A stretch of DNA of 42,060 nucleotides, taken from contig JAICXY010000019.1 in the NCBI GenBank assembly GCA_025934495.1, forward strand, positions 1-42,060, read 5' to 3'. The notes under the pieces were generated by a model. That model was given only the letters and a program-made list of their open reading frames with translations, made no database searches and had not been told where the DNA came from. Positions 1-42,060 of this stretch are shown here, one piece after another. The stretch comes from Candidatus Nitrosocosmicus sp. (GTDB taxonomy: Archaea; Thermoproteota; Nitrososphaeria; Nitrososphaerales; Nitrososphaeraceae). Position 1 is the stretch's first letter. Every line of letters begins with the position of its first letter. The translations under genes were made by a program, and so were the position numbers.

Positions 1-78
1 ATAGAAGATGGCGTTGATGGAATGGAGGTGTACGCATCAAGCTTTCGAGCGAGATATTCAGCCTGCCATCACCAATAG
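1..78 (+). CDS. 3' end of a gene entering from the left, possibly PHP-domain
   Basis: An open frame runs from the window edge to a TAG at 76-78, 25 codons in all. The start of the peptide (GVDGMEVYASS) resembles the DGxEVYxS stretch of PHP-type metal-dependent phosphoesterases, but the rest does not look like a normal PHP C-terminus, so this may be a truncated end. The segment is visibly richer in G+C than the A+T-rich 260 bases that follow. Too short for a firm assignment. Confidence 0.28.
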   Translation: MEDGVDGMEVYASSFRARYSACHHQ

Positions 79-337
79 CCCAACGCACCTGTTAAATAAA
101 ATAAAAACCGACAGACAGAATGGATAAACAAAATAAAAAAACTATTCACTGTAAAAGCTATAATTAAATATATACTTAAAACCACTAATAATTTATTATT
201 TTATGCGTAAAAGATCTCTTTTATATAATATTGAAAATATTTTTAATGGGATATGATTTTTTGATTGAGTTTGATCGAATTATGTTTTATTTAGAATATT
301 TCATATAATCCTTCATAAAAAAGGTAATGTATTCAAT

Positions 338-1150
338 TTGAGTTCTAATAATCATAAAAAAGAAGTAATGGATTTTATAAAAATATTAGGGTATCAAATT
401 AGATACATAAAGATTAATAATCCCAAATCAAAGGAGACACTCGTTCTTCTCCATGGATTAGGAGCATCAGCAGAACGCTGGTCAGAATTATTACCTTTAT
501 TATCAAATTATAATGTCGTTATACCAGATATAATCGGTTTTGGATACAGTGAAAAGCCATTAATACATTATAATATGGATTTTTTTTTAAAATTTTTAGA
601 TGAATTCTTTTACAAATTAGAAATCAACAAACCCATAGGAATAGGATCATCCTTTGGTGGTCAATTAATACTGGAATATTATTTTAAAAATCCCGATTTT
701 TTTAAAAAAATGATTCTTATATCGCCAGCGGGAACTAATGATAAACCTACACTGGTATTACGACAATATATTTTTTCATCCCTATATCCAACATATGAAA
801 ACACGGAAAGAGCATTTAAAACCATGGCTGCAAAAAACTATAAAGTCAAAGAATCAACAATTAAAGACTTTGTTAATAGGATGAAATTGCCCAATGCAAA
901 ACATTCTTTGATATCTACACTTTTAGCATTAAGAAAAGATACTGACTTTCAATCCAAATTAAAACAGATTGAAATTCCTACTTTAGTTATATGGGGTAGT
1001 GAAGATACTTTTATTCCCGGAGAAAATATAGAATATTTTAAGGGTATTCCACTTGTAGAAACCTGTATTATGGAAGATTGTGGTCATTCACCTTTTGTTG
1101 AAAAACCATTATTGTGTTATAAAATTATAAATACCTTTATTGAATCATAG
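338..1150 (+). CDS. alpha/beta-hydrolase fold protein
   Basis: 270 aa, a full-length small alpha/beta hydrolase, probably a cytoplasmic serine esterase. Visible elements are the oxyanion HG at residues 39-40, the nucleophile elbow GSSFGG at 103-108 with Ser105, the acid in WGSED (Asp223) and the catalytic His in CGHSPF (His250). The start is TTG at 338; an ATG at 368 is an alternative that shortens it by 10 residues. It is followed after 57 bp by the phasin/AbrB gene and faces phaC across the PHA locus. A role in PHA mobilisation (depolymerase or oligomer hydrolase) is inferred only from this neighbourhood. The fold is certain; the substrate is unknown. Confidence 0.85.
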   Translation: MSSNNHKKEVMDFIKILGYQIRYIKINNPKSKETLVLLHGLGASAERWSELLPLLSNYNVVIPDIIGFGYSEKPLIHYNMDFFLKFLDEFFYKLEINKPIGIGSSFGGQLILEYYFKNPDFFKKMILISPAGTNDKPTLVLRQYIFSSLYPTYENTERAFKTMAAKNYKVKESTIKDFVNRMKLPNAKHSLISTLLALRKDTDFQSKLKQIEIPTLVIWGSEDTFIPGENIEYFKGIPLVETCIMEDCGHSPFVEKPLLCYKIINTFIES

Positions 1151-1207
1151 ATGGATACATTGCTAAAATGTTCAACGTTAAAATATTGTTAAAATAAGAT
1201 CATTTTT

Positions 1208-1525
1208 ATGAGTAATGAGAATGAAGAAAATAAAGATATAGATTTTAAGAAATCAATTGAAAAAGCAACAGAATTTCAACAAGATTTATTACGACAATTC
1301 TCTACAATTCAATATAATGCCTTTCAAAATATGTTTTCATCTTTACAAGGTTTTACAAATTATAATGCAATGTTTAAAACCAATGTTCAGACAGGTGGTA
1401 GGATCTCAATACCTGAGGCAGAAAGGCAGGCTTTGGGAATTGAAGAGGGAGACCTTGTACAGGTTATAATAATACCGTTATCAAGAAAAAAGAAAAATAA
1501 TACCACAACCACTACAAGTTCCTAA
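1208..1525 (+). CDS. phasin-like protein with C-terminal SpoVT/AbrB domain
   Basis: 105 aa. Residues 1-58 are helical, with Phe and Gln spaced as in an amphipathic phasin-like helix (FQQDLLRQFSTIQYNAF). Residues 60-92 form an AbrB/MazE-type swapped-hairpin module (GGRISIPEAERQALGIEEGD). The Thr/Asn-rich tail is low complexity. The gene ends 9 bp before the convergent phaC stop. Haloarchaeal PHA operons are known to carry an AbrB-like PhaR regulator beside phasin and phaEC, so a role at the PHA granule surface and/or in PHA gene control is plausible. It has both a granule-binding-like and a DNA-binding-like part, and the sequence does not say which activity dominates. Confidence 0.75.
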   Translation: MSNENEENKDIDFKKSIEKATEFQQDLLRQFSTIQYNAFQNMFSSLQGFTNYNAMFKTNVQTGGRISIPEAERQALGIEEGDLVQVIIIPLSRKKKNNTTTTTSS

Positions 1526-1533
1526 ATAAAGGT

Positions 1534-2622
1534 TTAATGCATTAGAATCCATTTAGTGATTTTTGGCAAAACCATTTTTTGTGAATAACCGCTCGCAACT
1601 AATCCGACATGCCCTGTTGGAAATTTCATTAAACTTTTATCCGGACTCGAAACGAGATCATTGAGAGCAACACTGCAGTCAGGATTAACAAGGTGATCAG
1701 CCTCTGCTACAACATTTAATATCGGGATATTAATACTCGATAAATTTATTTTATTTTCACCGACGATCATTTTATTTTTTGCAAAAAGGTTTTTTTGATA
1801 AATATCTTTGACCCATTGCCTAAATGCATCACCAGCAATTGGGGGGGTATCATATAACCATTTTTCTATCCTTAAAAAGTTTTCAACAAAATTTTCATCT
1901 TCCAAATTGTTAAATAGATTTAAATATTTATTTACACCCTGTTTGAAAGGTTTGAGTGATGCAAAAACTAGATATAGCATCTCATAAGGAAAATTGTCGT
2001 GGTAAGACAATACTTTATCAATATCCATAAATTTTGCCATATTTTTTATTACAGATTTGTCTTTGTCGGTATTAACAATGGGTGCGATGGTAATTAAATT
2101 TCTAATATTTTTTTGATAAATAGAAGTATACATCAAAGACATTGTACCACCCATGCAATATCCCTGTAAAGAAATCTGTTTTACATTCTCAATACTCTTA
2201 ATTTGTTCAACGCATTCATAAATAAATAAATTAACATAATCATCTATAGTGATATATTTATCTAACTTTGATGGTGGTTTCCAATCTAATAAATAAACAT
2301 TCATACCTTGTTCAAGGAGATTTTTTACCCAGCTTTTGTTTTGTTGCAAATCAAAAATATATGATTTATTTATTAATGCATAAACTATCAACAAAGGAGG
2401 TTCATAAACTTGCTCTTTGATAGGCTTGTAATGTAATAAGCGGTAAAGAGGCGTTTCCTTTATTATTTCATATTCCGTTATTCCGGTTTTTATATTTTCA
2501 ATATTTGATAATAATTTTTTTATTTTGTTTGCTTTTATTAAATTATCTGGATCTTTAATAAAATTAAAATAATCTTTCATTAAATAGTCTATTAAAATTT
2601 TATTATTCATTTTTTTCCTCAT
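1534..2622 (-). CDS. phaC: class III polyhydroxyalkanoate synthase, catalytic subunit PhaC
   Basis: 362 aa, the usual length for class III PhaC (about 355 aa). The enzyme polymerises (R)-3-hydroxyacyl-CoA into PHA and acts with PhaE at the granule surface. The catalytic triad is readable: Cys156 in the lipase-like box GYCMGG (154-159), Asp309 in VAEADH and His338 in PTGHVG. The first Met lies inside the 3' end of phaE (20-bp overlap), and Met5 would still overlap by 8 bp. This is the tight coupling expected for phaE-phaC. Triad, length and partner all agree, so the assignment is firm. Confidence 0.93.
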   Translation of the reverse strand: MRKKMNNKILIDYLMKDYFNFIKDPDNLIKANKIKKLLSNIENIKTGITEYEIIKETPLYRLLHYKPIKEQVYEPPLLIVYALINKSYIFDLQQNKSWVKNLLEQGMNVYLLDWKPPSKLDKYITIDDYVNLFIYECVEQIKSIENVKQISLQGYCMGGTMSLMYTSIYQKNIRNLITIAPIVNTDKDKSVIKNMAKFMDIDKVLSYHDNFPYEMLYLVFASLKPFKQGVNKYLNLFNNLEDENFVENFLRIEKWLYDTPPIAGDAFRQWVKDIYQKNLFAKNKMIVGENKINLSSINIPILNVVAEADHLVNPDCSVALNDLVSSPDKSLMKFPTGHVGLVASGYSQKMVLPKITKWILMH

Positions 2623-3205
2623 TTAATTTTTTTTTTATTTCCAAAGACAGTTTTTTTATTTCATAAAGATTGTAAAATAATTGATCCTTTTCTTCTTTGG
2701 ATAATTGTTGCTGAGACGAGTTAAATAAAAGAGGATTTGAATCAAAAAATCTTTGATAACTTTTTGTAAGATCTATAAGTGAATTTGCCAAGTTATTATA
2801 TGTTATAGAAAATTCTGGTGATTCAAACAATGATGAAAATACATCTTCAAATGTGTTTATTATCAGTTTTCTGTACTCGTCAGCCGTTCTTTCTTTTGTA
2901 GAAGAAGAAGAAGAAACTTTATTTATTGCAGTAAAATAGGCCTTTATCATTGACGTTAAATAATAATTTAGATTTGATTGATACCGTAATAATAAATTAC
3001 CATGTTCTCGCAAAGTCCTTAAATTAATATTTGGATCATTCATCAAAGATGTTAGAGGACCGAATGCAGTAATATTATTTAATTCGGTCATTTGTTTAAA
3101 AAAGGTTTCAATTATAGATTTAAATCCGTCATTGTAGGGCATCTTTTCTTTATTGTTTTCTCCCACTGTTTCCTCTTCTCTAACATTATTACCATTTAAT
3201 TGCAA
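2603..3205 (-). CDS. phaE: class III PHA synthase subunit PhaE-like
   Basis: 200 aa, almost entirely helical, charged and without transmembrane segments. The C-terminus (LYEIKKLSLEIKKKL) matches the amphipathic YEIKK helix by which class III PhaE subunits engage PhaC. The gene lies directly upstream of phaC with a 20-bp overlap, and archaeal PhaE proteins are very divergent, so context carries much of the call. A Ser run (residues ~97-101) is low complexity. The start is ATG at 3205; a TATA-like A+T stretch lies in the 140-bp spacer before the tRNA gene. PhaE is required for PhaC activity and granule formation in this class. Confidence 0.8.
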   Translation of the reverse strand: MQLNGNNVREEETVGENNKEKMPYNDGFKSIIETFFKQMTELNNITAFGPLTSLMNDPNINLRTLREHGNLLLRYQSNLNYYLTSMIKAYFTAINKVSSSSSTKERTADEYRKLIINTFEDVFSSLFESPEFSITYNNLANSLIDLTKSYQRFFDSNPLLFNSSQQQLSKEEKDQLFYNLYEIKKLSLEIKKKLNEEKNE

Positions 3206-3347
3206 ATACTAGTTCACCCCGTTGCAATATTGTTCGTTATTATAATAGATATTATTGACAATAAATATATTTATTCTATATCAATATTTAACTCTTTTAT
3301 AATAGAAACTAACAATTTTATAAGGTAAATGTATCAAGGAGGTCTAA

Positions 3348-3436
3348 GGGTCCGTAGCTCAGCATGGATAGAGCGCCTGCCTTCTATCTTTAAGGAAGTT
3401 AGCCGGAAGTCGAGGGATCGAAGCCCTCCGGGCCCG
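3348..3436 (+). tRNA. tRNA-Arg(TCT) with a 14-nt intron
   Basis: The acceptor stem GGGTCCG pairs with CGGGCCC (one G-U at 4:69), followed by discriminator G. The D arm is GCTC/GAGC and the T stem GAGGG/CCCTC. The anticodon loop is interrupted: exon 1 ends CTTCTA (3386), exon 2 begins AGCCGG (3401), and splicing gives loop CTTCTAA with anticodon TCT. The intron 3387-3400 fits an archaeal bulge-helix-bulge: CTTC (3381-3384) pairs with GAAG (3395-3398), flanked by three-base bulges TAT and TTA. Mature length is 75 nt. Oddities are a T-C mismatch at 29:41 in the anticodon stem and A instead of T at position 54 of the T loop. The 3' end doubles as the attachment site of the element downstream. Confidence 0.85.
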
Positions 3437-3438
3437 TT
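3421..3438 (+). repeat. left attachment site, overlapping the tRNA-Arg 3' end
   Basis: The 18 bases AAGCCCTCCGGGCCCGTT cover the end of the T loop, the 3' T stem, the acceptor strand and discriminator of tRNA-Arg, plus GTT-side flank. The identical 18-mer occurs at 33633-33650 in the same orientation. Integration into tRNA 3' ends, keeping the tRNA intact on one side and leaving a 3' fragment on the other, is the classic outcome of tyrosine-recombinase elements. Confidence 0.85.
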
Positions 3439-3496
3439 AATCATACGGGTTCAAATAATTTACCAGATAAAATAACAAGAGGAAGAAGGAGACAGG

Positions 3497-4795
3497 ATGC
3501 CTGCTAAACTAACTACTACTATCAATAATATCAATAAAAAAGTTCAAAGTGATATCAATAGAGACCTTATAGCAGAATTCTATAACTATCTAACAAGTAT
3601 TGATACTTCAGAAAGTTATCAAAACGGTCTCCTGAAGGTCATAATCAGGTTTGCAGAGTATCTCGGACCAAACGTCACCTTTTATCAAATCCAAAATAAA
3701 GAACACATATTAAAATTCCTAGATTTGAAGAAGAAAATAGAATCTGAAGATCCCGACAAAAAATGGATAACTACATGGAATGATTATTTATGGAGAATAA
3801 AATACTTCTATAGATGGTTACACAACTCTAAAGAAAAAGGTGTGAATGGGAGGTCGCTCGATAGCTGGATCACACCTTCTTTTATCAATATCAAGATGAA
3901 AAGAACAAAAAGATTAAGCCCATATCTAGAAACTGAAATCTGGGATAGAGATGAATTATTCACCATTATAAAATATGAGCAATATAAAAGAAATAAGGCA
4001 GTATTAGCTCTGTTATGGGACTTGGATGCAAGGCCACATGAAGTGGCTTTACTTCAAATTAAACATATACGATTGAAGGAAAAATACGGAGAGGGTGAAA
4101 TTCCTCATGAAGCCAAGACTGGCAGTGGTCCAGTATTACTTACTTTTTCTTTTCCTTATTTACGAGATTGGTTAAACGAACACCCGTTTAAAAACGAACC
4201 CCAGGCAAGACTTATCTGCAATCTTTTAACTGGTGCTCCAATTAGAGCAGATCAAATAAATGAAATTATGAAACAACTAAAAAAGAGAATCGAACGATTG
4301 TTAGAAAATGACCAGATTATAGACAATCAAGAAAAGAAAAGACTCGAGTATTTATTAAAAACAAAAAAGTGGAATCCATATTGCATAAGGCACTCTGCAA
4401 TAACTGCAGATTCAGATTATCTTCCAGAATATGCACTCAAGAAAAAAGTTAGATGGTCCATGAACTCAAAGCAGGGCTCTCGCTACATCAAAAAAAGAAT
4501 GGGCAATGAATTAAAAAACAAGATACTGGAATATAATGGAATTTCTGTAGATCCACTAAAAAAACAAAAACCAACTGTTTCTAATTGTCCCAGGTGCGAT
4601 CTTGTAAATGCACTTGAGAATAAATACTGTTCAAAATGCAGTTATCCACTATCTCCGGAAGCATTCGATCAAATAAAACAGGATGAAGAAAAACGGTTTA
4701 TAGAATTGGAGAAAAAGTATACAGAGAAGTTAACAATTATGGAAAATAAAATAGAGAGACTATTGATCAAAGTAGATCTCCAAAAGTTGATGTAA
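3497..4795 (+). CDS. tyrosine recombinase/integrase with C-terminal zinc ribbon
   Basis: 432 aa. Residues ~20-135 form a SAM-like core-binding domain. The catalytic domain shows Arg179 in DARPHEVALL, Lys207 in HEAKTGSG, Arg298-His299 in PYCIRHSAIT, Trp320 in the His/Trp position and Tyr330 in GSRYIKK as nucleophile. A CPRC...CSKC zinc ribbon (Cys364, 367, 378, 381) and a coiled-coil tail follow; integrases with such tails are known in archaeal elements. ATG at 3497 is preceded by a purine-rich GGAAGAAGGAGA stretch. It lies immediately inside the left att site and is the obvious enzyme for integration and excision of the 30-kb element. Confidence 0.93.
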   Translation: MPAKLTTTINNINKKVQSDINRDLIAEFYNYLTSIDTSESYQNGLLKVIIRFAEYLGPNVTFYQIQNKEHILKFLDLKKKIESEDPDKKWITTWNDYLWRIKYFYRWLHNSKEKGVNGRSLDSWITPSFINIKMKRTKRLSPYLETEIWDRDELFTIIKYEQYKRNKAVLALLWDLDARPHEVALLQIKHIRLKEKYGEGEIPHEAKTGSGPVLLTFSFPYLRDWLNEHPFKNEPQARLICNLLTGAPIRADQINEIMKQLKKRIERLLENDQIIDNQEKKRLEYLLKTKKWNPYCIRHSAITADSDYLPEYALKKKVRWSMNSKQGSRYIKKRMGNELKNKILEYNGISVDPLKKQKPTVSNCPRCDLVNALENKYCSKCSYPLSPEAFDQIKQDEEKRFIELEKKYTEKLTIMENKIERLLIKVDLQKLM

Positions 4796-5297
4796 TCCCT
4801 ATTTTTCGATATGACATTCTAGCAACCGTATTGCAAAATATGCTTTATATTGATAAACAGTAGCCAACCTATTTGAAATACTTATTTTGTTTATCCTATC
4901 ACGCCATTTTCTGGCACATGCCTTATATTACCAAGACGATTTCCTGGTATGTCGATAATATTGTAGATGTTTGGAATTAAATTACTATTATGTTTTCCTA
5001 ATCATTATTTGCGGTGGGAACATAATTTTCAAGACAATTTTATAATAAAAGAAGGTTTATTCACCCTATAAGTATATATAGAAGGCAAAAGTCAATAATC
5101 TAATTGCGATAGTTATAATTTATCATAAATTATCATGAGCTTTTTACCTATATTCGCCTATTTCTTTATATATATGGATCTTTTGATCATCGCCTATACA
5201 CAAAAAGGTTTATATTGATCCTTTTCATATTTAAACATGTAATTAGTCTGTAAAAATCAATAGGCTTTAAGTATGAGCGTTAGCTATAACTATACAA
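4796..5297 (+). other. noncoding region after the integrase, with a palindrome at 5115-5133
   Basis: No convincing gene. A perfect 19-bp palindrome, ATAATTTAT-C-ATAAATTAT, sits at 5115-5133. A TCGCCTAT direct repeat flanks an A+T stretch around 5150-5200, and a TATA-like box (GGTTTATATTGATCC) follows at about 5208. These could be regulatory or recombination-factor sites of the element, but nothing in the sequence proves it. Confidence 0.3.
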
Positions 5298-5585
5298 ATG
5301 TTACAGTTAGAAAATAGAAAAAAGTTTTATTATAAAAACTGCACCAACGGAAATAATTGCCATATTCAAAAGACCATAAATATATCCTCATATTCTGAAA
5401 GTAAATATAACATTATCTGTGTTCTTGAAAAAACTATACATAAAATATATGCATTTTTTATGCATTATAAAACGAAAAAGAATAGTTCAATGTATTTTCG
5501 GAATATTAACACTATAAAGAGGTCTGCTGATTCGGTCTCGCAAACTTTCATCAGCAAACCACAAGTTCACTAGGTGCTTAACCCT

Positions 5586-5819
5586 ATGAGCTCGGATAAA
5601 ATAAACAGAATCCAAGAATATAAAGCCTGTGTTGCAAGGGATTGCAGGAATCAGGCCGGATATCAGTTAAAAATATTTTTTGCAAAGAATCCTGGTTGGT
5701 TCTGTGGTTCATGCAAGAGATACTTTCAAGAAGAGGGATTGCTGATTTCAATTTTGCAATCAATTGAAAGATCAGAAGGAAAGGATGAGGCTTGCAATGT
5801 ATCTATCGGAAAAGATTGA
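5586..5819 (+). CDS. small four-cysteine protein, probable zinc-binding, unknown function
   Basis: 77 aa from ATG 5586; an in-frame GTG at 5574 would add four residues. The pattern CVARDC ... WFCGSCKRYF supplies two Cys pairs (CX4C and CX2C) about 30 residues apart, as in a small treble-clef or zinc-ribbon fold. The C-terminal part is helical. It precedes, and slightly overlaps, another small frame that in turn overlaps the winged-helix gene, so the three may be co-transcribed near the integrase end of the element. I do not recognise the family; nucleic-acid binding is a guess from fold type. Confidence 0.55.
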   Translation: MSSDKINRIQEYKACVARDCRNQAGYQLKIFFAKNPGWFCGSCKRYFQEEGLLISILQSIERSEGKDEACNVSIGKD

Positions 5820-6237
5820 AGAAATAATGTTTGTAATAGGGGAAAATTTTGTATACAAGTCTGTACACCATCTTAATCCAACTATAGAAAATAATTCTTT
5901 TGAGCATTTACATACTTCTTCATCTTTCCAAGGGCTATTCAGATATATTCGATTCTCAAATGCATTTCATGGTTCAAACTACCAAAAAGGTAACCTGAAC
6001 CATTCGTTCTACTACAAATGCAGAGAAAAAATAAAAATTACAGATTTACAAAAAATAAATTCAAATACTTATATATCAAAAGTTGTTGGATACTCATATT
6101 TTGAGCGTCGATTAAGCAAGAAATACCATTTCAATAACCCTAATTCAATTCTATTTCCATCAAGTTTTCTAAAAAATGATAGTGTCGTTTGGCTACACAA
6201 CAATTTAAACAAAAAAAGGTATCTTCAATGGTCATAG
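5785..6237 (+). CDS. hypothetical protein, uncertain
   Basis: About 150 aa from ATG 5785 (or ATG 5797), rich in Asn, Ser, Tyr, Phe and His, with no recognised motif. In its favour, it starts inside the end of the four-Cys gene and its stop (6235-6237) overlaps the ATG (6228) of the next gene by 10 bp, an arrangement typical of translational coupling. Against it are the unremarkable composition and the lack of any known fold. It may be a chance frame in A+T-rich DNA. Confidence 0.35.
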   Translation: MRLAMYLSEKIEEIMFVIGENFVYKSVHHLNPTIENNSFEHLHTSSSFQGLFRYIRFSNAFHGSNYQKGNLNHSFYYKCREKIKITDLQKINSNTYISKVVGYSYFERRLSKKYHFNNPNSILFPSSFLKNDSVVWLHNNLNKKRYLQWS

Positions 6238-7418
6238 AGGTTAACAAAATTAATGCTGTCAATAATTCTTCATCCTCTTCCCCTTCACCTTCCCTCTCCC
6301 CTAATGCCTCTGATTCTTCATCGGCAATTCCCCAATCTGTTGATGCTTCAATATTAGAGGATGCTGGAGAGGCATTAAAACACTGGGAATCAGATTTCAA
6401 CAAAAAACTTACTCCAAAATTAAGAAAAATAGCGATTGAAGCTTATATTATACACTATAGTAAAAATAGAGGAATCAGAAGGGAAGATCTAGTTGGTAGA
6501 CTTGGATATTCTTCCACATATGCTAAAAAAATCATGTATGAGTGTAAAAATAATAAACTTTTAACCCCTTTAGAAGGACACAAACAAGGCAGGTTCAAAG
6601 AATACTTTTTACCTACAGAAATTGATAGATTTATAGAAAAACAATCAAGTAATGGCAAAAAAGGAGAATCATTAGATCATTCTCAACTCAGTGTTATTCA
6701 GATCCTAATTAATGAGATTACTGGAAGAAAACCAACGTTTCATAAATTAATGATACATGTAATGATGGACCACACGGATGATTTTCCTTGGGAAGATGGA
6801 GATAATGATTGCACAGGGTTTGGAAAAGATTATAATCTGCTGACAAAAGAAAATGGATGGATAGTAAAAAGTCAAAAAAACAAAGCAAAAGTAAAGTCCT
6901 TTAAATTAGAGAATAAACGCAGCTGCACTATACAAGTTTATCCAAATGGAAAATTAATTGTTATTTTAGAATGCTCCTATAGACCTTTTAAACTACATGA
7001 AACTGATGGTTGCAGAGAGTTCTTTGGAAGTATAGGCAAAATTGAATTAATCTTAAGTCAACAATTTCGACAGCATTCAATTGTACCTCCACATGGAGAA
7101 TGGTTATTAAAAGAATATGATCGCGATATTACTATACCAGAATCAGAATTAATAGAAAAATATCCTTATATCACACAATGGTATAGCAAGGAAGGAATTA
7201 AAATAAAGGCAGTTGGCCATGTTTTTCAGGCTTATGGCAAGATCATGCCAATATGTGGCAAGTGTTTGAGGTTCGAAGAAAATGTTAGTATCAAGGATGA
7301 TATACCATTGGAGCAAGGAATTAAAGATGCTATCAAGAAGCCTTTTGCAATAGTTACTGCATTTGAACTTTTAAAAAATAAAAATAATGATAAAACAACC
7401 ACTGCAGATGTTGCATGA
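6228..7418 (+). CDS. winged-helix-like protein of unknown family, copy 1
   Basis: 396 aa from ATG 6228; an upstream in-frame TTG (6189) would add a poorly conserved 13 residues. After a Ser/Pro-rich linker come a predicted helix-turn-helix (residues ~60-115: RREDLVGRLGYSSTYAKKIMYE, then a Gly/Lys wing) and a C-terminal domain of ~200 residues with motifs RSCTIQVYPNG, PFKLHETDG, VPPHGEW and AVGHVFQAYGK. The next gene is a full-length paralog sharing all of these blocks, which argues for a real conserved family. Position near the integrase suggests an element regulator, replication or partition factor; none of these can be proven. No enzymatic signature seen. Confidence 0.68.
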   Translation: MVIEVNKINAVNNSSSSSPSPSLSPNASDSSSAIPQSVDASILEDAGEALKHWESDFNKKLTPKLRKIAIEAYIIHYSKNRGIRREDLVGRLGYSSTYAKKIMYECKNNKLLTPLEGHKQGRFKEYFLPTEIDRFIEKQSSNGKKGESLDHSQLSVIQILINEITGRKPTFHKLMIHVMMDHTDDFPWEDGDNDCTGFGKDYNLLTKENGWIVKSQKNKAKVKSFKLENKRSCTIQVYPNGKLIVILECSYRPFKLHETDGCREFFGSIGKIELILSQQFRQHSIVPPHGEWLLKEYDRDITIPESELIEKYPYITQWYSKEGIKIKAVGHVFQAYGKIMPICGKCLRFEENVSIKDDIPLEQGIKDAIKKPFAIVTAFELLKNKNNDKTTTADVA

Positions 7419-7466
7419 CGATAGTAGCAAAAGAGATGCAATTAGAGAAAAACAACAAAATTCATT

Positions 7467-8666
7467 TTGCTTTACCTAGAGCAATGTAAATCACATACCA
7501 TTTCTAAAAGCCACCTTAATAATAATGCAGTAGTTGAAGGTAGCAGTGGTAGTTCTTATGATTATGATGTAATCAAAACTTCGGACGATTCGGAAATGCT
7601 AGTCAGAGATTTAGAGACCAGGCATCTACGTCGTCTTCAAATGAAAAAACTTCCACCGCAAGCAAGGCATATTCTACATCTGGCTGCATCGCGTCACATT
7701 AAAGAAGGTAAAGGCATAACTGTTGAGGACCTTGAAAAGTTAGGATTTAGAAAGGATAATGCAGAAAAGAAGATATTCGATGCCAAAAAGGATGGATTGC
7801 TTATACCAGGGAATATTAGAAAGGGCAAACAAAAACAATACTACCTATCAAATTACAAGTATATAATAGATGAGAGAGATAAGAGGAAGAATAAGGACGA
7901 GTATAAGGATATAACTGCTGCTGCTGATAAGGATATTACTCTTCAGTTACTTCAACTGCTCTCAAATAGAAAATATACATATCATAACATACATCTAGAA
8001 ACAAATCTTTGCTACGATGATGACTATGAACTGTTAGAATGGGATGTTCAAAGTTCCTATAATAAACAAAAGGTAATGGCGTTCAATCTTGAATCAAATC
8101 GTAAATGCAGTATTATTGTTTCACCCACTAAAACAACTAGTATCTCTTTTCAATGTACTCTAGACCCATTCCAGCTTCATACACCATCAGGGTTGATAGA
8201 CTTCATTGGCTCTTGTGGTCAGGCCTCGAATGTACTGCAATCGACAGCAAAAAATAGATTGAATGTTGTTCCACCTATTGCTTAATGGTACTTTACTCAG
8301 TTTGATTATAACAAGGATATCCCTACAAATAATAAAAGTCCTACAGTATTAAGTTGGTCTCCTGCATATGGACGATTAAAAGTGGCGCATCTAGGAACCA
8401 TTTTTCAGGCTTATCCAAAAGGTCTTCCAGAACTTGGAGACTGTGCAAGATTTGAAGGTCATTATAGTACCAAGGAAAAGAAGTTAAAAGATGTAATTCC
8501 AGATATTATTGATTGGGATAATGGCGATGGCGATGGCGATGGCACAGAAAAAGAAGGAGATGAAAAGAAAGGAAAAAAGTCACCATTTGTAACCGCTGAA
8601 GACTTGCTAAAGAAAGCGAAAGAAAATGTAGAAACTGAAGATGAAAACCGTATTTCGGATAATTAG
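7467..8666 (+). pseudogene. winged-helix-like protein, copy 2, interrupted by one in-frame TAA
   Basis: Colinear with the preceding gene: wHTH block (VEDLEKLGFRKDNAEKKIFD), then RKCSIIVSP, PFQLHTPSG and VVPP. At 8283-8285 a TAA replaces the residue corresponding to Glu in VPPHGEW of copy 1. The same frame then continues without a shift through WYFTQFDYNKDI and HLGTIFQAYPKG to 8666, again matching copy 1. The second half could start on its own at GTG 8382, but this is unlikely to give a functional protein. A single GAA-to-TAA change explains the break. The TTG start at 7467 is uncertain. Confidence 0.75.
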
Positions 8667-8682
8667 TTAGTATCATGACCGT

Positions 8683-8883
8683 GATTCACTTACAGTGTAT
8701 ATTGGTGAAAGATTTGAAATGACATGGGAAGATGGATTAAAGTTATTTTGAATCTATTCAAAGGATTATATGAATAAAAAAAAGATGAGGATAAGAAAAG
8801 AAACGCAGGAATATCCTAACAAGTCTCTAGAGGAAGCATTTATGGATAAATTATCATCAATAGAAGAAGAAGGTGAAGGCTAG
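8683..8883 (+). pseudogene. degenerate copy of the GERFEMTWEDG family
   Basis: The frame reads DSLTVYIGERFEMTW, then EDGLKLF, a TGA at 8749-8751 and IYSKDYMNKKKMRIRKE through EEAFMDK to TAG at 8881. It matches the 84-aa protein at 26115-26369 almost residue for residue; the TGA stands where that copy has CGA (Arg). A third partial copy lies at 35070-35171. Function unknown. Confidence 0.65.
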
Positions 8884-8897
8884 GACTGCCTAATGTT

Positions 8898-9066
8898 TCA
8901 AGCGCAACATCTATTACTGCCTTTCTGAAATTCAAACTGAATAGGAATAATTTCATATTTTATATGTAGTTTTTTCAAACAAGAAAGCAATTCTGTCATT
9001 TGTTTGTATGGTTGTGAAATCATTCCTTGTTGTAATGGATATATTCTTACTTCTTTACTGCTAACT
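8898..9066 (-). pseudogene. gene fragment, possibly thiamine-binding/MTH1187-YkoF-like
   Basis: On the minus strand the peptide [17 protein letters not shown], then [21 protein letters not shown] resembles the start of small ferredoxin-like thiamine-binding/MTH1187-type proteins. It is cut off at both ends and abuts the truncated ATPase on the plus strand near 9070, so this point looks like a rearrangement junction. The family call is tentative. Confidence 0.3.
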
Positions 9067-9075
9067 CTAAATAAT

Positions 9076-9468
9076 TCTAAAATAGAAGAAAATAAAGTTG
9101 TTGCAATGGTTGGGGATGGTATAAACGATGCACCTGCATTAGCTAGGGCAGATTTAGGAATAGCAATAGGTTCTGGAACAGATGTTGCAAAGGAAACAGG
9201 AGGAATAATACTGATAAAAGGAGATATACGCGATGTAGTAACTGCACTTGATTTGGGAAAGAAAACGGTATCAAAGATCAAGCAAAATCTATTCTGGGCT
9301 TTTGCTTATAACACCGGTTTAATATCAATAGCTGGTGGTATATTGGTTCCTATTCTTGGTATAGGGATATTTGGTTGGCTTCCAATACTTGCCGGTGTAG
9401 CAATAGCCATGAGCTCTGTAACGGTTGTAACAAACTCCTTGCTTCTTGGAAAATACAAACCAAATTAA
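9076..9468 (+). pseudogene. C-terminal fragment of a copper-type P1B ATPase
   Basis: About 130 codons homologous to the end of CopA-like ATPases: the hinge [20 protein letters not shown], then [13 protein letters not shown] of TM7 and the TM8 signature [14 protein letters not shown]. The Met-Ser-Ser in TM8 is typical of Cu(I) (P1B-1) pumps. The phosphorylation site, ion-binding CPC segment, actuator domain and five or six TM helices are missing. An upstream ORF start at 9004 is in unrelated sequence. The protein cannot transport ions; it is the remnant of a second pump next to the intact one at 13920. Confidence 0.78.
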
Positions 9469-9621
9469 GAATAATAGTAATCTTTAATATGATTTTTATG
9501 AATACTCATAGTATAGTCAAATAGGTGCTAATGTTGTTTCATAAAACATGTACACGCATTATACAAAATTATATCGCAAGAAACCAATTACCTTTTTAAA
9601 TTGCTTTAAGTTATATTATTA

Positions 9622-10050
9622 TTGCTTAAAAAGGACAAAAATATCAGTTATTATGAATATTTTCAGATTTTATTGAGTGATAAAACATATCTATTTTGTT
9701 TTTTATCCATTGTCTTTGTATTCATAATTGTATATCCCATCATAATTCCTCATTTGACACATCCATCAATGATTTATCATATTATTATCCATATAATCAG
9801 TTTTGATGTGGCATTATTTTTAACTTGTATATCTATATTATCATTTAAAAAGACTAGAAGTAAAAAGATTTTACTTACATCATCAAGTTTTAGTGTTTTA
9901 TTAGTTATAGAATTATTGTACCTATTACAATCAAGCAATATTCTAGGAGAATTTCCTATTCCTTATATTGGTGGAGAAATATCGCATATTTTATTGCTGT
10001 TTATGATTGCACTGTTTGCTACTGGAGTATTAAGGGTTGAGAAAAAATGA
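9622..10050 (+). CDS. small multi-pass membrane protein, unknown
   Basis: 142 aa from a TTG start at 9622. Four hydrophobic stretches are visible (about residues 24-46, 52-72, 83-102 and 115-136), separated by short charged loops, so it is an integral membrane protein with both ends probably cytoplasmic. No Cys or metal-binding motif; His residues occur in the first loop. It follows the truncated copper ATPase in the same orientation. I do not recognise the family. Confidence 0.55.
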   Translation: MLKKDKNISYYEYFQILLSDKTYLFCFLSIVFVFIIVYPIIIPHLTHPSMIYHIIIHIISFDVALFLTCISILSFKKTRSKKILLTSSSFSVLLVIELLYLLQSSNILGEFPIPYIGGEISHILLLFMIALFATGVLRVEKK

Positions 10051-10370
10051 AAGTTATGTGCTACTAAAAATAATTACACTTTTTTGTTAAATGTAGATAA
10101 AGAAAATTATAAAAGTTATTATAATACCAAAATTTGGTTTTTATTTCTACCTTCTATTAACAAGCCTTCCGGATATTGGCAAGAACAAATTATAATTCCC
10201 ATGAAAAGGAACTAGATTGGGCTCTATTCATTAGTGATATTCTTGTCAGTTATAATATCAATACAATCTTGCTATAAAATATTCATTTTAAGTACTATGG
10301 AATGTTCAAATTTTGAATTGATAATAGATTCCACATCCGTAAGTTCTATTTCAACCACAGAAATATAGTT
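10051..10370 (+). other. intergenic region, nothing recognised
   Basis: A+T-rich sequence with stops in all frames between the membrane protein and the next minus-strand frame. I see no RNA gene, repeat or terminator that I could defend. Confidence 0.4.
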
Positions 10371-10607
10371 TTAATCCCTAAAGATAGAAATTAGTGTATC
10401 CATAACTTGATGTGTATACTTTCTTTCAAAACGCCTTCTTAAATCTATTGCGATAAGACCAAATGTAACAGCTCCACCAACTATTTTGATGATATAGTCT
10501 ATCAATCCAACCTTGATATCTCCTCCTAATGAAAGCAGAGGAAGAAAATCTGCAAGACTTCTTTCACCTGCCTTCATCCAATAGATCTCTTGCATAATTA
10601 CTTGCAA
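10371..10607 (-). CDS. small hypothetical protein with one hydrophobic segment
   Basis: 78 aa. Residues ~36-55 (GLIDYIIKIVGGAVTFGLIA) could form one transmembrane helix, followed by a basic patch (DLRRRFERKY), which suggests a C-terminus on the inside. No family recognised. It is transcribed away from the transposase fragment at 10650. Short length and lack of a homolog in the window keep the call weak. Confidence 0.4.
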   Translation of the reverse strand: MQVIMQEIYWMKAGERSLADFLPLLSLGGDIKVGLIDYIIKIVGGAVTFGLIAIDLRRRFERKYTHQVMDTLISIFRD

Positions 10608-10649
10608 ACAGATTTATGACCATCATCTCTTCATCAACCCGTTTTCTCT

Positions 10650-10882
10650 TTGCTTTCATACGAGAGGTTATCCAAAAAACCATTGCTTTTCAAATCCTTC
10701 ACCGGCCTAACATTAAAAGAATTTGATGATATTTACAATAAAGAGATGGTAAAAAAATACGAAAACCATGAGATCAAGTGGTTATCGTGCAAACCAAAAG
10801 AAGATATAAAAAGAAAGATTGGTGCAAGAGGTAGACATTTCAAACTAGATGTTAAAAATAGATTTTTGATGCTTTTAGTTAT
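10650..10882 (+). pseudogene. N-terminal fragment of an IS5-type transposase
   Basis: The peptide FKSFTGLTLKEFDDIYNKEM ... KRKIGARGRHFKLDVKNRFLMLLV matches the conserved N-terminal helper domain of IS5-group transposases (FxxLTGLxxxEFxxL ... GRxxxLxxxxRLLMLLVYYR). It stops abruptly after LMLLV at about 10880, where it runs into the 3' end of the minus-strand gene, and has no DDE catalytic domain. A C-terminal scrap of the same type lies at 30492-30638, so an IS was broken up within the element. Confidence 0.6.
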
Positions 10883-11172
10883 TGAATTGGAAATAAAGGT
10901 TTAGCTTCTGCTTTCTCTATTCCATTGATTTCCTTAATATCCTTTAACAAACTATCAATTTGTTCTCTATCTCCATATGCATATGCTATTATATAGATAT
11001 TATCTTGATTAGTAAAATGAGGTTCTTCTATCAAGTAGCCTTTATCTCTCATTTTAATTAATTTTTTCAAAATAATTGAACAGCTATGAAAATTATTATT
11101 GGAATCCTCGTCTTTATTTTTCCTTTTCAAAGATAGGATATATTCCTGTTTAGAATTATTTTTATCAAACAT
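10879..11172 (-). CDS. hypothetical protein, small alpha/beta domain
   Basis: 97 aa. The N-terminus is polar and basic. The C-terminal ~50 residues (IYIIAYAYGDREQIDSLLKDIKEINGIEKAEAKPLFPI) follow a beta-alpha-beta ferredoxin-like pattern seen in ACT/RAM-type sensory domains of AsnC regulators, but no DNA-binding domain is attached. It lies upstream of, and in the same direction as, the IS fragment junction at its 3' end; its stop codon overlaps the last bases of that fragment. Function unknown. Confidence 0.55.
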   Translation of the reverse strand: MFDKNNSKQEYILSLKRKNKDEDSNNNFHSCSIILKKLIKMRDKGYLIEEPHFTNQDNIYIIAYAYGDREQIDSLLKDIKEINGIEKAEAKPLFPIQ

Positions 11173-11257
11173 ATCCAGATTTGATTTAATAATATTATAA
11201 TAAAAAAATGAAAATAAAAAAAGAGTATTTGTTTAGAATGTTTTTTATGTGTTGCGA

Positions 11258-11614
11258 TTACTGATTGGATGCTGCTGCATTACCGCCGCCATTGATGTTT
11301 GCACATACTCCAAGATTATTACCTGAAGCAGTGATTGGCGAATTTGCACCAGCGGTTAAAACTGTTGAGTGTTGATGTTGGTTACATGATTGGCTTATTC
11401 TTTGGTGTATGCTAGAGTGTTTGCTATGGTCATGATGATGTGAGAAGAAGTGGTGGTGGTGGTGGTGATGATGATGATGGTGGTGGTGATGTTCATCGCC
11501 TGCAAATGCTAAATTAATGCCAGAGTTCAAAGCTATTGGTCCTGCGAACATTATCGTTGCGAATGCTGCTACTACTAATACTATAGATGATTGTTTTTTA
11601 CTTATAGTTGTCAT
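11258..11614 (-). CDS. exported poly-histidine protein
   Basis: 118 aa. A signal peptide (hydrophobic ~10-35, ending LAFAGDE) precedes an uninterrupted run of 14 His (about residues 42-55) and further His clusters (HHHDHSKHSS, CNQHQH). The C-terminus is Asn/Gly/Ala-rich with two Cys. Such sequences bind Ni, Cu, Zn or Co outside the membrane, so a buffering role in the cell envelope is likely, consistent with the surrounding metal pumps and regulators. The His run is encoded by mixed CAT/CAC codons, so it is maintained at the protein level and is also a site prone to slippage. A second protein of this kind lies at 28763. Confidence 0.78.
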   Translation of the reverse strand: MTTISKKQSSIVLVVAAFATIMFAGPIALNSGINLAFAGDEHHHHHHHHHHHHHHFFSHHHDHSKHSSIHQRISQSCNQHQHSTVLTAGANSPITASGNNLGVCANINGGGNAAASNQ

Positions 11615-11821
11615 TGTGAGTATCAGTAAGTGTAAATTATATGTATATTTGTAATATTAAACTATATGATATAACGATATTATTATTTTTTCTACTATAA
11701 TTTTAATATTAAAAGTTTATAGAACATTATTTTGCAATACTCTTTTTATTGGAATTTAGATAACGGAGTCTAAAAATTATAGATAGGGTTAGCAATATAG
11801 AAAAAAGCACTGTTATGATTT

Positions 11822-12153
11822 TTGCAATTGGCATGGCTTATGGGACTGATGGGGCCACAAGGACCTCAAGGAGATAAAGGTGATACTGGACCTCAAGGAA
11901 TTCAGGAATCCAAGGCGATAAAGGAGATACTGGACCTCAAGGGCTACAAGGTAATGATGGACCTCAAGGGCTACAAGGCGAACAAGGGACTAAAGGTGAC
12001 AAGGGAGACAAGGGCGATACTGGACCTCAAGGACAAGGGATAGAATTTGGACATCTGATTGTTGTCGTGCTCGTGATTGGCTTCAATGGAAATATAGCTA
12101 AATCTTCTGATTATACCATTCATGTAAATGGAAATATAGGAGATTGTCTTTGA
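11822..12153 (+). pseudogene. collagen-like Gly-X-Y repeat gene with a single-base frameshift
   Basis: The first frame gives GPQGPQGDKGDTGPQGIQ and is then lost; from 11905 the next frame continues GIQGDKGDTGPQG, GNDGPQG, GEQGTKGDKGDKGDTGPQG. A C-terminal segment with a hydrophobic stretch (HLIVVVLVIGF) follows, ending at TGA 12151-12153. Restoring one A in GGAATTCA^GGA would join the frames. No good start codon precedes the first repeats (only TTG 11822), so the 5' end may be missing too. Collagen-like repeats form triple helices in surface proteins. Likely a decayed surface-protein gene. Confidence 0.6.
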
Positions 12154-12191
12154 TATGGTTTTACTTATAATGTTAATTTAAAATAACTAAC

Positions 12192-12452
12192 TTATAGAAT
12201 CCTGGATACAGTATCCTTGACTTCTCTCGCAATTTCTTTTCCCTTTATATCAGTTGTTTGGCTTACGTAATATTCAAGTAAATCTTGGACTATAACTTCT
12301 GTCACCCCATCTAGTGCAGAGCGAACAGCAGAAATCTGCTGTACTATTTCAGAATAGCCCCTCTCTTCATCAACCATTCTGTTGATTGCTTTAACATGAC
12401 CTTCAATACTGGCAAGTCTTCTTTTTAGTTCAGGATTTTTATGATGAGTCAT
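12192..12452 (-). CDS. CsoR/FrmR-family (DUF156) regulator lacking cysteines
   Basis: 86 aa, typical for the family. The all-helical core is clear: RRLASIEGHVKAINRMVDEE, then IVQQISAVRSALDGVTEVIVQDLLEYYV. CsoR and FrmR proteins repress copper, nickel or formaldehyde genes and sense through a conserved first-helix Cys plus His/Cys later; this protein has no Cys at all. Its closest relative in the window is at 16240 (both begin MTHHK). It is transcribed away from the EamA gene, which starts 93 bp beyond its start, so it could control that divergent spacer. The inducer cannot be predicted from classic ligands. Confidence 0.82.
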   Translation of the reverse strand: MTHHKNPELKRRLASIEGHVKAINRMVDEERGYSEIVQQISAVRSALDGVTEVIVQDLLEYYVSQTTDIKGKEIAREVKDTVSRIL

Positions 12453-12544
12453 GCGAATTAATAATAGTATTTGATAAATATGCCTATGTTTATCCCTGCT
12501 CTAGAGGGTAGGCTTAATAGTATAATAGCACGATAAAATAAGAA

Positions 12545-13414
12545 GTGAGGAATGCCTACATAACGCTAATTTTATCGGCTATTCTATATGGGTCCATAGC
12601 AACTATAGCAAAACCCTCATTAAATACAATCAATCCTGTATTATTATCATCGTTAATCTATTTGATAATTGGTATTTTTTTAACAATCATTATTAAAATA
12701 ACCAAAAATAGCATTAAGGTACATATACATAGTTTAAAACTAATTTTTCTTGATTCTATATGCGGAGCGGTTATTGGACCAATATTGTTTTTTTATGGGC
12801 TAAAATTAACTAATGCCTCTATAGCATCAATATTAATAAATGCAGAATTTCTTTTTTCTATTTTACTTGCTATTATTATATTAAAGGAAAAACATGGAAG
12901 AACTGCAAATCTTGGAATTATATTTATTTTTGTTGGGTTAATAATTCTTAATGTAAAAATAGATAATTTAGATTTTTTCCAAAATAATAATTTTATTGGA
13001 AATATGCTTATAATGGGTGCAACTATTTTTTGGGCTCTAGATAATAACATAAGTAGAATAGTGTTACAAAAAGATACACCAATAATCAAGATAATACAAA
13101 TAAAATCTTTAATTGGTGGACTTTTATCATTTGCAATAATTTCTATATCAAATATTTCATTAACAATTAATATATTTCAAATTCCCAACTTACTATTTTT
13201 GAGTTTAGGTGGTTTTGCTGGCTCTCTTTTTCTTTTTTTAAAGGGGATGAAAGAAATTGGAACAATTAAATCAGTTATGATTTTTTCAACATCCTCTGTT
13301 TTTGGTATTATATTTGCTTTAATATTTTTAAAAGAAAGCATAGAGTCATGGAGAGTTATATTATCGCTCTTGGTAATAATACCTGGAATTTATCTAATTT
13401 GCAAAAGTAGTTAA
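12545..13414 (+). CDS. EamA/DMT-superfamily permease
   Basis: 289 aa with ten hydrophobic helices in two repeats, as in the 10-TM drug/metabolite transporter group. Typical features are the N-terminal YGSIATIAKPSL helix, FYGLKLTNASIASIL, the EF...LLAIIILKE motif ending the first half and, in the second, FLKGMKEIGTIKSVMIFS ... FLKESIESWRV. The GTG start at 12545 is chosen because the first TM begins at once. It is divergent from the CsoR-like gene. Substrate is unknown; location between metal-response genes suggests export of a metal chelate or metabolite, but this is inference. Confidence 0.88.
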   Translation: MRNAYITLILSAILYGSIATIAKPSLNTINPVLLSSLIYLIIGIFLTIIIKITKNSIKVHIHSLKLIFLDSICGAVIGPILFFYGLKLTNASIASILINAEFLFSILLAIIILKEKHGRTANLGIIFIFVGLIILNVKIDNLDFFQNNNFIGNMLIMGATIFWALDNNISRIVLQKDTPIIKIIQIKSLIGGLLSFAIISISNISLTINIFQIPNLLFLSLGGFAGSLFLFLKGMKEIGTIKSVMIFSTSSVFGIIFALIFLKESIESWRVILSLLVIIPGIYLICKSS

Positions 13415-13762
13415 ATTAACTTGATGATGTTATAAGACGCTATAGTTAAGGAAAAATCTATAGATTAATGATTTCAACATAGTTTACGATGGTGACCCAA
13501 GGATATAACATACTCTTTGTGTCTGTATTTCCGAATCTGTCCTTAAGAAACATCTCCAAATCAATTTATCGGCTTGTTAAAAAAGTCATACTACAATAAA
13601 GATTAGATTCGAAATACAAATTATATATCTATTGCTTCCAAAAGATAGAGATTATTGAATTTCTTTTATTTGAAAATATGAAACTCAAATCTATTAGTGC
13701 TCTGAATTAATTTGGTTATAATGAATACTATCGAAAACGATAACTAAGAAACTCTTTCAATC

Positions 13763-13852
13763 AGCATATCAAAAGAACGAAAGATAATGTTTGTTGCTAT
13801 AGCACTCTTTCTATCAAATCTTGTAAAAAGATATGGAGAACATCTAGTTTAG
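13763..13852 (+). pseudogene. possible transposase scrap inside a 500-bp intergenic region
   Basis: The frame SISKERKIMFVAIALFLSNLVKRYGEHLV* resembles the segment of IS6-like DDE transposases that reads FVAL..LxxLVKKYGxHPV. Only 29 codons remain. The rest of 13415-13919 holds no recognisable gene; TATA-like A+T tracts just before 13920 may serve the P1B ATPase. Confidence 0.3.
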
Positions 13853-13919
13853 TGATTTTGTTCATTTATTTGATAATATTTATAACCAGTCCCCCACCAT
13901 AGCATATAGATATTATAGA

Positions 13920-16109
13920 ATGTCTGGTGCTTGTGAATATAATCCATCAAAACATGAAGAACACATCCAAGGAAAACCTGAAAAAAAATCATTAGAAGTA
14001 GTCAGGCTAATTGCAATGGTTACTGTAATAATTTTCATAGCATGGTTACAAGTGTTGCCTTCAATGGATATATCAAATATCATAATTATCGTTGCAGTAA
14101 TAGTCGGTGGTTATCCTATCTTCAAAGAATCATTTTCTGCTTTAAAAAAGGGGCGAATCAATATGGAGCTTTCAATGGTAATAGCTATTATTGCATCACT
14201 GCTGTTATTCCAATTTCTTCCAGCTATAGTTATTACATTCTTTGCTCTTTTATCTGAATTTATTGAAGAATTCATTGTAGAAAAGGGGCGAAAAAATATA
14301 GAGATGCTCTATAAGCGAGCTCCTAAAAAAGCAATAATAAAAAAGAAAAAAATAGTTAATAATGAACAAAAGGAATCTCTATCAACAAGAACAATAACTC
14401 AGGAAATACCAGTTGAGAATGTCAAGGTCGATGATATTGTTATTGCAAGAGAAGGAGATGTTATACCGACAGATGGTCAAATTGTAGCAGGTTCATCAAC
14501 CATAGACCAATCTAATATAACTGGAGAGAGTATACCAGTTGAAAAAAATGCAGGAGATTCGGTGTTTGCAGGGACCATTAATTTATCATCCAAACTAGAA
14601 ATCATATGTAAAAAGACTTCAACTGATACTACATATGCAAAAATAATTCATCTAGTTGAAGAATCAGAATCATCTAAAGCTCCAATACAAAAGTTAAGCG
14701 ATAAAATGGCAACAAGATTAATACAATTTGCTATCGGACTTTCTGTTATCACATTTATCGTTACACAAAATCTTGTATCCACCCTATCTGTAATTGTAGT
14801 TGCTGGAGCATGTGGTCTTGCAGTGGGAACGCCTATTGCTCTTCTTGCATCAAATAGTAAACTTGCAAAAAATGGTATCATAGTCAAGGGAGGAATACCG
14901 ATTGAAAATATAAATAATTCCGGTATAATAGTATTTGATAAGACTGGTACGTTAACAATCGGTAGACCGACAGTTAAACAAATAATTTCATTTAATAAAT
15001 CAATACACCCAAAAAAAGTTTTAGAGTATGCAGCCATAGCTGAGCGAGATGTAAATCACCCATTAGCAAAAGCCATAGTTGAAAAATCATTGAAAGAAAA
15101 AATTGAAATCTATGTGCCTTCATCCTATAGCAACAACTACAATGGTAATATCGCGCATAAGGGTGACAATCCAAATAATGGCAAAATTACTGTAAAAGTT
15201 GGAAGGGGTGTTTCTTTACTGCATGACGGCCATATGATCAGTGTTGGCAATATTAATTTCTTGGAAGAGCAATTCCAGATTTTATACAATAAAAATATCA
15301 AGCAATTAAATCCAGAATTCCCATGGTCATCATTATCATCATCAGATAAATCCACGTTTAAATATCTTACAAATTTGGACAAGCCATCCTCGCCGGTGTC
15401 ACTATCAAAAGAGTTATCCAATGACTATAATACATTGGCCGGCGATGCTGTACAGATTATCAAGAATAAAACGGATAGTGATTTTTTATTTAATTCTACA
15501 ACTGTTTTAATTGCATTAGACCAACAAATCATCGGCGCAATACTCCTTGAGGATGAACTGCGATTTGGGTCTAAAGAAGCAATATCCAAGATAAAGTCTA
15601 TGGGATTGCATCCAATTATGCTTACAGGAGATAATGAAAAGATAGCAACAAGACTTGCAAAAGAAACAGGTATTGAAGAATTTTATGCTGATCTACTTCC
15701 AGAGGACAAGGTATCAAAAATAAAAGAAATTGTGAAAGAACAAAGAAAGGAAAAAGGTAAGCGAACTACTGTAATTATGGTTGGAGATGGCATAAATGAT
15801 GCACCGGCCCTTGCTGAAGCAGATGTTGGAATAGCAATGGGAAAAACAGGTACAGATGTGGTTATAGAAACTGCAGATGTTATTTTAATGACTGATGATT
15901 TAACTAAAATTCCGCATTTAATAAGGTCCTCAAGGCGAACTATTTTTACAATAAAACAAAACTTTTTTGGAACACTAGCAGTAGATGGACTTGGTTTTAT
16001 CCTTGCATTTGTAGGTATACTCAATCCTTTATTTGCTGCATTTATTCATGTTAGTTCTGAACTTGTTTTTATGATAAATTCTGCAAGGCTTTTGAGAGGT
16101 AGGATATAA
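13920..16109 (+). CDS. P1B-type heavy-metal ATPase with non-canonical GAC motif
   Basis: 729 aa metal efflux pump in the membrane. Order: short Cys/His N-terminus without an HMA domain (SGACEY...HEEH), TM helices ~30-115, actuator TGES at 201-204, metal-site helix ~285-310, phosphorylation site DKTGTLT with Asp340, HP at 380-381 (nucleotide-binding), a long N-domain insert (~395-510, Asn/Ser rich), [12 protein letters not shown] at 622-629 and TM8 HVSSELVFMINSARLL. The usual CPC of the metal site reads AGACGLAVGTP, so only one Cys remains. This makes the substrate unclear; Cu, Zn/Cd or Co cannot be told apart. A CsoR-like gene follows 130 bp downstream in the same direction. Confidence 0.92.
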   Translation: MSGACEYNPSKHEEHIQGKPEKKSLEVVRLIAMVTVIIFIAWLQVLPSMDISNIIIIVAVIVGGYPIFKESFSALKKGRINMELSMVIAIIASLLLFQFLPAIVITFFALLSEFIEEFIVEKGRKNIEMLYKRAPKKAIIKKKKIVNNEQKESLSTRTITQEIPVENVKVDDIVIAREGDVIPTDGQIVAGSSTIDQSNITGESIPVEKNAGDSVFAGTINLSSKLEIICKKTSTDTTYAKIIHLVEESESSKAPIQKLSDKMATRLIQFAIGLSVITFIVTQNLVSTLSVIVVAGACGLAVGTPIALLASNSKLAKNGIIVKGGIPIENINNSGIIVFDKTGTLTIGRPTVKQIISFNKSIHPKKVLEYAAIAERDVNHPLAKAIVEKSLKEKIEIYVPSSYSNNYNGNIAHKGDNPNNGKITVKVGRGVSLLHDGHMISVGNINFLEEQFQILYNKNIKQLNPEFPWSSLSSSDKSTFKYLTNLDKPSSPVSLSKELSNDYNTLAGDAVQIIKNKTDSDFLFNSTTVLIALDQQIIGAILLEDELRFGSKEAISKIKSMGLHPIMLTGDNEKIATRLAKETGIEEFYADLLPEDKVSKIKEIVKEQRKEKGKRTTVIMVGDGINDAPALAEADVGIAMGKTGTDVVIETADVILMTDDLTKIPHLIRSSRRTIFTIKQNFFGTLAVDGLGFILAFVGILNPLFAAFIHVSSELVFMINSARLLRGRI

Positions 16110-16239
16110 CTATACAACATACGACGACACTATTTATAAATCGGATTTCAAAGAAATGCTTCCAGCAAGTACACATGTGTCGGATAAACCATCCAAATTT
16201 ATTTATGATGGTAAAGGAGAAAGAAAAGAATAATAGAAC

Positions 16240-16503
16240 ATGACACATCATAAAAGACCTGAAATATCAAAAAGAATGGCTCGAATAGAAGGTCATGTTA
16301 AAGGTATAAGAAAAATGCTTGATGAGGATAAGAGCTATCCAGAAATAGTACAGCAGATTTCTGCTGTTCGTGGTGCTTTAGATAGTGTTGTAGAGGTCAT
16401 GATTCAAGATTTGGTTGAGCATTATGTAAGCCAAACAACTACTGATGCACCTGGAAGAGATGCTGCATTAGAGTTAAAGGAAACGGTTTCAAATATATTG
16501 TAA
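16240..16503 (+). CDS. CsoR/FrmR-family regulator lacking cysteines, second copy
   Basis: 87 aa, clearly paralogous to the 12192-12452 gene (shared MTHHK start, IEGHVKxI, YxEIVQQISAVRxALD, HYVSQTT and the C-terminal LKETVSNIL). It again has no Cys; His in DLVEHYV is near the position of a metal-ligand His in CsoR. It lies 130 bp after the P1B ATPase and could form an operon with it or autoregulate. Two paralogs flanking the permease and pump suggest a duplicated regulatory unit. Effector unknown. Confidence 0.83.
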   Translation: MTHHKRPEISKRMARIEGHVKGIRKMLDEDKSYPEIVQQISAVRGALDSVVEVMIQDLVEHYVSQTTTDAPGRDAALELKETVSNIL

Positions 16504-16668
16504 CTTACAAATATGAATTATCAAAATGTATGTTTAATTAAAAGTTAAGAATAACTATTTTTGGAATAACCAATCAGAGTAATTTTATATTATAATCAAT
16601 GAACAAAATAAAAAAGATAAGACAAGGTTTTCAACTGGACTTACTTTTACTTTTACTTCGAAGTCAAA

Positions 16669-16821
16669 TCATTGGCTTTTTTGAGATTGTTGAAGATGCA
16701 TTAGTGCTCCATTTGTATCTCCTGATTGCAGTGCTTTTATTCCTGCATCCAAATGCATCTTTGCTGCGCCAGTTAGAGTTTTATCAGCTTGATTAAGATG
16801 CATTAGTGCTCCATTTGTATC
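16669..16821 (-). pseudogene. fragment of a secreted helical-repeat protein
   Basis: On the minus strand the peptide DTNGALMHLNQADKTL, TGAAKMHLDAGIKALQSG, DTNGALMHLQQSQKSQ* shows a DTNGALMHL unit twice, 96 bases apart. It resembles the alpha-helical C-termini of small exported thaumarchaeal proteins. Its 5' part is missing: a stop lies immediately upstream at about 16822, where the plus-strand frame of the next entry begins. Fragment of unknown function. Confidence 0.45.
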
Positions 16822-16885
16822 TCAAAGGACTGATTCGATTGTCTCGTTAGGAAAAAATATTCAAGTAAAATTAAAAATATTAAAT

Positions 16886-17128
16886 TTGGATAGAAATAGC
16901 AGCCCTATCGCTATTTCGATAACAAGCATCACTTCTAAAAGTGTTGATTTATTAATTAATTCTGATAATATCATATCCAGTATACAAGGAAATCCAAATC
17001 TAAGCCACGATTTGATGACTCAAAAAAAATGGCTAACGAAAATTATTGATAATGCTATTATGGGATGCGAGGTTGCAGGGGTATCCGGGTGTTTGGTAGC
17101 ATCAATTTTTACAACAGGCATTTCTTAA
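16886..17128 (+). CDS. hypothetical protein or fragment
   Basis: 80 aa from TTG 16886, but the frame is open upstream into TDSIVSLGKNIQVKLKILNL, which fits a beta-rich extracellular domain, so the true N-terminus probably lay further left and was lost at the junction near 16822. The C-terminus contains a hydrophobic, Gly/Cys-containing stretch (IMGCEVAGVSGCLVASIF). Not recognised. Confidence 0.38.
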   Translation: MDRNSSPIAISITSITSKSVDLLINSDNIISSIQGNPNLSHDLMTQKKWLTKIIDNAIMGCEVAGVSGCLVASIFTTGIS

Positions 17129-17304
17129 ATAAAAATATATGATTTATTATTCTTGTAATAAATTCTTGATTGGAAAGGATATGTGAATATCTTTTAGGGT
17201 TTTATTTTTAATATCCATCGATTTAATCTTGATTTCAAAAGAGGTAGTTTTCAATTGTAAAGATATATCTTTTATTTGATCAATCCAAACTTTAGAGTAT
17301 AAAG

Positions 17305-17388
17305 ATGGCAAAAGATCCTGTTTGTGGGATGTTTGTTGAAGAAAATGAAGAGCCGATTTTTAGATGTAAATCAAATAATATCTCATAA
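17305..17388 (+). pseudogene. truncated YHS-domain protein
   Basis: ATG at 17305 begins MAKDPVCGMFVEENEE, the hallmark start of YHS metal-binding proteins (DPVCGMxVxxxxA), but the frame ends after 27 aa and the YFCSxxC half is missing. YHS proteins accompany copper ATPases in many archaea, which fits the neighbourhood. Either a remnant or a very short peptide; remnant is more likely. Confidence 0.5.
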
Positions 17389-17471
17389 TACTAAAAAAAT
17401 AGATTAACCAAGTGTTTGTATTTTTTTATGCTTTCTCTTTTCTATGGATTTTTAAAAAAGAATAAAAATAA

Positions 17472-17990
17472 TTATGATTTTATATCTAATGCAATTTGCC
17501 CTCCATCTTTTAAAACGATATTTTTAAAATCAGGTACTGGTTTTCCATCAACTGTAGCTTTTACTGTTTTACCATTCAAATTCAATCCCCATACTTTAAA
17601 AAATTCACCTAAGGTATAGATTCTATTAACAGATGATTCTACATGAATTATTCCACTGCTATCATGAGTATGTAGTGGTGCCATTCCTGGCATTGTTCCG
17701 CCAACCATTGCCATTTCTTGCATCCCGTATTTATCAAGTGTATGATCAATCCATAATGGTAGGTCTATGCCTATTTGGTTTGCAACAGTAAAGGGTTTGC
17801 CATCCATTATAATGGTTAGATGTGGATGAATGTGCATTATAATGGGGTTTGATTTTGAGTTAGATTGTCCTTTACTTAATCCTATATTAGCACTTAATCC
17901 AGTTGCTATAACTATTACAATACCAATTATTACTAAATTTCTGAGACTTTGTTTAAATCGTTTGTTTCTATGATTGCTATCTTGTTTCAA
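17472..17990 (-). CDS. membrane-anchored His-rich extracytoplasmic protein
   Basis: 172 aa. A basic N-terminus and one TM helix (~18-36) are followed by an outside domain with HIHPHL (53-58), a Met cluster (MAMVGGTMPGM), LHTHD (106-110), IIHVES and TLGEFFKVWG. This domain, with its conserved His motifs, occurs in archaeal and bacterial exported proteins, but I know no proven function; the His/Met pattern suggests binding of copper or another metal. A paralog with altered ligands lies at 23718. Placement next to the YHS remnant and the P1B ATPase supports a metal role (inference). Confidence 0.75.
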   Translation of the reverse strand: MKQDSNHRNKRFKQSLRNLVIIGIVIVIATGLSANIGLSKGQSNSKSNPIIMHIHPHLTIIMDGKPFTVANQIGIDLPLWIDHTLDKYGMQEMAMVGGTMPGMAPLHTHDSSGIIHVESSVNRIYTLGEFFKVWGLNLNGKTVKATVDGKPVPDFKNIVLKDGGQIALDIKS

Positions 17991-18001
17991 AACTTTTTAT
18001 C

Positions 18002-18677
18002 TACTTTTAAATAAGAAAACTCTTTTAATTACTGTTGGTTTACAAACGTAAATTTAATTTAAAATGATATCTTTCATTTGATATTGTAAAAAGTAATATT
18101 AAAAATTATCATAGATCACAAATAGATTTAAGTTGACCTTTTCAATGGATATAATAAAATGAATTTGCTGTAATTGGCCCTCTTACCTACATTTACTTTG
18201 ACTCCTAATAACATATGCACCCAAAAATATTTAGAATCACTTAAACTGTATCTTTATAATTATTGGTTTATAATTTTGAAAATTTTTCCAAAAGGTTATG
18301 TTTCTTATTGTTTAGATAATTATTTACATCTATCTTTTAATAATATTCTTAAATTAAGAATATTATAATAATATAAATAAAATTAAAGAAAAAACTGAGT
18401 GATTCTAATTTGTAGCTTTATTTATTTTATTTTACAAGATTTTAAATATTGTTCCCGCAAAAATTTGGCCATAGTTACCTGAATAAATATCTGAAGGAAT
18501 ATCATGCTTTCTGATCATTTATTGAAGTTAAGAATCGTTCTGTTACAATATTAAAATATGATACATACAATTAAGCAATATATTTGGACAAATTTACATC
18601 TCACTAGAAAAAACATAATTTTTTTTCATTTGTAAATATAATGTTAATAGGTATGTAAACAAATACATGCACAGTTA
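18002..18677 (+). other. intergenic region, nothing recognised
   Basis: About 680 bases of very A+T-rich sequence with no frame showing protein-like composition. A TATA-like tract near 18060 may belong to the minus-strand gene at 17990. No repeat or RNA structure that I can support. Confidence 0.4.
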
Positions 18678-18683
18678 TTGAAT

Positions 18684-18986
18684 ATGTGTATGTCTTGTAA
18701 TAATACAAATAAAATAACAAAAAAGAAAATAATGTTATTTTTAGCTATTGCCATAGGAATAGGAGTGGCAACCTATTTTATATTTACAACAACAAATAAT
18801 TCTGCAATAGCAGCAGCAACAATCCCAGTGATTTTATCATTTGCAGCATGTCCATTGATGTGTGCTCCTATGGTTGGATTAATATGGTTAATAAATCAAA
18901 TAAAAAAGAAAAAGATGTATAAGGAAGAAGGGGCCATAGAAGTAATGAATCAAAAGCAACAAGAAAAAGACACCTCATCCATATAG
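18684..18986 (+). CDS. small Cys-containing membrane protein
   Basis: 100 aa from ATG 18684. The N-terminus carries CMSC; two TM helices follow (about 15-35 and 42-68), the second holding AACPLMCAPMVG. The C-terminal tail is charged (KKKKMYKEEGAIE...). The Cys and Met pairs in and near the membrane resemble small proteins found beside heavy-metal pumps, but I cannot name the family. Monocistronic, with an A+T-rich upstream region. Confidence 0.6.
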   Translation: MCMSCNNTNKITKKKIMLFLAIAIGIGVATYFIFTTTNNSAIAAATIPVILSFAACPLMCAPMVGLIWLINQIKKKKMYKEEGAIEVMNQKQQEKDTSSI

Positions 18987-19378
18987 AACCTTCTTATGGT
19001 AGTTTGAACGCAAAAGTCAATTAAAGGAAAAAATTATCATAGTAATAAGGCAATAACTTTAAAAAATGAAGAAAAGGTGACTAAAATTATTATTTGGTAA
19101 ATTATTGCATTAGAGAGATAAAAACAGGATATAGAAAGATACCTATGAACTTCATCTAAAACTTAAACTGTTATAATTATTGCCTGTTAAGATCTGTTGT
19201 ATTAAGATATTGAAGTCATATCGGAAAAAGATGGAGTATTCCTTTTACATAAATTTTGGTTTTTTATTTTAAGGTAGGGTGACATCTCACAAGAATAGTC
19301 CACAATTAAAGCTACGCTTAAAATAGACATCAAAAAATATGCCCATAGTATTTGTTTAGGATATAAAGTAAAGTTTAA
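18987..19378 (+). other. intergenic region, nothing recognised
   Basis: About 390 bases between the small membrane protein and the 3' end of the AsnC-TRASH gene. Stops in all frames; no repeat of other window sequences seen. Confidence 0.4.
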
Positions 19379-19999
19379 TTATTTAGAAATGATGTCAAAT
19401 TTTTCTCCATATCTTTGCTTATATAATGTTAAACATGAATTACAACAAAAGAACTTTTCTGAATGGTTTATTCTAATAGTTCTAGTATGGTTTTTTATAT
19501 CATTATAACAATATATGCATTTTGCCTTAAGTGACTGACCTTCTTTAATTGTAAAACCCGGCTCATCTTTAATGATTTTTGTTATTATTTGTAAAGATAC
19601 GGATATAATTCCCCCTATTGTGTATATTTTCTCATTTAATATTCTATTCATCTGATCAAGATCTTTGGCAATTATTTTAATGACTAAATTGTAATCCCCG
19701 GTTATAGTAAATATACTTTTTATTTCCGACATTTTAGAAATCTTGTCTACAACATTAGATAATTCCAACGGATTTGCCTTCAGATATACTAAACCGGTTA
19801 TGATATCTTCTATCTTTTCGATATTCAAAAGAGGTTCTATACTTTTTATTATTCCTTGTTTTCTCATTCTATCAAATCGAAGTTCTACAGTAGGTGCACT
19901 TACTTTAATTTCTCTAGAAACTTGTCTAAAAGATTTTCTCCCATCTTCCATCAAAGAGTTGATAATTGCTACATCTATATGGTCAAGATTAAAAGTCAA
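19379..19999 (-). CDS. AsnC/Lrp-family regulator with C-terminal TRASH domain
   Basis: 206 aa. Residues 1-55 are an AsnC winged helix (LDHIDVAIINSLMEDGRKSF, then SREIKVSAPTVELRFDRM), residues ~65-145 a RAM/ACT-like effector domain, and ~158-200 a TRASH zinc-finger-like domain with Cys161, Cys164, Cys185-Cys186 and Cys189. The TRASH module senses metal; archaeal regulators of this architecture (CopT/CopR type) control copper ATPase and chaperone genes. In this island it is the best candidate for a copper or soft-metal sensor, and unlike the CsoR-like proteins it has intact thiol ligands. It is divergent from the exported protein at 20133, which may be a target. Confidence 0.9.
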   Translation of the reverse strand: MTFNLDHIDVAIINSLMEDGRKSFRQVSREIKVSAPTVELRFDRMRKQGIIKSIEPLLNIEKIEDIITGLVYLKANPLELSNVVDKISKMSEIKSIFTITGDYNLVIKIIAKDLDQMNRILNEKIYTIGGIISVSLQIITKIIKDEPGFTIKEGQSLKAKCIYCYNDIKNHTRTIRINHSEKFFCCNSCLTLYKQRYGEKFDIISK

Positions 20000-20132
20000 A
20001 ATATATTGGTCACCGTAATTACATATTACGGATTGTTAATAGTATAAATAAATTAGTATTATTTTAACCAACGATTTACTAGGATAATAATAAGTTTAAT
20101 AATCATTTAATTAGCAGGCTATTTTAATATAC

Positions 20133-20615
20133 ATGCTATTAAAAAATCATTTATTAATAACTATTTTGGGAATATTATCTACAATCCTTTTTGGATCCTA
20201 TTTTTACAGTATTGTTTATGCAGAAGAAATTAAGATCGAATTGGATAATGGTAAAGCAAATATCTTTGATCCAGGATCTACAATTTATAAGGTAGTTGGT
20301 GTATCAAAAAAAGTATTTGGAATATCAGGTTTACAAGTTGGAGATAGCGAGCATTCAGCAGCTTCGGTTTCTAATAAAAGTATAAATTTAAATTTTGCTT
20401 TGAAGGTACCTGATCCTACTAATTCTGCTAAAATGTCTGTTAAAAATATTAATCTTTATCTTAAAGTAAAATCAATAGAGGGTATATCCAATGGTAAAAA
20501 GATATATGTTGCAGATCCTGCTTATAGCCAAGTAGATATTGTTGGTCATGATATAACTAATGCAACAATAACTCAAGATGGCCAGATGGCTATTGTGATA
20601 TTGAACGTAAAGTAG
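20133..20615 (+). CDS. exported protein of unknown function
   Basis: 160 aa. A signal peptide or N-terminal anchor (~8-30, ending IVYAEE) precedes a predicted all-beta domain with no Cys or His cluster. It starts 134 bp from the divergent AsnC-TRASH gene, so it may be regulated by it. No family recognised. The mature part contains alternating hydrophobic strands (INLYLKVKSIEG, MAIVILNVK) as in small adhesin-like or CHRD-like folds, but this is only shape. Confidence 0.7.
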   Translation: MLLKNHLLITILGILSTILFGSYFYSIVYAEEIKIELDNGKANIFDPGSTIYKVVGVSKKVFGISGLQVGDSEHSAASVSNKSINLNFALKVPDPTNSAKMSVKNINLYLKVKSIEGISNGKKIYVADPAYSQVDIVGHDITNATITQDGQMAIVILNVK

Positions 20616-20749
20616 CATCTTGCTAATGAATTGAAAAAGCAAAAGTGGCAGTAAATGATTAAAACCTATTTTAATATCTTATTTTATTTTTAAAATGATA
20701 CAATGCTTTAACTTGATATTAACCAAAAAATAAAATAAAACTTGAATAT

Positions 20750-21187
20750 TTAATCCAATGACCATTTTTTCATCCATTGTAATAGGGATATGATAGATTC
20801 TGTTAATTCTTGTCCTTTGTTTGTCAATTTATATTCAACCCTTGGAGGTATTTCGTTATATGACCGTCTGCTTAAAATCCCATTTTTCTCTAGTTCTTTT
20901 AATCTTATTGCAAGTGTTTTACTGCTGAATCCCTTCATTGAATTTCTAAACTTTAGATACCTTACTGGATCATTAGAGCAACACAAGGGTATTAGAATTT
21001 CAAGTGTACCTCTTTTGGTTATTAATTTTCTTAATTGAGCGGTTTCTTTCATTAAATTCTCAACATCATATCCCTGAAAATTACATGTTTCATTCTCGTT
21101 GATAGTGGGCAATTCAGAAAACTCATTTCCATGGTTATCTCTTTGCTTTTTTAAAATTACGCTATCCTTTTGTTTCTCTGACTTCAC
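20750..21187 (-). CDS. HxlR-family transcriptional regulator
   Basis: 145 aa. The HxlR winged helix occupies ~50-140: TKRGTLEILIPLCC, LKFRNSMKGFSSKTLAIRLKELEKNGILSRR and VEYKLTNKGQELTESI, the family hallmark. Cys35 and the pair Cys69-Cys70 are available thiols. It is divergent from arsM with a 62-bp spacer, so a role as arsenic-responsive regulator of the arsM-arsC-aquaporin genes is a reasonable inference; canonical ArsR is absent here. The N-terminal ~35 residues are a polar extension. Confidence 0.88.
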   Translation of the reverse strand: MKSEKQKDSVILKKQRDNHGNEFSELPTINENETCNFQGYDVENLMKETAQLRKLITKRGTLEILIPLCCSNDPVRYLKFRNSMKGFSSKTLAIRLKELEKNGILSRRSYNEIPPRVEYKLTNKGQELTESIISLLQWMKKWSLD

Positions 21188-21212
21188 TTACTTTACCTAA
21201 TTACTCTTATCA

Positions 21213-21220
21213 ATTTAAAT
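21213..21220. promoter_or_regulatory. symmetric TATA-like box between hxlR and arsM
   Basis: The palindrome ATTTAAAT lies in the middle of the 62-bp divergent spacer, centred ~33 bases before the arsM ATG and ~29 before the HxlR start. Both distances fit leaderless archaeal transcripts, so one box may serve both directions. Sequence and spacing only. Confidence 0.35.
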
Positions 21221-21249
21221 AGTTTCTTTTGTAAACATTTAATATAAAT

Positions 21250-22067
21250 ATGGAAAAAGATTTACAGATCAAGGATAAAATTAAAGAGCGATATGGCAAA
21301 ATAGCCCTATTTGGAAATTCGGATTCTTGCTGTATGCCTTCTTCTTCTTCTTCAAAATGCTGTAGTACCGAAGAAGAAGAAGTAGTAGGCGATAAAGATT
21401 CCAACATATTCTCTTCAGCAAAATCAATTGGCTACAATCCAACAGAACTAGAGTCCATCCCTCAATCCTCGATACTTGGAGTTGGATGTGGTAATCCAAC
21501 CAAATTTGCACATTTAAAAGATAGTGATACGGTAGTAGATTTAGGTTCAGGAGCGGGCATAGATGTTTTCCTAGCTGCCACAATATAGTCAAGAATAGTG
21601 GAAAGGTCATTGGAATTGATTTTACAGATAAAATGATAGAAAAGGCAAGAAGCAATGCAGAAAAATACGGCTACAAAAATGTAGAGTTCAGAGAGGGCGA
21701 TATTGAAAAAAGAATACCTGTTGAGGATAATAGTGTAGATGCGGTTATAAGCAATTGTGTGATTAATCTTACTTCCAACAAGATTGATACATTTAGAGAA
21801 ATTTATCGAATTTTAAAACCTGATGGAATTGGAAGGATGGTCATTTCAGATTTAGTTACAGATAGAGAAATAGGTAATGCAACTTCAATAAATGCAGAAA
21901 ACTGGTGTAGTTGTATTGATGGAGCACTAACAAAAGAGAGATATTTCGAAAGTATACGAAAAGCAGGATTTACTGATGTTGAAATATTGGATGAAAAACC
22001 ATATTTAAAAATGGAAAAAGGCGATGATAGGAAGACAGATTACCAGCCTTGTAATAAAAGCCATTAA
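21250..22067 (+). pseudogene. arsM: arsenite methyltransferase, broken by a 2-bp frameshift
   Basis: SAM-dependent methylation of As(III). The first frame (21250-21588) gives CC pairs at 27-28 and 37-38, the GVGCGNP motif (Cys80) and the SAM loop VVDLGSGAGIDVFLAA, then stops at TAG 21586. The next frame continues exactly where ArsM should: VKNSGKVIGIDFTDKMIEKA ... FREGDIEKRIPV ... NCVINLTSNK ... ENWCSCIDGALT. Removing TA (21586-21587) from ACAATATAGTC restores a single ~272-aa protein. All conserved Cys are present, so the gene is recently broken, or the TA is a sequencing or slippage artefact. arsC follows 26 bp downstream. Confidence 0.87.
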
Positions 22068-22093
22068 AAAATAAAAGGTCGACAATACACAAA

Positions 22094-22543
22094 ATGAAAC
22101 TATCATTTAAAAGCAAACCAAAAAGTAGAGTAAAGTATTCTATACTTTTTGTATGTGTTGAGAATGCAGGACGTAGCCAAATGGCAGAGGCCTTTTTTAA
22201 AAAATATGCAACTAGCGAGTATGAAGCAACAAGTGCAGGAACACATCATACCTCTCAAATTAATCCTCTTTCTGTGCAGGTAATGAAAGACGTTGGTATA
22301 GACATTAGCAATCAAAAACCAAAAGAGATGACTGAAGATATGATAAGAAATGCAACAAAAATAGTCAATATGGGATGTATGGATAAGGACTTTTGTCCTA
22401 CATTATTCATTCACAATGTAATAGATTGGGGAATTGAAGATCCGAAAGGAAAGCCTATAGAAAAAGTGAAAGAGATAAGAGATGAAATTGAAAGAAGAGT
22501 AAAAGAAATAGTAGAAGAATTGAAGAGAGAAGAGATAGAATAA
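22094..22543 (+). CDS. arsC: arsenate reductase, LMW phosphatase type
   Basis: 149 aa, cytoplasmic. The P-loop CVENAGRSQMA (Cys21 to Arg27) is that of thioredoxin-coupled ArsC/Wzb-like enzymes; Cys95 and Cys101 (MGCMDKDFC) are placed as the redox pair and Asp111 in DWGIEDP as the general acid. It reduces arsenate to arsenite. It is the second gene of the ars cluster, between arsM and the aquaporin, all in one direction. Confidence 0.93.
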   Translation: MKLSFKSKPKSRVKYSILFVCVENAGRSQMAEAFFKKYATSEYEATSAGTHHTSQINPLSVQVMKDVGIDISNQKPKEMTEDMIRNATKIVNMGCMDKDFCPTLFIHNVIDWGIEDPKGKPIEKVKEIRDEIERRVKEIVEELKREEIE

Positions 22544-22628
22544 CAAGATGAATGAGTTAAGAGTATTAATTTTCTATATTATCTTATCTACAAATCAAAA
22601 ATGTTTTTAAACTAACAACAGAGAAAAT

Positions 22629-23339
22629 ATGTCCAAAGGAACAGATCTTATTAGAATCTTAAAGGATAGTCTATCACTAAATCAAAAAAAGTTTATTGCT
22701 GAAGTTATTGGGACTTTTATCGTAGTAGTATTGGCTACTGGTTCGGTGGTCATCGATGCTAAACTGCATGGAATATTAGGTATTTCTTTTATAGCATTTG
22801 CACCATTTGTAGGTGTTGCAATAGGTGTATATTTATTTGGTAGAATTTCCATGGCGCACTTTAATCCAGCAGTAACTCTGGGGTTTCTTATAACAAAGCA
22901 CATATCAAAAAGACAATTGGTACTTTACATAACTGCAGAGATAACAGGTGCATTGCTTGGAAGCCTATTTGTAAAATACATTATAGGAACACAAGCATAT
23001 TTGGGTGCCAACTCTCCAAATTATGCTTATCCAATACCATTAATTTTTGGGGTAGAATTCCTAGCTTCTGCTTTACTGATGGCAGTTATTTTAGTAGTAG
23101 TATATACAAAAGGCTTGAGAGGTTTAGGTGGAATAGCAATTGGTGGCATCGTAGGATTGGATATATTCTTTTTAGCATTCATATCGGGAGCATCCATGAA
23201 TCCTGCCCGTTCATTAGCACCTGCTTTATTATCTGGAGTATTGGGGAATCTGTGGGTTTACTTTACTGCCACATTTGTTGGAACCTCTGTAATTGCACTT
23301 GCTTTTAGAAAAATATATTTTGATAGCGATAGTCAGTAG
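22629..23339 (+). CDS. MIP-family aquaporin, probable arsenite/solute channel
   Basis: 236 aa with six TM helices and two half-helices. The NPA motifs are HFNPAVTLG (79-81) and SMNPARSLAPA (191-193), both intact. Arg194 after the second NPA is the usual selectivity-filter arginine. Aquaglyceroporins of ars operons (AqpS type) release arsenite produced by ArsC, and the placement directly after arsC supports such a role. Water or glycerol transport cannot be excluded. Start ATG 22629, 85 bp after arsC. Confidence 0.92.
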   Translation: MSKGTDLIRILKDSLSLNQKKFIAEVIGTFIVVVLATGSVVIDAKLHGILGISFIAFAPFVGVAIGVYLFGRISMAHFNPAVTLGFLITKHISKRQLVLYITAEITGALLGSLFVKYIIGTQAYLGANSPNYAYPIPLIFGVEFLASALLMAVILVVVYTKGLRGLGGIAIGGIVGLDIFFLAFISGASMNPARSLAPALLSGVLGNLWVYFTATFVGTSVIALAFRKIYFDSDSQ

Positions 23340-23400
23340 TCATGTGAGGTATCATAAAAAAAGCCTTTTTTAATCCTTTACGAAAATAAATATAAATTTA

Positions 23401-23438
23401 ATAATTATCATTCTCAAATTATGAATGATAGTAATTAT
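23401..23438. promoter_or_regulatory. inverted repeat resembling a Fur-type box
   Basis: ATAATTATCATTC (23401-23413) is matched by its complement GAATGATA-GT-AATTAT (23423-23438), with a two-base bulge. The half-site TGAGAATGATAAT on the minus strand looks like the Fur/Zur-family consensus. It overlaps the ATG (23437) of the Cys-rich peptide, as a repressor site would. No Fur gene is visible in the window, so the assignment is speculative. Confidence 0.35.
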
Positions 23439-23544
23439 GCAAATTATTCGTGTTGATTGTGGGTGCCATCCACTTGAATGCAGAAGTAGTCAATCACCAA
23501 AAGGTATCTGCAATTGTACTCATCCATCTTACTTTATCAGATGA
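23437..23544 (+). CDS. 35-aa cysteine-rich peptide, metallothionein-like
   Basis: ATG 23437 opens MQIIRVDCGCHPLEC and ends KGICNCTHPSYFIR at TGA 23542. It holds five Cys (8, 10, 15, 25, 27) and two His in two CxC clusters (CGC, CNC), a composition typical of metal-thiolate proteins and very unlikely in random A+T-rich DNA. It lies between the aquaporin and the His/Met membrane protein and next to a palindrome. No family recognised. The call rests on composition and context. Confidence 0.48.
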   Translation: MQIIRVDCGCHPLECRSSQSPKGICNCTHPSYFIR

Positions 23545-23717
23545 TGGTGTATTATAACTGTAAAACTGAAAGATCCAATCCAAAATCAATAAAGTATATT
23601 CTCGGTACTTGCTAACATATAGTTCTAGATAAAAGAAGATGAAACTCAAATTATGACCAAGCCTCAAATAACTAGTAATTAATACAGCTTATTTTTTCTG
23701 ATATCATGTAATAATCT

Positions 23718-24269
23718 TTGAAGATAAATGGTCATAGTATTACTAAATGGATAAAATCAAATTATAAACAACTTACAATAATGGGCGTTATAATAGTTGT
23801 ATCAATCGCAATAAATGCTTACATCGGATTTGGTCCTTCTCCTCCATCAGATCTTAAAACAAATTTTCATTCAAATACGAAAGCCAATCCCTTTGCAATG
23901 CGAATTTCTTTTCACCTATCTATTATAATGGACCATAAACCAGTTGCTATACCCAGTCAAATAGGCATAGACGAACCACTATGGCACAATCATACCCTTG
24001 ATAAATATGGTGCGCAAGGAATGCCCATGCCTGGAATGACAATGCCTGGTATGGCTCCGATATACACTAATGATAATAATGGATTAATCAAGATTGGGTC
24101 ACTAGTTAATAGAAATTACACATTGGGTGATTTTCTCAATATTTGGGGAATGGATATTAAGGGTAAAGCAGTAATGGCAACAGCAAATGGAAAGCCGATA
24201 TCAGATTTTAAAAACCATATTTTAAAAGATAGAGAACAGATTAGTATGAATATTACAAGTAATAGATAA
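23718..24269 (+). CDS. membrane-anchored Met-rich paralog of the 17472 protein
   Basis: 183 aa from TTG 23718; one TM helix at ~18-38 and an outside domain aligned throughout with the 17472-17990 protein (FHLSIIMDHKP, IGIDEPLW, LDKYG, NRNYTLGDFLNIWGM, GKPISDFKN). Here the conserved histidines are gone: HIHPHL became RISFHL, LHTHD became IYTND and IIHVES became LIKIGS. In exchange the Met cluster has grown (MPMPGMTMPGMAP), a pattern known for Cu(I) binding. It may have changed metal preference or lost one site. Confidence 0.75.
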   Translation: MKINGHSITKWIKSNYKQLTIMGVIIVVSIAINAYIGFGPSPPSDLKTNFHSNTKANPFAMRISFHLSIIMDHKPVAIPSQIGIDEPLWHNHTLDKYGAQGMPMPGMTMPGMAPIYTNDNNGLIKIGSLVNRNYTLGDFLNIWGMDIKGKAVMATANGKPISDFKNHILKDREQISMNITSNR

Positions 24270-24526
24270 CTTTGGATACTAAAAAGCTAAAGTAATAATA
24301 AAATCAAATTTTTAAAATACTATATAGAAATGCAAATGCAAACGTACTATATTACTTACACTTGCTATTAGATAGAGTGTATATTTTTTTTAATAATGTA
24401 CCGTTTTTATTGCTATTGATGTCAAGTATCTCGAGCATTGCACTAAAAACAAGATTCGAATCAAATCCTTTTGGACATATTTTAATGAATATGATTATTC
24501 GACATTTAATAAACAGAAAAGATACA

Positions 24527-24575
24527 AGAGATACAAAACTGGAATTAATTTCCCATATAATATCCATATTGAATC
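24527..24575 (+). repeat. dispersed repeat, short copy
   Basis: About 49 bases (AGAGATACAAAACTGGAATT then AATTTCCCATATAATATCCAT) match the left end of the repeats at 25809 and 31063. Only the first part is present. Confidence 0.6.
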
Positions 24576-24614
24576 TTATAAGAGTAGATATAATTTAAAT
24601 TCAAAAGAAAAACC

Positions 24615-25259
24615 TTAACGTTTTTTGGCAATCACTAGAAAGAGATTAACCGGGTCTTCATATTCTTCTTTTATCTGCAATATTTCAAAACCTTCGGATG
24701 ATGATAAATTTCGTATCTCTTTTTCTGTAAAGAATCGTATATGAAATCCGTTTATATCGTAGATTCCTTTTTCTATCTCCCTACCATTTCCATAGAATTT
24801 GTCATCATGACTTCTAACAGAAAAAAAGTTCCAACCTGTAGGTTTTAACACTCTTCTTATTTCCGATAATATAAAATGAAGTTCTTCTTCTGAAAAGTGC
24901 ATGTTAAGGAACATATGAGAATATACTGCATCAAAATAGGTATCTGGAAATGGAAGTGGTTTGTTCCTAATGTCAAAAAGCTGTGATTTTACTGGAAGGT
25001 TTTTTTCATTTGATATCTTATTGAGTATATTAACAGCGATAATAGAATAATCTAATGCCTCTATATTGATTCCATGGGATGCAAAAAATACTGTGTCTCT
25101 ACCATGACCTGCACCCAGTTCTAATAGCTTCTTTTTATTATTAATGCTGTTGCTGTCTGTTTTCAAATGGTTAAAACTATGTATCGCAAAACTGCTGGGC
25201 TCATCTCCAAAAAAAGAATTATCTGTTCTATAAGCTTTATTCCAGATTTCTTGTCCCAC
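24615..25259 (-). CDS. class I SAM-dependent methyltransferase
   Basis: 214 aa, cytoplasmic. SAM-binding motif I is LLELGAGHGRDTVFFA (45-60), motif II acidic end EALDYS and motif IV DTYFDAVYSHMFL. The N-terminus (WNKAYRTDNSFFGDEPSSFA) resembles TehB/thiopurine-methyltransferase-like enzymes that methylate tellurite or other small anions. With the rhodanese upstream in the same direction and ars genes nearby, action on a metalloid is plausible. Substrate unknown. Confidence 0.86.
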   Translation of the reverse strand: MGQEIWNKAYRTDNSFFGDEPSSFAIHSFNHLKTDSNSINNKKKLLELGAGHGRDTVFFASHGINIEALDYSIIAVNILNKISNEKNLPVKSQLFDIRNKPLPFPDTYFDAVYSHMFLNMHFSEEELHFILSEIRRVLKPTGWNFFSVRSHDDKFYGNGREIEKGIYDINGFHIRFFTEKEIRNLSSSEGFEILQIKEEYEDPVNLFLVIAKKR

Positions 25260-25297
25260 TTTTTAAAACACTATTACTATTTATCACATATTGTAAT

Positions 25298-25615
25298 TTA
25301 CTTGTTTTTGCTTTCTTTCCAAGCATTATATCCACCTTCTAAATTTATTGCATTAAACCCTTGTTTGTTTAATTCATCAGCTGCAATGTTACCTCTATAT
25401 CCACCATTGCAAAAAGTAACAATTTTTTTATCTTTATATTCATTCATATCTTCATGCCTAACCTTTTTTATTAACAAACCAAGTGGAATTGTGATTGCCC
25501 CATCTATCTTGCCTTCATATAATTCACTACTTTCTCGAACGTCTAATATTACGTATTCATTTTTTTTATTTTGAAGATCTGTTGGACTAATATTATTTGC
25601 CACAAAATAACTCAA
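25298..25615 (-). CDS. single-domain rhodanese (sulfurtransferase)
   Basis: 105 aa, the size of a GlpE/PspE-like rhodanese. The N-terminal landmark YVILDVRESSELYEGKI and the active-site loop FCNGGYRG with Cys69 are intact, as is the C-terminal LEGGYNAWK. It transfers sulfane sulfur to thiols or cyanide and may act in detoxification or metal-sulfur chemistry. It is transcribed toward the methyltransferase, 38 bp away, so the two may form an operon. Confidence 0.92.
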   Translation of the reverse strand: MSYFVANNISPTDLQNKKNEYVILDVRESSELYEGKIDGAITIPLGLLIKKVRHEDMNEYKDKKIVTFCNGGYRGNIAADELNKQGFNAINLEGGYNAWKESKNK

Positions 25616-25808
25616 ATAATTGATCTAATTAAATAAAGCGTTTAATGGGCTTGAAAACCATAGACCTTAAAACCAATCATATATTGTATTCCAGAAATAA
25701 AATATCATCATTATATTGTTTTACCAATTTCTAATCTTGTAAGTCAACAACTACTTGTTGTTTCACATATATCGAGTTAGAGATAATATTATACAAAATG
25801 TATACAAA

Positions 25809-25988
25809 AGATACCAACTTGGAATTAATTTCCCATAATATCAATACTGGATTTGGAATTTATTAATAAGTGTAAAGAAAGACGCAAATTTACTGCAATT
25901 TGATAGGGAGCAATTGAATATTACTATTATTCAATGGTTATGAATCATCATGGTATTGATGACATCCCATATTAACCCTGGAACTTAG
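25809..25988 (+). repeat. dispersed noncoding repeat, copy A
   Basis: About 180 bases alignable with 31063-31246: shared blocks GGAATTAATTTCCCATA, ATCAATACTGGATTT, GACGCAAATTTACTGCAATT and CAATGGTTATGAATCATCAT. No frame is conserved. Copies differ by small indels, so it is an old family, perhaps a MITE-like or end-of-element sequence. Confidence 0.7.
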
Positions 25989-26114
25989 ATAACAAGCGGA
26001 TTAACAAGAGTAGAAGAAAGACTTCAAAGAGTTGTTGATGAATATGTTAAGGCGAACATAAGGAGCAGAAAACTATCTTCCTCTCTTATCCCTAAAACTC
26101 CAATACCCAATCAC

Positions 26115-26369
26115 ATGACGTGGATTGTTACCATGTGGCATTTTGGCCAGGATTCTCTTACTGAATACACAGGAGAAAGATTTGAAATGACATGGGAAGA
26201 TGGATTAAAGTTATTTCGAATCTATTCAAAAGAGTACCATCAGAATAAAAAAAAGATAAGGATAAGAAAAGAAACCAAAGAATGTCCTAACAAGTCTTTA
26301 GAGGAAGCATTTATGGAAAAGATATCATCAGGATTAACAACATCAGAAGAAGATGGTGATGAAATCTAA
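26115..26369 (+). CDS. GERFEMTWEDG-family protein, unknown
   Basis: 84 aa from ATG 26115, but the frame is open back to about 25991 (RVEERLQRVVDEYVKANIRS), where the dispersed repeat ends, so the original protein was probably longer and its start is lost. Conserved blocks are YTGERFEMTWEDGLKLFRIYSKEY and KETKECPNKSLEEAFMEK. Two decayed relatives (8683-8883, 35070-35171) show it is a real family. Not recognised. Confidence 0.5.
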   Translation: MTWIVTMWHFGQDSLTEYTGERFEMTWEDGLKLFRIYSKEYHQNKKKIRIRKETKECPNKSLEEAFMEKISSGLTTSEEDGDEI

Positions 26370-26619
26370 TCCTTATTTCCATTATTTTTGCAAACTAAAC
26401 TAATGCAGTATTATTTTATTTGTATTGGCTATTATAAAAAATACATAGTTAAAGAAACTAAAAATGCTTTACATTAATCATTATCAACATGCTTATACAA
26501 ACATTATAGAGTCTATATTATATAATGTGCCTTTGCATATTATATACATTAATTACTAGATAACGAATTTCAAGGTTATACAACAAAATATAAAAGAATA
26601 ATTGTGCTTTTTGTATATA

Positions 26620-27276
26620 ATGGAAAAACGAACTATTGTATTTATTGTTATTTTTTTCTCGTTATTTCTTATGGCGAATACACTAGCAGATGGCAACAAT
26701 AATTCGGTTATCTTTGCTCAAGGCAAAAATACAACAAGCCAGATGATGTCGATGGGACAAACAGCAACAGGTATATGGAAATTCATTCCTTCTATGACTA
26801 ATTGGATAGGCATATTTTCTTTAGGCATGATGTCTGCACTTTTATCTTTTAAAACAAGTAATTCAAGTGGTATTGAAACTCAAAGAAGAAAAGTTATTAT
26901 ATCTATAGCAATATTATCCATGGCAGCTGGTACAATTCATATTTTATTAATACATGAACACATACAGGCATCATTTTGGTGGGGTATCTTCTTTCTAATT
27001 TCGGGGGTTGTCCAGGTAGTTTATGGTATAATAATAGGATTTGTAAAAAGGCCCAATATTTCTATGGTTTTGTATTATATTGGTATAATAGGAAATGTAA
27101 TAATGTTTATTATATTTATACTTGCACGGCTAGTCACTCCACCATTTTCTCCTGAGGGAACGCCCGAAAATGAATTAGACCCTAATGGAATAATAACTTT
27201 AATAATAGAAGCAGCAATAGCCATCTTACTTACGTGTATCCTAAAATACAAAGAAACAAGAATGATAATGAAATAA
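26620..27276 (+). CDS. exported multi-pass membrane protein, unknown
   Basis: 218 aa from ATG 26620; an in-frame upstream TTG at 26602 is less likely. A signal-like N-terminus (FIVIFFSLFLMANTLA) and a short Met/Gln segment precede four or five TM helices. The helix MAAGTIHILLIHEHI carries several His within or near the membrane, which could be a metal or quinone site. No family recognised. Confidence 0.65.
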   Translation: MEKRTIVFIVIFFSLFLMANTLADGNNNSVIFAQGKNTTSQMMSMGQTATGIWKFIPSMTNWIGIFSLGMMSALLSFKTSNSSGIETQRRKVIISIAILSMAAGTIHILLIHEHIQASFWWGIFFLISGVVQVVYGIIIGFVKRPNISMVLYYIGIIGNVIMFIIFILARLVTPPFSPEGTPENELDPNGIITLIIEAAIAILLTCILKYKETRMIMK

Positions 27277-27326
27277 ATTAGTTATTTTATATTCAAAAGG
27301 TTAAAATCAATTATTAAAGATTCTAA

Positions 27327-27609
27327 ATGATGGATAGCAAAATAATATTCTCATTATTAATAGCATTAGCACTTTTTACAGTAAGCACACCACACTACCA
27401 CCGCAACGACAAATATATTTGCTTAAAATGCTAGCAATAAATTCAATCAAACAAAAGAGTGGATAGGTACTACTGCAATGAATAAAACAAATACAGCTGC
27501 TGGTAATGGGACTTAAAGGACAGGTACTACTTTGCAAAATCGGACAAGCAAAGACCTTTCTAATGCTGCTGGAAGTATTATGCAAGGAGTAAAAAAACCT
27601 GTTTGGTAG
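27327..27609 (+). pseudogene. remnant of a small exported protein
   Basis: ATG 27327 begins a good signal peptide (MMDSKIIFSLLIALALFTVS), but the frame ends after 35 codons. A shifted frame then gives EWIGTTAMNKTNTAAGNGT*RTGTTLQNRTSKDLSNAAGS to TAG 27609, with one more stop. It reads like a small Asn/Thr-rich secreted protein broken by a frameshift and a stop. Confidence 0.42.
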
Positions 27610-28029
27610 AGTTAATTTATATCGATCTATATAACTACCATAACCGTTTGAATGGTAGTTATTATAAATATTTTGCAATAATCATATTTCTGATATCTAT
27701 AATTTCAATTATCAATACTTTACCCTATTTTTATATCCATCCAAATTCAATATCTTCATCATCAGATATCATTGAAAATCATCCTGTTCTAATTTGAGGT
27801 ATTGCAATAATCATAGAGATAATAATAGCAATAATATATTTTTGTACTATATTAAGAAAAAAAGAAAATATGGAAAAAAAGAAAATATGGAAAATTGAAA
27901 ATTGCATGATCTGATTTCCAAAGAAATAATTCAGTTAAGCGATGCTCTTAATAATGCCATCAATAGAATTGTAGATGAATCTTCAACATTTATCAACTTG
28001 TTTTTTCTACCGATAATTATCAGTGTTTT

Positions 28030-28373
28030 ATAGGCAAATTATTTGCTGATGGTGCCTATTATGGTAATGATATTTTTAGACGTCTATTAGACAACGGAGC
28101 CCTGGCATGTATAAAAATAAGAAGGAATGTGAGGATAAAACTGAAAACCAACAACCACATCCCTAGGAACATGTACGTTATATCCCAAAGAAATGATTTG
28201 TAAAAATGGAAGGATAGCATTGTAATCTATGGATACAGATGGATTATAGAAACCGTGTTTTCTTTTATAAAGAGAATGTTTAATAGAGAATATATATTCG
28301 GTTAGACTGGGGAAAATTATACAAAAAAATGATGTTGAAAGCATCATTGTATAACAAGATGATATCTATTTAG
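28030..28373 (+). pseudogene. C-terminal remnant of an IS4/IS5-group transposase
   Basis: The frame FADGAYYGNDIFRRLLDNGA ... RNMYVISQRNDL*KWKDSIV ... YRWIIETVFSFIKRMFNREY shows the second DDE Asp (ADGAY) and the YRWxxETVFSxxKRMF region with the catalytic Glu. A TAA interrupts it at 28201 and the frame shifts after 28303, ending MLKASLYNKMIS. No terminal inverted repeats or N-terminal half found. Inactive. Confidence 0.62.
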
Positions 28374-28762
28374 AAAATCCATCATAAATCAAAGATTACA
28401 GAATCATGTAATAAAGCAGTTAAACAGTATATTGAATAAATGTGGAAATCAGGAAAAGCATTGTCTTTTTTTTATGAATTAAAATTGATATGTTTTTAAA
28501 TGAGTATTAGAATTAATCCAATTGAGAGGCAACAAGGGCATAACCCGAACAAAACACTTAACCCCACATGCTTTTGTTTCTTGCTTATATTATTCCACCA
28601 CCACGAAGATAAACACAATCAAGAGACTTATAACACGAGTATGGCCTTTGTTACTATTTCTCTGGATATAGATAATATCTATATGCGAAATCGATGACAA
28701 TCAAATTTTTATAAAAAAAAGTTGTTTATATTAGACTTGTGGATAGTCCAATCTTTCCTGGC

Positions 28763-28969
28763 TCAATCATGATGACCGTGGTGATGACCGTGGTGATGAC
28801 CGTGGTGATGACCGTGGTGATGACCGTGGTGATGACCGTGGTGATGACCGTGTCCGTCTTCAGTTGCTAATGCAGGGCTAGCATTCAAAATAGGACTCAT
28901 TGCAAATGCAAATAGTGCAACTATTGCAATACTAGCTATAACTAATTTTTTGTTATCGAGTTTTCTCAT
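28763..28969 (-). CDS. exported GHHH-repeat protein
   Basis: 68 aa: signal peptide (LVIASIAIVALFAFA, cleavage likely after ALA near residue 36), then six perfect GHHH units and GHHD. The mature peptide is nearly only His and Gly, a strong Ni/Cu/Zn chelator, so metal buffering in the envelope is likely. It is encoded by a 12-bp tandem repeat and therefore prone to copy-number change. Companion to the poly-His protein at 11258. Confidence 0.8.
   Translation of the reverse strand: MRKLDNKKLVIASIAIVALFAFAMSPILNASPALATEDGHGHHHGHHHGHHHGHHHGHHHGHHHGHHD
28771..28852 (+). repeat. 12-bp tandem repeat, 6.8 copies
   Basis: GATGACCGTGGT repeated perfectly over 82 bases (plus-strand reading), encoding the GHHH units on the minus strand. 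All copies are identical, which indicates recent expansion or conversion. Confidence 0.9.
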
Positions 28970-29196
28970 TACTTGTATTTATTAATTTTCAAAAATATAA
29001 GTAATTATCATAATAAAGTTGATGGATTATAATAAATTATGAAATAATTTCAATATATTGATAAAACAATATATAATTAATAAATTCGGCATCAAAATGG
29101 TATACATCTACAGTAAAATTTTAAGGTTATGGTAAAAATGGTTGAAATAATTAGCCTATAAAAGATATAAACAGGTTACCATCTTATAATAGTTAT

Positions 29197-30171
29197 TTGC
29201 ATTTTAATGGAAAAAAGAATAAAGATTCTATAATAGATAGCCATTTTTTATCTACATTAAATTATTCACTTCAATCTATTTTATCTTCTTCTTCTTCAAC
29301 ACCTTTTTCAGAGATTTCGCTTCATAACAACAGATTGGCTCCAATAAGTATATTAAAAATAGATAAAAATTCTCGTTTAACTCTAACAAAAAGAGTTAAA
29401 AAGGAACTCTCCTTAAATCCCAATGACCAAATAATAGTTTATCAAGATGTATATGATAAAAATGTATTGTATTTCCAAATTAAAAAAGAAGATCAAGTGA
29501 AAGAAACATCAATGGTAGAAGAAGAAGAAAATAATACGACTACATGGATGCTTGTGAAAGATAAGGTTAAGCGTAGAATAAAAAAATACAATATAACAGA
29601 AGCAGACAAGGATATAGAGAAAAAGTACAAATTATATAAACATGACCAACATCATCATGATGATGACGACCAAGATACTCTTTGCTCTATGCCTATTCTT
29701 TTGATTGATGATGAGAATTATATACTATCAGCAATAGGCTCAACGTTAAAGTCTGAAGGATATAGAAACATTAAAACATTTTCGGATCCAAGAAAGGCAT
29801 TAATTCATGTTTTGGAAATGAAGGAAAATTTATCGCATTATCGACTAGCAATAATTGATATTAGGATGCCAGACATCAATGGAATAAATCTATATCGAAT
29901 GTTAAAGATGTTGGAACCTTCTATAAGTATAATTTTTATGACTGAACTGGATGTTAGTTATGAGCTAACTACCATATATCCAGAGCTAAAACCTGCAGAT
30001 ATTTTAAGAAAACCTTTTGATGTACGCAAATTAATCGAAACGGTAAATGAGAAGGTAAGCGGAGGACTGACCAAAATACATGATATTCCATCACTCTTTT
30101 TCTTGATTGCCTCAGGATCATTACCAGTGTTGCTAGATACAATACTCTGTCGCATAACGAGTTGTCCTTAG
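29197..30171 (+). CDS. AbrB-like domain fused to a response-regulator receiver
   Basis: 324 aa from TTG 29197. Residues ~48-96 are AbrB-like (SILKIDKNSRLTLTKRVKKE then LSLNPNDQIIVYQD). A charged linker with HHHDDDD follows, then a receiver at ~164-288 with Asp171-Asp172, phospho-acceptor Asp221 (IIDIRMPD), Thr249 and Lys272 (LRKPFD), all intact. The C-terminal 35 residues match nothing. After the TAG at 30169 the frame stays open another 56 codons to 30342, so the original protein may have been longer. DNA binding by the AbrB part under control of a histidine kinase is the expected mode; no kinase is nearby. Confidence 0.85.
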   Translation: MHFNGKKNKDSIIDSHFLSTLNYSLQSILSSSSSTPFSEISLHNNRLAPISILKIDKNSRLTLTKRVKKELSLNPNDQIIVYQDVYDKNVLYFQIKKEDQVKETSMVEEEENNTTTWMLVKDKVKRRIKKYNITEADKDIEKKYKLYKHDQHHHDDDDQDTLCSMPILLIDDENYILSAIGSTLKSEGYRNIKTFSDPRKALIHVLEMKENLSHYRLAIIDIRMPDINGINLYRMLKMLEPSISIIFMTELDVSYELTTIYPELKPADILRKPFDVRKLIETVNEKVSGGLTKIHDIPSLFFLIASGSLPVLLDTILCRITSCP

Positions 30172-30491
30172 ATCATATCTGTACTGAATAAGGATTCTTT
30201 GGTCTTAAAGATAATAAAAAGTAGTTCAACTACTAACAATAATTATACATTCATAGATGATGTTAATGCCGCTACAAAACATCTTCGAATATCTCCAATA
30301 GATATGGAAAATGAGGCATGGAGGAACAAACAACGCCAATAATAAAGGAGAGGACCGATATAAAAAGAAAAAGTAATGAGTAAATACGATACCAAGAACA
30401 ATAAATCAAATAAAACATTAAAATTTACAAATCAATGATCTCTTGCATAATTAGAAACAATCTACATTTTATAATATGATTTTATATCTTT

Positions 30492-30638
30492 TTAATGATA
30501 TTGATTCATTATTCTGTAATTTATCAGTCCTGCTACTACATCTGATACTCTATTGTATTTCCTGAGCCTGTTTCTAAATACTTCATTCATTATCCTATAC
30601 TTTTTCAATCTGCAAATAGTATGCTCTATTTTTATCAA
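30492..30638 (-). pseudogene. C-terminal scrap of an IS5-type transposase
   Basis: Minus-strand peptide IKIEHTICRLKKYRIMNEVF, RNRLRKYNRVSDVVAGLINYR matches the end of IS5-group transposases (xEHxIxRxKxFRIL...NxVxxLxNxR), including the catalytic Glu. It begins 12 bp from the truncated ynfA-like gene. It may come from the same insertion as the N-terminal scrap at 10650. Confidence 0.55.
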
Positions 30639-30650
30639 TCAATAAACCCA

Positions 30651-30884
30651 TTATATTGCCATCACCACAAATATTCCACCATATGCTGCATATACTCTGC
30701 CAAAATTAGACGGCTGAAAGGTTGGGATAATTCCATATAAAAAGAGTACAAGTCCACTAAATGCACCAGCAATCCAACTGTAGCTTTCTCTTAACCACAA
30801 CCATACCAGATAACCTCCACCTATTTCACATAAACCTGCAATAAAGAAAAAGAATAAAGAATACAAGATTACCTTTATATTCAT
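30651..30884 (-). pseudogene. YnfA/UPF0060 family membrane protein, truncated at the C-terminus
   Basis: 77 aa of a family usually ~108 aa. The diagnostic start is intact ([20 protein letters not shown], then [19 protein letters not shown] and [17 protein letters not shown]), giving three of four TM helices. The fourth (LVDG...D..G) is missing and the sequence runs into the transposase scrap at 30638, so the truncation was likely caused by IS insertion. YnfA homologs are SMR-like membrane proteins. A truncated protein is unlikely to work. Confidence 0.72.
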
Positions 30885-31062
30885 TATTATCTGCTTTCTC
30901 TCATAGTAGTTTTAATCATACTATTTGAAAATTATTTTACTACCGGCATTATCTTCCAAAAGTCCTATTGATGTATAGGGAATAAAAAATTAAATCCGAT
31001 TAATTATTTGTTGTTATTATTATCATCTACATAATTCAATTGATAATACTGAGAAAACACGC

Positions 31063-31246
31063 GAGACACAAAACTGGAATTAATTTCCCATATAATATCA
31101 ATACTGGATTTTGAATTTATAATGCATGTAAAGAAAAGACGCAAATTTACTGCAATTTGATGAAGCAGAACAATCATATATTTTTTAATTCAATGGTTAT
31201 GAATCATCATGATGTTGATGTCATCACATATTAATCCTAGAACTTA
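31063..31246 (+). repeat. dispersed noncoding repeat, copy B
   Basis: Aligns with 25809-25988 over its whole length, and its left part with 24527-24575. Ends in CTAGAACTTA versus CTGGAACTTA in copy A. Lies between the ynfA remnant and the phasin-like gene. Confidence 0.7.
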
Positions 31247-31531
31247 ATGTATATTGCTATTATTTATGCTTCAATCCATCAAACTGAATTTGCGGTTCTA
31301 TTAATATAGACATTAACAATCCATTAGATAATTCAAAATCCGAGTCCATAAGCCTGTATATCTTTTTGATATTTAAAGTAACATTTACTTATGATTTTAA
31401 GCAATAATTGCAATGCATTATGAAAAGAAAATAATACAAAGCCTTAATTGTAGTAATAATTATTCTAATTATAGTTTTATTTTTATATATTTAAGTCAAT
31501 AATCGACATTAAAAACCATTTGATACCAGTA

Positions 31532-31539
31532 TTTATATA
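31532..31539 (+). promoter_or_regulatory. TATA box of the phasin-like gene
   Basis: TTTATATA is centred about 26 bases before the ATG at 31562, the spacing expected for a leaderless archaeal transcript. No Shine-Dalgarno sequence precedes the start. Confidence 0.45.
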
Positions 31540-31561
31540 CTATGTTAACTAATAGATAGTG

Positions 31562-32230
31562 ATGTCAAAGAAAATTGAATCTCAAGATAATAATACTACA
31601 AGTAATACAGAATATTCCTACAATACCAATACCCATAATCAAAATAATAGCAATGATTTCAAAGAATCAGTCAACAGATCACTTGATGAAACTAAACATA
31701 ATATTAAAAGATCAATAGATGAATCAAAAAACCAGATTCCTCGTTATAATACTATTGTAAATAGCTATCAAGAACAATCACTTCAAACTGCAAAAGAGAT
31801 TTCAGAACAGTTTATCGAATCTCAAAAATCAATAATCAATTCTCTTCAATCAGCATGGAAACCATACAATGAAAGCTACAATGGAATGGTTAGCATGTTT
31901 GCATCACCAGATTCTATGGTAAAATCATATAGCAGATGTGTTAGCAATTTTGCAGATAATGCAGTATCAGCAATGAGAGTTGCAAACAACATGATATTCT
32001 CAACCTTGGATTCATGGAAATCAGGATTACAACAAGCAAAAGATAACTCAAAACACATATTCAATCAAAACGTTAATGCAGCAAAAACATTTGAACACAA
32101 TTCACGAGAGATAAATTCAGCAGTAAAAGATGCAAATTCAAATGTTAATGATGCTAACCACAACAATAACAATAACAATACTGCTACTACAACATCCTCT
32201 TTTACACAACAAAGCAATAAAAAAATCTAA
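31562..32230 (+). CDS. phasin-like amphipathic helical protein
   Basis: 222 aa from ATG 31562 (a GTG directly before it is less likely). Polar Asn/Ser tails flank a long helical core (~residues 30-190) with repeats NRSLDETKHNIKRSIDESKN and blocks SQKSIINSLQSAWKPYNESY, NMIFSTLDSWKSGLQQAKDN and NVNAAKTFEHNSRE. No TM helix or Cys. This resembles granule-coating phasins, and a PHA synthase pair exists 28 kb away outside the element, so a role at PHA granules is proposed. A structural or vesicle-associated role is equally possible. A broken paralog lies just beyond the right att site. Confidence 0.6.
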   Translation: MSKKIESQDNNTTSNTEYSYNTNTHNQNNSNDFKESVNRSLDETKHNIKRSIDESKNQIPRYNTIVNSYQEQSLQTAKEISEQFIESQKSIINSLQSAWKPYNESYNGMVSMFASPDSMVKSYSRCVSNFADNAVSAMRVANNMIFSTLDSWKSGLQQAKDNSKHIFNQNVNAAKTFEHNSREINSAVKDANSNVNDANHNNNNNNTATTTSSFTQQSNKKI

Positions 32231-33632
32231 TCACACCTTTTTTCCTATTGAAAAACGGGTATAATATATTATAACAAACAAACAAACAAAACTATATCAA
32301 TATAAACACACAATTTTTCTCAATCAGGTTAAAGCTTTTAATGAATAGCTATTCATTCAAATATGTAATTTCTCTCTATATGTATGTATTATACAATTCT
32401 TTGTAGAACCAAAGATCGTTCCAACGCCATATTAATATATACAAAAAGTCCATTATCAAATAAAATTTTTAATTTTTATTGATTCATAGAAATTTCATCA
32501 GCATAAAGTGAAAGGATCACGGGTCAAATTACCGCACTTTGCATGCTAGTATATGAATTTTTTAAATAATAATCATCAAATAACCTATGCCAATTATTTT
32601 GTTTGTGAAAAAATTTACGATTTGCTTATAAACACAACTTGACAATACGTAAATGACTAGAAAAAAACTCTAGTTTCAAGATAGATTATTTCCTTTATGA
32701 ACTCTATAAATAGCAGAGAACACTTTCAGAATATATTGGTTATGAGTTGCTATCAAACTTGAAAGTAACAGATCTTGGGATAGAACATATCGAAATTTTA
32801 CTCGGTTTAATTCGATACTACTCCTCTCATCAGCATAGCAATCAGAGGTTAAATCATTGCCACTAATCGTTTAAAGTATGAAGTGGATATAATACTTTGA
32901 TATTCTATTCATAGAATTATCATCAATAGCACTATTAATAGAATTAATGATTATTATCTATCAACGATTTTAAATTAAGCTTTAACCTCTACCTAATTAC
33001 AACCTCATCGAGAAACATACAATAACAATTAGAAAAAATGATCCAATAATTGGAAATTAATTACATCATTGTGCACTGGGACACACCAAAGTGTTCATGA
33101 ACATCAGCTTCATGAGGCTTTCCGATACAAGGATTATCATAAGGATTTCTAGAATTGAGGTCTTTCGGTAGGTCGATATTCTGATGGCCGATTTAACCCA
33201 ATAAATACTGGCTAGCAGCTGACGATTAAAAGAATTAACAAATGCTCATAGGGTAATAACCTCATTCTTTAATTCTGAAAATATTTAATACTTTTTACAA
33301 TCCATTAAAAATATATATTCTGTAAATCGAGGTTCAAATTTAAATCCAAAATCAAGGTTTAAAACCATCGAATAAATACCAAGTCACCATCGCAAGTAAA
33401 GTTTCCATCTTTTGTGCAAGATATTTATTTCAATAACAGGAAGGAATCAAGTTCGATTGGTTATTATCAACATATCATACAACTACCAATAAAAGAGCAA
33501 TTGCTATCATCAAGGCTAACCAAAGTTAAAAGTTAGGATAGATGGTCACATGGCAAATATGAATATTAAGTTCGAACGAAAAAATGAAAATTATAATAAA
33601 AGTTAACAGTTCCCATATACATGCCAGAACCT
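32231..33632 (+). other. 1.4-kb region without a gene at the right end of the element
   Basis: No frame of protein-like composition, no RNA gene recognised. It contains a short (ACAA)n tract near 32275 and otherwise A+T-rich unique sequence up to the right att copy. It may hold control sequences or fully decayed genes. Confidence 0.4.
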
Positions 33633-34407
33633 AAGCCCTCCGGGCCCGTTTCGATAAATGAGCTTTTAAATGGATTCTACTAATAATAAGGTGTAAGCAA
33701 AAGAGTGGTAGAAAACCAATATCAATCAATTTTAATGTTGAAGTTGTTGATGATGCTGAACCAGCAGGGGTAGTAGCGGTAAAGGATGTGTTTGTATTGC
33801 CTCCGTATCGTGATACTGCATGCTGAGCTGCTCTTGTTAACTCTCTTGCATTTTGTTCAAAGGTTTTTGCTGTCTTTGTGTTAAGATGAAATATCTGCTT
33901 TGAGTTGTCTCTTGCTTGTTGCAATGTTGATCTCCATGCATCCAAGCTTGAGAATATGAAGTTGTTTGTATTTCTTAATGCAGTAACAGTATTGTCTGCA
34001 ACTGTGCTTACAAATCTGCTGTATGCATTTGCTGCTGTCTCTGATGATGTCCAGTTATTAATAGTTGTATTAAAATTCTGTGACAAAGGCCTCCATGCAT
34101 ACTGGATTGAGTTGATAATTGATTTTTGAGATTAAATATAGTTCTCTGATATCTCTCTTGCTGTTTGGAGTGTTTGTTCCGGGTAGCTATTTACTATGGA
34201 GGTGTATTGAGGAATTTGACTTCGAGACTCTTCAATTGATCTGTTTATAGAATCTGCAAAATCTTGTTGGTGTTGATTGTTTTGGTTTATTTGAATATTT
34301 GTATCATATAAAGAACCACTACTACCAGCAGTACTTTGAATATTGCTGCTGCTACTGATAGTGCTTGTTGTTGTATTATCTAAAGAAGGAGATGTTGTTG
34401 AAATTAT
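33631..34407 (-). pseudogene. phasin-like paralog broken by an in-frame TAA
   Basis: Read on the minus strand it follows the 31562 protein: INRSIEESRSQIPQYTSIVN, EISENYI, a TAA at 34132-34134, then SQKSIINSIQYAWRPLSQNF and NNFIFSSLDAWRSTLQQARD. The stop replaces the Glu of IESQKS (GAA to TAA). The 3' end differs from the paralog after STTSTLKLID and runs through the right att site, its stop lying at 33631-33633. No ATG, GTG or TTG is seen at the 5' end, so the start may be lost too. A TTG-initiated second half (34086) is possible but doubtful. Confidence 0.72.
33633..33650 (+). repeat. right attachment site, copy of the tRNA-Arg 3' end
   Basis: AAGCCCTCCGGGCCCGTT, identical to 3421-3438 and in the same orientation, without the rest of a tRNA. 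This is the expected scar at the far end of an element integrated in the tRNA. Confidence 0.82.
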
Positions 34408-35069
34408 GTAGACTTTGATATTACTTGGGCAATAAACTATTTAAATATTGGTATATAGAGGTATAAAAATCTATTTAAAACCCAAAAAATTATAATATTG
34501 ATTTTAAACTTGGATAATATTACAAAGTACTCTTTCTGCTTTTGCTTTCTGGAATTTCCTATTTAAGTATAATTCTTACAAACTCATTGATTTTTGACAT
34601 TTTTTGGTTTAATGGCTAAGTTAATACATATGATATAACCTTTAAACTCGATTAAAGTATATCAAACAATCGTTTTCTATTTAATTTGCATTAATATTAT
34701 GATATATCTCAACGTCTTTCAATATTATCGTTAAATATTGATCCCATGTATAGATACATTAATGGAAATTATTCGGGAGTTTGTCTACAATTGTATACAA
34801 AAATAACCATCTTAAAAAGATATTAAAATATACGATTCACTTATTTCTGTGATATTTTAGGTCTTGGAGACAATGTCATTCATAGATTGTCATCTGAACC
34901 ATCATACTTGGCATTGCGCTCAATATAGATAAGAATAAAACTGGTTTTTACCGTTGAAATCTATATACTAGTTAGATTTGCTGTTTTTTTGACACTTCAA
35001 TTGCTTAAGACTATAATAATTCAATTTTCAAAAGGAAATCAAACAATATTCAAAAGAGCATGGTAATAA
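34408..35069 (+). other. intergenic region, nothing recognised
   Basis: A+T-rich, with no coding frame of note. The stretch next to 34407 should contain the promoter of the broken phasin-like gene. Confidence 0.35.
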
Positions 35070-35171
35070 GAAATCAAAGTAAGAAAAGAGGTTCAAGAAT
35101 ACCCAAACAAGCCATTGGTAGAAGCATTCATAGACAAGTTAGAAGACAATGATGTTGTTAAAAGAATTTGA
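35070..35171 (+). pseudogene. third remnant of the GERFEMTWEDG family
   Basis: EIKVRKEVQEYPNKPLVEA, FIDKLEDND matches the C-terminal block of the 26115-26369 protein (KIRIRKETKECPNKSLEEAFMEK). Only this part remains, and it lies outside the element. Confidence 0.45.
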
Positions 35172-35340
35172 CGAAGCATTATCTGATAAAGATGATCGGT
35201 CTTTTTTTATGGAGTACTGCTAATAATTCCGAGTATACATACAAAATTAAAGCAGGATTAAAAATAAGAGATAATTGAAAATTAACTACCCTATATAATC
35301 TTTTCTAAATCTTAATATTTGCTTTTGCACTATATAATAC

Positions 35341-36462
35341 ATGAATTCAATACCTGAAGCTTACCAATCACCTAAATCAACACCATCTTCTACTTCTCCA
35401 AATACCATAGATCAATCAAAGGTTGAGGAATTTATGATGAAAGCTGTTGGAGATATGGCAAGCAGTCTTGGAGCAATAACGATTTTGCTTGGAGACAGAC
35501 TTGGTTTGTACAAAGCAATGGCTAAATCAGGAAGACCAATTACCTCTGAGGAGTTAGCTTCCCAAACAAATACTGCAGAGCGATATATCCGTGAATGGCT
35601 TGCAAGTCAAGCGGCTGCAGGATATATCACCTATAACCAGGCAGATAAAAAGTTCTTTCTTTCTCCAGAAAATGCAATGGTTTTAGCTAATGAAGATAGT
35701 CCTACCTATATGCTTGGTGCTTACCACATTGTTAGTTCAATATTTAAAGATGAGGATAAGTTAGTTGACATATTCAAAACTGGAAAAGGCCTTCGTTGGG
35801 GTGAGCATCATCATGACCTTTTTGAAGGAACTGCCAAGTTTTTCAAGCCCAATTATATGAGCAATCTTGTTCCATCTTGGATTCCATCTCTTGACGGGAT
35901 GCAGGAAAAACTAAAGCAAGGAGCTAAGGTTGCTGATATTGGTTGTGGTTATGGAGTTTCTACTGTAATAATGGCAAAAGAATATCCAAATTCAAGGTTC
36001 TATGGTTTTGATAATCATACTGAATCTATTGAGGCCGCAAGAAACCTTGCGCAAAAAGAAGGGGTTGCTGACAGAGTTGAATTTTCCGTTGTATCAGCCA
36101 ATGAATCAATTGGAAATGATTTTGATCTTGTTACATTCTTTGACTGCCTCCATGATATGGCCGATCCTGTAGGTGCATTAAAGTTTACAAAACAAGCATT
36201 GAAAAATGATAATTGTGTATGCATGATTGTAGAACCAATGGCCAATGATAACATTGAAGATAATCTTAATCTTGTTGGCAAAATCTATTATTCGGCTTCA
36301 TCTGTCTTATGTGTTCCAAATGCTTTGGCTGATAACGGGATTGCACTTGGTGCTCAAGCAGGTGAGAAAAAAACAAAAGAGATTGCAGAAAAGGCAGGCT
36401 TTACAAAGTTCAGACGTGCAACACAAACACCGTTTAACATTATATATGAAGCAAAACCATAA
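35341..36462 (+). CDS. winged-helix-containing SAM methyltransferase
   Basis: 373 aa. Residues ~30-110 form a winged-helix/dimerisation domain (GLYKAMAKSGRPITSEELAS, AERYIREWLASQAAAGYI), as in O-methyltransferase-like and Rv2258c-like enzymes. The Rossmann domain follows with motif I VADIGCGYGVSTVIMA (~198-213), the acidic FYGFDNHT and FDLVTFFDCLHDMADP. It is a cytoplasmic small-molecule methyltransferase of unknown substrate. It is single, with TATA-like ATATAATC about 45 bases upstream, and lies in the right flank of the element. Confidence 0.86.
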   Translation: MNSIPEAYQSPKSTPSSTSPNTIDQSKVEEFMMKAVGDMASSLGAITILLGDRLGLYKAMAKSGRPITSEELASQTNTAERYIREWLASQAAAGYITYNQADKKFFLSPENAMVLANEDSPTYMLGAYHIVSSIFKDEDKLVDIFKTGKGLRWGEHHHDLFEGTAKFFKPNYMSNLVPSWIPSLDGMQEKLKQGAKVADIGCGYGVSTVIMAKEYPNSRFYGFDNHTESIEAARNLAQKEGVADRVEFSVVSANESIGNDFDLVTFFDCLHDMADPVGALKFTKQALKNDNCVCMIVEPMANDNIEDNLNLVGKIYYSASSVLCVPNALADNGIALGAQAGEKKTKEIAEKAGFTKFRRATQTPFNIIYEAKP

Positions 36463-36632
36463 TGTATTTTCTATTAATGGATACAATTGTCTATCTTTAG
36501 ACATAAAAAATGAACGATTCCAATTAGTCTTGTATCATCATAAATATCTCTTTTTTTCTTGAAGATAGTTAATTTCTTGTTCAAGTGCTATTTTGTTGAT
36601 TTTAATTCAGATATGCATTTGTGATAAAATGT

Positions 36633-36899
36633 TTATGTCTTCTTAGATCTTTTTAAAATATTTTTATTTTGTAATAACTCGGTAATATCCTCCTTATCCA
36701 AGCCTTCTTCTTTTAACTTTCTGAAAAGATGATAGAAAAGATTCCTGTTATGCTTTTGTAGAATTTCTCGATATATTTCAACCAAGATATTCATCCTTTT
36801 CAATGTTAAATAATCCTCATAATATTTGATAACAGTAAGAGCATTAATATCTAGTTCGACTACAACAACTTGAGTTAAACTTTTCTTTTCTCCGAACAT
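36633..36899 (-). CDS. small helical hypothetical protein
   Basis: 88 aa, mostly charged helix in the second half (MNILVEIYREILQKHNRNL ... KEEGLDKEDITELLQ). No motif recognised. It starts only 14 bp from the divergent TRIC-half gene, an unusually short spacer that suggests one of the two 5' ends is not original. Confidence 0.45.
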   Translation of the reverse strand: MFGEKKSLTQVVVVELDINALTVIKYYEDYLTLKRMNILVEIYREILQKHNRNLFYHLFRKLKEEGLDKEDITELLQNKNILKRSKKT

Positions 36900-36913
36900 T
36901 TGATTATCCTCGA

Positions 36914-37273
36914 TTGAAAAGATATTGGAATCTTTTCATAAAATTTGATGCTACTGGTCTTGGTATTTTTACGGTGATAGGTGCTACTGTTGGTTACAAT
37001 TTATTTGGTCATAACTTTTTAATCATGTCATTTGCAGGAATATTGACTGCTATAGGCGGTGGTATTTTACGTGATGTATTTGTAAATCAAATTCCTCTAG
37101 TATTTATCAAAGAGATATATGTAACAGCAAGTTTCTCAGGTGTCATAATTTTTTATGTATTGTTGTTAATTGTTGATTTATGTATTGCTGCTATTTTTGC
37201 AGTAGTATATACAACAGTAATTAGATTGCTTGCAATAAGGTATGGATGGAATCTGCCTCGTGTTAAGACTTGA
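36914..37273 (+). CDS. half-length TRIC/UPF0126 (YicG-like) membrane protein
   Basis: 119 aa from TTG 36914. Family members have about 200 aa in two 3-TM repeats. Only the second is here, with its signature FDATGLGIFTVIGATVGY, TAIGGGILRDVFVNQIPLVF and KEIYVTASFSG. The frame is open upstream of TTG (TFDYPRLKRYWN), as if the protein continued into sequence now occupied by the divergent gene. TRIC proteins form trimeric cation (or amino acid) channels and need both repeats, so this is probably a truncated pseudogene. Confidence 0.7.
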   Translation: MKRYWNLFIKFDATGLGIFTVIGATVGYNLFGHNFLIMSFAGILTAIGGGILRDVFVNQIPLVFIKEIYVTASFSGVIIFYVLLLIVDLCIAAIFAVVYTTVIRLLAIRYGWNLPRVKT

Positions 37274-37509
37274 TTTGACTGTACACCTGATTTGTATTTG
37301 CTATTTGGGTTTTTAAATCTATATCCCACTTTATAATACTTAAGATATATGTGCCTAATTATATAGGCAATAGTATTATTTAATCAATTGATCTTAGAGA
37401 ACACATTATAATTTTGAGATATTCCTTTGGCTGTATACCTTTATACTCTGTATTTTACAAAAATTATGGTAATGACTAGATAGAGTCGTCACATAAAGTG
37501 TGATGGTCT

Positions 37510-38865
37510 TTAAGCAGTTTTATCGACTAAACCAACAGATGGTAGGTATGCTAGTGCTGCGGAAGTGAGGGCATATACTCCTACACGAAGTGTTGGTTCT
37601 GGATCTGGTGCGAAATTGGGCTGATGATTGGAAGGAAGATATGGCAGCTTAGCCATCAGACTATTACCTGGGGCATCATTATAGTGCTCTCGAGAGATGC
37701 CACCAAACAACCAAAAGCAGTAAGGAACAGGTTCTCCGCCGTAGTGATGGCGGCCAGGAAGACCATATTGAGAAAAGTCCTCACTGCCCATCATCGTTGG
37801 CACTTCTATTATGTTATCAGATCCAAGAAGTGACTTATGAACAGCACGTATACGTTGGTCTATCGGCTCACTGTTACTAGTAATCGGAAATTTACTTGAT
37901 GTTGTGATATCGGGCATTTTAGGCGCACGAAATGCATGCGCTTCGGCTTCTGCCATACGACGAATAGCACTAATAATTTGCTCTTGTACATTAGTACTTT
38001 GAGTGCGTATGTTTATACCAATGTGAGCTTCATCAGGAATGACGTTATGTTTCAGGCCAGCATTAACAAATCCTATTGTGATCACGGCAGGCACGTCACC
38101 TGCCAGCTCGCGAGAACGTATGGTCTGTAGATTCATAATTAGTGAAGAGGCCATAATTACTGGGTCTATAGCCACCTGTGGTACAGAACCATGTCCACCC
38201 TTGCCAAAAAGTCTAACGTCTACATTGACTGAAGCGGACATAATTACACCGGCGTTATGGCCAACCGTTCCAGCGGCTAGTGGCATAACGTGCTGTCCAA
38301 GACACAAGTCCGGCCGCGGGAATCGCTTGAATAATCCGTCGTTCAACATTGCCTCAGCCCCTTGTCCTGTTTCCTCAGCAGGTTGTGCGCAGATAAAAGC
38401 GGTTCCCTGCCATTCCTCAGATTTGTTGGCCAGAATCTCTGCTGTAGCAATTAAACACGCAATATGCATATCATGGCCACATGCATGCATGACCGGGACT
38501 TTGCTTCCATCTTTTATAGTTTCAAATACTTCACTTGCATAATCAAGGCCGGTACTCTCCTTAATGGGAAGTGCATCCATGTCACTGCGGAGCATTATAA
38601 CAGGACCTTCTCCGTTGCGTAGCAGTCCGACAACACCCGTCTTTCCAACTCCCTCCGTTACCTCATAACCAGAGTCACGAAGATGTTGTGCAACTATGCC
38701 TGCAGTTTTATGCTCTTGCATAGAAAGTTCTGGATTACGGTGAAGATCTCGGTATACTTTCCCCAAACTTGGAAGGCGATGGTCTATGTCTGAAAGGATA
38801 TGAGTTGCCCGTTGAACTACTACATCTACCGATTCATCAGTAAGAGATTGGATAGTCATGCTCAT
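37510..38865 (-). CDS. M20-family amidohydrolase/peptidase
   Basis: 451 aa, cytoplasmic zinc/manganese enzyme of the hippurate hydrolase/IAA-amino acid hydrolase type. Residues RSDMDALP (93-100), HACGHDMH (127-134), EE at 164-165 and His192 supply the metal site; GSEDFSQYG in the C-terminal half gives the last ligand region. The dimerisation domain (VDVRLFGKGGHGSVPQ) is intact. It cleaves N-acyl or amide bonds, substrate unknown. Codons and base composition are clearly richer in G+C than neighbours, pointing to recent acquisition. Start Met1 or Met3. Confidence 0.92.
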   Translation of the reverse strand: MSMTIQSLTDESVDVVVQRATHILSDIDHRLPSLGKVYRDLHRNPELSMQEHKTAGIVAQHLRDSGYEVTEGVGKTGVVGLLRNGEGPVIMLRSDMDALPIKESTGLDYASEVFETIKDGSKVPVMHACGHDMHIACLIATAEILANKSEEWQGTAFICAQPAEETGQGAEAMLNDGLFKRFPRPDLCLGQHVMPLAAGTVGHNAGVIMSASVNVDVRLFGKGGHGSVPQVAIDPVIMASSLIMNLQTIRSRELAGDVPAVITIGFVNAGLKHNVIPDEAHIGINIRTQSTNVQEQIISAIRRMAEAEAHAFRAPKMPDITTSSKFPITSNSEPIDQRIRAVHKSLLGSDNIIEVPTMMGSEDFSQYGLPGRHHYGGEPVPYCFWLFGGISREHYNDAPGNSLMAKLPYLPSNHQPNFAPDPEPTLRVGVYALTSAALAYLPSVGLVDKTA

Positions 38866-39066
38866 CTATAACTGCAAGATATTATATCAATATTATTTGT
38901 TAGACGCAAATAATTTTTAAAAAATATTGGAGTTAAGCATGCAATAATTATTTATGTTATCAGGCAAATATTTCAATAAGAGGTTGACTCTTACTTTTTT
39001 AAATTAATTTTTTATAAAAAATAAAAAAAGGTTTAGTTTGATTCGAGTCATTTAAGCCATTTGTTC

Positions 39067-40914
39067 TCATTTAGGCAATCCAAAAGCATATAACGATCCT
39101 ATTGGTCCACCTGATACTCCTGTTGTTACAAATAACATTCCATTTCCTACGGATGGGCCACCAATTCCTACTGCTGTTCCTACATTAAATGTCCATAGAA
39201 TTCTCCCTGTATCTTTATCAAGTGCCATGACTATTCCAGTTTGAGCAAGCGGGCTATCTATTGGAAGACCAAATGAGTTGGCAGTATAAGGCTTTCCTGC
39301 TGATGTGATATAACCTGAAATTACTACACCATTGGTTACAAGAGGGGAAACTCTGGTCGGAAATTCTATAGGTGTTTGCCATTTTATCTGCCCTGTTTTT
39401 GCATCAACTGCGGTTATAGTGCCATTTCCAATACCACTTTTAGTTGCGTTCATTACAGGTTCTGCAAATGCATTTTCGCCTCTCAAAAAGAAATTCTGAG
39501 CGGTACTTGTTGTTGCAAAATACAATGTATTGTTATTATCAACGGCATGGTATGCTTGTACACCGCCACTTGCTCCAGGCATTACTAGGCCACTGCCATT
39601 TCTTTGAGGATCTACATTAGTTCCAAATATGGTGCCAAGGGTTATCCACCAAATTGGTTTGCCGGTTAATGCATCCATTGCTATTGCATCGCCTCTTTTA
39701 TCTGAACCTACTACAATTTTCTTATTTATCCCGTTATCAAATTTAACAATACTTATGGTGCTCCCCCATGAGGCATCATGATCAAAAGTATCGGGTATTT
39801 TTACATTTTTAAGCACTGTGCCCTGTGCAATGAAGGGAGTAGCCCATACCAACTTTCCATTTGTAATGTTGATTGCAAGCATATGATTAGCATAAAGTTG
39901 TTCCCCTTGTCTTGTTGTTGCATTAAAATCAGGTGTGGCATTTCCTGTTGGTATGTATAGAAGTCCGGTAGCAGGATCGAAAGAGCCTCCTGACCATGTT
40001 GTAGCTCCTCCATTAGGTGGTGATTTTCCAGGTCCAACCCAATTACCAAAAGTAGTTTTGAAATTCCATAAAAGATGACCATCAGTTCTACTTATTGCAG
40101 TTATGTTTCCCTGCACCTCACCTGTATTAGGGGGGTTGTCTCCTCCTGCCGAGCCAACAACAACATAATCTTTCCATACTATTGGTGGGGAATTCACTCC
40201 ATAGCCGATGCTTAAGGGACCTAGTTTTTGAGATTTCCAGATAATTTTGCCATCTGTCGCATTTATTGCCGCGACAGTAGCCGCCGAGCCAGTATCTGCA
40301 AATATGATTCCTTTATCATAGGTTAATCCATGCATCCCGCCTCCACCATTATCTATCTTTGTTTTCCATAGATTCAATCCTGTTTTTGCATCAAATGCAA
40401 ATACTATTGCTTTGTTGTCTTGAACATACACTCTATCGCCAATTATTAGGGCAGGTTATTCAATACCTGCACTATCGCTGAATACCCATTTTACCTGTAA
40501 GTTGGCAACATTATCTTTACCTATTATTGTTTGGTTACTACTTCTTGTATTATATATATCATGATTGGCCATTATCCAATTGTCTTTATTTTCAGGTTCG
40601 GTTCCTAAAGAAGTGGTTATAGACTGCGGTAATGTTTTGTTTAGTGGCGCATTCATTTGATTTAATATTTTTGTTACTGCAGAATTGTAATTATCTTGTT
40701 CTGATGTTTGGGTGGGAGCTTGCTGTACATCATTTGGCAGTTGTTGGTTTGAATTATTTGATCCATTTTGTGTATTATTATTTGGTGCAACAGGTTGATT
40801 TTGTTGTTTTTGAGCAAAAATTGGACTATAGTGGCTAGTAAAATAACTATTTGTTATTGTAGTTGTTATTAACACTAAAACCAGAAATAATAAAGTTTTA
40901 GTTATCATTGTCAC
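39067..40914 (-). pseudogene. exported PQQ-type beta-propeller protein split by one TAA
   Basis: The first frame (40456-40914) has a signal peptide (LLFLVLVLITTTI...FAQ), a Gln/Asn linker and the start of the propeller (VANLQVKWVFSDSAGIE); TAA at 40456-40458 ends it. The same frame then continues PALIIGDRVYVQ through repeated blades (AFDAKTGLNLW, AINATDGKIIW, AISRTDGHLLW, AMDALTGKPIW, AVDAKTGQIKW, ALDKDTGRILW) to 39067. The whole would be ~615 aa, the size of PQQ-dependent alcohol dehydrogenases. PQQ binding and redox activity are not proven by the sequence. One change such as TCA to TAA explains the break. Confidence 0.82.
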
Positions 40915-41059
40915 ATAAGAATTAATATAGTATTCCTATATAGATGAAAGATTGATAAAGATGATTTTTTCTTTTACTAAATTATTAAAAAAATCAATAA
41001 ATTAATTGAAATTATTAATTATTTATACTATATACATATTCATTCGGCTCTGTTAACAG

Positions 41060-42060
41060 TTACGTAAACTTATGGATGCCTTCTTCATGTAAAATAATTA
41101 TACTCGTTTTGTCTACATGTTTTTTATTATAATTTATAGTCCAACCAGATACGGCTTTACCGATATCTTGTTCATTTTCAAATGTGGAATTGTTTATGGT
41201 TTGTCCATGCATCAATAACCATCTGACTTCAATTAGGTTTAATTCAGGAGATCTAGTTGGAAGGAATACAAGATGTATTCTTGGGTGATACCTGGCTAGA
41301 GTTTCTTTTACCTTGTTAGATTTGTATATCGATACATTATCAACTATCAAAAATATCTGCTTTACATTGGAATCATATTTTTGGTCCACTCTTTTTATAA
41401 AATCCAAAAACTGTTTTCCTGTTTTCTTTCTGTAACCATGAGTAAACATTTGGTTATTTGTATAATCATATACACCAAATACATTCAAAATTCCTCTTAT
41501 CTTTTGAGCTTTGGATATTTCAGATTGAATTAAGGACCATGAGGTTCCACCATATGTTTTTGCTACTATTGGTCCCTTTTCATCCTCATAAACCAGGATA
41601 GAGTTAGCAGGCAGATTATATCTTAATTCTTCGATTCTCTTTTTTTCAAATGGTATTCAGGGTCCAGGCTGGTTCCCAAAGTTATTTTAGAATTACCATT
41701 TGATACCGTGCTTTAGAATGATATTTCTAATTTGAGTATGGCTTATACTTTCAACTAGGTTTATCTCTTTGGTAATGAATCCCGCCAATACACGCAATGA
41801 CCATGTTGAAAATGATAGTCCATAAATAATCAGTTCTTGGATTACTAGTTACTATTTCAACAATCCTTTTTTCTATGTCATTGTTGGTTATTTTGATTGG
41901 TTTGTTTGTGCTCGTGTATTTTTGAGACTATTCCATCCAATCCTTTCTCATTAAAACGATGCATCCATTTTCTTATGTTGCGATCATGATGGTTGGTTGC
42001 TCGTCTTATTTCTGGTACAGTATATCCATCATTTTTGAGCAGGATAATCTTGGCTCTATA
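41060..42060 (-). pseudogene. IS630-family transposase, frameshifted, running off the right edge
   Basis: The last 142 codons are intact and hold the DDE core: LIVDNVSIYKS (second Asp) and LPTRSPELNLIEVRW (Glu). Upstream on the minus strand follow SILVYEDEKGPI (first Asp), HTQIRNIILKHGIKW and an N-terminal HTH (GYTVPEIRRATNHHDRNIRKW, then MHRFNEKGLDGI), but these lie in different frames, separated by at least three shifts or stops between about 41640 and 41930. Terminal inverted repeats cannot be identified. The element is inactive. Confidence 0.85.

Follow-up and report, generated by a model that had tools for sequence, protein, structure and literature searches.

Ammonia-oxidising archaea are heavily dependent on copper. 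Metallothioneins are known from bacteria and eukaryotes. In the words of a 2013 review, "MTs are absent in archaea" (PMC3600143), and a copper survey of Haloferax mediterranei found no metallothionein (PMC9240420). The literature on archaeal and thaumarchaeal metallothioneins, searched with most subscription journals outside coverage, holds no report of a family such as the one described here. The window, the whole 42,060-nucleotide stretch of Candidatus Nitrosocosmicus sp. that was analysed, is a metal-resistance region (Table 1) and also encodes an AsnC regulator with a TRASH domain and an HxlR regulator. A 35-residue open reading frame (ORF) in this region was marked in the initial annotation as a candidate archaeal metallothionein. 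The best explanation of the whole, with a probability of about 0.72, is that the ORF is a relic, broken by an insertion sequence (IS), of a family of nine-cysteine mini-proteins that most likely bind metal(loid)s.

Table 1. Features of the window in the region of the 35-residue ORF and the neighbouring metal-resistance genes
Feature	Position	Strand	Evidence or remark
P-type metal ATPase (CopA-like)	13848..16109	+	PF00122 E 1.7e-44 at 14397-14873; open frame
CsoR/FrmR-type metal-sensitive repressor	16240..16503	+	PF02583 E 1.3e-19
arsM-type methyltransferase, frameshift near 21580	21250..22067	+	ORFs 21250-21588, 21633-22067
LMWP-type ArsC-like arsenate reductase	22094..22543	+	PF01451 E 3.1e-22
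MIP aquaporin/aquaglyceroporin, last ars-cluster gene	22629..23339	+	PF00230 E 4.2e-37
Imperfect inverted repeat, called Fur-like in the initial annotation	23399..23437	.	Near chance expectation
Relic 5' two thirds of nine-Cys mini-protein gene (MQIIRVDCGCHPLECRSSQSPK)	23437..23502	+	Family profile matches
Right-end remnant of DDE_Tnp_1 insertion sequence	23500..23666	+	IS copies, terminal inverted repeat at 23648-23666
ORF tail GICNCTHPSYFIR and stop	23503..23544	+	IS transposase 3' sequence, out of frame
His/Met-rich exported protein	23718..24269	+	Paralog of 17472-17990 (-)

A composite open reading frame

The ORF is read from the forward strand (frame 23425/23437-23544, stop codon 23542-23544), and alignment with the nine-cysteine family places the start codon at ATG 23437, giving 35 residues. 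Read from this ATG the composition is as first described, with five cysteines, two histidines and the two CxC motifs CGC and CNC, and the gene order is also correct with arsM-arsC-aquaporin on one side and the His/Met-rich protein on the other. One ORF of this kind (25-60 residues with at least five cysteines, two CxC and two histidines) is present in the window, whereas Markov-shuffled windows have 0.03 on average. The ORF is a composite of a family-derived head and a mobile-element tail.

Codons 1 to ~22 (MQIIRVDCGCHPLECRSSQSPK) show homology to ~40-residue proteins of a Nitrososphaeria family, the family profiles recovering the fragment with significant E values of 1.2e-6 and 9.2e-6 (A1 and A2 profiles, 30 bits), and the fragment is 53% identical to one member (L046) over 30 residues. 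Compared with the family core CADCxCxPxEC, the sequence RVDCGCHPLEC retains three of the four core cysteines with the aspartate, proline and glutamate and has lost the first cysteine and the alanine. In family numbering D7, C8, C10, P12, E14, C15 and S20 are kept, whereas Cys5 (now Arg), A6, Cys24 (now Ile), P25 and the whole CCCW (cysteines at positions 32-34) are lost. The cysteine at position 27 is a coincidence of the IS sequence, and the C-terminal half of the family (CPxC and CCC(W)) is replaced by ICNCTHPSYFIR from the IS. Because the first cysteine, the CPNC cysteine and CCCW are gone, the window copy has probably become a pseudogene or a decayed variant, a truncated relic with presumed loss of function. 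Other shortened copies exist, as two family members (L049/L193, G025:C1:889868-889972, and L138) have an in-frame stop just before CCCW, which is TAG in G025.

A search of positions 23301-23644 against the 200 contigs of the same genome gives 39 matches, and all except the self match begin at about query position 197 or later, corresponding to window position ~23498 onward (alignment starts ~23498-23504). The genome holds about 39 copies of the IS with DNA identity to the window tail mostly of 70-82%, and the matches fall on the 3' ends of a family of transposase genes whose products end ...VSAIVLLSVLLYQLMVYYNCKTxxxNPKSIKYMLGTG. An intact-looking copy (L010) of 345 residues matches PF01609 (E 1.8e-21) and is flanked by a pair of 19-bp terminal inverted repeats (TGAGGCATGGTCATAATTC), the right one of which is kept in the window; transposase homology and terminal repeats together are those of a DDE_Tnp_1 element. 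The transposase frame is broken in the window and the ORF is read in a frame that differs from the transposase VSAIVLLSVLLYQ, so the second cluster of CxC and histidine, ICNCTHPSYFIR from the IS 3' end, is an accidental metal-site-like motif. Both of the CxC clusters first reported are in the ORF but the second (CNCTHP) is IS DNA, ~80% identical and out of frame, and of the two motifs proposed for homolog searches VDCGCHPLEC belongs to the conserved nine-cysteine family while CNCTHP has no such homologs. The window shows that an IS relic can generate a convincing yet accidental metal-binding motif.

Gene (SPK) and IS (TTTCACAAAG) look alike in TCACCAAAAGG, the site of the fusion point; the junction is confined to the window genome, and all 14 further genomes compared from the genus lack it. 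In the preferred reading the ORF derives from a gene encoding a ~40-residue, nine-cysteine, probably cytosolic protein, of which it keeps the 5' two thirds. An IS insertion followed by a later deletion may have removed the 3' part of this gene and joined the rest to the transposase 3' end, the new tail being read in a different frame from the transposase and carrying its CxC by accident. The frame is still open even though the IS sequence has had time to diverge by ~20% from the other copies; such persistence is possible by chance in a short ORF and could also mean retained use.

The inverted repeat overlapping the ORF start exists, with arms of 15 nt (23399-23413 and 23423-23437) that are 87% complementary and separated by a 9-nt spacer, but its proposed identity as a Fur box finds no support, given its layout, near-chance frequency and the lack of the left arm in the intact paralogs. 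The window contains about five distinct sites with comparable inverted repeats, counted as 10 overlapping hits (2.65 in shuffles), and the 8-bp core at this exact spacing is unique in the window. The right arm has a similar counterpart ahead of the start codon in one intact paralog (L053) whereas the left arm has none, and the palindrome was not found in either intact paralog (L053, L054). A 12-nt direct repeat, CTCAAATTATGA, occurs at 23413-23424, within the palindrome, and at 23645-23656, overlapping the IS terminal repeat; it may be due to chance or may be a trace of the IS event. An Rfam scan of positions 22500-24700 gave no match.

The nine-cysteine mini-protein family

Protein search of 61 related genomes yields the family consensus M-x-I-x-CADCGCxPxECxxSxSxxECPNCxxxxCCCW, and profile matches are present in 87 of 300 sampled genomes of the class, some of these being diverged fusion domains. 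The window genome itself holds two intact paralogs, on C125 and C179 (L053/L054). Scanning 84,980 species genomes of bacteria and archaea with a core pattern locates 77 loci, almost all of them under names such as Thaumarchaeota, Nitrososphaera and Nitrosotenuis, and the few under Bathyarchaeota, Thermoplasmata or other names may be binning errors. Among cultured archaea, Nitrosotenuis chungbukensis is a carrier (L105/L140). The family is genuine and widespread, apparently unnamed, and its genes are short enough for gene callers to miss; no members were found in viral contigs.

Eight cysteines (C5, C8, C10, C15, C24, C27, C32 and C33) are invariant in 45 sequences, which have ~9 cysteines in 36-45 residues. 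The core pattern fixes C5, A6, D7, C8, C10 and P12, so that their invariance in the A2 alignment is in part a product of how the sequences were selected, while C15, C24, C27 and C32-C34 lie outside the search pattern and nonetheless show no variation or almost none. With 13 independent close pairs combined, pS is 0.29 and pN 0.061 (Fisher P 1.5e-19), a pN/pS of ~0.2, and the family members are therefore protein-coding genes under strong purifying selection. The refuting observation named in the initial annotation, a lack of conserved homologs together with substitution ratios like those of noncoding DNA, is accordingly not borne out for the N-terminal two thirds of the ORF, whereas the CNCTHP tail lacks such homologs.

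Four family members have no match in Pfam and NCBIfam at E<=1, including to any known metallothionein profile, and a sequence-profile search of the PDB returns chance matches only. The AlphaFold2 model made from 45 sequences (pLDDT 82, pTM 0.50) has two short helices and no strands, displays no metal site and has no match by fold in the PDB.

Gene neighbourhoods and membrane-protein fusions

The gene order of the window recurs with intact members of the family. In L112 an intact mini-protein gene and the aquaporin gene of an HxlR-arsM-arsC-aquaporin cluster are 150 nt apart, an arrangement like that of the window, and in L163 an intact mini-protein gene is followed by arsM, arsC and aquaporin on one strand in an operon-like arrangement. 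Another intact gene (L132) is placed 309 nt from a homolog of the His/Met-rich protein, a fourth mini-protein (L145) is near HxlR, CsoR and a P-type ATPase, and three others (L126, L119 and L114) are near TRASH regulators and P-type ATPases. Over 75 family loci (613 kb) a P-type ATPase is within ~5 kb in 9, where a density of roughly 1.5 per genome predicts ~0.6; the loci are not phylogenetically independent, so the nominal P value (1e-8) exaggerates this excess. An ars cluster is in reach in only 2 of 75. Other frequent neighbours are AhpC/TSA, DsbA-like thioredoxins and a secreted DUF7482 protein, with many neighbourhoods being of the thioredoxin/AhpC type or unrelated. No single conserved operon was found for the family, its neighbours being mixed, and since these thiol-related and secreted proteins are frequent neighbours as well the theme is metal and thiol chemistry and not one fixed operon.

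A small insertion divides the arsM-type gene of the window into two frames, while its homologs in three loci (L163, L112 and L250) are intact, the split reflecting either a decaying ars locus or an assembly error. The two His/Met-rich exported paralogs, 52% identical, are on both flanks of the ars region, with a third copy on G000:C13 that is 77% identical to the 23718-24269 protein, for which no Pfam match was found. A further exported protein of 68 residues (28763-28969, reverse strand) ends in near-perfect HHGH repeats and is a candidate for another metal-binding peptide.

Family members also occur fused to membrane proteins. In three loci (L103, L104 and L110) the member forms the C terminus of a DUF6789-like membrane protein, and in L180-L191 a diverged nine-cysteine version (CAECxCxPxxC...CxxC...CCC..IH; family profile E 1e-4 to 3e-11) forms the N terminus of an unnamed membrane protein of ~220-290 residues. 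The latter Nitrososphaeria proteins are found in G015, G180, G241, G309, G204, G148, G179, G135, G025, G029, G147 and G178, share conserved EIGENTG and TAETV membrane motifs and gave no meaningful Pfam match in the two members tested; they are possible metal transporters. A CDF cation-efflux protein (L126; PF01545 E 1.1e-7) starts with a similar pattern of aligning cysteines, although a profile score of just 5.3 bits with a composition bias of 28 makes homology suggestive only.

Alternative readings and comparison with known systems

A chance reading frame unrelated to any real gene is a highly improbable account of the ORF. It describes the tail, which is truly accidental, but the N-terminal part matches a conserved family (profile E 1.2e-6) and the ORF adjoins the same genes as the intact copy in L112, so that profile match and synteny already disfavour it. 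The fusion could alternatively be a working, newly evolved metal-binding peptide in which the IS tail supplies a replacement CxCxxHP cluster, consistent with the open frame, the five cysteines and two histidines that remain, the seven conserved residues kept in the head and the location among metal-resistance genes. This is improbable, if less so than a chance frame, as the conserved cysteine positions listed above are gone, the junction is confined to the window genome and the frameshift in the upstream arsM suggests a decaying locus or assembly errors; the pN/pS of ~0.55-0.6 between the window copy and its paralogs spans 19 codons, too short to decide. The truncated, cysteine-depleted fusion is unlikely to be a working metallothionein, and the proposal of an archaeal metallothionein is plausible when moved from the window copy to the intact family.

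The intact members are small, rich in cysteine and carry CxC and CxxC motifs, and their cysteine count, copper and arsenic gene neighbourhoods and fusions make a metallothionein-like role plausible. A putative metal(loid)-thiolate-binding role is the best explanation: the cysteines would most probably form a thiolate cluster that takes up As(III) or a soft metal ion (Cu(I), Zn(II)), and the proteins may buffer metal or pass it on where their genes adjoin those for P-type ATPases and CsoR/TRASH regulators or the arsM-arsC-aquaporin detoxification genes. The nine cysteines equal the count of the mammalian metallothionein beta domain, which for this family is mere analogy. An unlikely reading, though weightier than a working fusion, is a structural zinc-finger mini-protein acting as regulator or adaptor and not as metal buffer, as in the haloarchaeal C(P)XCG micro-proteins. 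The two CxxC pairs (CADC and CPNC) 15 residues apart fit one tetrahedral zinc site, and archaea commonly encode micro-proteins of this sort (PMC11241148, PMC10716476); however, nine cysteines in 41 residues far exceed the need of one site, metal and arsenic genes are often neighbours, and the glycine of the first knuckle (CADCG) is missing from the second, where the residue after CPNC is T, S, R or another and almost never G. The strandless AlphaFold2 model weakly disfavours a classical zinc ribbon.

The broader proposition, that Nitrososphaeria encode widespread nine-cysteine metallothioneins for copper and arsenic handling which have been recruited as cysteine domains of membrane proteins, stands at even odds. 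If true, it contradicts the published absence of metallothioneins in archaea, and for intracellular copper buffering in ammonia-oxidising archaea a conserved cysteine-rich mini-protein is a concrete candidate.

The IS5/IS1182-like DDE_Tnp_1 elements are the source of window positions 23500-23666, as seen from PF01609 and the 19-bp repeat of the intact-looking copy, the assignment to an IS family being provisional as NCBIfam IS models match only below cut-offs. The haloarchaeal micro-proteins of the HVO_2753 and HVO_0758 type resemble the nine-cysteine family in being archaeal and under 70 residues with CxxCG at the N-terminal knuckle, whereas the family has a second motif, CPNC, without glycine, five further conserved cysteines and a different lineage. 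Compared with the bacterial (SmtA/BmtA/NmtA, Pfam Metallothio_Pro) and eukaryotic metallothioneins, the family is archaeal, has another cysteine spacing with a conserved Trp and CCC, and is a putative metal binder, while it shares with them small size, cysteine-richness (9 Cys in ~41 residues), CxC/CxxC motifs and genes located near metal resistance.
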